51,582 bases of DNA, taken from the NCBI GenBank assembly GCA_020847095.1, contig JADLCR010000033.1:1-51582 (forward strand). Direction: 5' to 3'. Within the stretch, counting starts at the first letter, position 1. Each line of letters begins with the position of its first letter. Positions 1-51,582 of this stretch are shown one piece after another. The notes below the pieces were generated by a model, which had not been told where the DNA came from, made no database searches, and worked only from the letters and a program-made list of their open reading frames with translations. The translations under genes were made by a program, and so were the position numbers. Source of the DNA: Oligoflexia bacterium (lineage in GTDB: Bacteria > Bdellovibrionota > Bdellovibrionia > JABDDW01).

Positions 1-328
1 CCGCAATGTGAGTGGCATCTTGACCGATAAAAAGAATTTTCACTGAGTTGGGTGGCAAAAGCATACGCCAGCCCACCGGCCCAAATTGGGGCCTAAACTT
101 TTGTTTCCCAAGGACTTCTGATGAAACACCCGGCATCGGTGGAATTTCAGAATAGATATCGATAAGCTCCCGCCCCATGGGTTCGTTTACAGAAGGGCCC
201 GCATCGTAAGCCCATGCCGGAACCTGACTTTTGGGCTTTTCTTTTCTCGCAGCCAGCCCATCAGATTGATTTAAAAGAAAGGTGATTAGGAAAAGCCCCA
301 ACACGATCAGATTCCGAGCACTCGCCAT
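1..328 (-). CDS. Exported protein, N-terminal part (cut by window edge)
   Basis: The 5' part of a minus-strand gene that leaves the window at position 1; about 109 codons are visible. The product begins with a short basic stretch and a hydrophobic signal peptide (residues 5-18 or so) followed by a Lys/Pro-rich linker, so export is likely. The start at 328 is preceded by a GAGGA ribosome site about ten bases upstream. An in-frame ATG at 343 has no such site. The last visible residues, around FIGQDATHIA, resemble the start of uracil-DNA-glycosylase-fold proteins that I associate with exported Bdellovibrio proteins. This is from memory and only the first strand of the domain is visible, so the family call is weak. 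Confidence 0.6.
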   Translation of the reverse strand, partial: MASARNLIVLGLFLITFLLNQSDGLAARKEKPKSQVPAWAYDAGPSVNEPMGRELIDIYSEIPPMPGVSSEVLGKQKFRPQFGPVGWRMLLPPNSVKILFIGQDATHIA

Positions 329-603
329 TTTGAATATCCTCATAAGTTTGAATTGGTTAGGGTCTTTGCAGTCTTAATGCCAGCTAATCTCGAATAGAAG
401 GTGCCCGGCGAGAGGAGACAGGAGTTAACTTTGCAAAACCCTTGAGAATTTTCATGGCCAATGTGTCCTTTGATCCATAAGTCTTAAAATTTGGGACTTT
501 TGGGGTGCTTCTTCGCAAGACTCAATCCAAAAAATGGAGTAAATAAATATTATGTACTTAAGAGACGGGGTCATCTGTTTCAGTCGATAGAAGTCTTGAC
601 TTT

Positions 604-1317
604 TTGACAAATGACCGACAAATTATGTCCATGATCGGCATAAATAAGATTGGTTCAGAAGATCTTCTTCAAATCGATCGCAATTTTTTTAAATCATTAA
701 GTGAATTTTCCCATTTGCTTAACCAATTTGAGTGCAAGAATTCTCCATTCGGAAACGACCAGGTAGTGGAGCGATATCTGGGGCTTCCTCTTGAACGGCG
801 AATTGAGATTTCAGAGCGCTTTGAGTCTTATAAATCAGTTTGCGAGAGCATCGTTGAGAGCGGACAGAGTTTGCGTGATTCTACAGTTTTTTTGTGGAAG
901 ATGCTGAGCCGGCTCAAGATGCGACCTGGCCCCGATCTGTTTGATAAATTAAAAAATGACGACATCATTGAGATTTATGACTCTAATTCAGTACAAATTT
1001 TTAGGAATTTGCGATTTTTTGAAATCTGCAGCTATTCGCTGTTGGAAGTCTTTACTTATGAGTTGTGGGAGTTGTATCGCCGCGACACAGATGTGACCAA
1101 GGCTTTGATCGATACAGTTTCAAAAGTATTTACCAACCAAACTCAAGGGGCGGTACCAGCAGGAGTTCCTGATCACGTCGTGGAAGAAATATTTTCTGAA
1201 TCTAAATGCAGATACTATATTCGCCAAAAATACATTTCTCCACTTTTTGATGGTGCTCATAAGCCAGTTGCTGTTTGTGGCAACTTTTCTGTGTTGAAAG
1301 AAATTTCAAGTCACTAA
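604..1317 (+). CDS. Hypothetical protein, 237 aa
   Basis: I do not recognise this protein. It is a soluble, charged, apparently all-helical product with no signal peptide, membrane segment or obvious catalytic motif. The first ATG is used here, but there is no clear Shine-Dalgarno site. An internal Met at residue 8 (position 625) is a possible alternative start. The gene stands alone on the plus strand and converges with the diiron-enzyme gene that ends at 1344. The codon pattern is continuous and the frame is open for its whole length, which supports a real gene. Confidence 0.6.
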   Translation: MTNDRQIMSMIGINKIGSEDLLQIDRNFFKSLSEFSHLLNQFECKNSPFGNDQVVERYLGLPLERRIEISERFESYKSVCESIVESGQSLRDSTVFLWKMLSRLKMRPGPDLFDKLKNDDIIEIYDSNSVQIFRNLRFFEICSYSLLEVFTYELWELYRRDTDVTKALIDTVSKVFTNQTQGAVPAGVPDHVVEEIFSESKCRYYIRQKYISPLFDGAHKPVAVCGNFSVLKEISSH

Positions 1318-1343
1318 CTTAATGTAGCTTCTGCTCAAACTTC

Positions 1344-1979
1344 TTAGGCTGCCTTTTGGGGCGATTTTGCATAAGCTAAGATTCGAGTTAAAATAAGATT
1401 GTAGAGATCTCGGCTCGCTTTCAAATTTTCTATGACGTTTTCAATTTCCCGCTTAGGAAGATCCATCATTTGTTGCAGAGCTTTTTCCACATGATCGGGA
1501 TCCTCTTGGCTATGCACTTTGAGAAAGCTACTGGTTGAACCTCCGTGAGCTTTAGATGCAGCCGCATATAGGGCCGGACCTTTTGTTACAGCTAAAACTT
1601 CTAGCAGCAATATATAACCAAAAAGCGTAATCGGGGACTGGTTATCAATAAGATAGTACTGTCGTTGATAGAACGCCGCAGTTTCAGGAAGCTCCTCAAA
1701 GCTATCAATTGAATAACCTAGTTGTTTTAGATCCCTTTCAAGAAGTACCTCATGGGATTTTTCTTCGCGAGTGTGATCATTAAAGCGATGGTGCAGTGTG
1801 TTTTGAGAAAAATCAAATCGAGAAGAAGCTCGGCAAAGTAACCTGGTTGAGTGACGGACAAAATAATATGTCTGATTGAGCCATTGGGCGTACGCGACTT
1901 TATCGCTCCAATCGAATTTGAGGAGTAATTCTTCACTGGGCTTGAGTTCTTTCATGATCGAGGTTTGCAAATTTGACAT
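1344..1979 (-). CDS. Heme-oxygenase-like diiron oxidase family protein (iron-containing redox enzyme)
   Basis: A 211-aa all-helical protein with the metal-ligand pattern of the heme-oxygenase-like diiron oxidase/oxygenase (HDO) superfamily. Visible are Glu73-x-x-His76, Glu127 on the next core helix, and His156-x3-Asp160-x2-His163. Known members oxidise or cleave amino-acid and fatty-acid substrates (for example UndA, SznF and CADD-like enzymes); the substrate here is unknown. An AGGAG ribosome site lies just before the ATG. The gene follows the GNAT-like gene by 14 bp on the same strand, so the two are almost certainly co-transcribed and probably act in one pathway. TENA/THI-4-like proteins share the fold but lack this ligand set. 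Confidence 0.75.
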   Translation of the reverse strand: MSNLQTSIMKELKPSEELLLKFDWSDKVAYAQWLNQTYYFVRHSTRLLCRASSRFDFSQNTLHHRFNDHTREEKSHEVLLERDLKQLGYSIDSFEELPETAAFYQRQYYLIDNQSPITLFGYILLLEVLAVTKGPALYAAASKAHGGSTSSFLKVHSQEDPDHVEKALQQMMDLPKREIENVIENLKASRDLYNLILTRILAYAKSPQKAA

Positions 1980-1993
1980 TTCAATCTCCTGTT

Positions 1994-2680
1994 CTATGCG
2001 CTTTTCAGTCGAGCTTGAGGGTTCACACGCAAATCAATTCGATTTTCCCACAACGAACCAATAAGTTTGGAAACGGTTTGGTCCGGGTGATTTTTAACTT
2101 TTTTTGGAAAGCAAGCCACGAGGTCGCAGCTAACATTGTGCTTAATGACGTTGGGTATAATGCATTCAAATCCAAGTGTGTATGACATTTGACTCATTTT
2201 TAAATCGTTGCGCGCTGGAGCGATGGCGGCATCTATGGACTCTTGAATCAAAACTCTAAGTCCAAGTTGTAAAAGTACCGATGACATTTGAAATCCAATG
2301 ATTTGCTTACGCCAATTTTTGTCTATGGTTAGAAATTCCATCGACATTGCTGTTCGCGCGCCATTTTTATTCAACTTCTCGATGAATTCTTTTGGATAGT
2401 TTTCGGAAATGTAGGTGTGTTCGAGGTCCGCTTGGCAATCCAATTTAAAAAAGTCATACAAGTGAACAGCTACTATTTCGTCTCCATTCATAATAGTGGT
2501 GACGATGTCCTGGCGAACGAAAGTATCGGCTGTTAACGTCTCGTGACTCCCTAAATCGCGTAAAACTTCGGCCCAAAAATCTCTCCAGTAGATGTAGGCT
2601 TTATTGTATAGCGCTAGGTGTTCATTGCGTTGAGGCCAATTTGTGGGGATGATGTAATATTGAAGTTTTGAGAAGTCCAT
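1994..2680 (-). CDS. GNAT-fold acyltransferase, autoinducer-synthase-like
   Basis: The product has about 228 residues. I chose the ATG at 2680 because an AGGACGGAG ribosome site sits 6-8 bases upstream; the upstream in-frame TTG at 2704 lies on the other side of that site. The central part (strand TIMNGDEIVAVHLYDFF, then SMEFLTIDKNWRKQIIGFQMS) resembles the core strands and acyl-CoA/ACP-binding turn of N-acyl amino acid or LuxI-like acyltransferases. The call rests on pattern only and no motif is decisive. It is the first gene of a two-gene minus-strand operon with the diiron-enzyme gene 14 bp downstream. The pairing suggests acylation followed by, or acting on, an oxidised product, which is inference. 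Confidence 0.5.
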   Translation of the reverse strand: MDFSKLQYYIIPTNWPQRNEHLALYNKAYIYWRDFWAEVLRDLGSHETLTADTFVRQDIVTTIMNGDEIVAVHLYDFFKLDCQADLEHTYISENYPKEFIEKLNKNGARTAMSMEFLTIDKNWRKQIIGFQMSSVLLQLGLRVLIQESIDAAIAPARNDLKMSQMSYTLGFECIIPNVIKHNVSCDLVACFPKKVKNHPDQTVSKLIGSLWENRIDLRVNPQARLKSA

Positions 2681-2704
2681 TTCAAACTCCGTCCTACTAA
2701 ACAA

Positions 2705-3082
2705 AAATTATTAACTGATCAATGACTATTGATCGGCCGATGCAGTTGAGACTTTAGAATTTAAATAAAAAATGTTTGATTCAATGCAACACAGTGCTGA
2801 CTTTGAGCGGCGAAGTCTGCGGCTAATGGGGGATATTTGTTCTGAACGATGCTAGGGGGCTCTTTAAAGGAGCTGATTGGGATTATAATCATGCGAAAGA
2901 TTGCGCTAATATACTTACCAGGTGCAGAGACTATAAACGGTTAGGCTATCATCCGAATTCTAACCAGTACTCTATCTATTAGAAATCACTTAGATATTTC
3001 ATATCATGCATAAACAGGGTGTTGCGCCGGTTGGCACTGTTAGTGCTGTGTCTATGGGAAAACAAATCTTAAAGGAGTAATC
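2705..3082. other. Intergenic region between divergent genes
   Basis: This 378-bp stretch separates the minus-strand GNAT operon from the plus-strand exported-protein gene, so it should contain both promoters. I see no ORF longer than about 17 codons and no terminator. A small palindrome, GCACT-GTT-AGTGC (3034-3046), lies about 37 bp upstream of the next start codon and could be an operator, but it is too short to call. Confidence 0.4.
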
Positions 3083-3841
3083 ATGAAACTAACTTTTATG
3101 ACTTCGATATTTGCGTTACTTGCAAGCTTCCAGGCCTTTGGTGCTGACCCATCATTAGCTTATTGCCGAAATGCGGACTTTGAGGGACGACACCTCATGG
3201 GAGCTCCCTATCAAGCAGCCTGGGGAAATTCCCAAGCACGACTGGAAATAAGCCAGCAAAACGGCTGTGATCTTACTATTAGTGATAACTTTAATAAGGC
3301 GATTTGGAAATTTGATCTCTCCGGAGTGCGACCGGCCATTGTCCCTGAGAGTATCATTAGCGCCAATGGAGCCGGTGGAGCATTTGCGCAAAAAGCGCTC
3401 ACTTCTTTAAAAATCTACACTAAGCTTGCGGTGAGCGATTCGCAAAAGTCAATTAATGCAGCCCTGCCTGATAGGATTCAGATTGTTGCAACTATGGATT
3501 TACCTAAAGAAGGCCCAAATTTGTTTGAGTCAAAAGTGAAATTTACTAGTGAAATTTGGATCAATTACGGCCCTCAATCGAAACGTAGTTGGTCTAAATC
3601 TGATCCCGAAGGAAATTATCCCACCCCTCGATTACCAGCACCAATTCAGAATTTATACTTCACCAAACTTGAAAGTCGACTTGTCCGCGTAAACGATGCC
3701 AAACTTCCTGGAAAGTTTGGCGACGCCTTTAGCTTAGGTGTAAACTACGTCGCCGAAAAGCTGCTTGATGCCGCATTTTTACATCAAGTACGCTTTGCCC
3801 TTTCGTTGAGCCGAAGCGATAATCGAAAGCTCGCTGAATAA
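3083..3841 (+). CDS. Hypothetical secreted protein, 252 aa
   Basis: The start is well defined: AAAGGAG lies seven bases upstream of the ATG. Residues 1-20 form a classical signal peptide (MKL, hydrophobic core, cleavage near AFG-A), so the product is exported to the periplasm or beyond. The mature part has two cysteines (near residues 27 and 62) that could form a disulphide, and mixed beta-strand-like sequence. I recognise no family. The gene is monocistronic and is followed after about 40 bp by the left REP-like repeat of the RAYT locus. Confidence 0.7.
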   Translation: MKLTFMTSIFALLASFQAFGADPSLAYCRNADFEGRHLMGAPYQAAWGNSQARLEISQQNGCDLTISDNFNKAIWKFDLSGVRPAIVPESIISANGAGGAFAQKALTSLKIYTKLAVSDSQKSINAALPDRIQIVATMDLPKEGPNLFESKVKFTSEIWINYGPQSKRSWSKSDPEGNYPTPRLPAPIQNLYFTKLESRLVRVNDAKLPGKFGDAFSLGVNYVAEKLLDAAFLHQVRFALSLSRSDNRKLAE

Positions 3842-3883
3842 CAGGTACTCAGTCAGAACTAAGGTGAAAGCAAATGAATGAAC

Positions 3884-3917
3884 AGGCGCTAAGTCGCTTT
3901 TCGCCTCACGTAGCGTC
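3884..3917. repeat. Left REP-like palindrome of the RAYT locus
   Basis: Positions 3884-3902 (AGGCGCTAAGTCGCTTTTC) match the reverse complement of 4693-4711 at 18 of 19 positions. The same segment can fold on itself, GGCGCT (3885-3890) with AGCGTC (3912-3917), including one G:T pair. Hairpins in inverted orientation on both sides of a RAYT gene are the classical REP/BIME arrangement, and are presumably the DNA the transposase recognises. Confidence 0.6.
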
Positions 3918-3932
3918 AATTTTCAGGGAGGG

Positions 3933-4583
3933 TTAACATAGCTCATGAGTAATTTTGTAGGCTTCATCTCTGCTTCGTTTAACATATATTTTGAACTCCC
4001 TCTTGGAAATGGCTAACTTTAGCTTTTCTTGGACTTCATTGTTAAATGGCCGATTCAACCAGGCTAAAAGCGCTGAAGGGTCGGGTGGAATGACGGATTG
4101 AAAATTCGGATGACCAGTAACTGTTATTGGCAAATGTGACCCGCCCAAAATCCCGCTGAGGGTGCTATATGGGTAATATTGAGCAAATTTTGATAATCCG
4201 GCTCTGACTGGATTCCTATACACATACTTCATGGTATTTGCGTAAGAATAGGCATCTTGAATAACTGTTCCCCGGTATTGTCCGCCGAACACATGGTTGA
4301 GTCGATTACACTCTCGGTTTATTGCCTGACTGGATTCCGTCATGAACCGATTCATAACTTGACCTAGATTTGCCGTGGGGGTCGACAAAATCAAATGAAA
4401 GTGATTTGGCATCAATGTAAAAGCATGAATCCGTATATTAAAGCAAATTTGCATGAGGTGGAGAAAATCACAGAAGATTTCCCAGCATACTCGTGATTCT
4501 AGATAAAAAGCGTCTCGATTATTACTTCTCGCGTAAACGTGGTAAGGAAAAATATTCGTTTTAAGCAGCTTCTGGCGAGGCAT
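3933..4583 (-). CDS. RAYT: REP-associated tyrosine transposase (Y1/HUH family)
   Basis: A 216-aa single-domain HUH nuclease of the Transposase_17/Y1 type. The diagnostic motif MPNHFHLIL contains the His-hydrophobic-His metal site. It is followed by the GQVMNRF helix, FGGQYRG, and the tyrosine-bearing helix MKYVYRNPVRAGL. The family nicks single-stranded REP hairpins and is normally single copy and domesticated rather than an active insertion sequence. The reading frame looks intact and the length is normal for the family. The gene lies between two inverted REP-like palindromes (3884-3917 and 4683-4711), which strongly supports the assignment. It has no operon partner. Confidence 0.9.
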   Translation of the reverse strand: MPRQKLLKTNIFPYHVYARSNNRDAFYLESRVCWEIFCDFLHLMQICFNIRIHAFTLMPNHFHLILSTPTANLGQVMNRFMTESSQAINRECNRLNHVFGGQYRGTVIQDAYSYANTMKYVYRNPVRAGLSKFAQYYPYSTLSGILGGSHLPITVTGHPNFQSVIPPDPSALLAWLNRPFNNEVQEKLKLAISKREFKIYVKRSRDEAYKITHELC

Positions 4584-4682
4584 TGTTTTGGGGAGTCTGC
4601 AAACAGCCTTAATGAATCAAATTAATTTTAGATCACAATTTAAGTGAGTATTTGCCGAAATCCGGAGCTCACCGAATGATGC

Positions 4683-4711
4683 GGCGCTGTGGGAAAAGCG
4701 GCTTAGCGCCT
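4683..4711. repeat. Right REP-like palindrome of the RAYT locus
   Basis: GGCGCT (4683-4688) and AGCGCC (4705-4710) are perfect inverted arms around a 16-nt loop. Bases 4693-4711 are the inverted partner of 3884-3902, with one mismatch. The copy ends five bases before the stop codon of the next gene, so it may also lie in that gene's transcript end. Confidence 0.6.
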
Positions 4712-4716
4712 TGACT

Positions 4717-5394
4717 TTATAGACCTGTGCGCCTAGCTTTTCGGCGAGCCGAAACCCACCCTTCAAAGTCATCAGTCCAGAAATCCGGATAGAATTGTTT
4801 CTTAAAACGAATTTCTGCTTCTTTGATTTTTTGGAAAGACGGAAGATTGGGAGACGCGCAAAGTTGGTAGAAAATGGGAGAATTATTATTCATTAACACA
4901 AATTCGGATTCTAAGGGAGTTTGAAGGAGGGGATCGACTTTAATTTTCGCCCGGTAATTAAATTTCGTTGGATACCAGGGCCAATAGTTAATAGCTACTT
5001 GAATAGTCAGTTCGCCTTTCCGATACTGAACGTGTCCGCCATAAATAGTACGATTGAATCCATTTTTTAGAGGCAGCTCCGCTTTAAGCACAATGAACTG
5101 TGGTTCAAAATTCCCGCTCCGTACAATTAATCTTGTTGGCGCCTTGACCTTTAAGATTGGCTCCTTATAGTTCTGCGCATCATAATCTTCATTAACTCGA
5201 GGTTCGTTAACTTCAAATACGCACTCATCCCATTCCAAGTCCCTATTGCTGAATACCCAGGTTGCTGTCTTCTCCCACCCTCGCTCGGGCCTTTTTGCTG
5301 AGACTAAGACCTCCAAATTGGGTTTAGAACTGTCAGCATTAGCATGCTGCAATATAAAATTAACCAACAATAGCGTGGCCAGAATAATTCTCAT
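4717..5394 (-). CDS. Hypothetical secreted protein, 225 aa
   Basis: The product has an N-terminal signal peptide (MRI, hydrophobic stretch to about residue 18, cleavage near ANA-D) and a mature part rich in beta-prone and aromatic segments, with a highly basic C-terminus (RRKARR). I recognise no family. Two cysteines (near residues 58 and 184) could be paired. AAGGAG and GAGGA sequences 8-16 bases upstream support the ATG at 5394. The right REP-like repeat abuts the 3' end. Confidence 0.65.
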   Translation of the reverse strand: MRIILATLLLVNFILQHANADSSKPNLEVLVSAKRPERGWEKTATWVFSNRDLEWDECVFEVNEPRVNEDYDAQNYKEPILKVKAPTRLIVRSGNFEPQFIVLKAELPLKNGFNRTIYGGHVQYRKGELTIQVAINYWPWYPTKFNYRAKIKVDPLLQTPLESEFVLMNNNSPIFYQLCASPNLPSFQKIKEAEIRFKKQFYPDFWTDDFEGWVSARRKARRTGL

Positions 5395-5735
5395 TCAAAA
5401 ATTCCTCTCCTTAAGGCGAATGCCCAGTAACTTTGCAAAGAGTTTGCCAGTATCCTTAAACGTGCCATTAGTTTTATCTGAAAAACTATTGAATTGGTCG
5501 AACCCAAATGTGGAAATATTCTGATTAAATGTAACTAGTTCTTTTTACGAAGGTAGAAACTTTTAAGCTCGCTAATGTCAGCTCGAATACAATTTCGTCA
5601 CCACAAAATTTGGACTTCAGTGCACAGGTATTGTTTAATTGCAATTCTCATAACGAAATGGCGACGTTAAACAGATTGGCGGGTGCCTGACGTATTCAAT
5701 CGTATGCAGGCATTAAGATTGCTTGCGCATTAGCC
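5395..5735. other. Intergenic region between divergent genes
   Basis: This 341-bp AT-rich stretch must carry the promoters of the two divergent exported-protein genes. TGCCTG (5684-5689) and CAGGCA (5707-5712) form an inverted repeat ending 23 bp before the start of the plus-strand gene. It could be an operator or a leader hairpin. I see no gene here. Confidence 0.35.
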
Positions 5736-7502
5736 ATGATTAATAAAAATTTGGGAATACTTGGTTATTTGACGAGCTTTTTCGCGATCATGTCAAGCGG
5801 TGCGAATCACACCGCTTTTGCTATGGAAAGGCAAAACTGTGTTCCTCCATTAAGAGAATTGTCTCGGCCACAAGGCGACACACCTTTGATTTTTGAAAAG
5901 CAATCCCAAGTGACCCGTGGAATCTTAAGTGCAAAGCAAAGTGTAATCGGTCAAGCAGAAAAACGACGCTTAGATCGCAATCAAGAAGCTATTCAGGCGA
6001 TCGAAAATCCAGGTTCTCTCACTCCTCGACAAGTCAACGAACTCAAAGCCGATATACGAAAGGCACTTGCTGAATTTGTATTCATTCATGAAAAAGAAAT
6101 TACCGACCCCAAGGCACTCGAAGTTTGGAGACGCATCATTAAGGGTGAGTTGGATCCTTGGGACGGACAAGAAGTGCGACGTTATCAAGTGGCTTTTTTG
6201 GAGATGGTGAGCGAGTCAATGTTACCAGGAGGAGTTCTTTATCGGGACTTCGTTTCAAGAAGCATAGAGGAAGACGGGGAAGACTCCATAAATTCTATGT
6301 ACAATTATTTGAAAGTATCTTCCGCCAGACACCCAAAACTTTGGGAACTTAAACATTGGTTTGTCACACCTGTTTATGAATTTCATAGTGCAGAAGAATT
6401 CGTGCGTCGAATTCTGAGTCTACCCGCAAGGTATCAGCTGCGCTCCCTTGAGGCCTCATTAAAAAAAGTCCGAGCCTTGACCTTTTTAGAAGCTACGTTC
6501 ATTTTGAAAGGATTTTCTCGTCAGCAAAGAATGAAAGCTATTAGCATTATAAGGACAAAGCTATTTGAACCTATTTCAAGCTTCTCAAACGAAGAACTTA
6601 AACGGCTGTTGAATGGGTTAGAGCCCATTGAAGTTGCGCAATTAATCGCATCCTCAATTGAAATTAGCGAGCAAGATGCACTAAATCTCAATCAAGCCGT
6701 TCCTGGGCTTTTAGAGACAATTAGTTTTCAGCCGGAGAGGTTCAATCTCACTTTTTCTTTTACGGACACACGAAGTGATTACAGTCGGCACAGTCGAGAT
6801 AAGTATCCGTTTATGATAATTTCCAATACGGGAGACCTCGTTCATCGGACTTCGCAGGATCATTTCGTTGAATTGCCGCATAGTGGGCTGCGACTCTCTC
6901 ATCAAAATGGACAGGTAAAAGGGACATCTGATAAACCGAAGTTTAAACGATTTATGGGTAAAGCAGTCGCAACCGTTTCGGCAGCTGGTGTGCTGGGAAT
7001 TGTAGCTCTCCCACATGAAATGATATCGGCGCAAAACCAGCACCGCCAAAAAACTGAGATGTCAGTTCGAGAAGCCAGGCAAATTGACACTCTAAAGGTA
7101 AAGGGAAATCTAGACATTCAAAAAGCGTTGGGACAGTTATTAGATAGCGTTAGTTGGAAGGTAACAGAGATCCGAGATCAGTTGATCATGGACTTCTTCT
7201 ACAATAATTTGTCGCAACTAAGCTTAGTTGATATTACGCGAATTCTGACAAATCTTCAAAATCGGGAAGAAAAGATTTTGGTGGTTACGACGGTCTTGCA
7301 AGAAAACAACTATTTTAAAAATCATAACGAACAAGAAGCAAGGGCGGCCGCTAGGATCTTACTTGGATCCTTTGGCAAACAGTCGGGTCACATTACTTTC
7401 CAAGATTGGCCGGCCTGGAAGCAGATCTTTGACCTATGGTTACTCCATCGCGGCATAGACCCGCTAAAAGCGGCCGTCGAGCAGGGGCATTTAGAGAATT
7501 GA
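5736..7502 (+). CDS. Hypothetical exported protein, 588 aa
   Basis: A large protein I do not recognise. Residues 1-28 look like a signal peptide or anchor (hydrophobic stretch GILGYLTSFFAIMSSG). Residues 60-340 are helical and charged, possibly a repeat solenoid. A second hydrophobic segment (GKAVATVSAAGVLGIVALP) lies near residue 415, and helical sequence follows to the end. The layout could be a periplasmic domain joined through one transmembrane helix to another domain, or a processed precursor. No ribosome site is obvious before the ATG. It is followed after 110 bp by the metabolic cluster on the same strand, but a functional link is not shown. Confidence 0.65.
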   Translation: MINKNLGILGYLTSFFAIMSSGANHTAFAMERQNCVPPLRELSRPQGDTPLIFEKQSQVTRGILSAKQSVIGQAEKRRLDRNQEAIQAIENPGSLTPRQVNELKADIRKALAEFVFIHEKEITDPKALEVWRRIIKGELDPWDGQEVRRYQVAFLEMVSESMLPGGVLYRDFVSRSIEEDGEDSINSMYNYLKVSSARHPKLWELKHWFVTPVYEFHSAEEFVRRILSLPARYQLRSLEASLKKVRALTFLEATFILKGFSRQQRMKAISIIRTKLFEPISSFSNEELKRLLNGLEPIEVAQLIASSIEISEQDALNLNQAVPGLLETISFQPERFNLTFSFTDTRSDYSRHSRDKYPFMIISNTGDLVHRTSQDHFVELPHSGLRLSHQNGQVKGTSDKPKFKRFMGKAVATVSAAGVLGIVALPHEMISAQNQHRQKTEMSVREARQIDTLKVKGNLDIQKALGQLLDSVSWKVTEIRDQLIMDFFYNNLSQLSLVDITRILTNLQNREEKILVVTTVLQENNYFKNHNEQEARAAARILLGSFGKQSGHITFQDWPAWKQIFDLWLLHRGIDPLKAAVEQGHLEN

Positions 7503-7612
7503 CTTTACCAATCAGGTGTTAAAGCGCCTTCAATTGAACTCAATAAACGATCAAAAATTGCTGTAGTTTGCTTGGATTGCCAAGCCCGAACAATTGTATT
7601 ACAACCAGGTTT

Positions 7613-8569
7613 ATGAAAAAGACCAGGCGAGCGCTGTATACGGGCCCACAAGATGCCTTGGCATTGATCCAACGGATCCTTACTCCGCACTTCGAAGTTG
7701 TGTGGGTAGAACCTAACGCAGAAAAGCTCTACAGTGAATTGGTGCGCTGCGACGTGTTTATTGACGCCTCGATGAAGGTTCCAGTTTCGCTCAACGCCAT
7801 CTCTAAAGCCGAGCGACTGGCTTTGGTGGTCACGGCAACCACCGGGGCCGATCATATAGATCATCAGGCGCTTGAATTACGACGAATTCCTCTTCTCACT
7901 CTCAAGGGACAAACTGAGATCCTCAGCAAACTCACTGCTGCCGCCGAACTGTCCTGGGCTTTACTAATGAATTGTTCTCGAAAGCTAAAGAGCGCATTTA
8001 GTCATGTAGAAAAAGGTGGCTGGGAGCGAACTGAGTTTCCGGGAGTCATGCTTCGTGGGAAGACACTAGGTCTTATCGGATTGGGAAGAATCGGGAGCTG
8101 CATGGCGCGCTATGCGCGAGCTTTCGAAATGAACGTTAAAGTATATGATCCCTTTATCACTGATGCCGGTGAATTGGAAATGCTCCCATTGGATGAGTTG
8201 CTAAATCAGGCGGACGTCTTGTCTATTCACGTTCCTCTGAATGAATCCACTAAGGGACTTCTTAACCGCGATCGAATCGAACGACTTAAAAGAGGTGCGA
8301 TAGTGGTCAATACGTCACGTGGAGCGATTATTGATGAAATGGCGATGGTTGAGGCTTTAAGGTCAGGCCAAGTCTCTGCCATAGGAGTTGACGTGCTTGA
8401 GGGGGAGCCTGAGATTCTAAAGAGCCCTCTTTGGCAAGAGAGCTTGAGAAATCCAAATATAACAATCACTCCGCATATTGGAGGATTTGCTCCTGAAGCA
8501 GTTCATCTCGCATTAAAATTTACGTGTGATCGAGTGCTCAAATTTTTCGATTTAGAAGGAAAATCATGA
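7613..8569 (+). CDS. D-isomer-specific 2-hydroxyacid dehydrogenase
   Basis: A 318-aa NAD-dependent dehydrogenase of the SerA/formate-dehydrogenase-like family, interconverting a D-2-hydroxyacid and a 2-oxoacid. The Rossmann motif GLGRIG is at residues 156-161. The catalytic triad is Arg236 (NTSRGAIID), Glu265 (in EGEPE) and His288 (TPHIGG). The ATG at 7613 is preferred over the in-frame TTG at 7568, because homologous proteins begin close to the first beta strand. There is no ACT or other regulatory domain, so it is unlikely to be the housekeeping SerA. The stop overlaps the next start (ATGA), so it is translationally coupled to the ThDP enzyme that may use its 2-oxoacid product. Confidence 0.85.
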   Translation: MKKTRRALYTGPQDALALIQRILTPHFEVVWVEPNAEKLYSELVRCDVFIDASMKVPVSLNAISKAERLALVVTATTGADHIDHQALELRRIPLLTLKGQTEILSKLTAAAELSWALLMNCSRKLKSAFSHVEKGGWERTEFPGVMLRGKTLGLIGLGRIGSCMARYARAFEMNVKVYDPFITDAGELEMLPLDELLNQADVLSIHVPLNESTKGLLNRDRIERLKRGAIVVNTSRGAIIDEMAMVEALRSGQVSAIGVDVLEGEPEILKSPLWQESLRNPNITITPHIGGFAPEAVHLALKFTCDRVLKFFDLEGKS

Positions 8570-10149
8570 CGTCAATTACCAGCTTATTGGCGAACGGATT
8601 GAAGTCCCATGGCATTACGCTCGCCGCCGGGGTGGTGGGTGGAGGAGCAAGTTTAGACTTGGTACGGGCGATGAACGATCTGGGAATAGCATATTTACCC
8701 GTCCATCATGAGGCTTCCGCAGCGATTATTGCAGGTGCTCTGGGAAGAGAGGGGAAGTGCAGGGGAGCCGCCATAAGTATTAAAGGCCCTGGATTTGCCA
8801 ATCTCTTGCCGGGCATTCTCTCTAATTATTTTGAAGGTCGACCATCTGTAACAATTAGCGAGAGTTATTTGCCGGATGCTCCGCCCTCTGTCAGACACAA
8901 AAGAATGGATCAGTTTCACTCTACTGAGCAATTAGTTAAAGGGTATTGGGCGGCAAACGAAAATCGCGACGGATTGTCCCGTTTGTTACAAATTTCTGAG
9001 AAAGAAGCGCCGGGGCCAATTCACATAGACTTAAACCTGCAAAATCGGAAGAACTCAGACCCAAAAATTTCCAACCAAGCGTGTTATCAATTAAACGCAA
9101 GCCTAGATGATTTAAAAGAAACCCTCATAGCAATCGAAAATTCGCGATGTCCTGTTGTAGTGATGGGATCGTACGTGAATAGATCTCGTTTCAAAATGGA
9201 TTGGTCGAAACTAACAATTCCTGTTGTTACGACGGCTTCAGCTAAGGGTATATTCGACGAGTATTCTCCGTTCGCAGCTGGGATTATCACTGGCGAAATT
9301 GGAGATCTGTCTCCAGAAAAAAATATTTTAAGTAAAGCGGACCTTATTGTGGCTATTGGTCTTCGAACTGTGGAGATGGTCAAGGTTCAAAAATTTGATG
9401 TACCCTCTATATTCATTGATGAATGTGACCCAATGCTCATTTCTGGATACCAACCTCAGGTGACATTTTTGTCATCAAACTTGGAAGAAGCTATGCATAG
9501 GGTTTTTGAAGTACTATCCAAGAAGTCGTGGGGTAGAGAACTAGTAAGCGGTTACCGTGCTCGCCTCGAATCTCACTTTTTGGGCTTTGGATGGAATCCG
9601 GCAAACGCTTTTTCGGAGCTCCATTCTGCGCTCTCGGGCGACTGCATTGTTGTTTTGGACACAGGTCTGTTTTGCACTATCGGAGAGACCGTCTGGCGCT
9701 CCAGAAATGCCGAAGACTTTTGCGGTAGCTCTTGCGGACGGTTTATGGGATTGGCAATACCAACGGCCGTCGGTGTGTCAGTGTCATCGCGTCAACGTAC
9801 AGTTTTGGCGGTACTGGGAGATGGTGGTATTGGGCCATATTTTGCCGAAATTCAAACCGCGATTGATCATAAGTTACCCATTATCTTTGCACTTATGTCT
9901 GACGGTCGGTATGGGAGCATCGCTTTGGCATCTGTCGGAAAAACTCAGAGCTCTCAAGCCTATGAATTTAAGAACCGGCGGTGGCACGAGCTAGCCGCCG
10001 TGCTTGGTTGTCAAACTGAGGTTGTCACCGCCCCGGGATTGCTTCAACGGGCGATTAGCAATTGGGACCGTTCTCAAGGACCTCTATTCTTGGAATTGCC
10101 CTTTGAGCCAAATAGTTATTTAGAAGCAGCTAGACCATTGAGATATTGA
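8566..10149 (+). CDS. Thiamine-diphosphate-dependent enzyme, acetolactate-synthase-like
   Basis: A 527-aa protein with the three-domain ThDP architecture: PYR domain (about 1-165) with the cofactor-activating Glu49 in HHEASA, a central domain (about 185-320), and a PP domain (about 345-520). The PP motif starts with GDGG near residue 420 and should end in Asn-Asn about 27 residues later. Here that position reads SDGRYG, a substitution worth noting. The family decarboxylates 2-oxoacids and transfers the resulting acyl anion. The partner here could be a sugar, aldehyde or second oxoacid. AAGGA precedes the start. The upstream hydroxyacid dehydrogenase overlaps by 4 bp, suggesting the pair handles one 2-oxoacid. 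It is not the biosynthetic IlvB: there is no IlvN gene and identity looks low. Confidence 0.85.
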   Translation: MTSITSLLANGLKSHGITLAAGVVGGGASLDLVRAMNDLGIAYLPVHHEASAAIIAGALGREGKCRGAAISIKGPGFANLLPGILSNYFEGRPSVTISESYLPDAPPSVRHKRMDQFHSTEQLVKGYWAANENRDGLSRLLQISEKEAPGPIHIDLNLQNRKNSDPKISNQACYQLNASLDDLKETLIAIENSRCPVVVMGSYVNRSRFKMDWSKLTIPVVTTASAKGIFDEYSPFAAGIITGEIGDLSPEKNILSKADLIVAIGLRTVEMVKVQKFDVPSIFIDECDPMLISGYQPQVTFLSSNLEEAMHRVFEVLSKKSWGRELVSGYRARLESHFLGFGWNPANAFSELHSALSGDCIVVLDTGLFCTIGETVWRSRNAEDFCGSSCGRFMGLAIPTAVGVSVSSRQRTVLAVLGDGGIGPYFAEIQTAIDHKLPIIFALMSDGRYGSIALASVGKTQSSQAYEFKNRRWHELAAVLGCQTEVVTAPGLLQRAISNWDRSQGPLFLELPFEPNSYLEAARPLRY

Positions 10150-10164
10150 AGATTGGGGGCTGAC

Positions 10165-11187
10165 GTGAGTTCTGCAAAAAAGCATATTTTGGTGATTGGG
10201 GCTGGTTCGGTTGGAAAACGCCATTGCAGCAATTTGGCTCTTTTGGGGTGCGATCTATCGGCCGTAGATCCGCGTCGTGATCGAATTGAAGAAACCCATG
10301 AAAAGACCCCTCTTATAGGAAAATTTCTTAGGATTGAGGATGCATTGAGATTGGTAAACTCGTTTCATGGTGTAGTCGTGTCCTCGCCACCGAAGTTTCA
10401 CTTAGAGCAGACCGCCCCTTTTGTAAAGGCTCGCATACCTGTTTTGTTAGAAAAGCCACTTGCCATGAATATTGATTCAATAAATGCCTTTTTGAAAGTC
10501 GTGGGTTCAATTAATGAGGTCTCTAAGTATATTCTTTTGGGCTATTCTTATCGATGGTGGCCGCCGTTGATTTCTCTGCGGAAGCGAATTCAATCTGGCG
10601 AAATTGGTAAGCCATTGCATGCACGCTTTACAATGAGCGCGCACTTGGCCGACTGGCATCCTTGGGAGCCTTATCAAGAGTTTTTCATGGCGAGTAGCGA
10701 TCTCGGTGGGGGGGCTCTACTAGATGAGAGTCACTTCATTGATCTTATGCTTTGGATTTTCGGTAAGCCAAAGCATATCACCGCCTCAATCGATAAGATT
10801 AGCAATTTGGAGATTGCGACCGATGATTGCGTTGATTTACTAGCCCAATATAACGATGGATTTAGGGCAACAATTCATCTCGATTTATTTGGGAGACCGC
10901 ATGAGAAATCAATTACGGTGACCGGCGAGCATGGCACCCTAGCATGGAGTTTCGAGCCCAACGCTATTAAGCAAGCTTCCACTTCGGAGTCAACCTGGGA
11001 AGTTAACAGTTTCGTTGGAGCGCGCAATGATATGTTTCTGGAAACAGCCCGTGAGTTTTTGAGCAAAATAGATGGCAATCTAAGTGAGAATCCTACCTGC
11101 TCATTTGAGGATGGAGTGGAAGTTCTGAGGGTGATTGAAGCATGCAGAAAGAGCTCTTCGCAGGGCAAGACGATAAGTTTGGGCTAA
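10165..11187 (+). CDS. Gfo/Idh/MocA family NAD(P)-dependent oxidoreductase
   Basis: About 340 residues. The N-terminal Rossmann domain has VIGAGSVGKRH near the start, followed by the conserved EKPLAMN motif near residue 100 (the EKP lysine) and the C-terminal alpha/beta sheet domain with GGALLDESHFIDLMLW, whose His is typical of the substrate site. The family oxidises or reduces sugars, inositols and related polyols at a ring carbon. I prefer the GTG at 10165, preceded by a GGGGG-containing site, over the TTG at 10153. The gene follows the ThDP gene within 20 bp and lies in the same operon. Confidence 0.85.
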   Translation: MSSAKKHILVIGAGSVGKRHCSNLALLGCDLSAVDPRRDRIEETHEKTPLIGKFLRIEDALRLVNSFHGVVVSSPPKFHLEQTAPFVKARIPVLLEKPLAMNIDSINAFLKVVGSINEVSKYILLGYSYRWWPPLISLRKRIQSGEIGKPLHARFTMSAHLADWHPWEPYQEFFMASSDLGGGALLDESHFIDLMLWIFGKPKHITASIDKISNLEIATDDCVDLLAQYNDGFRATIHLDLFGRPHEKSITVTGEHGTLAWSFEPNAIKQASTSESTWEVNSFVGARNDMFLETAREFLSKIDGNLSENPTCSFEDGVEVLRVIEACRKSSSQGKTISLG

Positions 11188-11211
11188 AATGAATCAATGT
11201 AGAAAAGAATT

Positions 11212-11922
11212 ATGAATATTGCTGTTTTGAGTGACATACATGGCAACTTTTCCGCGTTAAAGGCAGTTTTAGATGACCCAGATTTTCAAAGTTGCCAGCG
11301 AGTCATTTTTTGCGGAGACGCCGTCGGGTACTATTTCGAATCAGAGTTAGTTCTCGATTTTTTGATACAGGCCAATGCTGTTGGTGTTTTGGGGAATCAT
11401 GACCGCGAACTTTTGAATTGTATTACGGGTGGAGGAACTGTAACCCAAGAATATTCCTTAAAGTATGGGTCAGGGCTACAGACCTCAATAGCACGGCTGG
11501 GTGATAGACATATCAAGTGGCTAAGCACTCTGCCAGAAAGTCGAATTGAAAACGTTGAAGACTTACGAATTTTGATTAGCCATGGGTCTCCAATTATAAA
11601 AGATGGATATTTATATCCAGATTGCTCGGAAGCTCAAAAAAGTGAGATTTTTGATCTTGGTTTTGACTTGGTTATGATGGGACATAGTCATCATCAATTT
11701 CTATTTGAAAAATTGGGGCAAAAGATACTTAACCCCGGCTCTGTTGGACAGTCGCGATCGAAAGGTGGAGTGGCCCACTGGGCGGTCATTAAAATTGAAA
11801 ATTTCGGTATAGGTGCCTTTTTGAAAGAGTCCGCTTACGACAGTTCGCCGCTTATTAATGAGCTCCAGAATCATTTGGATTTACCGAAGTTTCTTACTGA
11901 AGTTTTGAGGAGAATAAGGTGA
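11212..11922 (+). CDS. Calcineurin-like metallophosphoesterase (YfcE/MJ0936-like)
   Basis: A 236-aa cytoplasmic phosphoesterase with the complete dimetal motif set: Asp8-x-His10 (SDIHGN), Asp36 (CGDAVGY), Asn62-His63-Asp64 (GNHDREL), His124 (SHGSP), and His158/His160 (GHSHHQF), followed by NPGSVGQSR. Such enzymes hydrolyse phosphomonoesters or phosphodiesters. Inside this operon it may remove a phosphate from a pathway intermediate. It starts 24 bp after the previous gene and its stop overlaps the GTG of the ATP-grasp gene. Confidence 0.85.
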   Translation: MNIAVLSDIHGNFSALKAVLDDPDFQSCQRVIFCGDAVGYYFESELVLDFLIQANAVGVLGNHDRELLNCITGGGTVTQEYSLKYGSGLQTSIARLGDRHIKWLSTLPESRIENVEDLRILISHGSPIIKDGYLYPDCSEAQKSEIFDLGFDLVMMGHSHHQFLFEKLGQKILNPGSVGQSRSKGGVAHWAVIKIENFGIGAFLKESAYDSSPLINELQNHLDLPKFLTEVLRRIR

Positions 11923-12854
11923 AAGTTCTCCTGACGGCGATTGGAGGTGACATTTCACAATCTATTGCTAAAATTTTGAAGAGTTGGGACAGGTCTTTAG
12001 AAATCATTGGTACCGATATGACTGCCATAGGTGCGGGTCGGCATTTCTGTGACCGATTTGTCGAAGTTCCTCCCGCGACTTCTCCAGATTTTAGTTCTCA
12101 CTTGAATCTTATTATTAAAGGCGCATCTATTGACCTATTAATTCCAGTCAATGAATCAGAAATTCAAGTGATTGCAGGTTCCGAGGCACAATTGCAAAAT
12201 AACTGCAAAGTGGTACGTGCCCGATCTCCGAGGATTTCGGATTGTTTCGATAAACTAAAGACAAATCAGCTGCTAACTGGTTTCGGACTTAAGGTGCCTT
12301 GGACTCGTGAAACCAATGCTGCACCAAAAGAGTTTCCATGTGTTTTCAAGAATAGAATTGGTTCAGGATCTAAAGGGTTGAACATTTTGAATTCAGAAGA
12401 AGAATTTTTATTTTTTAGTAAAAGGTACAGACATTTTATTTCACAAGAGTTGCTGATGCCGCAAGAACAAGAGCTGACCTGTGGCGTTTATCGTGATCGA
12501 AAGGGTAATACCGATGTTGTGATCCTTCGGCGTAGACTTGCTGGAGGGTTAACTAAATTTGCTGAAGTCATTGAAGACAAAGAGGTTCGGAAGTATTGCG
12601 AGGCAGCGGCCAATGCAATGGATTTGTGGGGATCCATAAACATACAATTAATCAACACCAGTGAAGGTCCCAAGGCCTTTGAAATTAATCCCCGATTTTC
12701 GAGCACCTCTATATTTCGACACCAAGTCGGCTTTCAGGACGTCATATGGAGCATTGAAGAGCTCTTAGAGAAACCCCGATCCGATTTGTTCGTCCCTGAA
12801 CGTGCATTAGGAAAACGCTTTTATAGAGTATTTAGTGAAATTTTCGAAGACTGA
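11919..12854 (+). CDS. ATP-grasp ligase (carbamoyl-phosphate-synthase/PylC-like)
   Basis: A 311-aa ATP-grasp enzyme. The N-terminal pre-ATP-grasp domain (about 1-105) begins with VLLTAIGGDISQSI. The ATP-grasp domain has FPCVFKNRIGSGSKG (lysine and glycine loop, about 140-155), the EQELTCGVYRDR strand, and FEINPRFSSTS near residue 250 with the Mg-binding Glu and Asn. Such ligases join a carboxylate to an amine, thiol or sugar through an acylphosphate. GTG start with AGGAG seven bases upstream; it overlaps the phosphoesterase stop by 4 bp. In context it probably condenses an acid made by the upstream enzymes, which is inference. Confidence 0.85.
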   Translation: MKVLLTAIGGDISQSIAKILKSWDRSLEIIGTDMTAIGAGRHFCDRFVEVPPATSPDFSSHLNLIIKGASIDLLIPVNESEIQVIAGSEAQLQNNCKVVRARSPRISDCFDKLKTNQLLTGFGLKVPWTRETNAAPKEFPCVFKNRIGSGSKGLNILNSEEEFLFFSKRYRHFISQELLMPQEQELTCGVYRDRKGNTDVVILRRRLAGGLTKFAEVIEDKEVRKYCEAAANAMDLWGSINIQLINTSEGPKAFEINPRFSSTSIFRHQVGFQDVIWSIEELLEKPRSDLFVPERALGKRFYRVFSEIFED

Positions 12855-12882
12855 TAATTGGATCGCTGTGGAGGAGTTCGCT

Positions 12883-13740
12883 ATGAGCGTGCGAGAAAAT
12901 GAACTTGGATTCTTTGAGATCTGGCCGAAGCCAAGCGAAGAAGATCTCGAGAAGTATTATAATGACAAATATTTCGCAGCTAACAAGGGGCAATATAGCG
13001 CATCTTACTCTACAGAAGAGATAAGGCAAAAATATGTAGAGTGTGAAGAGACTTTTCAGATTGTGGCCAAGAACCATGGAAGTTTGCTTGATATCGGATG
13101 TGGAGAAGGGTTTTTCTTGGATTGGTTTAAGAAAAAAGGGTGGAATGTGGTCGGTGCCGATTTTACCTCTGATGGGATTCGGCACTTTTTTCCGTCGCTA
13201 GAAGCTCACGTCAAATTGGGAAGTGTTTTTCAAACTATAGAAGACGAAGTTAACTCAGGTCGCAGATACGACTTGGTGTGTTGTAATAATATTTTGGAGC
13301 ATGTGCTGAATCCTTTAGATCTCCTGGAGGGAATTAAAAAGCTCATGGCACCGGGCGGAATTTGTAGAATTGTTGTGCCCAATGACTACTCCTATTTGCA
13401 AAGGGAGTTGGTTGCACGCGGTTTAACTAAAAATGAGTTTTGGATATTCAATCCTGACCATCAAAACTATTTTAATGCGGACAGTCTTCCGATTGTCTTA
13501 GAGAAATCGGGCCTCCGGGTTAAGAGGCTATTGTCTGACTTTCCAATCGACATGTTCTTGTTTAATCCGGATAGTAATTATGTTCAGGATCCTCAAAAAG
13601 GCAAGAACTGCCATAAAGCGCGAGTTATGATCGAAACAATGATGGCCTCTCAGGGAATTGAAAAGTTGGTGTCATTTCGAGAAGGTTGTGCGAAGTCTGG
13701 AGTGGGGCGATCGCTCATTGCTTATTGTGCTTTAGAATAA
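12883..13740 (+). CDS. Class I SAM-dependent methyltransferase
   Basis: About 285 residues. The start at 12883 is chosen because a GGAGGAG ribosome site lies six bases upstream; the longer frame from GTG 12835 would place this site inside the gene. SAM motif I is LLDIGCGEGFF (from about residue 67), followed by VVGAD (motif II acidic residue). The post-I segment YDLVCCNNILEHVLNP matches ubiquinone-type and sugar O/C/N-methyltransferases. It is the last gene of the plus-strand operon, 28 bp after the ATP-grasp gene. It ends four bases from the end of the convergent epimerase. The target is unknown. Confidence 0.85.
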   Translation: MSVRENELGFFEIWPKPSEEDLEKYYNDKYFAANKGQYSASYSTEEIRQKYVECEETFQIVAKNHGSLLDIGCGEGFFLDWFKKKGWNVVGADFTSDGIRHFFPSLEAHVKLGSVFQTIEDEVNSGRRYDLVCCNNILEHVLNPLDLLEGIKKLMAPGGICRIVVPNDYSYLQRELVARGLTKNEFWIFNPDHQNYFNADSLPIVLEKSGLRVKRLLSDFPIDMFLFNPDSNYVQDPQKGKNCHKARVMIETMMASQGIEKLVSFREGCAKSGVGRSLIAYCALE

Positions 13741-13744
13741 GGGT

Positions 13745-14611
13745 TTACAGGTGGGCTAGTTGCTTAACCAAACCAGGTAGCCAATGGGATATAGGTGACG
13801 CTAAAAATCCAATTTCTGTGAGTTTTGTTGTGTCCATATGCCAATCGTCCGCCATTGAAAATGGGGATCGGTTAGTCTCTCCTGAAGAAGCCAAAACAAC
13901 CTTTTTGCCTAAAATTTGCTCAATCAGTCTCACTAGTTCTTCAAGACTAATGGGATCATTGGAACAGCAGTTTATTGGACCATTCACATTGTGATCCACG
14001 AGATAACTTAGAAACTCGGCCGCGTCTTCAGCATGAATAAACGAAAGTTTGGATCTGAGATTCTGAAAATAGATTGGCTCACCTTTATTAATGCGGTCGA
14101 TATGAAATTTTAGTCGCTGCGTATAGTCGTCGATTCCGAGCACAATAGGAAATCTGACAGAGGTCACTGATTCAAACGAGCTTTTCGAAAAAATAGCCTC
14201 AGCCTGCCGTTTTGATTTTCCATAGTCGTGCCCCCGCTTAATGATCGGGTCCAAGGGTTCGGTCTTGGGATCAAATGAGCTTTCCGGAATATTCTGTCCG
14301 AGGCCATAAACCGATTGAGTCGAAATAAACACGTACTTCTTTGTTTTTGATTCGAAACATCGACATGCGCTCATGGCCTCAAAAGCGTCATAACAAACTT
14401 GATCGAAGATTATATCCCAATGTCTGTTTTGGATCAGAGAATGATTGGAGTGAAGCTCATTTCGATCAATTTGAATTCTATCTACTTTTGAACCAAAACC
14501 ATCCGGGATTTGGCCACGATTGAGCAGCGTGACCTCAAAATTTCTGCCGATCAAATTTGCTGCAAGTCTTTTGCCAAAAAACCTATTTCCGCCTATGATC
14601 AACACCTTCAC
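13745..14611 (-). CDS. NAD-dependent epimerase/dehydratase (extended SDR)
   Basis: About 288 residues. The GTG at 14611 gives the usual N-terminus directly before VLIIGGNRFFG (NAD-binding loop). A TTG at 14623 touches the GGAGG ribosome site and is a poor start. The catalytic Tyr130-x3-Lys134 pair (YGKSK) and the preceding STQSVYG segment are intact. The sequence is closest in style to the plastid-type mRNA-binding/isoflavone-reductase-like epimerase branch. It probably acts on a nucleotide sugar. Although on the opposite strand, it is packed against the methyltransferase, so it may belong to the same pathway. Confidence 0.8.
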   Translation of the reverse strand: MKVLIIGGNRFFGKRLAANLIGRNFEVTLLNRGQIPDGFGSKVDRIQIDRNELHSNHSLIQNRHWDIIFDQVCYDAFEAMSACRCFESKTKKYVFISTQSVYGLGQNIPESSFDPKTEPLDPIIKRGHDYGKSKRQAEAIFSKSSFESVTSVRFPIVLGIDDYTQRLKFHIDRINKGEPIYFQNLRSKLSFIHAEDAAEFLSYLVDHNVNGPINCCSNDPISLEELVRLIEQILGKKVVLASSGETNRSPFSMADDWHMDTTKLTEIGFLASPISHWLPGLVKQLAHL

Positions 14612-14741
14612 AGAATCGCTCAACCTCCAGCTCGGAAGCTAAATTGGCAAGATTTTAAAATCAATTGAAATATCAAAAGACAATGTCCTAATGTAACTGG
14701 CAGTTGCCTTTAGAACCGGCCCTTATTAAACTATTATTGCC

Positions 14742-15602
14742 ATGACAAGTCTCAATCAACTCAATGTTGTGATTACGGGAGCGGCCTCAGGAATCGGAAA
14801 AGAGCTCGCTCGTGAACTTTTTGTTAAAGAGGGTTGTCATCTTACTCTCATTGATATCGATGAACGAGGCCTAGAAGCCCTAAAAAACGAACTTAAACCC
14901 GACGATGACGCAAGTCCGGCACTGGGCATTGGTCTGATCACATGCGTGCCCACGGATTTGGGTCAAACACAATCTGTAGAAAATTCGATCGAGAAAATTA
15001 AAGGCCAGAAAGTTGATTTACTGATTCATTGTGCAGGCCTAACTTATGCGGGTCTTTTTAAAAATATGCGTTTTTCTGATTTTCAGCACATTCTAAATGT
15101 CAACTTCATGGGACTTGTGCAACTTACTTTGGGGCTTCTAACTGCTCTTGAGAAAAGTCAGGCACCCGCCATCATTAATATGTCGTCCCTTGCCGGAATA
15201 GTGGGCGCGCCCGGTATGGCAGCATACTCAGCGTCTAAATTTGCGGTCGTGGGATTTTCTGAAGCCCTGAGAGGCGAGGTTGGAGATCGAATTCATGTCT
15301 GCACGGTCTGTCCCAGTTTGGTTAAAACCGGAATTGCCAAAAATTCATTGGGACCAATGGTAAACGATAAAGATGTCGAGCGTGTGGCAGAGATGGAAAG
15401 ATACATGCGTTTCGGTACAAGTCCTAAACGAGTGGCGCGCATTATTATTTCTCAGGGCATCAAAAAACGTAAGGCGAAGCTGGTTATAAATCCAGATGCC
15501 AAGGCTCTGTATATACTTAAAAGGCTCTTTCCTAAAACCTCAGAGAGAGTTGCGTATTTGTTATTTAAGCATTTCCGCAAATCTGGAGTTTTAGGCTTAT
15601 GA
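14742..15602 (+). CDS. Short-chain dehydrogenase/reductase
   Basis: A 286-aa classical SDR: cofactor motif TGAASGIG (residues 12-19), NAG-like segment HCAG, catalytic Ser148, Tyr162 and Lys166 (YSASK). The C-terminal extension (KAKLVINPDAKALYILKRLFP) is typical of lipid- or steroid-acting SDRs that sit near the membrane. It is the first gene of a three-gene plus-strand operon. Its stop overlaps the next start by 4 bp. No clear ribosome site precedes the ATG. The substrate is unknown; a lipid or ketone is inferred from its partners. Confidence 0.85.
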   Translation: MTSLNQLNVVITGAASGIGKELARELFVKEGCHLTLIDIDERGLEALKNELKPDDDASPALGIGLITCVPTDLGQTQSVENSIEKIKGQKVDLLIHCAGLTYAGLFKNMRFSDFQHILNVNFMGLVQLTLGLLTALEKSQAPAIINMSSLAGIVGAPGMAAYSASKFAVVGFSEALRGEVGDRIHVCTVCPSLVKTGIAKNSLGPMVNDKDVERVAEMERYMRFGTSPKRVARIIISQGIKKRKAKLVINPDAKALYILKRLFPKTSERVAYLLFKHFRKSGVLGL

Positions 15603-16324
15603 AGGAAGTTGATTTTTTTTCTAGATACAAACAAGAAGACATTTCGATTAGGCAGTACTCTGGTAAGTCACCTATGTTTTTTAGAGACATATTTTCTTTT
15701 GGTGCGTTATTCGCATTACCAATTACGGTGGCCGAAGAGTTAACAAGAGAAGTTGGTTTGAAGCCATTAAGACTTCCTTCTGGTGACGGGATAATTGGAC
15801 TTTGGTGTTTTGAGTACAAAGACTCCGACATTGGACCTTACAATGAATCAGCTATGTCAGTGCTGGTTCAAGGGCCTTCGTTAACGTCACTTGTAAGAGA
15901 GTCTCATATTCATATTTTAAAACTCCCAGTAACTACTGAAGTGGCCTTATTTGGGGGCATTGATTATTTGGGTTACCCTAAAGTAATGGCTGACGTACGG
16001 TTTACAAAAACGCAAACTCATCACATTTGTGAGGTTAATGATCTTTGGAGGTTACAGGTAAAACTCTGTCACTTGTGGAGATTACCAATAGAGAGGCGTG
16101 TTGTGACTTACCCGACTCTGAATGGAGTTGCGATGACTGCCGAATTGGAATTTAATATTTTGCGTATGGGAATGAGTTTGAAACACTCAGCAGCACAATT
16201 GAATATTTTAGATAAGACTTTAGCTAAAATGCTGGGCGGTAAGGCCCAGATTAGTTCGTATGGAGCCATCGTCATTGATAAAGCTCAGGCTATCTTAAAG
16301 AGGCCACAAGTGAGAGTGTTATGA
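15599..16324 (+). CDS. Acetoacetate decarboxylase (ADC) family protein
   Basis: A 241-aa ADC-fold protein. The region GPYNESAM (about 80-87) and the DYLGYPKVMADV segment with Lys128 match the lining and the Schiff-base lysine of acetoacetate decarboxylases. Family members decarboxylate beta-keto acids or act as aldolase/dehydratases on related substrates, so Lys128 suggests imine chemistry. ATGA overlaps join it to the SDR upstream and to the FAD enzyme downstream, so the three proteins are made together and probably process the same carbonyl compound. Confidence 0.8.
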   Translation: MKEVDFFSRYKQEDISIRQYSGKSPMFFRDIFSFGALFALPITVAEELTREVGLKPLRLPSGDGIIGLWCFEYKDSDIGPYNESAMSVLVQGPSLTSLVRESHIHILKLPVTTEVALFGGIDYLGYPKVMADVRFTKTQTHHICEVNDLWRLQVKLCHLWRLPIERRVVTYPTLNGVAMTAELEFNILRMGMSLKHSAAQLNILDKTLAKMLGGKAQISSYGAIVIDKAQAILKRPQVRVL

Positions 16325-17622
16325 AAGTGGCTGTCATTGGAGCCGGAATGGCAGGACTGACGGCCGCCCATTATCTAAGCCGCAAGCACGACGTAACAGT
16401 CTTTGAAAGGCAAAATCGAATCGGGGGTAATGCCTACACTCTAAAAACTCGAGACGGTCAATTTTTGGATATTGCGGTGGCCGCCTTCGGCCAAGCTGGC
16501 TACACCAATTTTTATAAATTGCTTGATGAGCTTGGCGTCGAGACAGATTTTTGCGCTAATTCATATATGAGTTTTCATGATCTAGATAACGGGAAGGGGA
16601 TTTATATTCCGGGCGCTCTGAAGGGGTTGCTCGCTCAAAGACTTGATATTCTGAGGCCGAAAAGACTTCTAAGTTTTGTGAATATGTTTCGGGGTTTAAA
16701 TCAATGGCAGAAAATGTACGATCAAGGTAAAACAAAGGGCCTTACATTATATCAGGCATTTGAAGCCAACGCCTGTTTTGATCAAGACAGCCGGCTTTTT
16801 ATGATTTGCACTTTTTGTCTTCTGTCGTCCATGTCAGCGTCTGAGGTGTTGTCGACACCGGTTGAATTTTTCATTGAAAAACTTCGGATTCACCATGATG
16901 TCGTTTCGCCCAAAGCAGTTTATTCAGTTCGGTGCATTAAACTGGGCACCAAGGCCTATATCAATGCTCTTGCCGCTCCGATCAGAGACAAAATCAAGTT
17001 AGAATCAAAACTTACGATGGTCAAGAGACATGACAAAGGTGTTGATATTGGTGTTGCTGGAAAAGACCTTGAGCGCTTTGATTCCGTGGTGTTTGCTTGT
17101 CCTCCCGATCAGATACTCGAAATTTTTAGAAATCCCATTCAATCAGAGGAAGAGTTTTTGAAAAAGTGGCGCTTCAAGAATGGTCGGGTGGTGGTTCATC
17201 GTGATCATAAGCATTTTCCGCGGCGGGACTTGATTCAGGCCTATACATTTTTATACCGACGGAATTCAAAACATTCTCCAATCGAGGCTTTCGTCTCAGA
17301 TGTCGAAACCTCCGTCAACGGAGCACTTTGGCATGAGCCACAAGCGCCTAAAGATTCTGACTTTATAAGTACTCAACATCCTAATTTTGAAATTGATCCT
17401 CAATTAATCGAATTTGAAACTATTTTAAGTACACCCATATACGATTTTAATTCGTTTTCGGCACTCAAAAGCTATAAGGCGATGCTCAGCCAACCTGATG
17501 TACATTTTTGTGGTAGCTATCTCGGATATGGTCTTCATGAAGATGCCGTGCGTACCGCACTAGATGTGGCCGAACAACTTGGCTGTGCGCCTTCTTGGTT
17601 TGAACCTCGAGATCTGTTTTAA
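16321..17622 (+). CDS. FAD-dependent amine-oxidase-like oxidoreductase
   Basis: A 433-aa flavoprotein. The FAD-binding dinucleotide fold opens with VIGAGMAGLTAAHYL (Gly7-x-Gly9-x2-Gly12), followed by the VFERQNRIGGNAYT segment, as in the protoporphyrinogen oxidase/phytoene-desaturase/amine-oxidase group. The C-terminal FAD contact is CGSYLGYGLHEDAVRTAL. This NAD(P)/FAD type also sits beside fatty-acid cyclopropanation genes in other bacteria, but none is present here. The stop overlap with the ADC-like gene makes it the third gene of the operon. It ends 21 bp before a convergent small ORF. Confidence 0.8.
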   Translation: MKVAVIGAGMAGLTAAHYLSRKHDVTVFERQNRIGGNAYTLKTRDGQFLDIAVAAFGQAGYTNFYKLLDELGVETDFCANSYMSFHDLDNGKGIYIPGALKGLLAQRLDILRPKRLLSFVNMFRGLNQWQKMYDQGKTKGLTLYQAFEANACFDQDSRLFMICTFCLLSSMSASEVLSTPVEFFIEKLRIHHDVVSPKAVYSVRCIKLGTKAYINALAAPIRDKIKLESKLTMVKRHDKGVDIGVAGKDLERFDSVVFACPPDQILEIFRNPIQSEEEFLKKWRFKNGRVVVHRDHKHFPRRDLIQAYTFLYRRNSKHSPIEAFVSDVETSVNGALWHEPQAPKDSDFISTQHPNFEIDPQLIEFETILSTPIYDFNSFSALKSYKAMLSQPDVHFCGSYLGYGLHEDAVRTALDVAEQLGCAPSWFEPRDLF

Positions 17623-17643
17623 AAAATGAATAGTGCCGATCCT

Positions 17644-17769
17644 TTAATCGGAGCCTTTGCCCAAAAGGTTGAGGTGAAAAAAATTGCTTATTGTCAGACC
17701 ATAAAGAACAAAACCGGCTGCGATGGTGAGCATCAGCCAAAATTTAGACCAACTTTGTGCATCATTCAT
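17644..17769 (-). CDS. Small predicted membrane protein, 41 aa
   Basis: An ORF starting MNDAQSWSKFWLML with one clear transmembrane segment (residues 11-27), a short loop and a C-terminal GKGSD. The amphipathic start, the central hydrophobic helix and a clean stop resemble real small membrane proteins. A GAGG lies only two bases before the ATG, too close for an ideal ribosome site, and the frame is open a further 17 codons upstream without another good start. It converges with the FAD oxidoreductase gene. No family is recognised. Confidence 0.45.
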   Translation of the reverse strand: MNDAQSWSKFWLMLTIAAGFVLYGLTISNFFHLNLLGKGSD

Positions 17770-17876
17770 CGCCTCGATTAAGTTCAGCTTCCTCTTTGGT
17801 TGTGATTCTGAAAAGGATTACCGAAAGCTCGCTCCTTTAATTCGATGGCGCTACTGTGTCGAACTTGATTAGCGAG

Positions 17877-17980
17877 GTTGAACGCCTCCTAGGTCAATGT
17901 ACGGGAACTAGAGATAATGCTTTTCATCGGGTAGCTAATGCGTTCAGGAGTTTACACTCCTCGACTAGATGGAGGCGCTA
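17877..17980. other. Nested inverted repeats, possible structured RNA or transcript end
   Basis: CGCCTCC (17883-17889) pairs with GGAGGCG (17971-17977). Between them AGGAGT-TTAC-ACTCCT (17946-17961) is a perfect 6-bp hairpin. This lies directly downstream of the 52-aa minus-strand ORF. There is no T tract, so it is not a standard terminator. Confidence 0.25.
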
Positions 17981-17991
17981 GATCTGTTTTA

Positions 17992-18150
17992 TTAAATTTC
18001 AAAAGCTCGCCAAAGAATTGTGGCACATCTAAAGCGAACAAATGGCTTGAGTTCGCCGTTGCACATCTTATTGGCGGCATTAAGTGATTCGGCATTAGCA
18101 ATCGGATATGTTCTTGTCCAAAACATCAAACGAACTAACAAACGATACAT
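17992..18150 (-). CDS. Small hypothetical protein, 52 aa
   Basis: AAAGGAGG seven bases before the ATG is the strongest ribosome site in this part of the window. It is followed by an open frame of 52 codons. The product begins MYRLLVRLMFWTRTYP, a basic amphipathic stretch, and has a short cysteine-containing C-terminal half (MCNGELKPFVRFRC). No family is recognised. The sequence around it is otherwise gene-free for over a kilobase, next to repeats and a tRNA-like fragment. It could therefore belong to mobile DNA or be a leftover of a larger gene. Confidence 0.5.
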   Translation of the reverse strand: MYRLLVRLMFWTRTYPIANAESLNAANKMCNGELKPFVRFRCATILWRAFEI

Positions 18151-18229
18151 AAATAGCCTCCTTTATGGTTGAAAGAAGAGGCTCTAAGAAACCCGAATAG
18201 AACCACGAGTGAAAAACGACAAAAAATCA

Positions 18230-18260
18230 AAGTAGCAAAAAAAGTAGCAAGAAGTAGCAA
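18230..18260. repeat. Three direct repeats AAGTAGCAA
   Basis: Copies at 18230-18238, 18242-18250 and 18252-18260 (spacing 12 and 10 bp) lie in A-rich DNA, 125 bp left of the 63-bp repeat. Short, roughly one-helical-turn direct repeats beside a tRNA-derived sequence resemble arm-type binding sites of tyrosine integrases or iterons. Confidence 0.5.
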
Positions 18261-18385
18261 AGCTATGAAATTTCGCGAAGCTTTGCAAAATAATCAGGCA
18301 GATGGTGCCAAACTCTTTTCAGTGTTTTCAATAAGTTAGAAAGATTCAAAAAATTTAGAAAACCGCTATCGCAATAAAAGAAAAG

Positions 18386-18448
18386 TGGGGCGACCGACGG
18401 GGTCGGCCACTGCGCTCTTCGCCTCCAAGCTCATCGCTGCGTAGCCTC
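18386..18448. repeat. 63-bp perfect direct repeat, copy 1 (tRNA-His tail)
   Basis: This sequence is identical over 63 bp to 30576-30638. Its first 17 bases (TGGGGCGACCGACGGGG) are identical and in the same orientation as the last 17 nt, including CCA, of the tRNA-His gene (30889-30905). It continues into a longer palindrome-rich element that copy 2 lacks. Confidence 0.85.
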
Positions 18449-18460
18449 TCCTCGCTCGCT

Positions 18461-18515
18461 CAATCAGGCGTCGTGCCTGATTGCCCGTGTCAAACGCTCC
18501 CAAGCGTCGCGTTTG
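18461..18515. repeat. Palindrome-rich continuation of the tRNA-tail element
   Basis: CAATCAGGC (18461-18469) and GCCTGATTG (18475-18483) form a perfect 9-bp stem with a 5-nt loop. CAAACGC (18491-18497) pairs with GCGTTTG (18509-18515), and inside it ACGCT pairs with AGCGT (18494-18507). The arrangement suggests a structured intergenic repeat family rather than coding DNA. Confidence 0.55.
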
Positions 18516-18552
18516 CCGCGGTCGCTTGCTCGTTTCGATCCCCGCGGTAACT

Positions 18553-18590
18553 CACAAAAAACAAAAAAGCCCATCACTTCGTGATGAGCT
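18553..18590 (-). terminator. Rho-independent terminator, minus strand
   Basis: Read on the minus strand, GCTCATCAC-GAA-GTGATGGGC is a 9-bp stem (one G:T pair) followed by TTTTTTGTTTTTTG. It lies immediately downstream of the tRNA-like 3' fragment at 18601-18626, as expected for a terminator of a former tRNA transcript on that strand. Confidence 0.8.
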
Positions 18591-18600
18591 TCTTTGTTAT

Positions 18601-18626
18601 TGGGGCGTCGGACGGAACTTGAACCC
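18601..18626 (-). other. tRNA-like 3' fragment (T arm, acceptor strand, C73, CCA)
   Basis: On the minus strand this reads as a T loop (TTCAAGT), T-stem 3' strand (TCCGT), acceptor 3' strand (CCGACGC), discriminator C73 and CCA. C73 is characteristic of tRNA-His. The T-stem 5' strand no longer pairs properly and no D or anticodon arm follows, so it is a fragment. It differs from the intact tRNA-His at several paired positions and thus comes from another tRNA copy. Such 3' ends are typical remnants of integration sites. Confidence 0.6.
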
Positions 18627-18777
18627 CTGAAATCATGTGAAATATGATGAAAGTCGTTGAATACTCCTGAAAGCTGGGTTTTGTTATACTTTTAAGAGAA
18701 CTCTGTAAGAAAATATCGATTTATTTAAGTGATTGATAATCCGAGATATTTTGTTTTTTCCTTACGCATACGCAAAA

Positions 18778-20043
18778 TTATAGCCAAAAGAAAATAGCGG
18801 CGATCAGCGTGGGACCTAGGGCCCATTTAAACAGTTCAATTGGATTTATGCCCTCTTCCCCAAAAGAGGAGTTTAGAATCCCATATCCTGCTGGATTGGG
18901 TGCGTTTGCGATCACCGTAAGCCCACCACCAACAACGCTTCCAGCAACAAGAGCATATTTGGAGACATCAGGAAGATGAGGAACCTGTGAACCTAGGTAT
19001 GTGAGAGCGGCGTTGTCCGTAATGGCTGTTAACCCTATAGCTCCAAGATAAAGAGGCAAAACATCAAGCTTTGACAAAAGAGGTTCAAGCCACCATCGCT
19101 GTGGCCCTCCAAGCACAACAAGCCCCCCTAGAAAGAAACCCACCAGAAGCCCTTCTTTTATTTTTATATCTTCTTGGTATTCCTTGGTCACTGTCGTCAG
19201 TCCCAAAAAGAACAAAAAGATCCCTGCAAAGACGGTCATGTGATGGGAATTGACGACAATTAGAGCCAAAAACAGTAAATGCACGACACTAATCCAAACA
19301 GGGATAGGCTTAACATTTGATTGATTTGAATTTTCCCATGTTAGAAAAAGCAGCTCTTTGCGAAATAAAAATACCGTAATTATTGTTGCTGCAAGAATGG
19401 CCAGCAATGCCCGCCAACCGAAGTTTTGCATCATAAAAGCCAGATCCCAATTCCATTTTCCTGCCACCATAACAACAGGTGGCGCTGCGTAAGGAGTGAG
19501 AGTTCCACCGATAGACACATTGACGAACAAAAGACCGAGGGTGCCGTACATCATCCGTGATGACATGCGCCTTTTATAAAAACGATTTAAAATGATGAGA
19601 GCTGTTACGGTCATCGCGGCCGGTTCAGTGATGAAACTTCCTAACAGAGGACCTAATACAAGTGTCGAAGCATAAAATGCCAAAGGTCTTGGTAAGGGCA
19701 ATAGCTTTGAGACATTCTCGATGAGCTGCTCAGCTATCACCAGAATGGGTTTGCATGAACACACCGTCATGATCACAAAAACAAATGCGGGCTCTGTAAA
19801 ATGCCTGCTTTCTAGGTAGTGAATAGCTTCTTCTGAGCCATGTCCAGTGGCAATAAACAATAGGTAGAGGCCAGCCCACAATCCAAACACGACCTCTACT
19901 TCCCCTACGAGATGAAAAAGGTTCTCTCCCACTGAACCCTCAGGGTATTTGTTCGCCATATGTTGGAACTGCTTCACAGAAAATGTGTGGAGTATGGCTA
20001 GGGCGAAAAATACTGTAGCTGCAATTTCTTGTGTTAAAGTCAA
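18778..20043 (-). CDS. Putative Na+/H+ antiporter (PF07399 type)
   Basis: A 421-aa polytopic inner-membrane protein with about ten hydrophobic segments. The signature stretches GSFITEPAAMTVTALI, SIGGTLTPYAAPPVVMVAG and the C-terminal ITDNAALTYLGSQVP, followed by VANAPNPAG-like sequence (VIANAPNPAGYGIL), fit the predicted Na+/H+ antiporter family within the ion-transporter superfamily. Acidic and Asn/Pro residues in two inverted halves would form the ion site. The upstream gene on the same strand, 10 bp away, encodes a LysR regulator resembling NhaR, which controls sodium antiporters. The two form an operon, and regulation by Na+ is a reasonable inference. Confidence 0.8.
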   Translation of the reverse strand: MTLTQEIAATVFFALAILHTFSVKQFQHMANKYPEGSVGENLFHLVGEVEVVFGLWAGLYLLFIATGHGSEEAIHYLESRHFTEPAFVFVIMTVCSCKPILVIAEQLIENVSKLLPLPRPLAFYASTLVLGPLLGSFITEPAAMTVTALIILNRFYKRRMSSRMMYGTLGLLFVNVSIGGTLTPYAAPPVVMVAGKWNWDLAFMMQNFGWRALLAILAATIITVFLFRKELLFLTWENSNQSNVKPIPVWISVVHLLFLALIVVNSHHMTVFAGIFLFFLGLTTVTKEYQEDIKIKEGLLVGFFLGGLVVLGGPQRWWLEPLLSKLDVLPLYLGAIGLTAITDNAALTYLGSQVPHLPDVSKYALVAGSVVGGGLTVIANAPNPAGYGILNSSFGEEGINPIELFKWALGPTLIAAIFFWL

Positions 20044-20053
20044 TGTTTGGTCC

Positions 20054-20995
20054 TTAAGTTTCAGTCAATTTTTTGAAGGCGTCTTCAAAAACCGCCTGCA
20101 TTTCAGGAAAAATAGGATCCGAAAGATTTTTTTTGCTGATTAAAAGCCAGAGACTTTCTTTCCAAAACCCATGTGGTAGACCCGCAATTTTAACTTTTCC
20201 CTCTTTCAACTCATTTTCGATATAAGGGAATGGCAAAAAGCTTGCACCTATCCCGTCTGTCACAGCGCGAATGAGCACTGCCAAGATGTCAGCCTCAAAA
20301 ACGATGTTGGCGCTTATTTTTTCTTTTATTAGAAAATCATCTATCTCTTTGCGAAGATTCAATTTACTTGAAGGGAGGGCCAACCCAATTTCATGATTTG
20401 TCAACGCTTCGATACAGCCTTTTGCAGTCACCGGAGTTTTATTTCCTCTGTACGAACGCGGTACAGCAAGCACGACTGGCATTTCTGCCCGAGCCAGGGG
20501 AAAAACATACTCATCTTCAGTAGCCTCATTGGAAAGAACCAAATCCAAAGCGCCTTCACTGAGTTGAGTTATGAGTCCCCGATGGTTTGTCGAAACCACA
20601 CTGAATCTTTTGGCATCAACTGGAATCTTGTCATGAAATATTGAACTGATAAATGGCACACAAAATGGTCGTTCGATCTCTTCTGACAATCCTATGCGCA
20701 AAGATAACTTTGATTCATTCGTTGATGGAGTCAGTTCACTGAGCATGACCTCACAGGTCTCAAAAATCTGTTTTGTAAAATAAAATAAATGGGTCCCTTT
20801 TTCAGTGAGGTCCAAGTTCCGGGTGGAACGATCAAAAAGCGTGAGATCCAATTCATTTTCTAACTGTTTGAGCTGTGCACTAAGCGCAGGCTGACTGATC
20901 AGCAATTCTTTTGCTGCCGTCACAACATTTTTCTTACGGACAAAAGTATGGAAATAAAAAAGACGGTTTAAATTGAGGTTACGCATATAACCCAT
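20054..20995 (-). CDS. LysR-family regulator, NhaR-like
   Basis: A 313-aa LysR transcription regulator. The N-terminal winged helix (about 5-65) contains NLNRLFYFHTFVRKKNVVTAAKELL in segments, then SQPALSAQLKQLENELDLTLF, with the FYFH and VVTAA features of the NhaR branch. The C-terminal effector domain runs from about 95 to 300. It lies directly upstream of the antiporter gene and is separated by about 60 bp from the divergent TPR/LysM operon, so it could regulate both sides. Start is MGYM at 20995; the ATG at 20986 is equally possible and no ribosome site decides. Confidence 0.85.
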   Translation of the reverse strand: MGYMRNLNLNRLFYFHTFVRKKNVVTAAKELLISQPALSAQLKQLENELDLTLFDRSTRNLDLTEKGTHLFYFTKQIFETCEVMLSELTPSTNESKLSLRIGLSEEIERPFCVPFISSIFHDKIPVDAKRFSVVSTNHRGLITQLSEGALDLVLSNEATEDEYVFPLARAEMPVVLAVPRSYRGNKTPVTAKGCIEALTNHEIGLALPSSKLNLRKEIDDFLIKEKISANIVFEADILAVLIRAVTDGIGASFLPFPYIENELKEGKVKIAGLPHGFWKESLWLLISKKNLSDPIFPEMQAVFEDAFKKLTET

Positions 20996-21057
20996 TCTTA
21001 TATGTCCGGTCAGAAATATCTATTTTATTTTTTTAATACGAGGCCGAAAAATGAATT

Positions 21058-22395
21058 ATGAAAAGTATAAAAAAGGTTTTGATATTATGTTCTCTACTTT
21101 TGTCATTTCATGCTTATGCATTAGATGATTCAAAAAAGCTAGACCTAGCTGAAAGTCTAATTGAAAGTTACGACTGTCCAGAGGCTGTAAGAGTTTTAAG
21201 TGATCTTCTCATTGATACTTCAGTCAACGACAAAGCCGTCACTCTAACCTTGAATTGTCTCTTTAAAATGAAGAAGTTTGACAAAGCGATCACTATCGCC
21301 CGCAACTTTCTTGTGACACATCCATTTCATCTTGAATCTCGTGTTGGAATTATTAAATCACTTCTCTCATTAAATCAAAAGGATACTGCCCTTGAAGAAG
21401 CTGAAATACTTTTTAAAATGCATGGCCAAAATGCAAATGCAGTTACTTTATACACCGGTCTTTTAGCCGATAAAGATTTGATTCAAGCTATAAAAACTTT
21501 AGATGAATATCATGCTAAAAATAAGGATACGGGTGTCACACGACTACTATTAGCTGAATTATATATTAAAGAAAGGCAATTTACTTCTGCCCTTGATGAA
21601 CTGAAGCGCGCTCAAAGCATTGGCCCACTATCTGAGAAGATCTACGTTCGACTTTCAGAAGCTTATTTAGGTCTTTCTCAATTTGATAAAGCCCTAGAAA
21701 ACATAAAATTTGCAACAAAACTAGCGCCAGAGGTACCTGAGTCGTACATCGAATGGAGCAGGATCTATTTTTCCATGGGGAAAATGGATGCGGCAAAAGA
21801 TATTTTATCCTCAGCCTTAGACCAAGTTTCTAATAGAGGGCGTAGCAAAATCTTAGTGCAATTGGCACGTTTTCAGTTGCAGCAAGGGTTATATCAATTA
21901 GCTCGTGAAACTTTATCCAGTGCCAAAAAAATTTCTCCTCATCAAAATATAATTCCGTATCTCACAATAAGAAGTTATTTGCTAGAGAACGATTTTGCCT
22001 CAGCTTCAAAAAATCTTGAAATTTATATAAAGGAGCACCCATCTCATAATTGGGCCATTCTTGCACGAGCACGAATTTTAAAAACGACCTCTAGTGAGGA
22101 TGTAGTTGCTGCGTGGGTTAGTGACTTCTTAAGTACCTCTGAAAACCCCAATGAATTGAAAGATTTTATATCAAAAGATCAAGAAGAATCAACTGTGCGC
22201 CTTCCCGCAAGTTCGCCAAATTTCGAAAGAGTAAAAGTGGGCGATACTCTTTACGGAATCTCTAGAAGGGTCTTTGGACGAACTCGATATTGGAAATCAA
22301 TATATGAATGGAATCGTAATGTTCTATCAGACCCAAATATCTTGCGGGAAGGCACGTGGTTGAAGATCTGTAGGGATGAAAAATGCTTAAACTGA
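21058..22395 (+). CDS. Exported TPR protein with C-terminal LysM-like domain
   Basis: The 445-aa product has a signal peptide (residues 1-21, cleavage near AYA-L). About nine helical TPR-like repeats follow (about 25-340), for example QFTSALDELKRAQSIGP and QFDKALENIKFATKLAP. The C-terminal domain (about 391-440) has VKVGDTLYGISRRVFG and WLKI, the LysM/FimV-type peptidoglycan-binding pattern. It probably sits in the periplasm on the cell wall and organises partner proteins. It overlaps the next gene by 13 bp and opens a four-gene operon with two barrel-like proteins and a lipoprotein. Confidence 0.8.
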   Translation: MKSIKKVLILCSLLLSFHAYALDDSKKLDLAESLIESYDCPEAVRVLSDLLIDTSVNDKAVTLTLNCLFKMKKFDKAITIARNFLVTHPFHLESRVGIIKSLLSLNQKDTALEEAEILFKMHGQNANAVTLYTGLLADKDLIQAIKTLDEYHAKNKDTGVTRLLLAELYIKERQFTSALDELKRAQSIGPLSEKIYVRLSEAYLGLSQFDKALENIKFATKLAPEVPESYIEWSRIYFSMGKMDAAKDILSSALDQVSNRGRSKILVQLARFQLQQGLYQLARETLSSAKKISPHQNIIPYLTIRSYLLENDFASASKNLEIYIKEHPSHNWAILARARILKTTSSEDVVAAWVSDFLSTSENPNELKDFISKDQEESTVRLPASSPNFERVKVGDTLYGISRRVFGRTRYWKSIYEWNRNVLSDPNILREGTWLKICRDEKCLN

Positions 22396-23192
22396 TCTTG
22401 GTACTTATCCTCTACATTTTACTTGTTTCATTTAGCGTAAGAGCAAATCCGACAGATGAGATCCTAGGACCTGAGCCTACTCCACAAGCCGAGCAATTTT
22501 ATGACCGATCCATGGAGAACCAAATCGGCATCAGGCTCGCTGCTTTGGGTGGTATTGGAGCAACATCCTACACACTTACCAGTCAAGGCTATAATGTATC
22601 TCTACCGCTAACGATAAGCTACTTATGGGGTTTTTCTGGTCAATACCAGTTCCCCAAAAGTCATTTTTCAATCGCCCTCGATTACTCATCTCAGAGGACA
22701 AGCTTTGAAAACGTAAGTTCTGTATTGCCAAGCAACATTAACCTTACATCAAACTTTTATTCCGGCTACGTGCAACTCAACCTCTCACCCGAATGGGCAG
22801 TTGGGGTTGGGTATGGATATGGAGACCGGCTAGCAACACGCACATCACCTCAAGACGTTATCAGTTCTGCAGTTTTCAGAGGCCCCATGATGATGGCTGA
22901 ATATTCACATCTTTCAACGCCTCGAGATACATTTGGAGCGCGTTTTTACGCCTTTTTCCCTAACTATTATGAAGAAACATCCACGAGCTCAGGTTATTCG
23001 AATTTTTCATACAGAATGCAATTACGCCCTTATTATCGAAGACAAATTAAGCAAGATGTATTCGCGGGCGCAGGAGTTTGGATTGAATATAACTACAGCG
23101 CATTTAGCGGTACAGGGACACGACTTACAACTGATGCACGTGAATCACTATGGAAAATCTATGCACCTGTTTTCTTGGAGTTTAGCTTCTGA
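22383..23192 (+). CDS. Predicted outer-membrane beta-barrel protein, 269 aa
   Basis: Signal peptide at residues 1-21 (cleavage near VRA-N). The mature protein consists of alternating amphipathic strands rich in Tyr, Ser and Gly (for example SYLWGFSGQYQF, GYVQLNLSPEWAVGVGYGYG) and ends in a C-terminal Phe (LEFSF), the classical outer-membrane insertion signal. The size suggests 8-12 strands. It begins inside the TPR/LysM gene and its stop overlaps the following gene by 1 bp. The TPR/LysM protein may anchor or assemble it. No family is recognised. Confidence 0.75.
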   Translation: MLKLILVLILYILLVSFSVRANPTDEILGPEPTPQAEQFYDRSMENQIGIRLAALGGIGATSYTLTSQGYNVSLPLTISYLWGFSGQYQFPKSHFSIALDYSSQRTSFENVSSVLPSNINLTSNFYSGYVQLNLSPEWAVGVGYGYGDRLATRTSPQDVISSAVFRGPMMMAEYSHLSTPRDTFGARFYAFFPNYYEETSTSSGYSNFSYRMQLRPYYRRQIKQDVFAGAGVWIEYNYSAFSGTGTRLTTDARESLWKIYAPVFLEFSF

Positions 23193-23785
23193 TGAAGATA
23201 TCTATTTTTGCGATAGCACTAATAATCTTCATGTTAAGCAAAGAAGCTTTGGCCGACAGTTTTAATATTGGCATAGGGGGTACATACACTCAAATATCAC
23301 TGCCAAGTTCAACATCATCCGATATTTCAACATATAGAGGTCCCGGATATATTCTAGATGCAAGACTTAAAATAGTCCCTGTATCTCTTCGAAAAATATT
23401 TAGTTTCGATTTATTTTTGGATCTTGGCCAAGGTTTCACTAAAAATATTGGCGCAAGCGATTCGCAACAGCAAGACTACACTATAGGTGGAATAGATATT
23501 TATTATAATAGTATATTCATCGGTGCTCAATATGGCAGGGCTCACTCTTCTGTTCGCGCGAGCAGTGGAACATACTCAAATTTTAATTATGATGTCATTG
23601 GTCCGAGAGTGGGTGTCAAGATTTTTGGCGGTGATAATTTTGGGATGACACTGGCTGGTATTTATCAAACTGGTACCGCAGCCCCAGCTGCGGACAATAA
23701 CCTAACGATGTCGCAAAAAGTAAATCAATTTAGCGCAATACTCATGTTTAATTTTAAACTTATTGGAGACCGATCCACTCGATAG
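23192..23785 (+). CDS. Predicted outer-membrane beta-barrel protein, 197 aa
   Basis: Signal peptide at residues 1-21 (cleavage near ALA-D). The mature sequence has alternating strands with glycine turns (FNIGIGGTYTQISL, YNSIFIGAQYGRAHSSV) and a final barrel-like strand (FSAILMFNFKL). This is a small barrel of perhaps 8 strands. It starts at the last base of the upstream barrel gene, so the two are translationally coupled. The similar layout suggests related or partner barrels, though I do not see clear sequence repetition between them. Confidence 0.7.
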   Translation: MKISIFAIALIIFMLSKEALADSFNIGIGGTYTQISLPSSTSSDISTYRGPGYILDARLKIVPVSLRKIFSFDLFLDLGQGFTKNIGASDSQQQDYTIGGIDIYYNSIFIGAQYGRAHSSVRASSGTYSNFNYDVIGPRVGVKIFGGDNFGMTLAGIYQTGTAAPAADNNLTMSQKVNQFSAILMFNFKLIGDRSTR

Positions 23786-23793
23786 GAGCTCAT

Positions 23794-24285
23794 ATGAATT
23801 CTTACTTTAAATATACAATTTGTATTTTGATTAGTTTAATTATGACCGCATGTGGTAACCCATCGGTCGAGTATAATCCAGAAGGCTCAACATCTTCTGA
23901 TATTCCAGAGACAGTTCTCACTTTATTCTCTGATGCCGCAGGTGTGACAATGACAAATGCAGCTGCTGCGGGCACAGAACTAACCGGGAATATCTCAAGA
24001 GCTTATATAGATCTTTCATCCTATACGATGATCCGAGGTCAATTCTCTTCCTCATTAGCTTCTGCCACCATAAATTGTCGAATTGAATATTCAACTAATA
24101 ATGGAGGATCATGGTCCACGCTCGTACCAAATTTTGCGGCAGCCGCTGTGGCAAATGCCCACAATAATTCAGCTTGGGTAGAAATACCTGACGCAGCGAA
24201 AACAGGGGTCCTTCTAAGAGCACTCACTGTCGGCGATGGTGTTTTGGACCCAATAATCAAATATGTACGCATAGGATTCTATTAA
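23794..24285 (+). CDS. Predicted lipoprotein, 163 aa
   Basis: A lipoprotein signal peptide with lipobox IMTAC (Cys20) is followed by Gly-Asn, so outer-membrane sorting is plausible. The mature part is a beta-sandwich-like domain rich in Ser, Thr and Ala (RAYIDLSSYTMIRGQFSSS, IEYSTNNGGSW), resembling carbohydrate-binding or galactose-binding-like folds, without diagnostic residues. AGGAG lies six bases before the ATG. It is the last gene of the TPR/LysM-barrel operon and converges with the GH15 gene 25 bp away. Confidence 0.75.
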   Translation: MNSYFKYTICILISLIMTACGNPSVEYNPEGSTSSDIPETVLTLFSDAAGVTMTNAAAAGTELTGNISRAYIDLSSYTMIRGQFSSSLASATINCRIEYSTNNGGSWSTLVPNFAAAAVANAHNNSAWVEIPDAAKTGVLLRALTVGDGVLDPIIKYVRIGFY

Positions 24286-24310
24286 CAAAAATTATGGAAA
24301 TAAGTTATTA

Positions 24311-26089
24311 TCACAAGACATCGATCCATGGCGGGCTTATGGCAAATGCCGCATTGATTTGCCCAACGTGCGAATAGGCCTGAGGAAAGTTCCCCAACTG
24401 TTGGCGATCAGATGGCATAAAATGCTCTGAATAAAGACCAAGATGATTCGCCGTTTGCATAGCTCTTGTCATTATTGATTTCGCTTCATTGTTTTTTCCG
24501 ATTCGCGCTAAAGCCTGGGCTATCCAAAATGAGCAAACGACAAAGGCCGCTTGAGGCGTTCCAAAATCGTCTTTTCTTGTATAGCGGTAAAACAAACTCC
24601 CCTCGGAGCCTTCCACGGCTAAAACTTTGCCAATTTGTTCCAAAGTCGCTCTTGTGACAGCTTCATTCGGGTATCTGAGAACAGAAAACAACGAGAGAGC
24701 GGCATCAAAACTTTCATCTTGGGGCCCATTTCTGACGGATCCATCACGAATGGCTTTTTCGATGGTGTGTTCAGCTCGCGATTTTTCAACTTCAATATCA
24801 ATTGATAACCCCTTGAGGTATCCCTGTTTTTGAATACGCTGTAATCTTTCAAGCCCTGCCCAAGACATTAAATTTGTGAAGGTGTGTTCTTGCCAGCCAT
24901 TGCGGATTTCCCAAAGGCCCGCATCGGGTTGCCCAATTGTTTTTACGGCCAACTTTGCCAAATGCTCCAAAAGCTCCTCGTGCTCTTTAGTGCGTAAGTG
25001 GACAAAGCGATGATCAAAAAATATTGGCGCCAAGGTCAAGATCATCTCACCATAGACATCATTTTGGACATGTTCAGCCGCTTGGTTGTTGCTACGTATT
25101 GGGGCATGGTTTTTATACCCAGTCCAATTTGAGTGAATGGTCTCAGGAAGTGGAAGCTCTCTGCTTAACGTGTAGACAGGCGCTAAACGCTCCTTTGAGG
25201 TTTCGTTATGGTGGGCGATATCAAGGAGAAATTTAAGAAAGCCCTCCATCTCTTCAAAGTGCCCAAGATTGTGGAAGGCCGACAATACAAAATAGGCATC
25301 TCTGAGCCAGCAGTAGCGATAGTCCCAATTACGCCCACCTCCAGGTTCTTCGGGAAGACTCGTCGTCAATGCCGCAAGAATCGCTCCAGTGTCTTCGAAA
25401 CAGTGAAGCTTGAGCGTAAGGGCTGAGCGAATTGTTTCTTGCTGAAAAAGGCTTGGTATAGAGCAGTGCTTGACCCAGGTCTTCCAATAGTGCTCGGTTT
25501 GAGAAAGAAATCTCTCACAGAGTTGAGCCAGATCTTCTTCAACCGCAGAATTCCAGCTCAGGCAAAAGTAGAGCTTGTCTTTGAGCAAGAATGGAGTCTG
25601 GTCCGTCAAGTACGTCAGAGGCATATTAGTGGTGAGACGTAAGGACTCATTTCTGATTTCAAAACTCACATGGCTATTGCCTTTTGATGGCTTAACAACT
25701 TGTTTGTTCCAACCATTAATTGGTTCGCATACAACCTTTATGGAAGGGCTACCCGAGACCGGTTCGATAATCCGAACTAAGCTCAATGGTCTGAACATCC
25801 GGCCATGTTGTTCAAAGCGTGGGCAAAAATCGATAATTTGAAAGGCATTGCCGTTTTTGTCCTCAAGCTGGGTACAAAGAATATTCGTATTCTCCAGATA
25901 GCTTTGACGCCATTGACCATGCGCATCATCGGCATGTTGGATGGAAAATTCCCCGCCATTTTGGTCAAGTATCTTCCCAAAAACAGGCTCACTGTCAGGA
26001 CGCGGAAGGCAGAGCCAATCAAGGGATCCGCGCTCACTGATCAACGCCGAAATGTTGCAGTTTCCAATCAACCCGTGGTTGTACATCAT
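24311..26089 (-). CDS. Glycoside hydrolase family 15 protein (glucoamylase/trehalase-like)
   Basis: A 592-aa cytoplasmic GH15 enzyme: N-terminal beta-sandwich (about 1-210) starting HGLIGNCNISALIS, and a C-terminal (alpha/alpha)6 barrel. Visible landmarks are NWDYRYCWLRDA near residue 258, the general-acid segment GLWEIRNG near 391, and the late DDFGTPQAAFVVCSFW segment. No signal peptide. GH15 enzymes release glucose from alpha-glucosides; several bacterial members are trehalases. Its position divergent from otsA-otsB, with about 40 bp between starts, supports a role in trehalose turnover. Maltooligosaccharide hydrolysis is the main alternative. Confidence 0.85.
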   Translation of the reverse strand: MMYNHGLIGNCNISALISERGSLDWLCLPRPDSEPVFGKILDQNGGEFSIQHADDAHGQWRQSYLENTNILCTQLEDKNGNAFQIIDFCPRFEQHGRMFRPLSLVRIIEPVSGSPSIKVVCEPINGWNKQVVKPSKGNSHVSFEIRNESLRLTTNMPLTYLTDQTPFLLKDKLYFCLSWNSAVEEDLAQLCERFLSQTEHYWKTWVKHCSIPSLFQQETIRSALTLKLHCFEDTGAILAALTTSLPEEPGGGRNWDYRYCWLRDAYFVLSAFHNLGHFEEMEGFLKFLLDIAHHNETSKERLAPVYTLSRELPLPETIHSNWTGYKNHAPIRSNNQAAEHVQNDVYGEMILTLAPIFFDHRFVHLRTKEHEELLEHLAKLAVKTIGQPDAGLWEIRNGWQEHTFTNLMSWAGLERLQRIQKQGYLKGLSIDIEVEKSRAEHTIEKAIRDGSVRNGPQDESFDAALSLFSVLRYPNEAVTRATLEQIGKVLAVEGSEGSLFYRYTRKDDFGTPQAAFVVCSFWIAQALARIGKNNEAKSIMTRAMQTANHLGLYSEHFMPSDRQQLGNFPQAYSHVGQINAAFAISPPWIDVL

Positions 26090-26131
26090 TTTAAAGTTTA
26101 TTTTAGTTTTATATCAAAGTAAAATGTGTTC

Positions 26132-28375
26132 ATGCGATTATCACTGAAGTTCATACTTCCGCTGGTCCTAGTGCTGGCGCTGATCACTTATGCGCTCATG
26201 CCCCTCGTGGACCAGCTCACCTTGAAATGGTTTGTGCGCGACCTGGATATACGCTCAAAACTCATCACCGATACCATGCAGCTTCCACTCGCCGAGTTGA
26301 TTCAGTCAGACTCGCGGGCCAAGGTCTCAAATTTCTTCAATCGCGTGATCCGCGACGAACGACTTTATGCGCTTGGTTTCTGTGTTCAGGCTAATGAGCT
26401 GAAATTTAAAACCCAAACCTTTCCCATAGATTTCAATTGTACCTCGGAGGTCAAGGGAGAAAATCAGAGTGTCGTTATCAAATTGTCCAAGGGTTCCCTT
26501 CACTTTGCCAAACATGCCATAGATTCCGAAGGCAAGGTCATCGGGCAATTGATCCTTGTTCATGACATGAGTTTCATCGAAAGACGCAGTTCTGATACCA
26601 AGAAATATATTTTCTATCTGTTTATCGGACTGGGCATTGTCATCTCCTTGATGACAGTGGTTATCGCCCAATTGAGCTGGCGCGGTTGGGTAGCGGGCAT
26701 GAGGGCCCTTCTAAAAGGTGAAGGTTTGGTTAAACCCCTTTCTCAGATGAATCGCCCAGAGCTATTGCCCTTGGCGAAAGATTTGCGAGCCTTAGTGAGG
26801 GATCTTGAATCTGATCGCCGAGCGAAGGATGAGAGCCCAATCTCCTGGACGCCTAAAACCTTAAAAGCAGTATTGCATGATGAGTTGGCTGGCGATGAGA
26901 TCCTCATCGTTTCAAATCGTGAGCCTTACATTCATAATTGGAAGGGCGAAAAAATCGAGGTGCAGGTTCCCGCAAGCGGACTCGTGACAGCTTTGGAACC
27001 GATCATGAGAGCCTGTTCAGGAACATGGATTGCTCACGGGAGTGGGTCCGCTGATCGGGATGTCGTCGATAAACAAGACCATGTTCGAGTTCCACTTGAG
27101 CACCCTTCTTACCAGATCCGTCGGGTTTGGCTTACTAAAGAAGAAGAGAATGGATACTACTATGGATTTGCCAATGAAGGAATTTGGCCTCTTTGCCATA
27201 TAGCACATACAAGACCAACGTTTCGTACTCAAGATTGGAAGCACTATTCAGAAGTAAATAAAAAATTCGCTAAAGTCGTCGTTGAAGAGGCAAAAACAGA
27301 AGACCCAGTCATCCTCCTTCAAGACTACCATTTCGCCCTTTTGCCAAAACTTATCCGTGAAGAGTTACCCCACGCGACGATCATCACATTTTGGCACATA
27401 CCATGGCCCAATCCAGAAGCTTTCGGGATTTGTCCATGGAGGGAAGAGATTCTGGCGGGATTATTGGGTAGTAGCGTTGTCGGGTTTCACACGCGATTTC
27501 ATTGCAACAACTTCATCGATACCGTTGATCGCTTTTTAGAGGCACGGATAGACAAGGAAACCTCGACTATTTCCTATGGTGGTAAACTCACATCCGTCAA
27601 AAACTATCCGATTTCTATTGAATGGCCATCTCGATGGCTCAAAAAACAGAAACCTGTCAACGAATGCCGTGCCGAAATAAGAACAATCAATAACATGCCC
27701 AAAGACATTTTACTTGGGATCGGCGTTGATCGGCTTGATTACACTAAAGGAATTTTAGAAAGATTCATGGCTGTGGAGCGACTGCTTGAGTTATACCCAG
27801 AATGGATCGGCAAATTTACTTTTGTACAAATCGCTGCTCCCACGCGAACCAGCATTGATCAATATCAAAATTTTGAATCTCAAGTACGTGCCATGGCGAG
27901 AAAGATCAATGACCGATTTGGCAGGCCTGGGTATGAGCCCATTTGCCTTAAAGTTGAACACCATGAACCTGACATGATTTACGAATACTACCGGGGTGCA
28001 GACGCTTGCATGGTGACAAGTCTTCATGACGGAATGAATCTGGTGGCAAAAGAGTTTGTCGCTGCCCGCGAAGACAATCAAGGCGTGCTCATTTTAAGTC
28101 AATTTACTGGAGCCGCTCGTGAACTTCCTGAAGCTCTTGTCATCAACCCTTATAATATCGACCAATGTGCCAATGCTTTGAATATTGCGTTGACGATGCC
28201 TATGACTGAGCAGCGCGACAGGATGCGAAGCATGCGGGGTCTTATACAAGAGTTTAACGTCTATCGCTGGGCGGGAAGGATGTTGATGGATGCCTCCAGA
28301 ATCAGGCAGCGCCGTAGGCTCATGGGACGCATTCAAGAAACGGAAAACTCATTGCAAGAGGGGCCGTCGTTATGA
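26132..28375 (+). CDS. otsA: Membrane-anchored HAMP-domain trehalose-6-phosphate synthase
   Basis: About 747 residues joining a sensor-like membrane module to a GT20 enzyme that makes trehalose-6-phosphate from UDP-glucose (or another NDP-glucose) and glucose-6-phosphate. TM1 lies at about 5-25, a periplasmic domain of about 130 residues follows, then TM2 (about 159-181) and a HAMP-like linker (to about 235). The GT20 domain starts at SNREPYIHNW (about 260) and has TFWHIPWPNP, GVDRLDYTKG (about 531) and SLHDGMNLVAKEF (about 629). Plain OtsA is about 470 aa and soluble. The fused form is known in proteobacteria, from memory. ATG 26132 is preferred to GTG 26126. It overlaps otsB by 4 bp. Confidence 0.9.
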   Translation: MRLSLKFILPLVLVLALITYALMPLVDQLTLKWFVRDLDIRSKLITDTMQLPLAELIQSDSRAKVSNFFNRVIRDERLYALGFCVQANELKFKTQTFPIDFNCTSEVKGENQSVVIKLSKGSLHFAKHAIDSEGKVIGQLILVHDMSFIERRSSDTKKYIFYLFIGLGIVISLMTVVIAQLSWRGWVAGMRALLKGEGLVKPLSQMNRPELLPLAKDLRALVRDLESDRRAKDESPISWTPKTLKAVLHDELAGDEILIVSNREPYIHNWKGEKIEVQVPASGLVTALEPIMRACSGTWIAHGSGSADRDVVDKQDHVRVPLEHPSYQIRRVWLTKEEENGYYYGFANEGIWPLCHIAHTRPTFRTQDWKHYSEVNKKFAKVVVEEAKTEDPVILLQDYHFALLPKLIREELPHATIITFWHIPWPNPEAFGICPWREEILAGLLGSSVVGFHTRFHCNNFIDTVDRFLEARIDKETSTISYGGKLTSVKNYPISIEWPSRWLKKQKPVNECRAEIRTINNMPKDILLGIGVDRLDYTKGILERFMAVERLLELYPEWIGKFTFVQIAAPTRTSIDQYQNFESQVRAMARKINDRFGRPGYEPICLKVEHHEPDMIYEYYRGADACMVTSLHDGMNLVAKEFVAAREDNQGVLILSQFTGAARELPEALVINPYNIDQCANALNIALTMPMTEQRDRMRSMRGLIQEFNVYRWAGRMLMDASRIRQRRRLMGRIQETENSLQEGPSL

Positions 28376-29142
28376 AGCATCTTTTCACGTCGACAGGCCT
28401 GAGAGTCATGGAATCTCTGACTTTTACACAAACGCTTTACGCATTCGATTTCGACGGCACTTTATCCCCCATCGCCGAAACCCCAGATGCCGCCCGGATA
28501 TCGACTAAGACAAATGATCTTGTGCAGGCCCTCTCAGCCCACGCCCCAGTTGCCGTCGTCTCAGGGCGTTCCATTGCTGACCTGAAAAAGAGATTGCTGT
28601 ATTCTCCTCAGCATCTCATAGGGAATCATGGGCTAGAGGGCCTTTCTTCAAAAATAGAATCTACAACGCAGGCGCAATCCGTATGTGAAGCTTGGAAAAA
28701 GCAGCTCGGCAAAGGATGGAACCAAAAGTTTGACTCAGGCGTCTTCATTGAAGACAAAAGCTTCTCACTGGCTCTCCATTACAGACGCTCAAGAAATAAG
28801 AAAGCTGCCAAATTGGGACTTTTTGAAAAAATCGAAAAACTCGATCCACCGCCGCGAGTCATCCTTGGCAAGTCCGTGATGAACCTTCTCCCTGCTGGGG
28901 CTCCCCATAAAGGAGTGGCCTTGCTTGAGTTGATGATGAGCTTGAATCTTAAATGCGCATTTTACGTGGGTGACGACGACACTGACGAAGACGTGTTTGC
29001 ACTTCCCGACCCGAGGATCATTACCGTGCGTGTCGGAAAGAAGAAGACTTCTCACGCGCAGTATTTTGTGAATAGGCAAAATGAAGTGAATCAAATACTC
29101 AAGCAAATAGTAAAGATGATTCAGAAATGCCAGGGCAAATGA
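28372..29142 (+). CDS. otsB: Trehalose-6-phosphate phosphatase
   Basis: A 256-aa HAD-superfamily phosphatase of the OtsB type. Motif I DFDGTLSP gives the nucleophile Asp26 and general acid Asp28. VVSGRSIADL is motif II, the cap follows, and GDDDTDED near residues 200-207 is motif IV, binding Mg2+. It dephosphorylates trehalose-6-phosphate to trehalose. The start overlaps the otsA stop (ATGA), giving coupled synthesis of the two pathway enzymes. The stop overlaps the MarR gene by 16 bp. Confidence 0.92.
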   Translation: MKHLFTSTGLRVMESLTFTQTLYAFDFDGTLSPIAETPDAARISTKTNDLVQALSAHAPVAVVSGRSIADLKKRLLYSPQHLIGNHGLEGLSSKIESTTQAQSVCEAWKKQLGKGWNQKFDSGVFIEDKSFSLALHYRRSRNKKAAKLGLFEKIEKLDPPPRVILGKSVMNLLPAGAPHKGVALLELMMSLNLKCAFYVGDDDTDEDVFALPDPRIITVRVGKKKTSHAQYFVNRQNEVNQILKQIVKMIQKCQGK

Positions 29143-29573
29143 GCATGGAAAAAGACGAGAACAACTTTCAAGAAGCAGTAGGCAGACTCGTACTGATGAG
29201 CCTCACTATTCATAACCTCAATAAAGTAGCAGAAAGTAAACTTGGGCTGAGTCTCGTGCAATATCATTTGCTTCGCATTCTGCGAGACATGCCGGGAAGT
29301 TCGCCTCAGCGTTTGGCTTTTGCGGTAGGAATGCATCCAAGCACCTTAACTCAAAGCATGAAACGTCTTGTCCGGAAAGATTTGATCTTTGTTGAGGAGG
29401 ACCCAAAAGATTCTAGAAAGAAGATTCTTGGTTTGACTACTCGTGGCTCTACAGCGCTTCAACGCTTCGAAGGTGGGATCAACTCATTATTGAAACAAGG
29501 GGTTGAGCAAAAGCAAATTTTATCAAGATTGGAACCGATATGGTCTTTGCCGAAAATATTAACGGAGTTGTAA
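29127..29573 (+). CDS. MarR-family transcriptional regulator
   Basis: A 148-aa winged-helix regulator. The fold is recognisable from LSLVQYHLLRILRDMPGSSPQRLAFAVG in segments (helices 2-3), the recognition helix HPSTLTQSMKRLVRKDLI, and the wing EEDPKDSRKKILGLTTRG with the MarR-typical D-x-R. The ATG at 29127 overlaps otsB by 16 bp; the ATG at 29139 (MEKDEN after MS) is an alternative. Its place as third gene of the trehalose operon suggests autoregulation and control by stress or a small ligand. The operator was not identified. Confidence 0.85.
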   Translation: MPGQMSMEKDENNFQEAVGRLVLMSLTIHNLNKVAESKLGLSLVQYHLLRILRDMPGSSPQRLAFAVGMHPSTLTQSMKRLVRKDLIFVEEDPKDSRKKILGLTTRGSTALQRFEGGINSLLKQGVEQKQILSRLEPIWSLPKILTEL

Positions 29574-30103
29574 CCCATCTTGGGAGCAAGATACCTGTGG
29601 AAATTCAAAAAGCAGATATGGACACACTGTTAAGAGAGATTAGAGATTTGTTTTTGAAAGAAAAAAATCAGGAACAGACGAAAAGCACAATGCTTGAGCT
29701 CTTAGGAAAAAAATTCATCTGTGACTGGGTAGTTTATTGGCAAGTCAATGAAAAGGCCAGAGCTTTGCGTTTTGAAGGTGTATGGATGACTCCTTCTTTC
29801 AAGGCCGATGAACTTGAAAGCGATGTGCGAAAAAGGATCATAACCCAAGGAGATGGGATGCCCGGAAGGGTATGGCGCCTCGGCCAGCCAATGAAGAGTC
29901 TTGATATCATCCGGGATATGATGCTTCCTCGGTCGCTGGACGCCAGTTCGTCAGGCATTAAAGAAGGGATATGGTTTCCAGTTTTCAAGAATGAGACAGT
30001 AAGCGGTATTATTGAAATGCTGAGATCCAAATCTGCTCCAAATGGTCCGCACCTTCTGGTCTTCTTAGAAGACCTTGGAAGGGAATTGGGTGAATATTTC
30101 TAA
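29540..30103 (+). CDS. GAF-domain protein
   Basis: A 187-aa protein with a GAF-like core (about 40-175): a helix (MDTLLREIRDLFLKE) leads into CDWVVYWQVNEKARALRFEGVW, then ITQGDGMPGRVWRLGQP, a hallmark of GAF sensors, and GIWFPVFKNETVSGIIEML. It has no output domain, so it probably acts by protein-protein contact, or senses a small molecule for the adjacent regulator. The start at 29540 overlaps the MarR gene by 34 bp. A shorter product from ATG 29618 is possible. Confidence 0.75.
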   Translation: MVFAENINGVVTHLGSKIPVEIQKADMDTLLREIRDLFLKEKNQEQTKSTMLELLGKKFICDWVVYWQVNEKARALRFEGVWMTPSFKADELESDVRKRIITQGDGMPGRVWRLGQPMKSLDIIRDMMLPRSLDASSSGIKEGIWFPVFKNETVSGIIEMLRSKSAPNGPHLLVFLEDLGRELGEYF

Positions 30104-30163
30104 GACACTACGATGGTATAACTTTCTGGGTTAAATAAAACGTCAAATGGCAAATTTCAAAAC

Positions 30164-30352
30164 TCAGTGAAATCGCTGGGCCTCTTCTTTAAAGATCGAA
30201 ATAGGTCTCCACTTCACTTTCACTATTGCTCGTGAGAGTCGCTCGAAGCGAGACAAACACTGCCTGGAATGACAATTTTCAAAGCTCGAAAGTGAGAGCC
30301 CAAGCTGCAGCAAAGCTGCTATTAGAATCAATTTTACGATCAGATTATCCAT
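30164..30352 (-). CDS. Small exported or membrane-anchored protein, 62 aa
   Basis: The ATG at 30352 is preceded by AGGGGG nine bases upstream. The product begins MDNLIVKLILIAALLQLGL, a good signal peptide or anchor, followed by a mature part with two cysteines (CHSRQC) and a basic tail (WRPISIFKEEAQRF). The composition and layout are those of a real small secreted protein. The frame stays open upstream of the ATG, but that part is not convincing. It lies alone between the trehalose operon and the repeats near tRNA-His. Confidence 0.5.
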   Translation of the reverse strand: MDNLIVKLILIAALLQLGLSLSSFENCHSRQCLSRFERLSRAIVKVKWRPISIFKEEAQRFH

Positions 30353-30424
30353 AGAAAGTGACCCCCTAAGTCGCTTTTTAAGGTTCCAAAAAACCAATAC
30401 CTTGCGGACCCAGGATCTTGAGCG

Positions 30425-30455
30425 TGTATAACACTTGTATAACAAATGTATAACA
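30425..30455. repeat. Three direct repeats TGTATAACA, 11-bp period
   Basis: Copies start at 30425, 30436 and 30447, exactly 11 bp apart, so they face the same side of the helix. They lie 121 bp left of the second 63-bp repeat, almost the same distance as the AAGTAGCAA triplet lies from the first copy. This is an iteron-like or integrase-arm-like arrangement. Confidence 0.55.
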
Positions 30456-30575
30456 CCCACGAAACTGAGTGAAATATCCCGAAATATTCCGGGTTGTGAT
30501 CTCGTCCCTCTCAAATTTAAGTTAGTTTGACGTTACAGGTACTTGGAAAATGCCTTCGTAAGGCCTTGAAAAATT

Positions 30576-30638
30576 TGGGGCGACCGACGGGGTCGGCCAC
30601 TGCGCTCTTCGCCTCCAAGCTCATCGCTGCGTAGCCTC
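30576..30638. repeat. 63-bp perfect direct repeat, copy 2
   Basis: Identical to 18386-18448, in direct orientation, 12.19 kb apart. The first 17 bases again equal the tRNA-His 3' end. After position 30638 the similarity to copy 1 stops at once. A stretch that follows (about 30669-30783) reads in one frame as a possible gene remnant (WAKALSQPARVTLATLL) without a start. Confidence 0.85.
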
Positions 30639-30845
30639 ATAAGTGGGACGGAAATTATATTTTCAAGATAGGTGGGCCAAGGCATTGTCCCAACCAGCAC
30701 GTGTTACCCTTGCAACTTTATTGGTTCGTGCAGATGGTGATGCTGGACTTGCTGGCGTTGCACGTGAGGTTTGTCGAAGAATATATTTCTCCTCTACGAC
30801 TTCACCCCACTATTTAATATAAGATGTTTGGGATTCTTGAGAACT

Positions 30846-30879
30846 GTATCCGGGATACCGTTAACCGTATCCTGGATAC
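30846..30879. promoter_or_regulatory. Tandem palindromes GTATCC-N-GGATAC
   Basis: GTATCCGGGATAC (30846-30858) and GTATCCTGGATAC (30867-30879) are two perfect 6+1+6 palindromes. Their centres are 21 bp apart, two helical turns. A GTTAAC sits between them. They lie ten bases beyond the tRNA-His 3' end. The layout is that of a dimer-pair operator or recombinase site; no T tract supports a terminator. Confidence 0.45.
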
Positions 30880-30888
30880 GGTATTATT

Positions 30889-30965
30889 TGGGGCGACCGA
30901 CGGGGATCGAACCCGCGACATGCAGAGCCACAATCTGCCGCTCTACCAACTGAGCTACGGCCGCC
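30889..30965 (-). tRNA. tRNA-His (anticodon GTG)
   Basis: The gene is 77 nt with a full cloverleaf: an encoded G(-1), acceptor GCGGCCG pairing with CGGTCGC (one G:T), D arm with AGCTCAGTTGGTAGAGC, anticodon stem GCAGA/TCTGC around loop TTGTGGC (anticodon GTG), T arm GCGGG-TTCGATC-CCCGT, C73 and encoded CCA. G(-1) with C73 is the histidine identity signature. Its 3' end points towards the 18.4-30.6 kb island, as at integration sites. Confidence 0.97.
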
Positions 30966-31021
30966 ACAAGCCGCTGAAAGTAATCAAGTTGGGAAGGTAA
31001 GTCAACCTATGACTTTATGTG

Positions 31022-33829
31022 TCAAAACGAACCAATGCTGAAATGAATTTCGAACCCGCCTTCAGCGGTACGTGAGGGGTCCTTTTTGATCTTCTGTGCG
31101 TAATCCAAAGTAAGCGGCCCAACGGGGGTGTTGTAGCGAATTCCAACTCCTGCGGAATCACGCCAGTCTAAGGAATGAACAAATCCTTCTTCGCCCGGAA
31201 TTCTGACGGCACCTCCATCGTAAAACACCGCACCGCCAAGATTTCCCCAAATCGGAAATCGCACTTCTGATTTGATCAAATAAAAATGAGAATCGGTGCG
31301 GATACCATTTGGAATTTCAAGCGGTAGCGGCAGAGATTGAGACACGGAGTTGAATCCTCGAATAGTGGAGCGACCTCCTAAATAAAAGGCCTTAGAGTTG
31401 GGAACCGCCCCATCAGGTAGTTCACTTAGATTTTTTAAGTAACCCGCTTTTCCTTCGTTGGCCCAAACAATTGGTCCAATGGGTAGGTACTTCGTGTGAC
31501 TAAAAGCCGTTTTCAAGTAATGCACGGTCTTGGTGCTGCCAATGTACGGATTTGCATATTCAAATGCCCATGTCGAGATACTTCCCTTTGTCGGGTTGAA
31601 GATATTATCGCGATGATCAAGAATAAGCGTCGGTCCGATTGTGGCGATATTCAGAGCTGTCGAAGTATCGAGCTCGCTTATTTCAAATCGATTGATGCGA
31701 GCAATTCCGTAAACTTCGTAGAGCAACTTGAGATGCTTAGTCAGATCGCGCTCCAAAACCAGATCGAGCTGAGAGACATCTTCCGCGTAAACTCGCTTTT
31801 GTACTTCATTGGGATTAAGCTGTTTGTTCTCAACGGATTTTAAGCGGCGTGAACGATTAAGATTAACGCGAAGCTGATTACGCGTATCAAAAATATAGGG
31901 TTCGACGTATCCAAAGTTGAGATCGTTTTCGAGAAACTTGTAGATAACCTTGTAGTTCACTTCGGCCCGTGCATTAACCGAGCGCCCGGTTCCCCAAAGA
32001 TTTCGATAAGCCGAACCAACATATCCCTTCAAGCTGAATTCAAAATCATTGCTGACGCCAATACCACTTTTGAAAATTCCAGGGTTGGCTTCATTAACCC
32101 GCACCACAATGGTTCGTTTTCCATTTTGAGGATCGTCACCAAGAACTTGAATGTCCACCGGGTAAAATAATCCCAGTCTCAGCAAGCGCTCTTCGCTATA
32201 AGAGATTTTTTCAGGAGTGAGAATCTCGTTTGGTTCAAACTGAAGCTCTCTTAATATGACCTCGTCTTCGGTAAATGTATTTCCCTCAACGGCAATCGAT
32301 TCCACAATAATCAAGGGCCCTTCTTGAATCTGAAAATTGAGTGTGGCCTTGGTATTTTCCGCATTATATTGAATCAGCGATTGCCCCTGATTGAGAACTT
32401 GAGCATCGAGGTAACCGCGATTTCGATACACTTCGACGATTCGAGCACTAGCTTCTTCAAGGAGACTCAGTTGTAGCGGCGCTCCTGTTTTAAGTCCCGT
32501 GGCTTCTTCAAGTTCAGAAATTGAAACAGTTTTTGCGCCGTTAAACACTTGCTTTTCAATGATCGTTTGCGGTCCTTCTTCCACCGTAAGCTGAATTTTA
32601 ACGAGTTCTCTCGTCTTGTCGAAATCTGTTCGAAATCCTTTGGCCTTGGCGGCGATGAACCCGCGGTTTTGAAGTTCCGCAACTAGCTTTTTAATTCCCT
32701 CTTCCAAATCATTGGCGTTGTAAAAGCCCCGGCCAATGAGATCACCGCTGTTCTCTTTTAAGAAATTAACATAGAACTTTTTGGATAATACGGACGCACC
32801 ATCGATTTCAAAATCCCTTATCCTGACGCGATAACCTTCTTTAATCGAAAATGTTATTCTCTTGACGAAATCTTGACTGTAAAGAACTTCTCGGTAGCGG
32901 ATGGCTACGTTGGCAAACCCTTTTGACAAATAAAAGCGATTAATTCGCTCCGATAAGTCGTCAGCCGGCGAGGTTGAGAGTCGGTTGTCGATGTCGAGCT
33001 TCATTTCAGTTTTGAGTTGAACCGGAGTGAATTCGTTATTTCCTTCAAAAACAAGTGCATATTGGTATGGCTCATTGATGACGAAGGCGACGGTCACGCC
33101 ACTTTTATTACCGTTATACACGGGTTCATTCATTTCAATTTTTGAACTTAAGTAGCCATCTTCTAAAAGATACTGTTGCGATAAAAGGCCGATTTGATTG
33201 AGTTGATTCTGACTAAATCTTTGCCCAATGGCCCCTTTAAGCTTCTTACTCATCGCTTTATTAAGAGACTCATTTGCGCTTCTAAATTCAATTTTTTGGA
33301 TGAGGCATGGCGGCCCTTCTTTAATTTGAATTACAAGGGCAATATCATTAGTGCCTTCAATGCTTTTGGGTTGGCCCGAGACGTCAGCCTGAATAAAACC
33401 CGAGAGATTGTAGTACTTTTTCAAATTTTCTAATCCCACTTTGAGACGGTCCAGGGAATAACCTTCCCCTTCGCTTAAGCGCAGCTCTGATTGAAGTTCG
33501 GCGGTACTCATCAATGAGTTGCCGATGAATTGAACAGTGCGAATGTTTCGAATGGGAGTGATGACAAATTCAACATTCGTTTTGTTGTCAGCGTCCTCGA
33601 TGTAAATCTCGGCCCCATTTAATTGGAAATTCGAAACAATGCTATTGAGCGCCGATTGTAGACTGGAGGCCGTAACATTTTCTTTCAAAATGTTTCTGGC
33701 CAATTCGGCCATGGCCTTTGTTGTTTTCGAGTCAACACCTTTAATGTCAAGACTACCCAGTGGTTTGGCCCATGCGATTTGGGTCACCAATATTAAGAAT
33801 AAAATGTTAACCCAAAATGAAAATTTCAT
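31022..33829 (-). CDS. TamA-like Omp85 outer-membrane assembly protein
   Basis: A 935-aa Omp85 protein. After a signal peptide (1-21) come about seven POTRA-like units (to about residue 590), each ending in patterns such as IKEGPPC or VEEGPQTI. A 16-strand barrel follows. The conserved loop-6 motif reads GGRSTIRGF, and the protein ends with a C-terminal Phe. It helps insert or thread proteins into the outer membrane together with TamB. E. coli TamA has three POTRA units, so this one is longer, between TamA and BamA in layout. The TamB gene precedes it with an ATGA overlap, which favours TamA over BamA. Confidence 0.85.
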   Translation of the reverse strand: MKFSFWVNILFLILVTQIAWAKPLGSLDIKGVDSKTTKAMAELARNILKENVTASSLQSALNSIVSNFQLNGAEIYIEDADNKTNVEFVITPIRNIRTVQFIGNSLMSTAELQSELRLSEGEGYSLDRLKVGLENLKKYYNLSGFIQADVSGQPKSIEGTNDIALVIQIKEGPPCLIQKIEFRSANESLNKAMSKKLKGAIGQRFSQNQLNQIGLLSQQYLLEDGYLSSKIEMNEPVYNGNKSGVTVAFVINEPYQYALVFEGNNEFTPVQLKTEMKLDIDNRLSTSPADDLSERINRFYLSKGFANVAIRYREVLYSQDFVKRITFSIKEGYRVRIRDFEIDGASVLSKKFYVNFLKENSGDLIGRGFYNANDLEEGIKKLVAELQNRGFIAAKAKGFRTDFDKTRELVKIQLTVEEGPQTIIEKQVFNGAKTVSISELEEATGLKTGAPLQLSLLEEASARIVEVYRNRGYLDAQVLNQGQSLIQYNAENTKATLNFQIQEGPLIIVESIAVEGNTFTEDEVILRELQFEPNEILTPEKISYSEERLLRLGLFYPVDIQVLGDDPQNGKRTIVVRVNEANPGIFKSGIGVSNDFEFSLKGYVGSAYRNLWGTGRSVNARAEVNYKVIYKFLENDLNFGYVEPYIFDTRNQLRVNLNRSRRLKSVENKQLNPNEVQKRVYAEDVSQLDLVLERDLTKHLKLLYEVYGIARINRFEISELDTSTALNIATIGPTLILDHRDNIFNPTKGSISTWAFEYANPYIGSTKTVHYLKTAFSHTKYLPIGPIVWANEGKAGYLKNLSELPDGAVPNSKAFYLGGRSTIRGFNSVSQSLPLPLEIPNGIRTDSHFYLIKSEVRFPIWGNLGGAVFYDGGAVRIPGEEGFVHSLDWRDSAGVGIRYNTPVGPLTLDYAQKIKKDPSRTAEGGFEIHFSIGSF

Positions 33830-36800
33830 CGGTACTCTCGCTGAAACTCCAAGCCCACTCCAAAGATATCCTGAGTGCCCGAGCTCTGGGGTTGAGTTGA
33901 TCCGGTGGTGTTGCTTGTCGTTGTTGATAGCGGATCGTAATCTCGCCCTTCATAAGACCCCAGGATCGAAAAGTTTCTATTTAGTTTATACTGAATATTC
34001 ACATCTTGTGTCACCTGATCCCCAATAGTTCTTCCAAAAGAGGTGGAAAGCTGGGGAGTCCATTGTTTTTCTGCGACAACTCGCGGTGTGACAACGTTCT
34101 TGGTCGCGTCTACGGATTGAGAAAGTCGAACATTCACGCCAAGTCGCTTTTTAAGTTCAGTCTGAAGAGGGTTGGTCGCTAGCGCAATACCAGCCGCTTG
34201 ATATCCTTGCAGCGCGAGTTGCGAATCAGACGTTTGGGTATCAAGGGCATCGTCGGTTAACCCCAATGCCAACAGCGAAACAATCTTAGGTTCAGACAAT
34301 GGAGGGGAGCTGGTGAGTTCAATTTTATATTTGTCCAAATTGCCCTGAACAAGCATGTTAACGTCCCAATCGCGCACCCTTGTGCTCGCCATGGCATAAA
34401 GTTGGGGGTTAATCTGATTGGGGTTTGCAAATCGGGCACGGGCCGCAGAAATATTAAAGGCATTTTCCCTAAAAAATATTTTTCCATTAGGAATCGCCTC
34501 AAGTTCGCCCAACAAAACGGCGAACTGGGGGTTACCTTTAACTAAAACGGATCCCCGCACCTCGGCATCCATCAAAGTATTTTTAACTTGCAGGCCCTTA
34601 TTTAAATTTACAGTGAGATTGAGATCAAGTGGGTAAAAGTCCTTTTGTAAAATAACTTGAGGCAAGAATGAACTGCGCTTAACACCACCGACGCCACTAT
34701 CGTCGTCAAAATTCTTAGAATAAAGTCCGCTTTCGACGTCGTAAGTTCCCTTCATTAAATAAGGAAACCAATTGCCGGAAAAGTTCAGATTCAAATGACC
34801 TTTGGTATTTAGACCTTCGGGAATCATGAGGTTGATCGAGTGGACTTCGCCTGAAATATCTACTGGAACGTCAGCCCAACCCTTAAACATGGCGTTTCCT
34901 GTCAGTGCAAAACGCCCAGAGGCAAAATTTCCAACAAGTCGGTTGACGATGGCTTTCGATTGGCTAAATAAAATATCCGCTTCCACATTTTCAAGCGGGT
35001 GCGGAATTTCTTCAATTTTAAAATAGCCGTTTTTAATGAATGCACTTCCTAAAATATCTGGTTTTTGGCTAGAGCCAGCGATTTGTGTGCTGAGACTAAG
35101 CTCGCCACTCATATCTTTCAAAAACGGAGTTAGAAAAGAAGCTAAGCTCAGGTCAATTTTTCCATTGGCCGTAAAGTTGAGTAAGTCGGATTTGCTTCTG
35201 CCTCCTGAAATGGTCAGTTGAGTTTGATCCCCCTCGATTTCAGTCGAAGCCAGAGTTACTGTGCCATCATCAAATTTCATTTTGATTGGATTGCGCGTGC
35301 GCAGGTGACTATTACCGCGGCGTACATAGAGATCTTTGATCTCGGCCATTCCTCGGCCATCCCACAAGGAGCCCTTGGAATTTGATACATCAATGCTTGC
35401 AGTCAAATTGGTTTCGTAATCTCTTCTGGGATTCTTACCTACAATCCCGAGAAGTTTTGAAAAATCCCAATTTGTAGATTTGAACTTCAAGGCACTAGGT
35501 AACCCAGGTCCAAAAGGATAAGAGAAGCTGAAGTTCACCTTGTTGTTAAAAAGATCTGATTGAAGGTGCATTCCTTGCGATCCAAACTGAATCCGAAAGT
35601 CACTGTCTTCAATGGGCTCTTGCCCCAAAGTCGCCTCAGTTATGCGACCCGAGAGTGAGACCTGGGGTTTTAAAATATAATCCCTTAGTTGTAAGTCAGC
35701 GACGACTCGCCCTTCAAGGGAGCTCGCCAAATTTCGTGCGTGTTCAAAGTCGCTAATTCTAAGACCTCGCGCCTGAGTTTGTAGGTTCATCATGCCATTG
35801 GAGTCAACTTCACCTACAAGTTGAATCAGCCCATCACCTTTTTTAATGGCCACATCATCGGCTTTGACGTTGCCCCTTTGTGCCGCCACATTGAATTGAA
35901 CTTCTTTTAAGAACTCATCAAAGATTTGAACGTTGCGAAAGTGACTATTCAAAACGTAATCAAGTGAAGAAAACACCAAAGGACCTGAAACAGATAGATC
36001 GGCAATGCCCAAACCTTGTACCGTAAATGGGAGCTGAGTTTTTCGACTAAACGCTTTTGCAACCGAGCGCAGGTCCACCCGGGGCATTTTGACTTTCGCT
36101 TGAATTTGGCTTGTGCCCGGAAGTTTGATTTGCACACGCCCCTCAACAATGGATTCGTCAAGCTGGGCGCTAAGATTTTCGAACGATAAGAGCCCTTTTT
36201 CATAATGAGTCTGCATTTGCCCGGATCCAAGCCAATAATCTTCAAACCAAAAATCCGTAAACACTGTTTTAGTATCAATCACTCCAAAATCTGAATCTCC
36301 AAAGGTCGTGCCCTCTAGTGCCGCTGATCCCTCATAGCGCAAGTCAGCCAGACTTTTAATGTCTTTAAAGTCCAATTTTGGTGTTTTATAGGAAAATGAG
36401 AATCCCTTTTCAAAATCGACTTCACCTTTAACAGAGCCTGATGAGCTCCCGATTGTGAGCAGGGCTTTTGGAAATGAGATTTTGGACTTGTCAATTTCTA
36501 AGGTCCCAAGAAGGTTGAATTGGTCAAGCGCCACAACGGTTTTATTTTCAGGATTAGTCCAAACTCTAAAATTTGAGCCTTGAATTTCGCCTGCACAACG
36601 AGCGCCAAATTTGGGCAATAGGGCTCCTTCACATGGAATCTTCCCTTTGAAGTCCAAATGCAAAGGCACATCGGTGACATCAAGATTATTTAATAGTTTT
36701 CTGAGCTCTATCCCTTCGATCTGAATGCGCCCGCCAAAACCGTAGGGAGGTGTTAAGTTGAATTCGGCATTCTCAAGTCTTAAGTGACCAGAATCTTGGT

Positions 36801-37788
36801 TTATTTTAAGTACTTTTGTTTTAACGATTTTATCACTTCCATAAAGTTGACCTAGAATGTTTCCAATGAAGAATTCTTCGATTTTTAAGTCTTTTGTTTC
36901 GAGAGTTAACATTCCCAGGGGCTGTCCGCTGCGCTTTTTAGATAATCCCAATTCAAAATTGATTGAGCCGCGGCCAGAAGGAAGTTTCAATTCAGGGCTC
37001 ATAACTCTAGTGCTGGTGATTGCTTGTTCGAGGTGAATCGATCCAGCGACACGGGAGTTGAGCGTGGACCACTTGAAATTTTCGATGTCTCCCTGAGCCA
37101 AGGCCTTGCCGATAAGGAAGCTGTCTTGATGGGAGACCTTAAATGCCGAAATCTCTAGTGCGGATTGCTTGACGAGTGCTCTCATGGCTAGTGAGTACTG
37201 AGTTAAGCTTTTGTTAACACCCAAGCGTTTAACTAAAATATCAGGAGCCAGAACGTCAATTTTGATTGATTGAAAGCTTCTTGAGATTCTGAAGTTAAAC
37301 TGACTGAGTTGGGCAGCGATTCCCTGGTCTTGAAACTTCAAACGAATATCAGCTTTGTCCAAAGTTAACATGCTCATGGGTGCGGCAAGAAGTTCTGCAA
37401 ACGGTATCTTAAGTGGTTGGGACTCAGCTTCCGAAGCTTTAATAAAAATCGACGCTCGAGGTTTCTTAAGTAAAATTTCACCAATTTCAAATCGACCAAC
37501 TAAGAAGCTGGCAAGCCCCAAACGAACCTCTAGTGAGTCTATCGTGCTGGGTGAAACAATCTCAGCCGCTGGTCCTAACGGTTTGATTTCAATTTGGTTG
37601 AGCGCGATGGCCGGGGGGAAGATCTTAAATTCAATTTCCTGAATGTTGACATCGAGACTGGCGCGGCTCATGGCCTGAGAGTGAACTTGTCGAATCAGAA
37701 ATTTTTTAAGTTTGGGCATCTCTCTGGAGTAGATCACTCCTAAGGCGATGAATAAGGCAGAAATCAAAAAATACTTAACGATTTTCAA
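33826..37788 (-). CDS. tamB: TamB-like translocation/assembly protein (DUF490/AsmA-like)
   Basis: A 1320-aa protein anchored by one N-terminal transmembrane helix (about 5-22). A very long beta-rich, repetitive periplasmic part follows, as in the bridge-like AsmA/TamB proteins that span the periplasm. The C-terminal DUF490 region is recognisable (QVILQKDFYPLDLNLTVNL, then RENAFNISAARARFANP, and LSEPKIVSLLALGLTDD). It works with the TamA barrel and has also been linked to lipid transport to the outer membrane. A TTG start with AAGGA five bases upstream overlaps the TPR gene's stop. TamB lies before TamA, the reverse of the usual order. Confidence 0.9.
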   Translation of the reverse strand: MKIVKYFLISALFIALGVIYSREMPKLKKFLIRQVHSQAMSRASLDVNIQEIEFKIFPPAIALNQIEIKPLGPAAEIVSPSTIDSLEVRLGLASFLVGRFEIGEILLKKPRASIFIKASEAESQPLKIPFAELLAAPMSMLTLDKADIRLKFQDQGIAAQLSQFNFRISRSFQSIKIDVLAPDILVKRLGVNKSLTQYSLAMRALVKQSALEISAFKVSHQDSFLIGKALAQGDIENFKWSTLNSRVAGSIHLEQAITSTRVMSPELKLPSGRGSINFELGLSKKRSGQPLGMLTLETKDLKIEEFFIGNILGQLYGSDKIVKTKVLKINQDSGHLRLENAEFNLTPPYGFGGRIQIEGIELRKLLNNLDVTDVPLHLDFKGKIPCEGALLPKFGARCAGEIQGSNFRVWTNPENKTVVALDQFNLLGTLEIDKSKISFPKALLTIGSSSGSVKGEVDFEKGFSFSYKTPKLDFKDIKSLADLRYEGSAALEGTTFGDSDFGVIDTKTVFTDFWFEDYWLGSGQMQTHYEKGLLSFENLSAQLDESIVEGRVQIKLPGTSQIQAKVKMPRVDLRSVAKAFSRKTQLPFTVQGLGIADLSVSGPLVFSSLDYVLNSHFRNVQIFDEFLKEVQFNVAAQRGNVKADDVAIKKGDGLIQLVGEVDSNGMMNLQTQARGLRISDFEHARNLASSLEGRVVADLQLRDYILKPQVSLSGRITEATLGQEPIEDSDFRIQFGSQGMHLQSDLFNNKVNFSFSYPFGPGLPSALKFKSTNWDFSKLLGIVGKNPRRDYETNLTASIDVSNSKGSLWDGRGMAEIKDLYVRRGNSHLRTRNPIKMKFDDGTVTLASTEIEGDQTQLTISGGRSKSDLLNFTANGKIDLSLASFLTPFLKDMSGELSLSTQIAGSSQKPDILGSAFIKNGYFKIEEIPHPLENVEADILFSQSKAIVNRLVGNFASGRFALTGNAMFKGWADVPVDISGEVHSINLMIPEGLNTKGHLNLNFSGNWFPYLMKGTYDVESGLYSKNFDDDSGVGGVKRSSFLPQVILQKDFYPLDLNLTVNLNKGLQVKNTLMDAEVRGSVLVKGNPQFAVLLGELEAIPNGKIFFRENAFNISAARARFANPNQINPQLYAMASTRVRDWDVNMLVQGNLDKYKIELTSSPPLSEPKIVSLLALGLTDDALDTQTSDSQLALQGYQAAGIALATNPLQTELKKRLGVNVRLSQSVDATKNVVTPRVVAEKQWTPQLSTSFGRTIGDQVTQDVNIQYKLNRNFSILGSYEGRDYDPLSTTTSNTTGSTQPQSSGTQDIFGVGLEFQREYR

Positions 37789-38876
37789 ATCAATCCTTTT
37801 TCAATCTCTTGAATCAGGTAACTCACATCGCGGTAATCTGGACGCTGTGTTGTGATGCCTTTGAGTACACCAAGGGCCTTTTCCGAATCTCTGAGTCCCA
37901 GATAGGCTTTTGCCAAAATATAAAGGGCCGAATACAAAAGTTCGGCATCTTCTGCTGATTTTGGCTCCGATAGGATCTGTTGACTTTCTCCAAGTGCTTC
38001 AGCAAATAGATTTCGAGCCACCAAAAGCTCGAGGTGGTAGGCGCGCTCTCGACTTGACCATTTGTTTTTGTGAATTCGAAGCACATCGTCGGCGTAGTCA
38101 TGTAATCCCATTTGATGCAACCCAACCGATAATTCATATGCGAGATCCAAATTAAGCGAACGTTTAATCTTGTTCAGCTTGGTTCGGAGCTGTGGCCAGT
38201 CGACCACTTCTTCGTCAAGAGAGCGGGCGGTCTTCCGGCGGTCATGGCTTCGTCGAATTGTTGCCACATCACTTTCAACGGCCACTTCACGATGCTTTAA
38301 TAACAGGCTCTTCGCCTCAGAGTCATTTGGAAATTCCGCCATAATCTTTTGGAGTGTTTCTTTGAATTCGGCTTGCATTCCCTCTTTCTGATAGATCCGC
38401 AGTTCTTCAAAAATTTTATTTCGACGCTCGCGAAGTTTTGCAACCCGCTCTGATATTTCAGCGTCCCAAAGTTTTTGCCAGCGAGGGTCTTGATGTCCTT
38501 TAGCGATGGCTCCGGCTGATAAAATTAACAGGGCCTTATCACGAGTCGCTCCAGCAAGGGCTGCGTCCACAATTTTTTTTGCGGGCTTCTCGGATTTTAA
38601 TCCAAAAAGAATTTCAGCTAAGGCGCCCCAAGGGAGCTTGAATCCTTTTGAGAGTCCGTCGTTGAGCACGCGGGCCAAGGTTTCCCAAAAGCCCCCATTG
38701 ATTAAAAATCTTGCCGTCGACTCTTGGGCCGAAACCAAAAGATCTCCGTCATCCCAAAGTTTAACAAGGCGATCGGCGATCTCTGTTTCTGGAACTTTTA
38801 AGCTGAGTTGTTTTGAAATCCAGCGCTCAACGGCGAAACTGTCGAACGGAGGGATTCCTAAGTCATCCATGACCAT
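37785..38876 (-). CDS. TPR-like helical protein upstream of tamB
   Basis: A 363-aa soluble protein with no signal peptide. The N-terminal half is helical (WISKQLSLKVPETEIADRLV). The C-terminal part contains TPR-like pairs (AYELSVGLHQMGLHDYADDVLRIH, ALYILAKAYLGLRDSEKALGVL, each as parts). A charged coiled-coil-like stretch lies near 145-175. It is the first gene of the operon with TamB and TamA, overlapping TamB by 4 bp, so it may have a cytoplasmic accessory or regulatory role. GAGAGG five bases upstream supports the ATG at 38876. Confidence 0.7.
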   Translation of the reverse strand: MVMDDLGIPPFDSFAVERWISKQLSLKVPETEIADRLVKLWDDGDLLVSAQESTARFLINGGFWETLARVLNDGLSKGFKLPWGALAEILFGLKSEKPAKKIVDAALAGATRDKALLILSAGAIAKGHQDPRWQKLWDAEISERVAKLRERRNKIFEELRIYQKEGMQAEFKETLQKIMAEFPNDSEAKSLLLKHREVAVESDVATIRRSHDRRKTARSLDEEVVDWPQLRTKLNKIKRSLNLDLAYELSVGLHQMGLHDYADDVLRIHKNKWSSRERAYHLELLVARNLFAEALGESQQILSEPKSAEDAELLYSALYILAKAYLGLRDSEKALGVLKGITTQRPDYRDVSYLIQEIEKGLI

Positions 38877-38945
38877 GGCTGCCTCTCAAAGATGGACGTT
38901 TCCTATCATTATATAGTATAAATTTGATGCTATGAGTCAAACAAA

Positions 38946-38970
38946 CGAGTGTGGATTATTTGTTCACTCG
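38946..38970 (-). terminator. Possible terminator at the efp 3' end
   Basis: On the minus strand CGAGTG (38970-38965) and CACTCG (38951-38946) pair around a 13-nt loop, followed by TTTGTTTG. The stem overlaps the last codons of efp. The stem is short and the T tract interrupted, so this is a weak call. Confidence 0.35.
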
Positions 38971-39528
38971 CTCGATGTACATGTGGGTGCGAGTATCGAC
39001 CTTGATCATGTCGCCCTCTCGCAAGTGCAATGGAACCTGGACTACGGCCCCGGTTTCTAGCTTAGCGGGCTTGCTGCCGCCACTTACCGTGTTGCCTCTA
39101 ACGCCCGGGTCAGTTTCCATGATTTTGAGAACCACCGAATTGGGAAGATCGATTCCGATGGCCTTTCCGTTGAAAAACAAAATGTAGACCGTAAGATTTT
39201 CGATCAAGTAATTGGCCGCATCACCAACGTTTTCGGGACTTAGATGAATTTGCTCATAGTTGGTCGTATCCATGAAACTAAATCCGTTATCGTCCTTGTA
39301 GAGAAACTGCATTTCCTTCTGGACAACATCAGGAATGTTGAATTTTTCGCCGCTCTTGAATGTGACCTCTAAATTGGCCCCAGTCATTAGATTTTTGAGT
39401 TTGGTTCGCGTGAAGGCGTTTCCTTTTCCGGGTTTCACGTGTTGGAAATCGACGACTACCCAGGGCTGGCCCTCAATTTCAACTTTTAAGCCTTTTCTAA
39501 AATCCGATACTTCGTAAACGCCAGCCAT
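38956..39528 (-). CDS. efp: Translation elongation factor P
   Basis: A 190-aa EF-P with the normal three-domain layout: KOW-like domain 1, and OB domains 2 and 3. The modification loop KPGKGNAF carries Lys35, equivalent to E. coli Lys34. The C-terminal signature reads LPNSVVLKIMETDPGVRG, then KPAKLETGAVVQVPLHLREGD in parts. It relieves ribosome stalling at consecutive prolines. A lysine at the tip suggests lysylation (EpmA/B type) or no modification; no modifying enzyme is encoded nearby. GGAGG lies about five bases before the start. Confidence 0.97.
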   Translation of the reverse strand: MAGVYEVSDFRKGLKVEIEGQPWVVVDFQHVKPGKGNAFTRTKLKNLMTGANLEVTFKSGEKFNIPDVVQKEMQFLYKDDNGFSFMDTTNYEQIHLSPENVGDAANYLIENLTVYILFFNGKAIGIDLPNSVVLKIMETDPGVRGNTVSGGSKPAKLETGAVVQVPLHLREGDMIKVDTRTHMYIERVNK

Positions 39529-39588
39529 TATGCCTCCGATTTGTCCATGTGATTAACTCTGCGGGTTTAGTTCAAATCGTGAATTAAA

Positions 39589-40398
39589 TCAAGTTTTACG
39601 GCGAGTTTCTATGCGCTGAAGCACAGATTCAAGGCGGGTCTTACGGGATTCGACTTGTTGGGCTTCAAGGGGTGAAATCCACTCTTCCCAATTAAAGCCC
39701 GTTTGACTCAGTTCTTGGATATGCTTTTTCCTTGAAAGGAGTTTTTCCTCGTTGGGGCGAGAGGCTAAGAGCTCATCAATTTTTTCAACAGCGCGTGACC
39801 AATCTCCGCGATTCATCAATGAGTCAATGACAGCAAGTTCTCGATCAAAATCAGTTGACTCACCGTCGTTTTCATTTAGGTCAATGCCACTTCCAGTTTT
39901 TATCGACGATTGCGTGTGTCCGAGGCTGACATGGGCCAACTTTTCCATCGAAAAATCTTCTTCAATAATATGGCTTGGTTCAGCGTAAAGTTTGCTTTCA
40001 AGTTTCTTAACAATATCGGCAACCCGACTATCTTGGGGATTAAGAAACAAGACCATTTTGTAGGCATCAAGAGCTTCTTTTGATTTGTTGATTTTAACAA
40101 AGCATTCCGCTAAAAGCTGATGGGCCAAGAGATTTTCAGGACTTAATTCTACGGCCGCCGTGAGCTCGCTAACGGCTTCATCGTACTCACGTTTTTGAAA
40201 ATAGCACTTCCCAAGAGCCACCCGTCCACTGGCAAAATTTGGATGCCGCTTGACTCCGCGCTCCGCAAGGTCAATGGCCTCTTCTAAGAGTCCCATTCGC
40301 CGGTAGGCCTCAGCTAAAGGTGCGAACACTTTGCTATTGGGATCTTTCTCGTAAAGGATTTGGTAGCGTTCAATGAACGAGCTGGTGTCCTGAGTCAT
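39589..40398 (-). CDS. TPR-repeat protein
   Basis: About 269 residues from ATG 40398; an in-frame TTG at 40434 would add 12 residues and has an AGGG upstream, so the start is uncertain. Three consecutive TPR units occupy the N-terminal half (KVFAPLAEAYRRMGLLEEAIDLAERG; FASGRVALGKCYFQKREYDEAVSEL; LLAHQLLAECFVKINKSKEALDAY, shown in parts). An acidic linker and a helical C-terminal region follow. No signal peptide, so it is a cytoplasmic scaffold. It is divergent from ruvC with about 60 bp between starts. Confidence 0.8.
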   Translation of the reverse strand: MTQDTSSFIERYQILYEKDPNSKVFAPLAEAYRRMGLLEEAIDLAERGVKRHPNFASGRVALGKCYFQKREYDEAVSELTAAVELSPENLLAHQLLAECFVKINKSKEALDAYKMVLFLNPQDSRVADIVKKLESKLYAEPSHIIEEDFSMEKLAHVSLGHTQSSIKTGSGIDLNENDGESTDFDRELAVIDSLMNRGDWSRAVEKIDELLASRPNEEKLLSRKKHIQELSQTGFNWEEWISPLEAQQVESRKTRLESVLQRIETRRKT

Positions 40399-40457
40399 AT
40401 ATAAATCGCTAGCACAATAAGATTGCTTAGACAAGTTTGCCCTAATAATTTGAAGCC

Positions 40458-40958
40458 ATGGGGATCGTGATCGGGGTAGACCCGGGAAGCAGCCAAACTG
40501 GATTTGGAGTGATTGAATACTCGGGAGATCAATTGCGCTGTGTTGATCTCGGAGTGATTGCTCCTCAAACTAAGTTAAGCTTTCCTGAAAAACTTCAATT
40601 TATTGGACAAGCACTCGAGCAGCTTCTATTGCGCCATAGGCCGTCGTTTCTGGCCCTGGAAAAATCATTTTTTGCTAAGAATGCGGATAGCGCCATGAAG
40701 CTCGGTCAGGTGAGGGGCGTCGTTCTTTACCTGGCATCGGTTCACGGGCTTAAGATCAGCGAATACGCCACAACCGAAGTCAAAAAATCTCTCACAGGCT
40801 CGGGTCATGCGGAAAAGGACCAAGTGGAGTTTGTCGTTCGCGCCTTATTGGGAATAGGACCGGTTGAATATTTTGACATTAGTGATGCCTTGGCCTTAGC
40901 TATTCATCATTGTCGAATCGCTGAAATTAAAGAGCGGTTTTTGGATGCGGAGATTTGA
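40458..40958 (+). CDS. ruvC: Holliday junction endonuclease RuvC
   Basis: A 166-aa RNase-H-fold resolvase. The four catalytic acidic residues are Asp8 (GVDPGSS), Glu68 (LALEKSFF), Asp140 and Asp143 (FDISDALALAIHH), matching the E. coli set. It cuts Holliday junctions symmetrically in complex with RuvAB. It starts the ruvC-ruvA-ruvB operon with a 3-bp gap to ruvA. Confidence 0.97.
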   Translation: MGIVIGVDPGSSQTGFGVIEYSGDQLRCVDLGVIAPQTKLSFPEKLQFIGQALEQLLLRHRPSFLALEKSFFAKNADSAMKLGQVRGVVLYLASVHGLKISEYATTEVKKSLTGSGHAEKDQVEFVVRALLGIGPVEYFDISDALALAIHHCRIAEIKERFLDAEI

Positions 40959-40961
40959 TTC

Positions 40962-41582
40962 ATGATTGGTTCACTGAGAGGAAAAGTCATCGACCGATTT
41001 GATCATGGTGTGATCATCGAAGTCCTTGGTGTTGGATATGAAGTGTTTTGCTCCCAAATCACTTTAGAAGCCCTATCGCAGGCTCAAGGGTCCGTTTTGG
41101 TTTACACATTTGCGCAGTATCGCTCTGAAGGTGTGAGCCTGTTTGGATTTCTGACTCCACTCGAAAAAACTTTATTTTTGAATCTCATTAAAGTGGATAC
41201 GGTTGGTCCAAAGAGTGCGCTGCATATATTGTCTGGGGCACCTTGTTCGGATTTGGTTCAAATGATCGATGGCGAGGACGTTCAGGCGCTGGCTAAATTG
41301 CCAAAAGTGAGCAAGAAAACGGCCGAGCTTGTGGTGGTCAAACTCAAAGGAAAGCTTAAAGATCTAGTGCTGACAGAAAGTGCCGCCTCTCTTGAGTCAT
41401 CATCATATAAGCCAGGTCGCGATCGTAAGCTTCGAATCGAAGCGATTTCAACATTGGGACACCTGGGCTATCGCACCCAAGATGTGGAGCGCGTATTAGA
41501 TCAGGTTGAAGAAAATTATTGGACTGAGGGGCTTGAATCCGTCATTAGAAGGGCACTTGGTGGCCTTTCAGGGCAAAGCTAA
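40962..41582 (+). CDS. ruvA: Holliday junction DNA helicase subunit RuvA
   Basis: A 206-aa protein with the RuvA layout: N-terminal OB domain ([13 protein letters not shown]), tandem helix-hairpin-helix domain ([38 protein letters not shown]), and a C-terminal RuvB-contacting domain (residues 150-206). The tetramer holds the junction for RuvB. It lies between ruvC and ruvB in the same operon. Confidence 0.97.
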
Positions 41583-41596
41583 GAAAGGGATTAGTT

Positions 41597-42646
41597 ATGG
41601 CAAAATCTGAATCCGCAGAAAATCCCGCGCCGCTTGTTACCGGAAAACTGACTGGCGAAGATGTGGGCCTTGAACGGTCGCTTCGGCCTGATCGGTTGAG
41701 CGACTTTCCCGGACAAAAAAAGGTAAAAGACAACCTCGAAGTGTTTATACAAGCGGCAAAAAAGCGAAAAGAGGCCCTTGATCATTGCTTGTTTTACGGA
41801 CCTCCTGGGTTAGGGAAAACAACTCTTGCTTACATCATTTCAAAATCGATGGGCGTGGAAATGAAAACCACTTCCGGCCCGGCCCTTGAAAAAAAGGGAG
41901 ATCTGGCAGCCGTTCTTACCAGTCTTAAGCCCTTTTCGGTTCTATTTATTGACGAGATTCATCGCCTTAACCAAGTTGTAGAAGAGTATTTGTACTCAGC
42001 CATGGAAGATTTCTTCTTGGATATGGTCACGGGCGAAGGATTAGCGGCGCGCACGATGAAGTTTAAACTTCCGCGGTTTACTTTGATCGGTGCGACCACA
42101 AGGGCGGGAATGTTGACGTCACCACTTCGAGACCGTTTTGGAATTGTGGCTAGACTTGAATTTTATGAACCCCAAGATCTCAATCTCATATTATCTCGAA
42201 GTGCCAAGATCCTGGGCGTTGATCTTCACCCCGAAGCCTCCATGGAAATCGCACGTCGTGCGCGCGGCACACCTCGCATAGCCAATCGTCTTCTCAAGCG
42301 CGTGAGCGACTTTGCCACTATTGAAACTGCAGGCAAGATTGATCTGCCAATAGCCAAAAAAGCGCTTTCCGCTTTGGAAGTTGACGGGCGGGGGTTGGAT
42401 GCCATGGATCGCAGGATTTTGCTCACGATGATTCAGAAGTTTTCTGGTGGCCCAGTCGGCATTGACACCATGGCCGCGGCCGTTAACGAAGAGCGTGAAA
42501 CTTTAGAAGACGTCTATGAACCGTTTTTGCTCCAAGAGGGATTTTTAATGAAAACGCCACGGGGCCGTTGCGCGCTACCTTTGGCTTATGAGCATTTGGG
42601 GATAAAGCCTCCTCGTTCGATCGAAGCCCAACAAACGCTTTTGTAG
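41597..42646 (+). CDS. ruvB: Holliday junction branch-migration ATPase RuvB
   Basis: A 349-aa AAA+ motor. Walker A is GPPGLGKTT (residues 68-76), Walker B is LFIDEIH (115-121), and the sensor segment is [18 protein letters not shown] with its arginine finger. The lid domain and the C-terminal winged helix ([27 protein letters not shown], in parts) complete the family architecture. It drives branch migration on RuvA-bound junctions. It is the third gene of the ruv operon, 14 bp after ruvA. Confidence 0.97.
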
Positions 42647-42647
42647 A

Positions 42648-42875
42648 TCACTCGTCGTAATAGCAATTAAAACTTTTGGATCCGTAGGGATTTGTTCCTG
42701 ATTCGACGCAAACTTGGTTATAGAATTTTTGCGGGCGATAAGGTCCCCGATTGGGTGGCGGCGCTTGGGTATTATAAAAGGCGTTGTACGAGTACGGGTT
42801 GTCCTCATCGACCTCTTGCCCAGTGGCGCATCCAGAAAGCAAAATGCAAATTCCCAAAATCCATTTTTGAGTCAT
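42648..42875 (-). CDS. Small predicted lipoprotein, 75 aa
   Basis: A lipoprotein signal peptide with lipobox LLSGC (Cys16 from the ATG at 42875) is followed by an acidic, proline- and tyrosine-rich mature part with two further cysteines near the end (QVCVES, NCYYDE). A GTG at 42884 is a possible upstream start. It converges with ruvB, with stops one base apart. Function unknown. Confidence 0.65.
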   Translation of the reverse strand: MTQKWILGICILLSGCATGQEVDEDNPYSYNAFYNTQAPPPNRGPYRPQKFYNQVCVESGTNPYGSKSFNCYYDE

Positions 42876-43048
42876 GCGAATCACTTATCGGCGTACTCGT
42901 TTCCCTACCAAAGGGTGTTGCGCTAAAGCCACACCGCTGTGTTAAAAACACGCTAGTCTAGTCCAGTCTAGGCGCTGGCTTCGCTGCTCAATTGAGGGCG
43001 TACGACTTGCAATTCGGGCACGATCCTTGCCTTTGTTAATGAGTTAGG

Positions 43049-43963
43049 ATGCTTTATCAAAAGACAATCAGTCACGCGGTGGAGGTTAAAGGGATTGGGT
43101 TGCACACAGGGGCACCAAGCTCAATAACTTTTAAGCCAGCGCCACCGGATGCGGGAGTTTATTTCTTTAGACAAGATATTTCAGGGCTTCCCTCATTGAA
43201 GGCTTCTTCTCGAAATGTGAAAGCAACGCAAATGGCAACCGTTCTAGGTGGGGAGCTTTTTGCGATCTCTACCGTAGAGCATTGCATGTCAGCGGTGAGT
43301 GCCCTTCAAATTGACAATTTACATATTGAAATGACGGGACCTGAGATTCCAATTGGCGATGGCTCAGCGAATCCATTTTTTGAGGGGCTGAAGAAGGCGA
43401 CGATCATCGAGCAAAATGCGTTGAGGCGCTATTTTGTCGTGAAACGCCCCATTTATTTTTCTCAAGGGGATAAGCATGCCTACATTGTTCCTCACTACGG
43501 TTTTAAGGTTTCTTGCACCATCGAATTTCCTCACCCCAGTATTGGAAAGCAAAAAATTGAGCTAGAGATTACTCAAGACAACTTCGAGAAAGAACTTTCC
43601 CAAGCGAGAACCTTCGGTTTTTTAAAAGATGTAAAAGCTCTTCAGGCAAAAGGATTAGCTCTTGGAGGAAGCCTTGAAAACGCGGTCGTTTTAAATGATG
43701 AAGGCGTGCTTAATCCTGAAGGGCTGCGTTTTGAAGACGAATTCGTCCGCCACAAGGCCATGGATGCCGTAGGTGATCTTACGATGTTGGGCTATCCCAT
43801 TATTGGTCATGTGGTTTTGCATAAAGCAGGTCACGACCTTATGCATCGATTTGTTGAGCACCTCATCGGCCAAACCGATTGCTATGACATCATGGATCTC
43901 GAATCTCCACTCAATCTCAACCAGGTGTTTTCACCACTTTACCCAAAAGCTAAATTAAGTTAG
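43049..43963 (+). CDS. lpxC: UDP-3-O-acyl-N-acetylglucosamine deacetylase
   Basis: The 304-aa committed-step enzyme of lipid A synthesis. Zinc ligands His78 (STVEHCMSA), His235 and Asp239 (FVRHKAMDAVGDL) and the catalytic His262 (HKAGHDL) are present, along with the GLHTG motif (residues 17-21). Length is normal. It is a cytoplasmic enzyme working at the inner membrane. It marks the organism as an LPS-bearing Gram-negative. It is followed within about 10 bp by the secreted phosphoesterase gene, which may be co-transcribed. Confidence 0.97.
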   Translation: MLYQKTISHAVEVKGIGLHTGAPSSITFKPAPPDAGVYFFRQDISGLPSLKASSRNVKATQMATVLGGELFAISTVEHCMSAVSALQIDNLHIEMTGPEIPIGDGSANPFFEGLKKATIIEQNALRRYFVVKRPIYFSQGDKHAYIVPHYGFKVSCTIEFPHPSIGKQKIELEITQDNFEKELSQARTFGFLKDVKALQAKGLALGGSLENAVVLNDEGVLNPEGLRFEDEFVRHKAMDAVGDLTMLGYPIIGHVVLHKAGHDLMHRFVEHLIGQTDCYDIMDLESPLNLNQVFSPLYPKAKLS

Positions 43964-43973
43964 CCTAGGCCCC

Positions 43974-44795
43974 ATGTTTCGGGGGACGATTTTATTCATT
44001 TGCCTTGTCAGTAGCGCAGCCTGCACCAATATTGATGTCAATCAGACTGAAAAACGATTTCAAGACAACATGAACGGAAGGCTTGCTGGCTTTAATAACG
44101 TCAATCCCGCCAATCCTAATGATTTTCATTTTTCTGCCATGGGGGACACCCATATCGGAAGCGACACGGGCGGCACTTTATTCGCCACGGTTTTAAGTCG
44201 TTCTCAGGCTATGGGGGATGCTTTTGCCGTCATCGCTGGCGACAATACAAATTCAGGATTAGAAAGTGAAATGCATGGCTTTCAAGGACAACGTCAATCG
44301 GTGACTATGCCTTCATTGCCTGCGATCGGTAATCACGACATTTTTTTTGGCGGTTGGGGGCGATACAAATCCATCATTGGAAAATCCATCTATACTGTTG
44401 ATGCGGGACTCGCGCGTTTGTTTTTTTTAGACACCGCCAATGGCACATTTGGCGAAAGCCAGTTAAATTGGATCCGCGAGCAGCTCCTAGCGAATACAAA
44501 GCCAATCAAAATTGTGGTGATGCACTTTCCAATTTATACCGGAGAGTTTTCAAGCCTGTTTAAGCTTTCCTCCGATGAGGAGGCCACGATCTTTAAGGCC
44601 ATGATGAATGAGTTTGGCGTTCAATTGGTTATTAGCGGTCACTATCACGGCTTTAATGAAAAGGACATCGGCGGGACAAAATATGTGGTCTCGGGTAACT
44701 GCAATAAGATTTTAGATCTCGGACATCGTTCCGGTTACGCTCGAGTTCGAGTGACAGCAGGCGGAGTCGCGGTGTCTCCCATATTCATTGATTAA
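43974..44795 (+). CDS. Exported metallophosphoesterase, predicted lipoprotein
   Basis: A 273-aa product with a lipoprotein signal peptide (lipobox SSAAC, Cys17) followed by a calcineurin-like phosphoesterase domain: MGDTHIGSD, IAGDNTNSG, GNHDIFF, MHFPIYTG and GHYHGFNEKD provide the metal ligands. It would act on the periplasmic or cell-surface side on phosphoesters, perhaps nucleotides or phospholipids. The start is ten bases after lpxC. Its stop overlaps the convergent gene at 44792 by 4 bp. Confidence 0.85.
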   Translation: MFRGTILFICLVSSAACTNIDVNQTEKRFQDNMNGRLAGFNNVNPANPNDFHFSAMGDTHIGSDTGGTLFATVLSRSQAMGDAFAVIAGDNTNSGLESEMHGFQGQRQSVTMPSLPAIGNHDIFFGGWGRYKSIIGKSIYTVDAGLARLFFLDTANGTFGESQLNWIREQLLANTKPIKIVVMHFPIYTGEFSSLFKLSSDEEATIFKAMMNEFGVQLVISGHYHGFNEKDIGGTKYVVSGNCNKILDLGHRSGYARVRVTAGGVAVSPIFID

Positions 44796-45559
44796 AACGT
44801 TCGAATGAGCTCCAAGAAAATCTTTTGTTCACTAATATCGGCGGTTCCTGAGAGCCAACTTGAAAATCGGCTGCTGACGACAAGTCTCATAAGACTTTGT
44901 TGGGCAAATTCAAGAGAGTAGGCAACGTCCAAGGCCAAGTGATCACCGTTATAGGAATGAAAGGCGTCGCGATTATTAACGTCGACACTGAGATTGGACG
45001 AATCCCAGCGCGTCGCATATCCAAAAGTGATTTCCGGATAATACTCTGAATCGTCGGTTTTAAAATTAATGGGGCTCCAAGTGGAACCGTTCCATCTTTG
45101 AAGAGTAAACCGATAAAAGGCTCCCAATGTTAAATAGATGTGAGAGTCCATTCCCCACTCATAGGCGCCATTATATGTGAGTGAGACGGTGTTTTTTCCC
45201 GCTCGAATATAGGTGTAATCTAAATGGGCGTGTTTTAAGGCGACGGAATGGTTTCCAAACGTGAAATCAAACCTTCCAAAGTAACCGGTTCGGTCGGCCC
45301 ATCGATTATGCGCCGTAGCAAATCCTCCAAACGTCCAAAGATTCTCGCTCTCCGTTGGAAAGCTGACGATGGTGTGAATGAAGCTAAAATCTGAAGTCCA
45401 GACCTGATTGTTGTAGCCGCCGCCAACCAGGCCGTAGCCGCCGGCTCTGGAGCTTCCCCGGCCTAAGAGGGATTTTGACTCAAAGCCCTCAGGCGGAAGG
45501 GCCCACGTGAGTGCCCCCCAATAAAGAACCGCTAGAATGATTGACGACCTGATTTTCAT
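44792..45559 (-). CDS. Predicted outer-membrane or secreted beta-rich protein
   Basis: The product has about 255 residues from ATG 45559; an in-frame codon at 45589 adds ten residues before the signal peptide and is less likely. A signal peptide (cleavage near TWA-L) precedes a mature part with alternating strands and a final strand ending in Phe (KIFLELIRTF), consistent with an outer-membrane barrel. Segments such as GGFATAHNRWADRTGYFGRF and ALDVAYSLEFAQQSL are strand-like. No family is recognised. Confidence 0.65.
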   Translation of the reverse strand: MKIRSSIILAVLYWGALTWALPPEGFESKSLLGRGSSRAGGYGLVGGGYNNQVWTSDFSFIHTIVSFPTESENLWTFGGFATAHNRWADRTGYFGRFDFTFGNHSVALKHAHLDYTYIRAGKNTVSLTYNGAYEWGMDSHIYLTLGAFYRFTLQRWNGSTWSPINFKTDDSEYYPEITFGYATRWDSSNLSVDVNNRDAFHSYNGDHLALDVAYSLEFAQQSLMRLVVSSRFSSWLSGTADISEQKIFLELIRTF

Positions 45560-45608
45560 AAGTATAAGATCCCGCCGTTTATAACACAAACACCGCGGGG
45601 AGTAATTT

Positions 45609-46715
45609 ATGATTATTGGCGTACCGAAAGAAATTAAAACCAGCGAAAATAGAGTGGGACTTGTGGAAAGTGGCGTTCGAGCCCTGAGCCGCGAAGGACA
45701 TAAAGTCCTAGTTGAGCGAGACGCGGGGTTGGGGAGCGGAATCTCTAATGAAAAATTTGAGCGAGCTGGTGCTCAGATTATCGATACGAAAAAAGATGTC
45801 TATGCCAAGGCGGACATGATTGTAAAAGTCAAAGAACCGCTTCCCGAAGAGTATGAACTACTAAGAGAAGATCAGATCCTTTACACCTATTTACACTTGG
45901 CACCCGAACCTGTTCTCACGAAAGCACTTCTTGATCGTCGCATTAAAGGGGTCGCTTACGAAACAATTCAAAATGATGATGGGTCCTTGCCTTTACTGGT
46001 ACCCATGTCTGAAGTTGCCGGTCGCATGTCCACCCAGGTGGGAGCAAGCTATCTGCAAAAAGACCGTGGCGGCAAGGGAGTGCTCCTAGGTGGTGTTCCT
46101 GGAGTTGAGCGAGGACGGGTGACTATTGTTGGTGGTGGTGTTGCCGGCATTAACGCCGCTAAAATGGCCGTTGGGTTGGGGGCGCAGGTCACTATTTTGG
46201 ACGTAAATCCAAAGCGACTTGAGTATTTGGATGATGTTTTTGGCAGCCAAGTTCAAACTTTGTTTTCAAATATCACCAACATTGAAAAAGTAGTACCTGA
46301 AACGGATTTGCTCATTGGAGCCGTGTTGGTGCCAGGAGCTAAAGCTCCTCACCTCGTATCAAGAGAGTTGGTGCGCCAAATGGAAAAGGGATCGGTCATC
46401 GTTGATATCGCCGTTGACCAAGGCGGGTGCATTGAAACTTGCCGTCCCACAAGCCACAAAGAACCGACCTTTGTTGAAGAGGGCGTCATTCATTATTGCG
46501 TGCCCAATATGCCTGGCGTATTTTCTCGCACTTCAACTTATGCTCTTACGAACGTAACGTTGAAATACGCGCTGATGCTGGCCAATCTTGGGCTCGAAGA
46601 GGCTTGTGCTCGCGACAAGGCCCTTTATAAAGGTGTCAACGTCTATCGCGGTGATTGTACCTACGCAACCGTTGCCAAGGACTTGAATCTTCCATTTAAA
46701 CCTCTCAAGGTCTGA
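45609..46715 (+). CDS. ald: Alanine dehydrogenase
   Basis: A 368-aa NAD-dependent L-alanine dehydrogenase that interconverts alanine and pyruvate plus ammonia. Present are the N-terminal [15 protein letters not shown] signature, catalytic Lys75 (VKVKEP) and His96 ([10 protein letters not shown]), the NAD-binding [11 protein letters not shown] (residues 177 or so), and the VDIAVDQGG segment with the nicotinamide-side Asp. Length matches the family. It allows growth on amino acids, fitting a proteolytic or predatory lifestyle (inference). GGGGAG precedes the ATG. Its last base overlaps the next start. Confidence 0.96.
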
Positions 46716-46963
46716 TGCGATTTGAGTTCGTAGAGCAAATTGATTCTTTAGTTGAACCCGAGGAATTGGCGATCAAAGCGTCCAAACCTCGGGTTTTAGT
46801 CATCACTAAGGCCGGGAAATTTCTTCGAGGCCATATCATTGATCACAATGTACGTATTAATTCGGACGGCCGCGTTCGAGGGCGGCTGGTGATGCTTATC
46901 GATGGTCAAAAAAAGGACGTCGACGCTAACGACATTTCTTCGCTTGAAGGGCAGCCCAATTAG
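46715..46963 (+). CDS. Small hypothetical protein, 82 aa
   Basis: A charged, soluble protein with strand-like sequence (RVLVITKAGKFLRGHIIDHN, RGRLVMLIDGQKKDV) that may form a small beta-barrel of SH3 or PilZ-like size. No diagnostic motif. The start overlaps the ald stop (TGATG), so translation is coupled to alanine dehydrogenase. The 3' end overlaps the convergent ComEC-like gene by 38 bp. Confidence 0.65.
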   Translation: MRFEFVEQIDSLVEPEELAIKASKPRVLVITKAGKFLRGHIIDHNVRINSDGRVRGRLVMLIDGQKKDVDANDISSLEGQPN

Positions 46964-47831
46964 CCAACCTTTGAAGACCCTCCCGATTAACGGTGCTCAA
47001 AAGCCGCCGCATAATCAGTATCAATAAAACTCCATAGATCCAATAATGAGTTAAATGGGGTGCAGCTTTTGAGCATAATTGCGGAGCGGAGACCCTTCGC
47101 AGGATTTGACCAAATCCGTCTGAGAGTTGAAGTATCCCATGGGCTAACGAATCAAACCCTAAGGCCCCGGCGAGGCTTAAGGGTACTAAAAAGTAATTTT
47201 GCACTAGGGGGGCCGCCGCTTGAAAGGCTAAGACCAGCCACGAGACACACGGTTGGAACTTGAGCGTGTAGGGGAGCATGATCACCGGCGCCAAGAATCC
47301 GGCTTTCTTAATGGAAGCACTTGTTTCCAGGTAGGCACTCACGGCCACGCTCATCCAAAACCCTAGGTCCCATGTCCACTGAGGTCTTAGGCTTAGGCAC
47401 AAGAGCGCCGCATAGGTTGAGCGGCTCATCGGTGAAAGCGGAAGGTCTCTGACGAAATACAGGGCAACGGCTCGTGCAGCGGGTGCGTCAAACCGATTGA
47501 GAGTTACAAAAAAAATCATCGTTGCTCTTTGAAGAAACCTTGGCCAGGTTTTCGTAAGCCTAGCTAGTAAATTAACGTGAGATCCGGAAACAACGATTAA
47601 ATGATAAAGACCAGTGAGTCTTAGCCAATCTAAGGAGTGATTTTTTCGTAAGCCTTCGGTGTGTCCTGAGATAAAAGCCGCCGGAATCCAACCATGATCG
47701 GGACTTTGAGATAAGAAAAAATCGACGGACTTTTGGTGAAGGAAAAAGGCGTAGGGTTCAAAAAAGTTAAGTCCGTCGAACCTAAAGATGTAGATCTGAG
47801 AAAAAGCTGACAGAAACAAAAATGCACCCAT
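46926..47831 (-). CDS. ComEC/Rec2-like competence-domain membrane protein, short form
   Basis: A 301-aa polytopic membrane protein. The motif LTGLYHLIVVSGSHVNLL is the characteristic ComEC/Rec2 segment at the start of the channel domain. LNRFDAPAARAVALYF and the following helices also fit. Full ComEC proteins have 600-800 residues with an OB domain and a C-terminal metallo-beta-lactamase domain; both are absent here. It may be a minimal channel with separate partners or a degenerate copy. The ATG at 47831 borders the intergenic region with DnaA-box-like sites. Confidence 0.75.
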   Translation of the reverse strand: MGAFLFLSAFSQIYIFRFDGLNFFEPYAFFLHQKSVDFFLSQSPDHGWIPAAFISGHTEGLRKNHSLDWLRLTGLYHLIVVSGSHVNLLARLTKTWPRFLQRATMIFFVTLNRFDAPAARAVALYFVRDLPLSPMSRSTYAALLCLSLRPQWTWDLGFWMSVAVSAYLETSASIKKAGFLAPVIMLPYTLKFQPCVSWLVLAFQAAAPLVQNYFLVPLSLAGALGFDSLAHGILQLSDGFGQILRRVSAPQLCSKAAPHLTHYWIYGVLLILIMRRLLSTVNREGLQRLANWAALQAKKCR

Positions 47832-48349
47832 TCGCTAAGAGCTAAGCCTGATGCAAGATTGCGGTTTAGCTCAAACGTGGCTTATGTGAGACCCGCCACC
47901 ACCAAGCGTTCGGAGCTCGGAATTTAAGATTTGTTAATAAACACTTAACTAAAGGCTAGTTTAGTTTACTTTTTTCAGTCTTTTCATGGGCTTAAACCGT
48001 GCTTCTTTTTTGCACAAATTGCTGAAACGCTGATTTTATGCGCATTTGAGGGCCCCCTGTTGCGTGGTTTTCCACAAAAAATGTGGAAAACTCGGAAATC
48101 TTAAAAGTCCCCAAACTTTTGATAAAACTTAAGCTTATTCAGATAGATAGGAAATCGCCTCTGAGGAAGTCGAATGACTTCTGACCTGTCGGACAGCACT
48201 TATTAACAAAATTTCGAGATTTTTCCACACCCAATTGGACTGAATCAGTCATGTTTGCGGAACCTGACCAAGCTATTTTATTTGAATATTGAAGTCAACA
48301 TTGAAAATTTTTTCTTGAACGAATTTTCGCTCTCACATGAAATGAATTT
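47832..48349. promoter_or_regulatory. Intergenic region with four DnaA-box-like 9-mers
   Basis: This 518-bp region separates the divergent comEC-like and parA genes. Matches to TTWTNCACA are at 48008-48016 (TTTTGCACA), 48068-48076 (TTTTCCACA), 48082-48090 (inverse strand) and 48221-48229. The middle two form a perfect inverted repeat, 48067-48091, with a 5-A spacer. AT-rich DNA lies at about 47930-47990. It may be a DnaA-regulated promoter or a replication-origin-like region. No ORF was found. Confidence 0.5.
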
Positions 48350-49141
48350 GTGAGCGCAACGATCATCAGCCTAGCAAATCAAAAAGGTGGCGTGGGGAAA
48401 ACAACCTCCGCTTTCAATTTAGCTTCTGCATTATCAAAGCTCGGGCAGAAAACACTCTTAATAGACAATGACCCTCAGGGAAACCTAACATCTTACGCGG
48501 CCCCACAGACTTCATTAGGTTTAACCATTGATGAAGTTTACTTAAGTCGGCGGGGGCACAGCCTTGATTACTCGGCACTGCAACCATTGAGTGACACACT
48601 TCATCTTTTACCGGCTGATAATATGTTGGCCGGCGTTGAATATTACCTCGTTTCAAGACCTGACAAGGAATCAATCCTAAGCCAAGCTCTTGTACCGTTA
48701 CTCGAGCGTTTTGATTACGTCGTAATCGATAATCCTCCAGCTTTAGGGTTATTAACGATTAATGGGCTTATGGCCTCCGATTACGTTTTGATCCCAGTTC
48801 AATTAGAATATTTCTCTCTTGAGGGAATTGTTTTGCTTAGCAAGACCCTAGAGACCATGATTGAGCGAAATCCTAAGCTAAAAATTCTAGGGATACTTCC
48901 AAACATGTTTGATGATCGTCGAAAGCTAAACCTAGAAGTGCTAGGAATATTGGAAAACCAATTTGGCGATAAAGTATTGAAGTCGAAAATTCACAACAGC
49001 GTTAAAATTAGCGAAAGCTCAGGGCATGGAAAGAGTATTTTCAGTTACTCTCCGAATAGCCGAGCCAGCCAGGAATTTATGAGTTTAGCGAAAGAGGTTA
49101 TGGGGCATGTCCAAAACAAAGATTCCACGCAATCCGTTTGA
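48350..49141 (+). CDS. ParA/Soj-family ATPase
   Basis: A 263-aa Walker-type ATPase. The deviant Walker A motif KGGVGKTT has signature Lys12 and the P-loop Lys17. Walker A' IDNDPQGN and Walker B-like YVVIDNPPALG follow, as in chromosomal Soj/ParA. Such proteins position DNA or protein complexes by ATP-driven dimerisation on the nucleoid. GTG start. The downstream gene is not ParB-like: it overlaps by 35 bp and encodes only 75 residues, so this may be an orphan ParA with a dedicated small partner. Confidence 0.92.
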   Translation: MSATIISLANQKGGVGKTTSAFNLASALSKLGQKTLLIDNDPQGNLTSYAAPQTSLGLTIDEVYLSRRGHSLDYSALQPLSDTLHLLPADNMLAGVEYYLVSRPDKESILSQALVPLLERFDYVVIDNPPALGLLTINGLMASDYVLIPVQLEYFSLEGIVLLSKTLETMIERNPKLKILGILPNMFDDRRKLNLEVLGILENQFGDKVLKSKIHNSVKISESSGHGKSIFSYSPNSRASQEFMSLAKEVMGHVQNKDSTQSV

Positions 49142-49334
49142 TTCGATGACTCCAAAAAGAGCCTCTCGTGTTTGGGATAAGGTTCCTGAAAAAAATGATC
49201 CCGCTCCTACTTCTCGACCAATGGACTGGAAGTCTAGACTAGACTCGCTAGAGCTTCAGGTCGATTGGCCAGAATTGGTTGACTCAACTGTCGGAGCTGC
49301 CATTAAAAAAATGAGTCGGTTGTTGAATCGCTGA
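49107..49334 (+). CDS. Small hypothetical protein coupled to ParA, 75 aa
   Basis: It starts inside the parA gene (35-bp overlap, different frame) and is 75 residues long. The N-terminal half is basic and proline-rich (KTKIPRNPFDSMTPKRASRVW) and the C-terminal half is amphipathic helix (WPELVDSTVGAAIKKMSRLLNR). Basic, disordered N-termini of small ParA partners stimulate ATPase activity in other systems, so a partner role is plausible. This is inference from context only. Confidence 0.6.
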   Translation: MSKTKIPRNPFDSMTPKRASRVWDKVPEKNDPAPTSRPMDWKSRLDSLELQVDWPELVDSTVGAAIKKMSRLLNR

Positions 49335-49358
49335 GACGCTGTTCTTACAATAAAATTA

Positions 49359-49994
49359 ATGGGAAATCGCATATTTGGGATCTTGGGTCTTGGATTGGCC
49401 GTGGGTGGCTTTTGCGGTTGCAGCCATGCGCCAAAAACTTCGCAGAATGAAGTAGATAAATTAAAGCGTGAAATCTTAGAACTGCAGCGGGCCCACGGGC
49501 AGCATTTGCAAACAATAGAAGACCTTCAAATCAAATTTGCTCTACTCAAGGATCAGTTGGAATCAAAAAAGCGTGTGGCCGATGTTAAGCCACCGTCGAC
49601 AACAGTTGCGCCAAGGACTGGTTCGGAACATCTTTATGAAAGTATTTTAGCCGAAGCTCGTAGCCCTCAAGGCGGAGACCTTAAAAAGAAAGTCGATCTT
49701 TATTTAAAAGGTTATGGAGATTCGCCCCAAGCTCCTAATGCACTTTTTGTTTTGGGATCTCACTTTTTTGATCAGGCGAGGTACCTTGAAGCTTCAGAGC
49801 AATTTGAGCGGATTTTTCGCGAGTATCCGGCATCAGGAAAGTCGGTTTCAGCTTTGTATAAGCTTGCCGAAAGTTATGAGTTGTTAGGAAGAAAAAACGA
49901 AGCCCAAGAATTATTTGTCACCGTCATTAATCAATTTCCCGGAAGTAGAGAAGCGCGACAAGCGGAGTTACACATGAAAAGGATAGCGCGATGA
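49359..49994 (+). CDS. Predicted lipoprotein, CpoB/YbgF-like coiled-coil TPR protein
   Basis: A 211-aa lipoprotein (lipobox FCGC, Cys21). A coiled coil (about residues 30-72), a Pro/Thr linker and three TPR units (about 105-205: DLYLKGYGDSPQAPNALFVLG, ARYLEASEQFERIFREYP, NEAQELFVTVINQFPGSREA in parts) follow. This is the order of the Tol-Pal-associated CpoB/YbgF family, which coordinates outer-membrane constriction with peptidoglycan synthesis. No tol genes are in the window. It overlaps the LysM gene by 4 bp. Confidence 0.8.
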   Translation: MGNRIFGILGLGLAVGGFCGCSHAPKTSQNEVDKLKREILELQRAHGQHLQTIEDLQIKFALLKDQLESKKRVADVKPPSTTVAPRTGSEHLYESILAEARSPQGGDLKKKVDLYLKGYGDSPQAPNALFVLGSHFFDQARYLEASEQFERIFREYPASGKSVSALYKLAESYELLGRKNEAQELFVTVINQFPGSREARQAELHMKRIAR

Positions 49995-51582
49995 AGCACC
50001 TGTTACTTCTGATTGTCTTGTTCGTTTGTATTGAAGCTGCTGCTCAGCAACCAGTGCGCAATCAGACTCCAACCGAAGATGAATTGTTGAATTTTGATAA
50101 TGTCGAAGGAGGCGAAGATGCCCCAACGGCAGCTCCTCCTCCGAATGTTGCTGAACCTGAAACCCCGTCTCCAAGTGAAACAGCATCAGAATCCCCACCG
50201 CCGCCCGAATCAGCAGAAGCTCCGCCTTCAGGGGCAGGCGAACTTTCTGCCGGAAGCGAAGTAGGGGCCGGTGGCGGTGAGGGGGTTAATGACGCAGATC
50301 AACGGTTTGAAGCTCGCTTGGCTCGTATTTATCAAAAGTATAACAGCTCCGAAATTTCTGACGATGAGTGGGCCAAGATCGCCGGTGATCGATCGGCGGA
50401 AACATATACTCTCCAAGAGGGAGATACGCTTTGGGATATTTCGACCAAATTTTTTGGTAACGGGTTTTATTGGCCGAAGGTTTGGCAGTTGAATGACACG
50501 ATCACCAATCCTCACAATGTCAAGGTCGCCGATACGCTAAGATTTTCGCCTGGTTCGGTGACATCACCTCCACAACTTGAGGTGGATCAAAATGATCCAG
50601 AAATCGAAGCTCCTCCGACCGCTGCAGCTCCAGATGAAACCAAAACCGCTTCGCAAATTGTCATTCCAAGGGGAAAGCAATCGCGACCTGTTTTGCAGAC
50701 GATCCCTCCAAGCTTTCCCGGCTGGCAGCAAGAATCGGGTGATTACAATCAAAATGGCTTTTCGAAATCCATCGTCAATCGCTATCAATTGTCCGCTGTG
50801 CCCCAAAGCGCCTTAGCTTCACTGATTCTTGAGCGGCCATGGGAATCTCAAGGAGAGGTTGTTGAAATGGAAGGCGGGCTGGGAGTTGCCTCTAATTATC
50901 AAATGATTATTGTCGAAATTCCCCAGGGGGCATCACCGGGGGCCATCTACACCGTCTATTCAATAAATGACGAAATTGAAGATCCAGTGACCGATGATGA
51001 CGTTGGGGTTGAAATTTACACAAGAGCCGAAATCGAAATCAATGAATCTATTGAAGGTTCGCCAAACAGCTATCGCGCTTTGGTGAAAAAAGCTGTCTTG
51101 CCAGTAAGAATCGGCGATCAGCTCGTGGTGGGAAATCAAATTGCTCGCATCGAGCATGACACAAATGGCGCTCAAAGCTCAGTGTCGGCTCGCATCGTCA
51201 ATGCCGAACATGGAAATCGAAAAAATCTAATTCTCCACTCGGTCGTATTTCTAAACAAGGGATCCGCCGATGGATTGACAGTGGGAAGCTTATTGCCGGT
51301 CATTAAGAATGTGCAACTTCGCAACTCGGACTCAAGAATCAAGTTTGACTCTAAACCCATTGGCTTGCTGAAAGTGGCCCATGTGAGTGAGCGCGTTTCG
51401 ACGGCAGTGGTAGTTGAAGAAAAAGATCCCATTATTCCTGGTGATGAAACAGCCTTGATTGCCACTTCTGGAGACCAGGAACCTATGCCGACTGATACGA
51501 GCATGGACAGCAATGCTCCTTCCGAAATACCTTCGGAATCGTCCGAGCCTCCAGCGCCTTCGGATGTGGCTCCATCAGAAGA
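49991..51582 (+). CDS. Exported LysM-domain protein (C-terminus outside window)
   Basis: The frame runs from the ATG at 49991 to the window edge (530 codons). A signal peptide (about 1-18) is followed by a low-complexity acidic Pro/Ala/Glu region (about 30-100). One LysM domain (about 136-185: TYTLQEGDTLWDISTKFFG, then WPKVWQLND and VADTLRF) should bind peptidoglycan. The remaining part is a beta-rich region and a Pro/Ser-rich tail that continues past the edge. It is coupled to the CpoB-like lipoprotein gene by an ATGA overlap, suggesting a joint cell-envelope role. Confidence 0.85.
   Translation, partial: MKHLLLLIVLFVCIEAAAQQPVRNQTPTEDELLNFDNVEGGEDAPTAAPPPNVAEPETPSPSETASESPPPPESAEAPPSGAGELSAGSEVGAGGGEGVNDADQRFEARLARIYQKYNSSEISDDEWAKIAGDRSAETYTLQEGDTLWDISTKFFGNGFYWPKVWQLNDTITNPHNVKVADTLRFSPGSVTSPPQLEVDQNDPEIEAPPTAAAPDETKTASQIVIPRGKQSRPVLQTIPPSFPGWQQESGDYNQNGFSKSIVNRYQLSAVPQSALASLILERPWESQGEVVEMEGGLGVASNYQMIIVEIPQGASPGAIYTVYSINDEIEDPVTDDDVGVEIYTRAEIEINESIEGSPNSYRALVKKAVLPVRIGDQLVVGNQIARIEHDTNGAQSSVSARIVNAEHGNRKNLILHSVVFLNKGSADGLTVGSLLPVIKNVQLRNSDSRIKFDSKPIGLLKVAHVSERVSTAVVVEEKDPIIPGDETALIATSGDQEPMPTDTSMDSNAPSEIPSESSEPPAPSDVAPSE

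Follow-up and report, generated by a model that had tools for sequence, protein, structure and literature searches.

A candidate pseudaminic acid decoration operon in an Oligoflexia bacterium

The six co-directional genes at positions 7613-13740 of the window (the whole 51,582-nucleotide stretch analysed, contig JADLCR010000033.1 of an Oligoflexia bacterium in the Bdellovibrionota, C33 below) are on balance best read as an operon that decorates pseudaminic acid (Pse; pathway outlined in PMC5109656), a nine-carbon bacterial surface sugar. Judged from sequence comparison, the cluster would thus be a known type of system, nonulosonic acid decoration, in variant form. Under this proposal an ATP-grasp ligase would attach a small hydroxy acid, probably in phosphorylated form, to an amino group left free on Pse or on a precursor, a metallophosphoesterase (MPE) would then strip the phosphate from the ligated unit, and a methyltransferase (MT) would cap a hydroxyl or amino group; we infer the ligase substrate, the phosphorylated donor and the order of the reactions. 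The less supported half of the proposal is that a hydroxyacid dehydrogenase (HADH), a ThDP-dependent enzyme and a Gfo/Idh/MocA oxidoreductase, encoded by the first three genes, supply the second half with the unusual hydroxy acid that it would attach. Flagella and capsules carry Pse and related sugars, whose substituents differ widely from strain to strain.

Organization of the gene run

All seven open reading frames at 7613-14623 are uninterrupted, and Pfam searches bore out each of the families named in the initial annotation (Table 1). The coupled or close spacing it described, with a convergent epimerase, was also found: within the six-gene run neighbours overlap or lie at most 28 bp apart. 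The catalytic motifs of all six operon proteins are intact.

Table 1. Features of the run and the convergent gene
Feature	Coordinates	Strand	Family evidence
D-2-hydroxyacid dehydrogenase (phosphoglycerate-dehydrogenase-like, 318 aa)	7613..8569	+	Pfam 2-Hacid_dh_C 7e-53
ThDP-dependent enzyme, acetolactate-synthase/decarboxylase superfamily (527 aa)	8566..10149	+	Pfam TPP_enzyme N/M/C
Gfo/Idh/MocA oxidoreductase	10165..11187	+	Pfam GFO_IDH_MocA_C3 6e-20
Calcineurin-like metallophosphoesterase (MPE)	11212..11922	+	Pfam Metallophos_2
ATP-grasp carboxylate-amine ligase (PRK12767-like)	11919..12854	+	NCBIfam NF009402 1e-51, under cut-off
Class I SAM methyltransferase (MT)	12883..13740 (alternative start GTG 12835)	+	Pfam Methyltransf_23
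NAD-dependent epimerase/dehydratase, convergent, possible member only	13745..14623	-	Pfam Epimerase 1e-15

The HADH and ThDP reading frames share 4 bp, and 15 bp separate the ThDP enzyme gene from that for Gfo/Idh if the latter starts at GTG 10165. This start appears likelier than TTG 10153 given the purine-rich ribosome-binding sequence (GGGGG) upstream. After a further 24 bp comes the MPE gene, which directly adjoins the ligase gene with an overlap of 4 bp. For MT, the ATG at 12883, preceded by GGAGGAG and 28 bp past the ATP-grasp stop, is more likely the start than GTG 12835. Promoter-like and terminator-like matches along the run show no excess over shuffled sequence, and therefore give no sign of a break within it. 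So far only this genome is known to carry the six-gene run; the flanking genes of the cluster are absent in two relatives of the same family, where the flanks are not conserved.

The ligase, phosphoesterase and methyltransferase in Pse loci

Bacterial and archaeal species genomes were scanned with a four-sequence MT alignment, and on score and coverage 53 of the 80 loci obtained (numbered with an L below) were classed as orthologous and the other 27 as weakly related. The orthologous MTs are full-length, share 30-46% identity and come from many phyla; in the window enzyme the motif DIGCGEG is intact. PseI lies at most 10 kb from MT in 37 of the 53 orthologous loci versus one of the 27 weak ones (Fisher 7e-9), and the available stretches of the remaining 16 orthologous loci, some of them 20 kb, hold no PseI. 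In the window's phylum MT is rare, occurring in two of 290 other genomes sampled (G002 and G148; identities 45% and 53%). In the first, which belongs to the same family, MT adjoins PseB and the MT-homologous stretch is broken by an in-frame stop; in the second MT lies beside a cytidylyltransferase, with a PseI-like gene 5 kb off.

MT, MPE and ATP-grasp genes occur together in nine of the 53 orthologous loci, which span Nitrospirota, Pseudomonadota, Thermodesulfobacteriota and Bacteroidota. Six of the nine also hold Pse genes, and in a seventh, L019, the contig edge begins with PseG. The typical order in the six is PseG-MT-MPE-ATP-grasp-PseI. The clearest case is a Nitrospira locus, L018, with PseB-PseC-NeuA-like-PseG-MT-MPE-ATP-grasp-PseI in one run; there, as in the alphaproteobacterial loci L036 and L051, the three genes sit exactly between PseG and PseI. 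Another genome of the window's own phylum (G140) has the order SDR-MPE-ATP-grasp-PseI, with identities of 37% and 40%. The window resembles L018, L036 and L051 in that the three genes are consecutive and the ATP-grasp falls in the same clade, and its identity to the loci holding all three genes is ~29-37% for MPE, ~29-40% for ATP-grasp and ~30-41% for MT. The order differs, however, being MT-MPE-ATP-grasp in those loci and MPE-ATP-grasp-MT in the window. The placement differs too, between PseG and PseI in the former and, in the latter, on a Pse-free contig with the dehydrogenase, ThDP and Gfo/Idh genes ahead. This comparison supports the view that the MPE, ATP-grasp and MT genes move as one module, whose usual place is inside Pse biosynthesis loci. 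Among the open-access papers that were searched we found no description of an MT-MPE-ATP-grasp gene set, nor of Pse paired with an ATP-grasp enzyme, and nothing on Pse with a metallophosphoesterase.

The initial annotation had suggested an unusual acid- or sugar-derived unit that the cluster could build, ligate and methylate. Synteny with Pse loci upholds the ligating and methylating half of that idea, for which Pse is the likely target, while the building half is without a counterpart. Put gene by gene, synteny with a surface-glycan cluster explains the phosphoesterase, ATP-grasp and MT, leaves the dehydrogenase, ThDP enzyme and Gfo/Idh unexplained, and makes the epimerase plausible at the family level only.

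The ATP-grasp of the window (motif EINPRFSS intact; Pfam ATP-grasp_3/PylC-like_N) belongs to a family with a recurrent phosphatase partner. Among 43 genes of this family, a non-random sample in which most loci were picked via MT and the others via ATP-grasp itself, 42 including that of the window have a phosphatase within 2.5 kb. The phosphatase is of the HAD kind in 25, MPE in 13 (window included) and PHP in four, never two kinds together, and none of the 53 orthologous MT loci holds both HAD and MPE (Fisher 0.0026). A 31-row tree of the ATP-grasp proteins divides by phosphatase partner. One branch separates the HAD-linked rows, whose ATP-grasps are often fused to an epimerase domain, from the others; the window ATP-grasp groups with the MPE-linked rows, with support of 100/99. 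In the window MPE the motifs SDIHGN, GDAVGYY, GNHD, SHG and GHSH are intact, and the metal-ligand residues are invariant or nearly so across 10 aligned homologues. The regular presence of a phosphatase beside this ligase makes a phosphorylated acyl intermediate likely. To our knowledge the textbook Pse pathway needs no phosphatase, and so the phosphate would belong to the substituent or its donor.

In a broader and more tentative reading, the ATP-grasp and phosphatase pair could represent a general, undescribed acylation of nonulosonic acids. A phosphorylated hydroxy acid would be joined to the amine of a sugar, lose its phosphate to one or other of three unrelated phosphatases, and finally be methylated; the window would carry a version of this scheme with its own ThDP-dehydrogenase-Gfo branch for the de novo synthesis of a new acid. 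That this ATP-grasp family is strictly paired with a single kind of phosphatase and is tied to Pse loci provides a concrete, testable enzyme set and predicts a phosphorylated acid donor.

The epimerase gene converges on MT, with 4 bp between their stops. An epimerase or SDR, as a separate gene or a fused domain, is found with 25 of the same 43 non-randomly sampled ATP-grasp genes, window included, and the convergent epimerase therefore stays in play and may be part of the cluster. It is not orthologous to these accompanying enzymes (~20-24% identity over long matches).

The first three genes and the sugar target

HADH carries the Pfam domains 2-Hacid_dh and 2-Hacid_dh_C and the R/E/H motifs (NTSRG, DVLEGEP and PHIGG). 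Its nearest PDB chain is 1wwk, a phosphoglycerate dehydrogenase (PGDH; 2e-45), and its best NCBIfam match is also PGDH, at 206 bits versus a cut-off of 454, so that the score for that family is not reached. The ThDP enzyme has its catalytic Glu in HHEAS and the elements GDGG...MSDGRYG, with Asp where the second metal ligand is usually Asn; its best NCBIfam score, 148 bits versus a cut-off of 509, falls below that of the acetolactate synthase family. It appears to be a lone branch of the acetolactate-synthase/decarboxylase superfamily. It matched nothing below 1e-26 in 369 genomes of the phylum, its own aside, and searches of plasmids (top identity ~24-25%), phages, viral contigs and genome contigs returned no close relatives. 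Phage matches to the ThDP enzyme and HADH were set aside, being of low identity and mostly to phage-isolate contigs without annotation or to records that look bacterial; a predicted structure of the ThDP enzyme was discarded (pLDDT 34). In Gfo/Idh the motif EKPLA is intact, and the protein has no match at 1e-25 among 98 relatives. To date the three genes have been found together in this genome alone.

In the proposed pathway the ThDP enzyme would carry out carboligation or decarboxylation of a 2-oxo acid, HADH would interconvert 2-oxo and D-2-hydroxy acids, and Gfo/Idh would perform a further redox step. Operon structure in one genome and the ThDP precedents of sfmB and L068 suggest this acid-making role; which acid is made, and that the two halves belong together, is likewise proposed from the one genome. 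If true, the ThDP branch would make a new kind of side group on Pse.

Alternatively, only MPE, ATP-grasp and MT may be a Pse decoration module, and HADH, ThDP and Gfo/Idh a separate run, catabolic or biosynthetic, with no relation to it and adjacent by chance. Consistent with this, the three have no counterpart in the 53 orthologous MT loci, bar one distant ThDP enzyme in L068, and the slightly higher GC of their genes (45.8-47.8% versus 41.4-42.1% in the last three) fits different origins. Against it, all six genes lie on one strand with the halves only 24 bp apart, and terminator-like matches do not exceed chance. ThDP enzymes are moreover known in Pse-type loci, as sfmB in Shewanella and in L068, a Pse/Maf locus of Geobacteraceae with the order ThDP-SDR-ATP-grasp that also holds an MT homologue, and Gfo/Idh enzymes adjoin ATP-grasp in the nonulosonic acid (NulO) locus L112. 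A chance neighbourhood seems rather unlikely.

The sugar itself could be supplied from elsewhere in the genome. Contig C97 encodes PseB, PseC, a class III aminotransferase, PseG and PseI, the last two adjacent with no module between them. It also encodes an AMP-binding enzyme, an aminoglycoside-acetyltransferase-like protein and a DUF2172/DUF4910 protein with a weak M28-peptidase match, which we take to be of the Cj1295 kind. PseF and PseH had no confident assignment in the genome stretches read; the genome likely carries a complete CMP-Pse pathway. A second NeuB/cytidylyltransferase pair, on contig C88, finds its best matches in the module loci L036, L048 and L051. A NeuB family search of the genome gave matches on C97 and C88 and none on C33, and neither this search nor the ORFs and families revealed Pse biosynthesis genes on the 51.6 kb contig. 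As the initial annotation had noted, the seven genes include no glycosyltransferase, transporter or NDP-sugar synthase; the location of the Pse sugar genes on another contig explains the missing glycosyltransferase and NDP-sugar synthase. Such distance has a precedent in epaAB of Acinetobacter, which modify Pse from ~1.4 Mb off the capsule locus (PMC12053666). The genome has seven flagellin matches but no match to MptE-like/Maf proteins, and a flagellin-linked reading was not adopted; the sugar may end up on flagellin, capsule or lipopolysaccharide.

The target might also be a different surface amino sugar, in an O-antigen or capsule, or a nonulosonic acid other than Pse, for instance that of C88, which holds NeuB, NeuC and NeuA. 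Three loci with MT, MPE and ATP-grasp (L019, L032 and L046) have no PseI in the available stretch, yet L019 has PseG at its edge; related ATP-grasp genes are found in the NeuB/NeuC loci L111-L113 and beside sulfate-activation genes in Sinorhizobium. A target other than Pse is nonetheless distinctly unlikely, as the closest members of the ATP-grasp clade with enough flank mostly stand alongside PseI, PseG or PseC and MT is strongly tied to Pse loci. A free-standing small-molecule pathway with no glycan, for example to a peptide-like or siderophore-like metabolite, is highly improbable: although the seven genes include no glycosyltransferase or transporter and enzymes of the ATP-grasp and MT kinds are known from small-molecule clusters too, the module is syntenic with Pse genes and the run has no transporter, regulator or resistance gene.

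Comparison with known nonulosonic acid systems

The decoration operon proposed here has a partial likeness in sfmABCDE of Shewanella, which encodes a NeuB-like protein, a ThDP enzyme, an SDR, an MT and an ATP-grasp (PMC3765264). The sfm operon, to which sfmB belongs, is needed for normal flagellin modification in Shewanella oneidensis, and the NulO on Shewanella flagellin has a methylated group of 236-264 Da (PMC3765264). For several substituents, this group among them, individual enzyme steps are still to be worked out. Common to sfmABCDE and the window are a ThDP enzyme, an NAD(P)-dependent reductase, a SAM methyltransferase and an ATP-grasp ligase. However, sfmABCDE opens with a NeuB-like gene and the window run is without one; the reductase is an SDR in the former whereas the window has HADH and Gfo/Idh, and the window has an extra phosphoesterase. 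With the sfm-like locus L068 as a stand-in for SfmB and SfmE, the ThDP enzymes share 21-24% identity, the window enzyme being no closer to that of L068 than to ordinary acetolactate synthases, and the L068 ATP-grasp is of the LAL_C2 type while that of the window is not. The window cluster resembles sfmABCDE but, having no NeuB-like gene, is not an sfm operon. Nor is it a plain Pse locus, as its contig is without Pse genes.

In Campylobacter jejuni, Pse carries di-O-methylglyceric acid, and Cj1295 is the Campylobacter gene for di-O-methylglyceryl-Pse (PMC3068675). PtmH of C. coli and C. jejuni is a nonulosonic acid N-methyltransferase, and its orthologues have been placed in Pse loci (PMC13317340). 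A Cj1295-like gene is present in Campylobacter but not in the window run. The Campylobacter Pse/Leg substituent genes nevertheless serve the same kind of chemistry as is proposed for the window, acyl substitution and methylation of a nonulosonic acid.

Phosphatase partners of the ATP-grasp ligases

In surface-glycan loci, PRK12767-like ATP-grasp ligases are accompanied by a phosphatase of one kind, either HAD, metallophosphoesterase (MPE) or PHP, three mutually unrelated enzymes. Across the neighbourhoods taken in (loci L017-L069, L005, L006 and L108-L113), two kinds were found together beside no such ligase among the loci read. Epimerase domain fusions are frequent in the HAD-linked ligases.

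NeuB-like genes and other features

On contig C88 of the same genome, the second NeuB-like gene of the genome and the cytidylyltransferase-like gene that follows it have their closest matches in L036, L048 and L051, the match in L051 being to NeuB only, at the contig end. These three loci themselves carry the methyltransferase (MT), MPE and ATP-grasp gene set that recurs in pseudaminic acid (Pse) loci. The C88 D-2-hydroxyacid dehydrogenase, located within the NeuB/NeuC/NeuA stretch, is 35% identical over 172 aa to that of the window. Elsewhere in the window, the FAD oxidoreductase had no match at 1e-30 in the two family relatives.

Features in the window and in compared loci (L011, genome G002 of the same family; L015 and L016, contigs C97 and C88 of the window's own genome)
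Feature	Location
SDR reductase, acetoacetate-decarboxylase-like protein and FAD oxidoreductase, coupled run	window 14742-17622
Divergent pair: family 15 glycoside hydrolase, and family 20 glycosyltransferase resembling trehalose-phosphate synthase	window 24311-28375
Class III (glutamate-1-semialdehyde-like) aminotransferase	L011:6292-8328
MT homologue adjoining PseB	L011:11723-12570
D-2-hydroxyacid dehydrogenase and adjoining fumarylacetoacetate-hydrolase-like gene	L016:9876-11689
NeuB-like gene, then cytidylyltransferase-like gene	L016:14277-16018
Class III aminotransferase	L015:9938-11272
Further genes of the Pse locus	L015:13570-19959

Pse loci of the family

The MT homologue of G002 is split by an in-frame stop and may therefore be a pseudogene there. 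Pse loci of the window's family contain a class III aminotransferase, which in G002 is fused with a cytidylyltransferase. On C97 the Pse locus continues with an MT gene, genes for proteins resembling aminoglycoside-3-acetyltransferase and glyoxalase, one for an AMP-binding enzyme, one for a thioesterase-like protein and one for a DUF2172/DUF4910 protein; this stretch is reminiscent of the Campylobacter Cj1295 region.

Follow-up and report, generated by a model that had tools for sequence, protein, structure and literature searches.

Two identical 63-bp sequences bracket a 12-kb gene block in the window, that is, the whole stretch of 51,582 nucleotides analysed here from an Oligoflexia bacterium (contig JADLCR010000033.1). 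They are best explained as parts of two copies of a small structured unit that usually ends in a copy of the tail of the tRNA gene behind which it stands. The existence of a structured family of this kind, linked to tRNA genes, is hardly in doubt. Moderate confidence is placed in the scheme as a whole, according to which the units would be non-autonomous and would spread among tRNA loci, inserting at the T-loop and duplicating the tail, with the result that the tRNA stays intact, while the tail copy would act as a surrogate attachment site that draws incoming elements away from the tRNA. The array of tails at tRNA-His would have taken up a T3-type element at 18386 and, between ~18601 and 30575, an integrase-less, CIME-like trehalose/antiporter element. 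Both the spread of the units and the reason why their fold is retained are matters that we infer.

The 3' ends of tRNA genes are major docking sites of bacterial islands. The 12-kb block alone would be an ordinary island; a folded copy of a docking site, found beside tRNA genes across a phylum, would lead to a testable account of how elements are taken up while tRNA genes are spared.

The 63-bp repeats and the tRNA-His locus

The sequences at 18386-18448 and 30576-30638 are direct and identical over 63 bp, with extension on neither side, and the first 17 bases of both equal positions 30889-30905, the 3' end of tRNA-His, exactly as an earlier note on this DNA had described. This is the longest exact repeat in the window (14-16 bp in 10 mononucleotide shuffles) and it is far beyond chance. 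In the genome-wide count that the same note had proposed, there are two full copies, and bases 18-63 also have a 91% match behind tRNA-Met on contig C84.

The left copy forms the end of a complete structured unit of 166 nt (18386-18551, minus strand; 139.2 bits with covariance model R2), which has diverged relatives behind other tRNA genes; the tail copy occupies 18386-18402, and the 5' end of the unit pairs with the tail. The right copy (30576-30638, minus strand) is the 3' part of a truncated unit with its tail copy at 30576-30592, and model R2 matches there from 30576 to 30718 with 37.7 bits. Read along the minus strand, the locus begins with tRNA-His (gtg; 30964-30889), the last 17 nt of which (30889-30905) are the copied tail, followed by a trailer of ~250 nt, the truncated right copy with its tail copy at 30576, and the 12-kb block. 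Then come a diverged tail-like sequence (18627-18601), a terminator-like hairpin with a T run (18552-18600, minus strand, read directly from the sequence), the complete unit (18551-18386) with the third tail, and the leftward sequence. The diverged sequence at 18601-18627 (minus strand), whose 5' part is T-arm-like, is the proposed left, attR-like end of the block; it differs from the His tail at 6 of 21 positions, which is weak by sequence alone, as four unrelated places reach 7. Within the trailer, positions 30815-30888 contain repeated palindromes and are common to three tRNA loci of this genome (His, Glu and Ala-ggc), with 87% identity over 75 nt between His and Glu.

Two facts favour the notion that a 12-kb island integrated at the 3' end of tRNA-His with the 63-bp repeats for its attachment repeats, or else that recombination between these repeats moved the block: identical direct copies bound it, and OtsA, one of the enclosed genes, has a patchy occurrence, in 23 of 59 genomes, own included (the best match is 69% in another family, 56% in G002 of the same family, and none in G001). 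However, units that are homologous to the repeat stand behind other tRNAs in this and other genomes, the diverged tail and hairpin at 18552-18627 would fall inside such an island, and high identity is also found between neighbouring units of a single array (97.5% over 120 bp on contig C45). For the most part the repeats consist of a unit body, and structured units of this kind accompany many tRNA genes at which there is no such island; attachment repeats, the role given to them by the earlier note, are an unlikely explanation for them. They also serve as a warning that a tRNA-tail repeat by itself is no proof of an island.

A structured family behind tRNA genes

A query of 215 bases finds diverged copies of the unit on contigs C84, C14 and C88 of the same genome (behind tRNA-Met, tRNA-Leu-cag and tRNA-Gly, respectively) and two in tandem on C45. 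A copy of the gene's own tail (last 20 nt, up to 3 mismatches, within 700 nt downstream) follows 11 of the 38 tRNA genes found in this genome, compared with 0/44 tRNAs from six relatives and 0/42 more from G001 and G002, some of them with little downstream sequence; one of the six relatives, G029, carries units at other tRNAs. At least three types of body are shared between different tRNAs: type A with His, Met, Gly, Leu-cag, Leu-gag and a Val tail on C45; type B with Arg-tcg and Ser-gct; and type C with Arg-cct and Pro. Types B and C (loci L019, L047, L035, L037 and L040) are tail-capped and unlike type A, and some of them have a T-arm 5' strand before the body. The two Pro genes have two units each, in opposite order.

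By plain DNA comparison, the only one of 59 genomes to show the unit is its own, and phage and plasmid records show none; a type-A DNA pattern had 0 matches in genome_contigs and another pattern 0 in viral_contigs. The family is visible only through covariance models. Model R1, built from six type-A copies, finds it in 25/143 genomes of the class, own included. Model R2, built from 31 matches, extends it at E <= 0.001 to 95/368 genomes of the phylum (own included), 62/181 genera and 58/234 good-quality genomes, with no match in G001 or G002; seven candidates were scored per genome, so that copy numbers are lower bounds, and the E-values are rough. Even at E <= 1, R2 gave no match in 85 control loci, of which 69 are tRNA loci of relatives. 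Among the families of Rfam 15, only tRNA reached the gathering score in the window and 20 loci, and none matches the unit at that score. MRSC-65-2 was considered as a match and rejected, as the available part of its description (PMC11109978) gives it a single long stem, which does not fit.

The unit is a non-coding stretch of ~150 nt on the tRNA strand, usually located 150-300 nt behind the tRNA gene. Its last ~20 nt copy the tRNA from the T-loop to CCA, and its first nucleotides are complementary to the T-arm part of this tail, closing a branched fold. The alignment of 72 distinct copies was fitted to the model, a procedure biased towards the structure; in it 89.7% of 2802 cells are paired, 39 of 41 pairs show double changes (741 double-change cells), and covariation reaches 0.610 versus 0.056-0.085 for slid structures, with 0/500 shuffles as high. 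Helix 1, formed by the 5' strand of the unit and the tail, shows double changes in 6/6 pairs and has 91.1% of its cells paired. This covariation is what is relied upon for helix 1, given that ranking the 5' strands against all tails was mixed: the own tail came first or second for 5 of 12 units, 34th of 37 for Leu-cag and 27th of 36 for one Pro unit, and the p-value of this ranking takes no account of tails held in common. The same model-fitted alignment contains 87 G-U cells versus 31 A-C cells, an excess that, with the caution due to such an alignment, favours the tRNA strand as the one that folds. An RNA of that strand is the probable folded form, and a folded DNA strand is the less likely alternative.

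Positions relative to tRNA genes were compared for 73 matches in 63 sources, a non-random sample made up of the best-scoring loci plus extra ones from G136, G347 and genus g10. A same-strand tRNA lies within 300 nt upstream in 52 of the 64 copies outside the own genome and at 300-700 nt in 3 more; the other 9 have no tRNA in view, 3 of them with <130 nt to look in. The neighbouring tRNA's own tail ends 43 of the 64 copies, and the remaining 21 comprise the 9 just mentioned, 11 with a tRNA and no tail copy, and 1 behind another unit. For the matches in the own genome, 5/9 end in the tail of the near tRNA. Units were found with 25 kinds of tRNA. In 36 tRNA/tail pairs, chosen because the tail copy has <=2 mismatches, 31 of the copies start at T54+2 to +4, and 35 are located 153-299 nt behind the tRNA; the duplication extends to the flank past CCA in 15 of 35 scored pairs.

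The copy starts in the T-loop, a known crossover subsite according to the available part of PMC4383910, as would also be the case if the units were eroded attR ends of integrase elements and played no part themselves, and the integrases of the T3 and C45 elements discussed below do leave tail copies at their far ends. Neither a fold conserved across a phylum nor the near-constant spacing of 35/36 pairs is expected of decay, however, and an origin of the units as such remnants is considered improbable.

Regarding their spread, copies at different tRNAs of the same genome have a median likeness of 0.68 (115 pairs, four genomes), versus 0.57 for copies at the same tRNA in different genomes (96 pairs) and 0.55 for other pairs (2242); these pairs are not independent, and gene conversion would give the same picture. 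Nine of ten further loci of G136 adjoin a tRNA, each time of a different kind. Judged from these sequence comparisons, there is an even chance that the unit is mobile, spreading among the tRNA loci of a genome.

Another possibility is that the unit is a non-coding RNA useful to the host, for instance in tRNA maturation or level, which has been selected and multiplied by tandem duplication and gene conversion and is neither selfish nor a docking site. The strong covariation, the excess of G-U over A-C, the location on the same strand as the tRNA and the apparently inherited position at tRNA-Gln in genus g10 are all in agreement with such an RNA; on the other hand, the units are patchy (none in G001 and G002, and 5/20 at the tRNA-Gln locus of g10), they accompany different tRNAs in different genomes, and their tails are decayed in G009 and G012. 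A host RNA of this sort is regarded as rather doubtful.

Element ends at tRNA tails and at unit tails

The cargo of the 12-kb block (18778-30103) consists of genes for a Na+/H+ antiporter, a LysR protein, a TPR/LysM protein, three family-less proteins, a GH15/trehalase-like protein, OtsA, OtsB, a MarR protein and a GAF-like protein, the GAF match being weak. An integrase gene, reported earlier as missing from the block, is indeed absent from the proteins scanned there, and none of the five PF00589 places of the genome is on contig C33. The motif TGTTATAC occurs five times in the window, versus 0.76 expected (1/100 shuffles reached five): three copies, 11 bp apart, lie just inside the right end (30426-30455, minus strand), one is inverted just inside the left end (18682-18689, plus strand), so that both sets point inwards, and one is elsewhere. 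A second motif, ATATTTCACNNNNTTTC, is close to both ends of the block and absent from the rest of the window. This layout resembles the arm layout of T3 elements. The TGTTATAC triple was also considered as a marker of an integrase family and dropped: it occurs in 19 stretches of genome_contigs and 3 of viral_contigs, and many of these belong to unrelated organisms and are longer tandem repeats.

Comparison of tRNA-His loci among relatives, which had been suggested earlier, agrees with an inserted block: G002 keeps the TamA/TamB/EF-P order up to tRNA-His, and the 7.6 kb that follow lack the block genes. No block-free allele was found among the sequences compared. The neighbourhoods of nine relatives contain OtsA together with OtsB in 9/9 and GH15 as well in 8/9, with a tRNA called in one of the nine stretches. 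The GC content of the block (0.432, versus 0.429 in its left and 0.456 in its right surroundings) counts against a foreign origin, and the T-loop of tRNA-His is not the same in sequence as that of the diverged tail at 18601, which is against a simple attL/attR pair. All things considered, the prospects are slightly better than even that the block is an integrase-less, CIME-like integrative element in the tail array of tRNA-His, and its left end is likelier to lie near 18601 than at 18448. The earlier proposal of an element at a tRNA 3' end thus retains the tRNA-tail geometry and the absence of an integrase, gains the end motifs, and loses the 63-bp repeats as its attachment repeats.

To the left of the complete unit, running left from 18385, lies a T3 module (18122-18355, minus strand), the end of another family of integrative elements. 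It is 84% identical to the sequence behind tRNA-Val on contig C96 and contains GCTACTT three times at 18230-18258. The T3 end is located directly behind the tRNA in the case of tRNA-Val and tRNA-Asp, and behind the unit tail at 18386 in the window, and the distance from the first GCTACTT to the end of the tail is 128 bp (Val), 127 bp (Asp) and 128 bp (window). The element at tRNA-Asp has an integrase and then a 14-nt copy of the Asp tail. A ribosome-site-like stretch with a short reading frame, which starts with MYRLLVRLM, is shared by two sequences at the inner edge of the T3 module (L089, ~3615-3665; window, ~18149-18100, minus strand). On contig C45 (L057, 2677-4242), an excisionase-like HTH_17 gene is accompanied by the gene of a tyrosine integrase with an arm domain. 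The tail behind this integrase is His-like, with 2/17 mismatches to the own tRNA-His tail, and over 14 nt it equals the tail of tRNA-His in G001. C45 is not claimed as the source of the integrase of the T3-type element in the window; 20 contig ends (C33, C96, C45 and others) share no overlap.

A second case is provided by genus g10, which may be Bdellovibrio and in which a unit stands directly behind tRNA-Gln in 5/20 genomes (G009, G012, G014, G015 and G050), R2 having no match at the other 15 tRNA-Gln loci (L268-L282). All carriers seen have their unit at tRNA-Gln, a position that looks inherited. In G038 and G063 the gene of a large serine recombinase, whose domains were seen in the G063 copy, runs into the tRNA-Gln tail itself; the trailer and unit come ~14 kb later in G038, and in G063 a fragment of them comes ~98 kb later, beside a gene resembling the C-terminal part of the recombinase. 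Loci L277, L280, L288 and L289 (G063 and G038) show this C-terminal-like part at a great distance downstream, as though the serine recombinase gene were split on integration. In the available part of PMC4383910 (2014), tyrosine recombinases were the only ones known at tRNA genes. In G014, an 84-bp remnant of the end of the serine-recombinase gene (88% to G038) abuts the tail copy of the unit.

In these comparisons the ends of related elements adjoin the tRNA tail at some loci and the tail copy of a unit at others. Tail copies can thus probably act as surrogate attachment sites. The alternative is that the unit arrived later between tRNA and element; as the unit is present at tRNA-Gln in several species of g10, this is less likely there.

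Comparison with known systems

The islands collected by Islander have an intact tRNA gene and a displaced 3' fragment in the same orientation, and the block is similar in its exact 17-nt tails at 30576 and 18386. As stated in the available part of PMC4383910, Islander rejects candidates that are <2 kb or lack an integrase; the 12-kb block differs in having no integrase, and the units, gene-free and of 150-300 bp, fall under the 2-kb filter and hence are removed there. With the CIME (cis-mobilizable element) of PMC5704250, in the part of that paper available, the block shares the lack of an integrase, motifs at both ends and a location beside another integrative element; it differs in that its tails are carried by structured units and that attL and attR are here only candidates, with a weak left tail.

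The searched literature did not contain tail-capped, tRNA-linked units; subscription papers were mostly outside its reach, and an earlier description is possible. With a likelihood somewhat short of even, the units would represent a new class, structured, non-coding and mobile, for which tRNA genes serve as addresses: such a unit would insert behind a tRNA at the T-loop, take on the tail of that tRNA and a 5' strand to match, pass from one tRNA to the next, and offer a spare attachment site that shields the tRNAs.

REP and REPIN sequences, which are associated with RAYT transposases, are likewise short, folded, multi-copy and non-coding, and a Y1_Tnp (IS200/RAYT-like) transposase gene is present in the window (3933-4583, minus strand), with a second one on C64. 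The units differ in that their position is tied to tRNA genes and their tails are copied from them; blastn with 12 unit bodies had no match near 3933-4583 or in L201, that is, near either Y1_Tnp gene. The attC site of integrons is a folded site whose two ends pair, as do the ends of the unit, and the order of units is modular, as at the two Pro loci; what is different is that the pairing end of the unit is a tRNA tail.

The system nearest to the unit family is that of the rtT repeats of the E. coli tyrT locus (RtT in Rfam), where repeat units, each with a copy of the tRNA 3' end, reportedly stand behind a tRNA gene at one locus. The RtT model had no match at the Rfam gathering score in the window and 20 loci. 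Here, too, a repeat unit with the tRNA 3' end is located behind its tRNA, but the units occur with many tRNAs and in many genomes, and they have a covarying fold in common.
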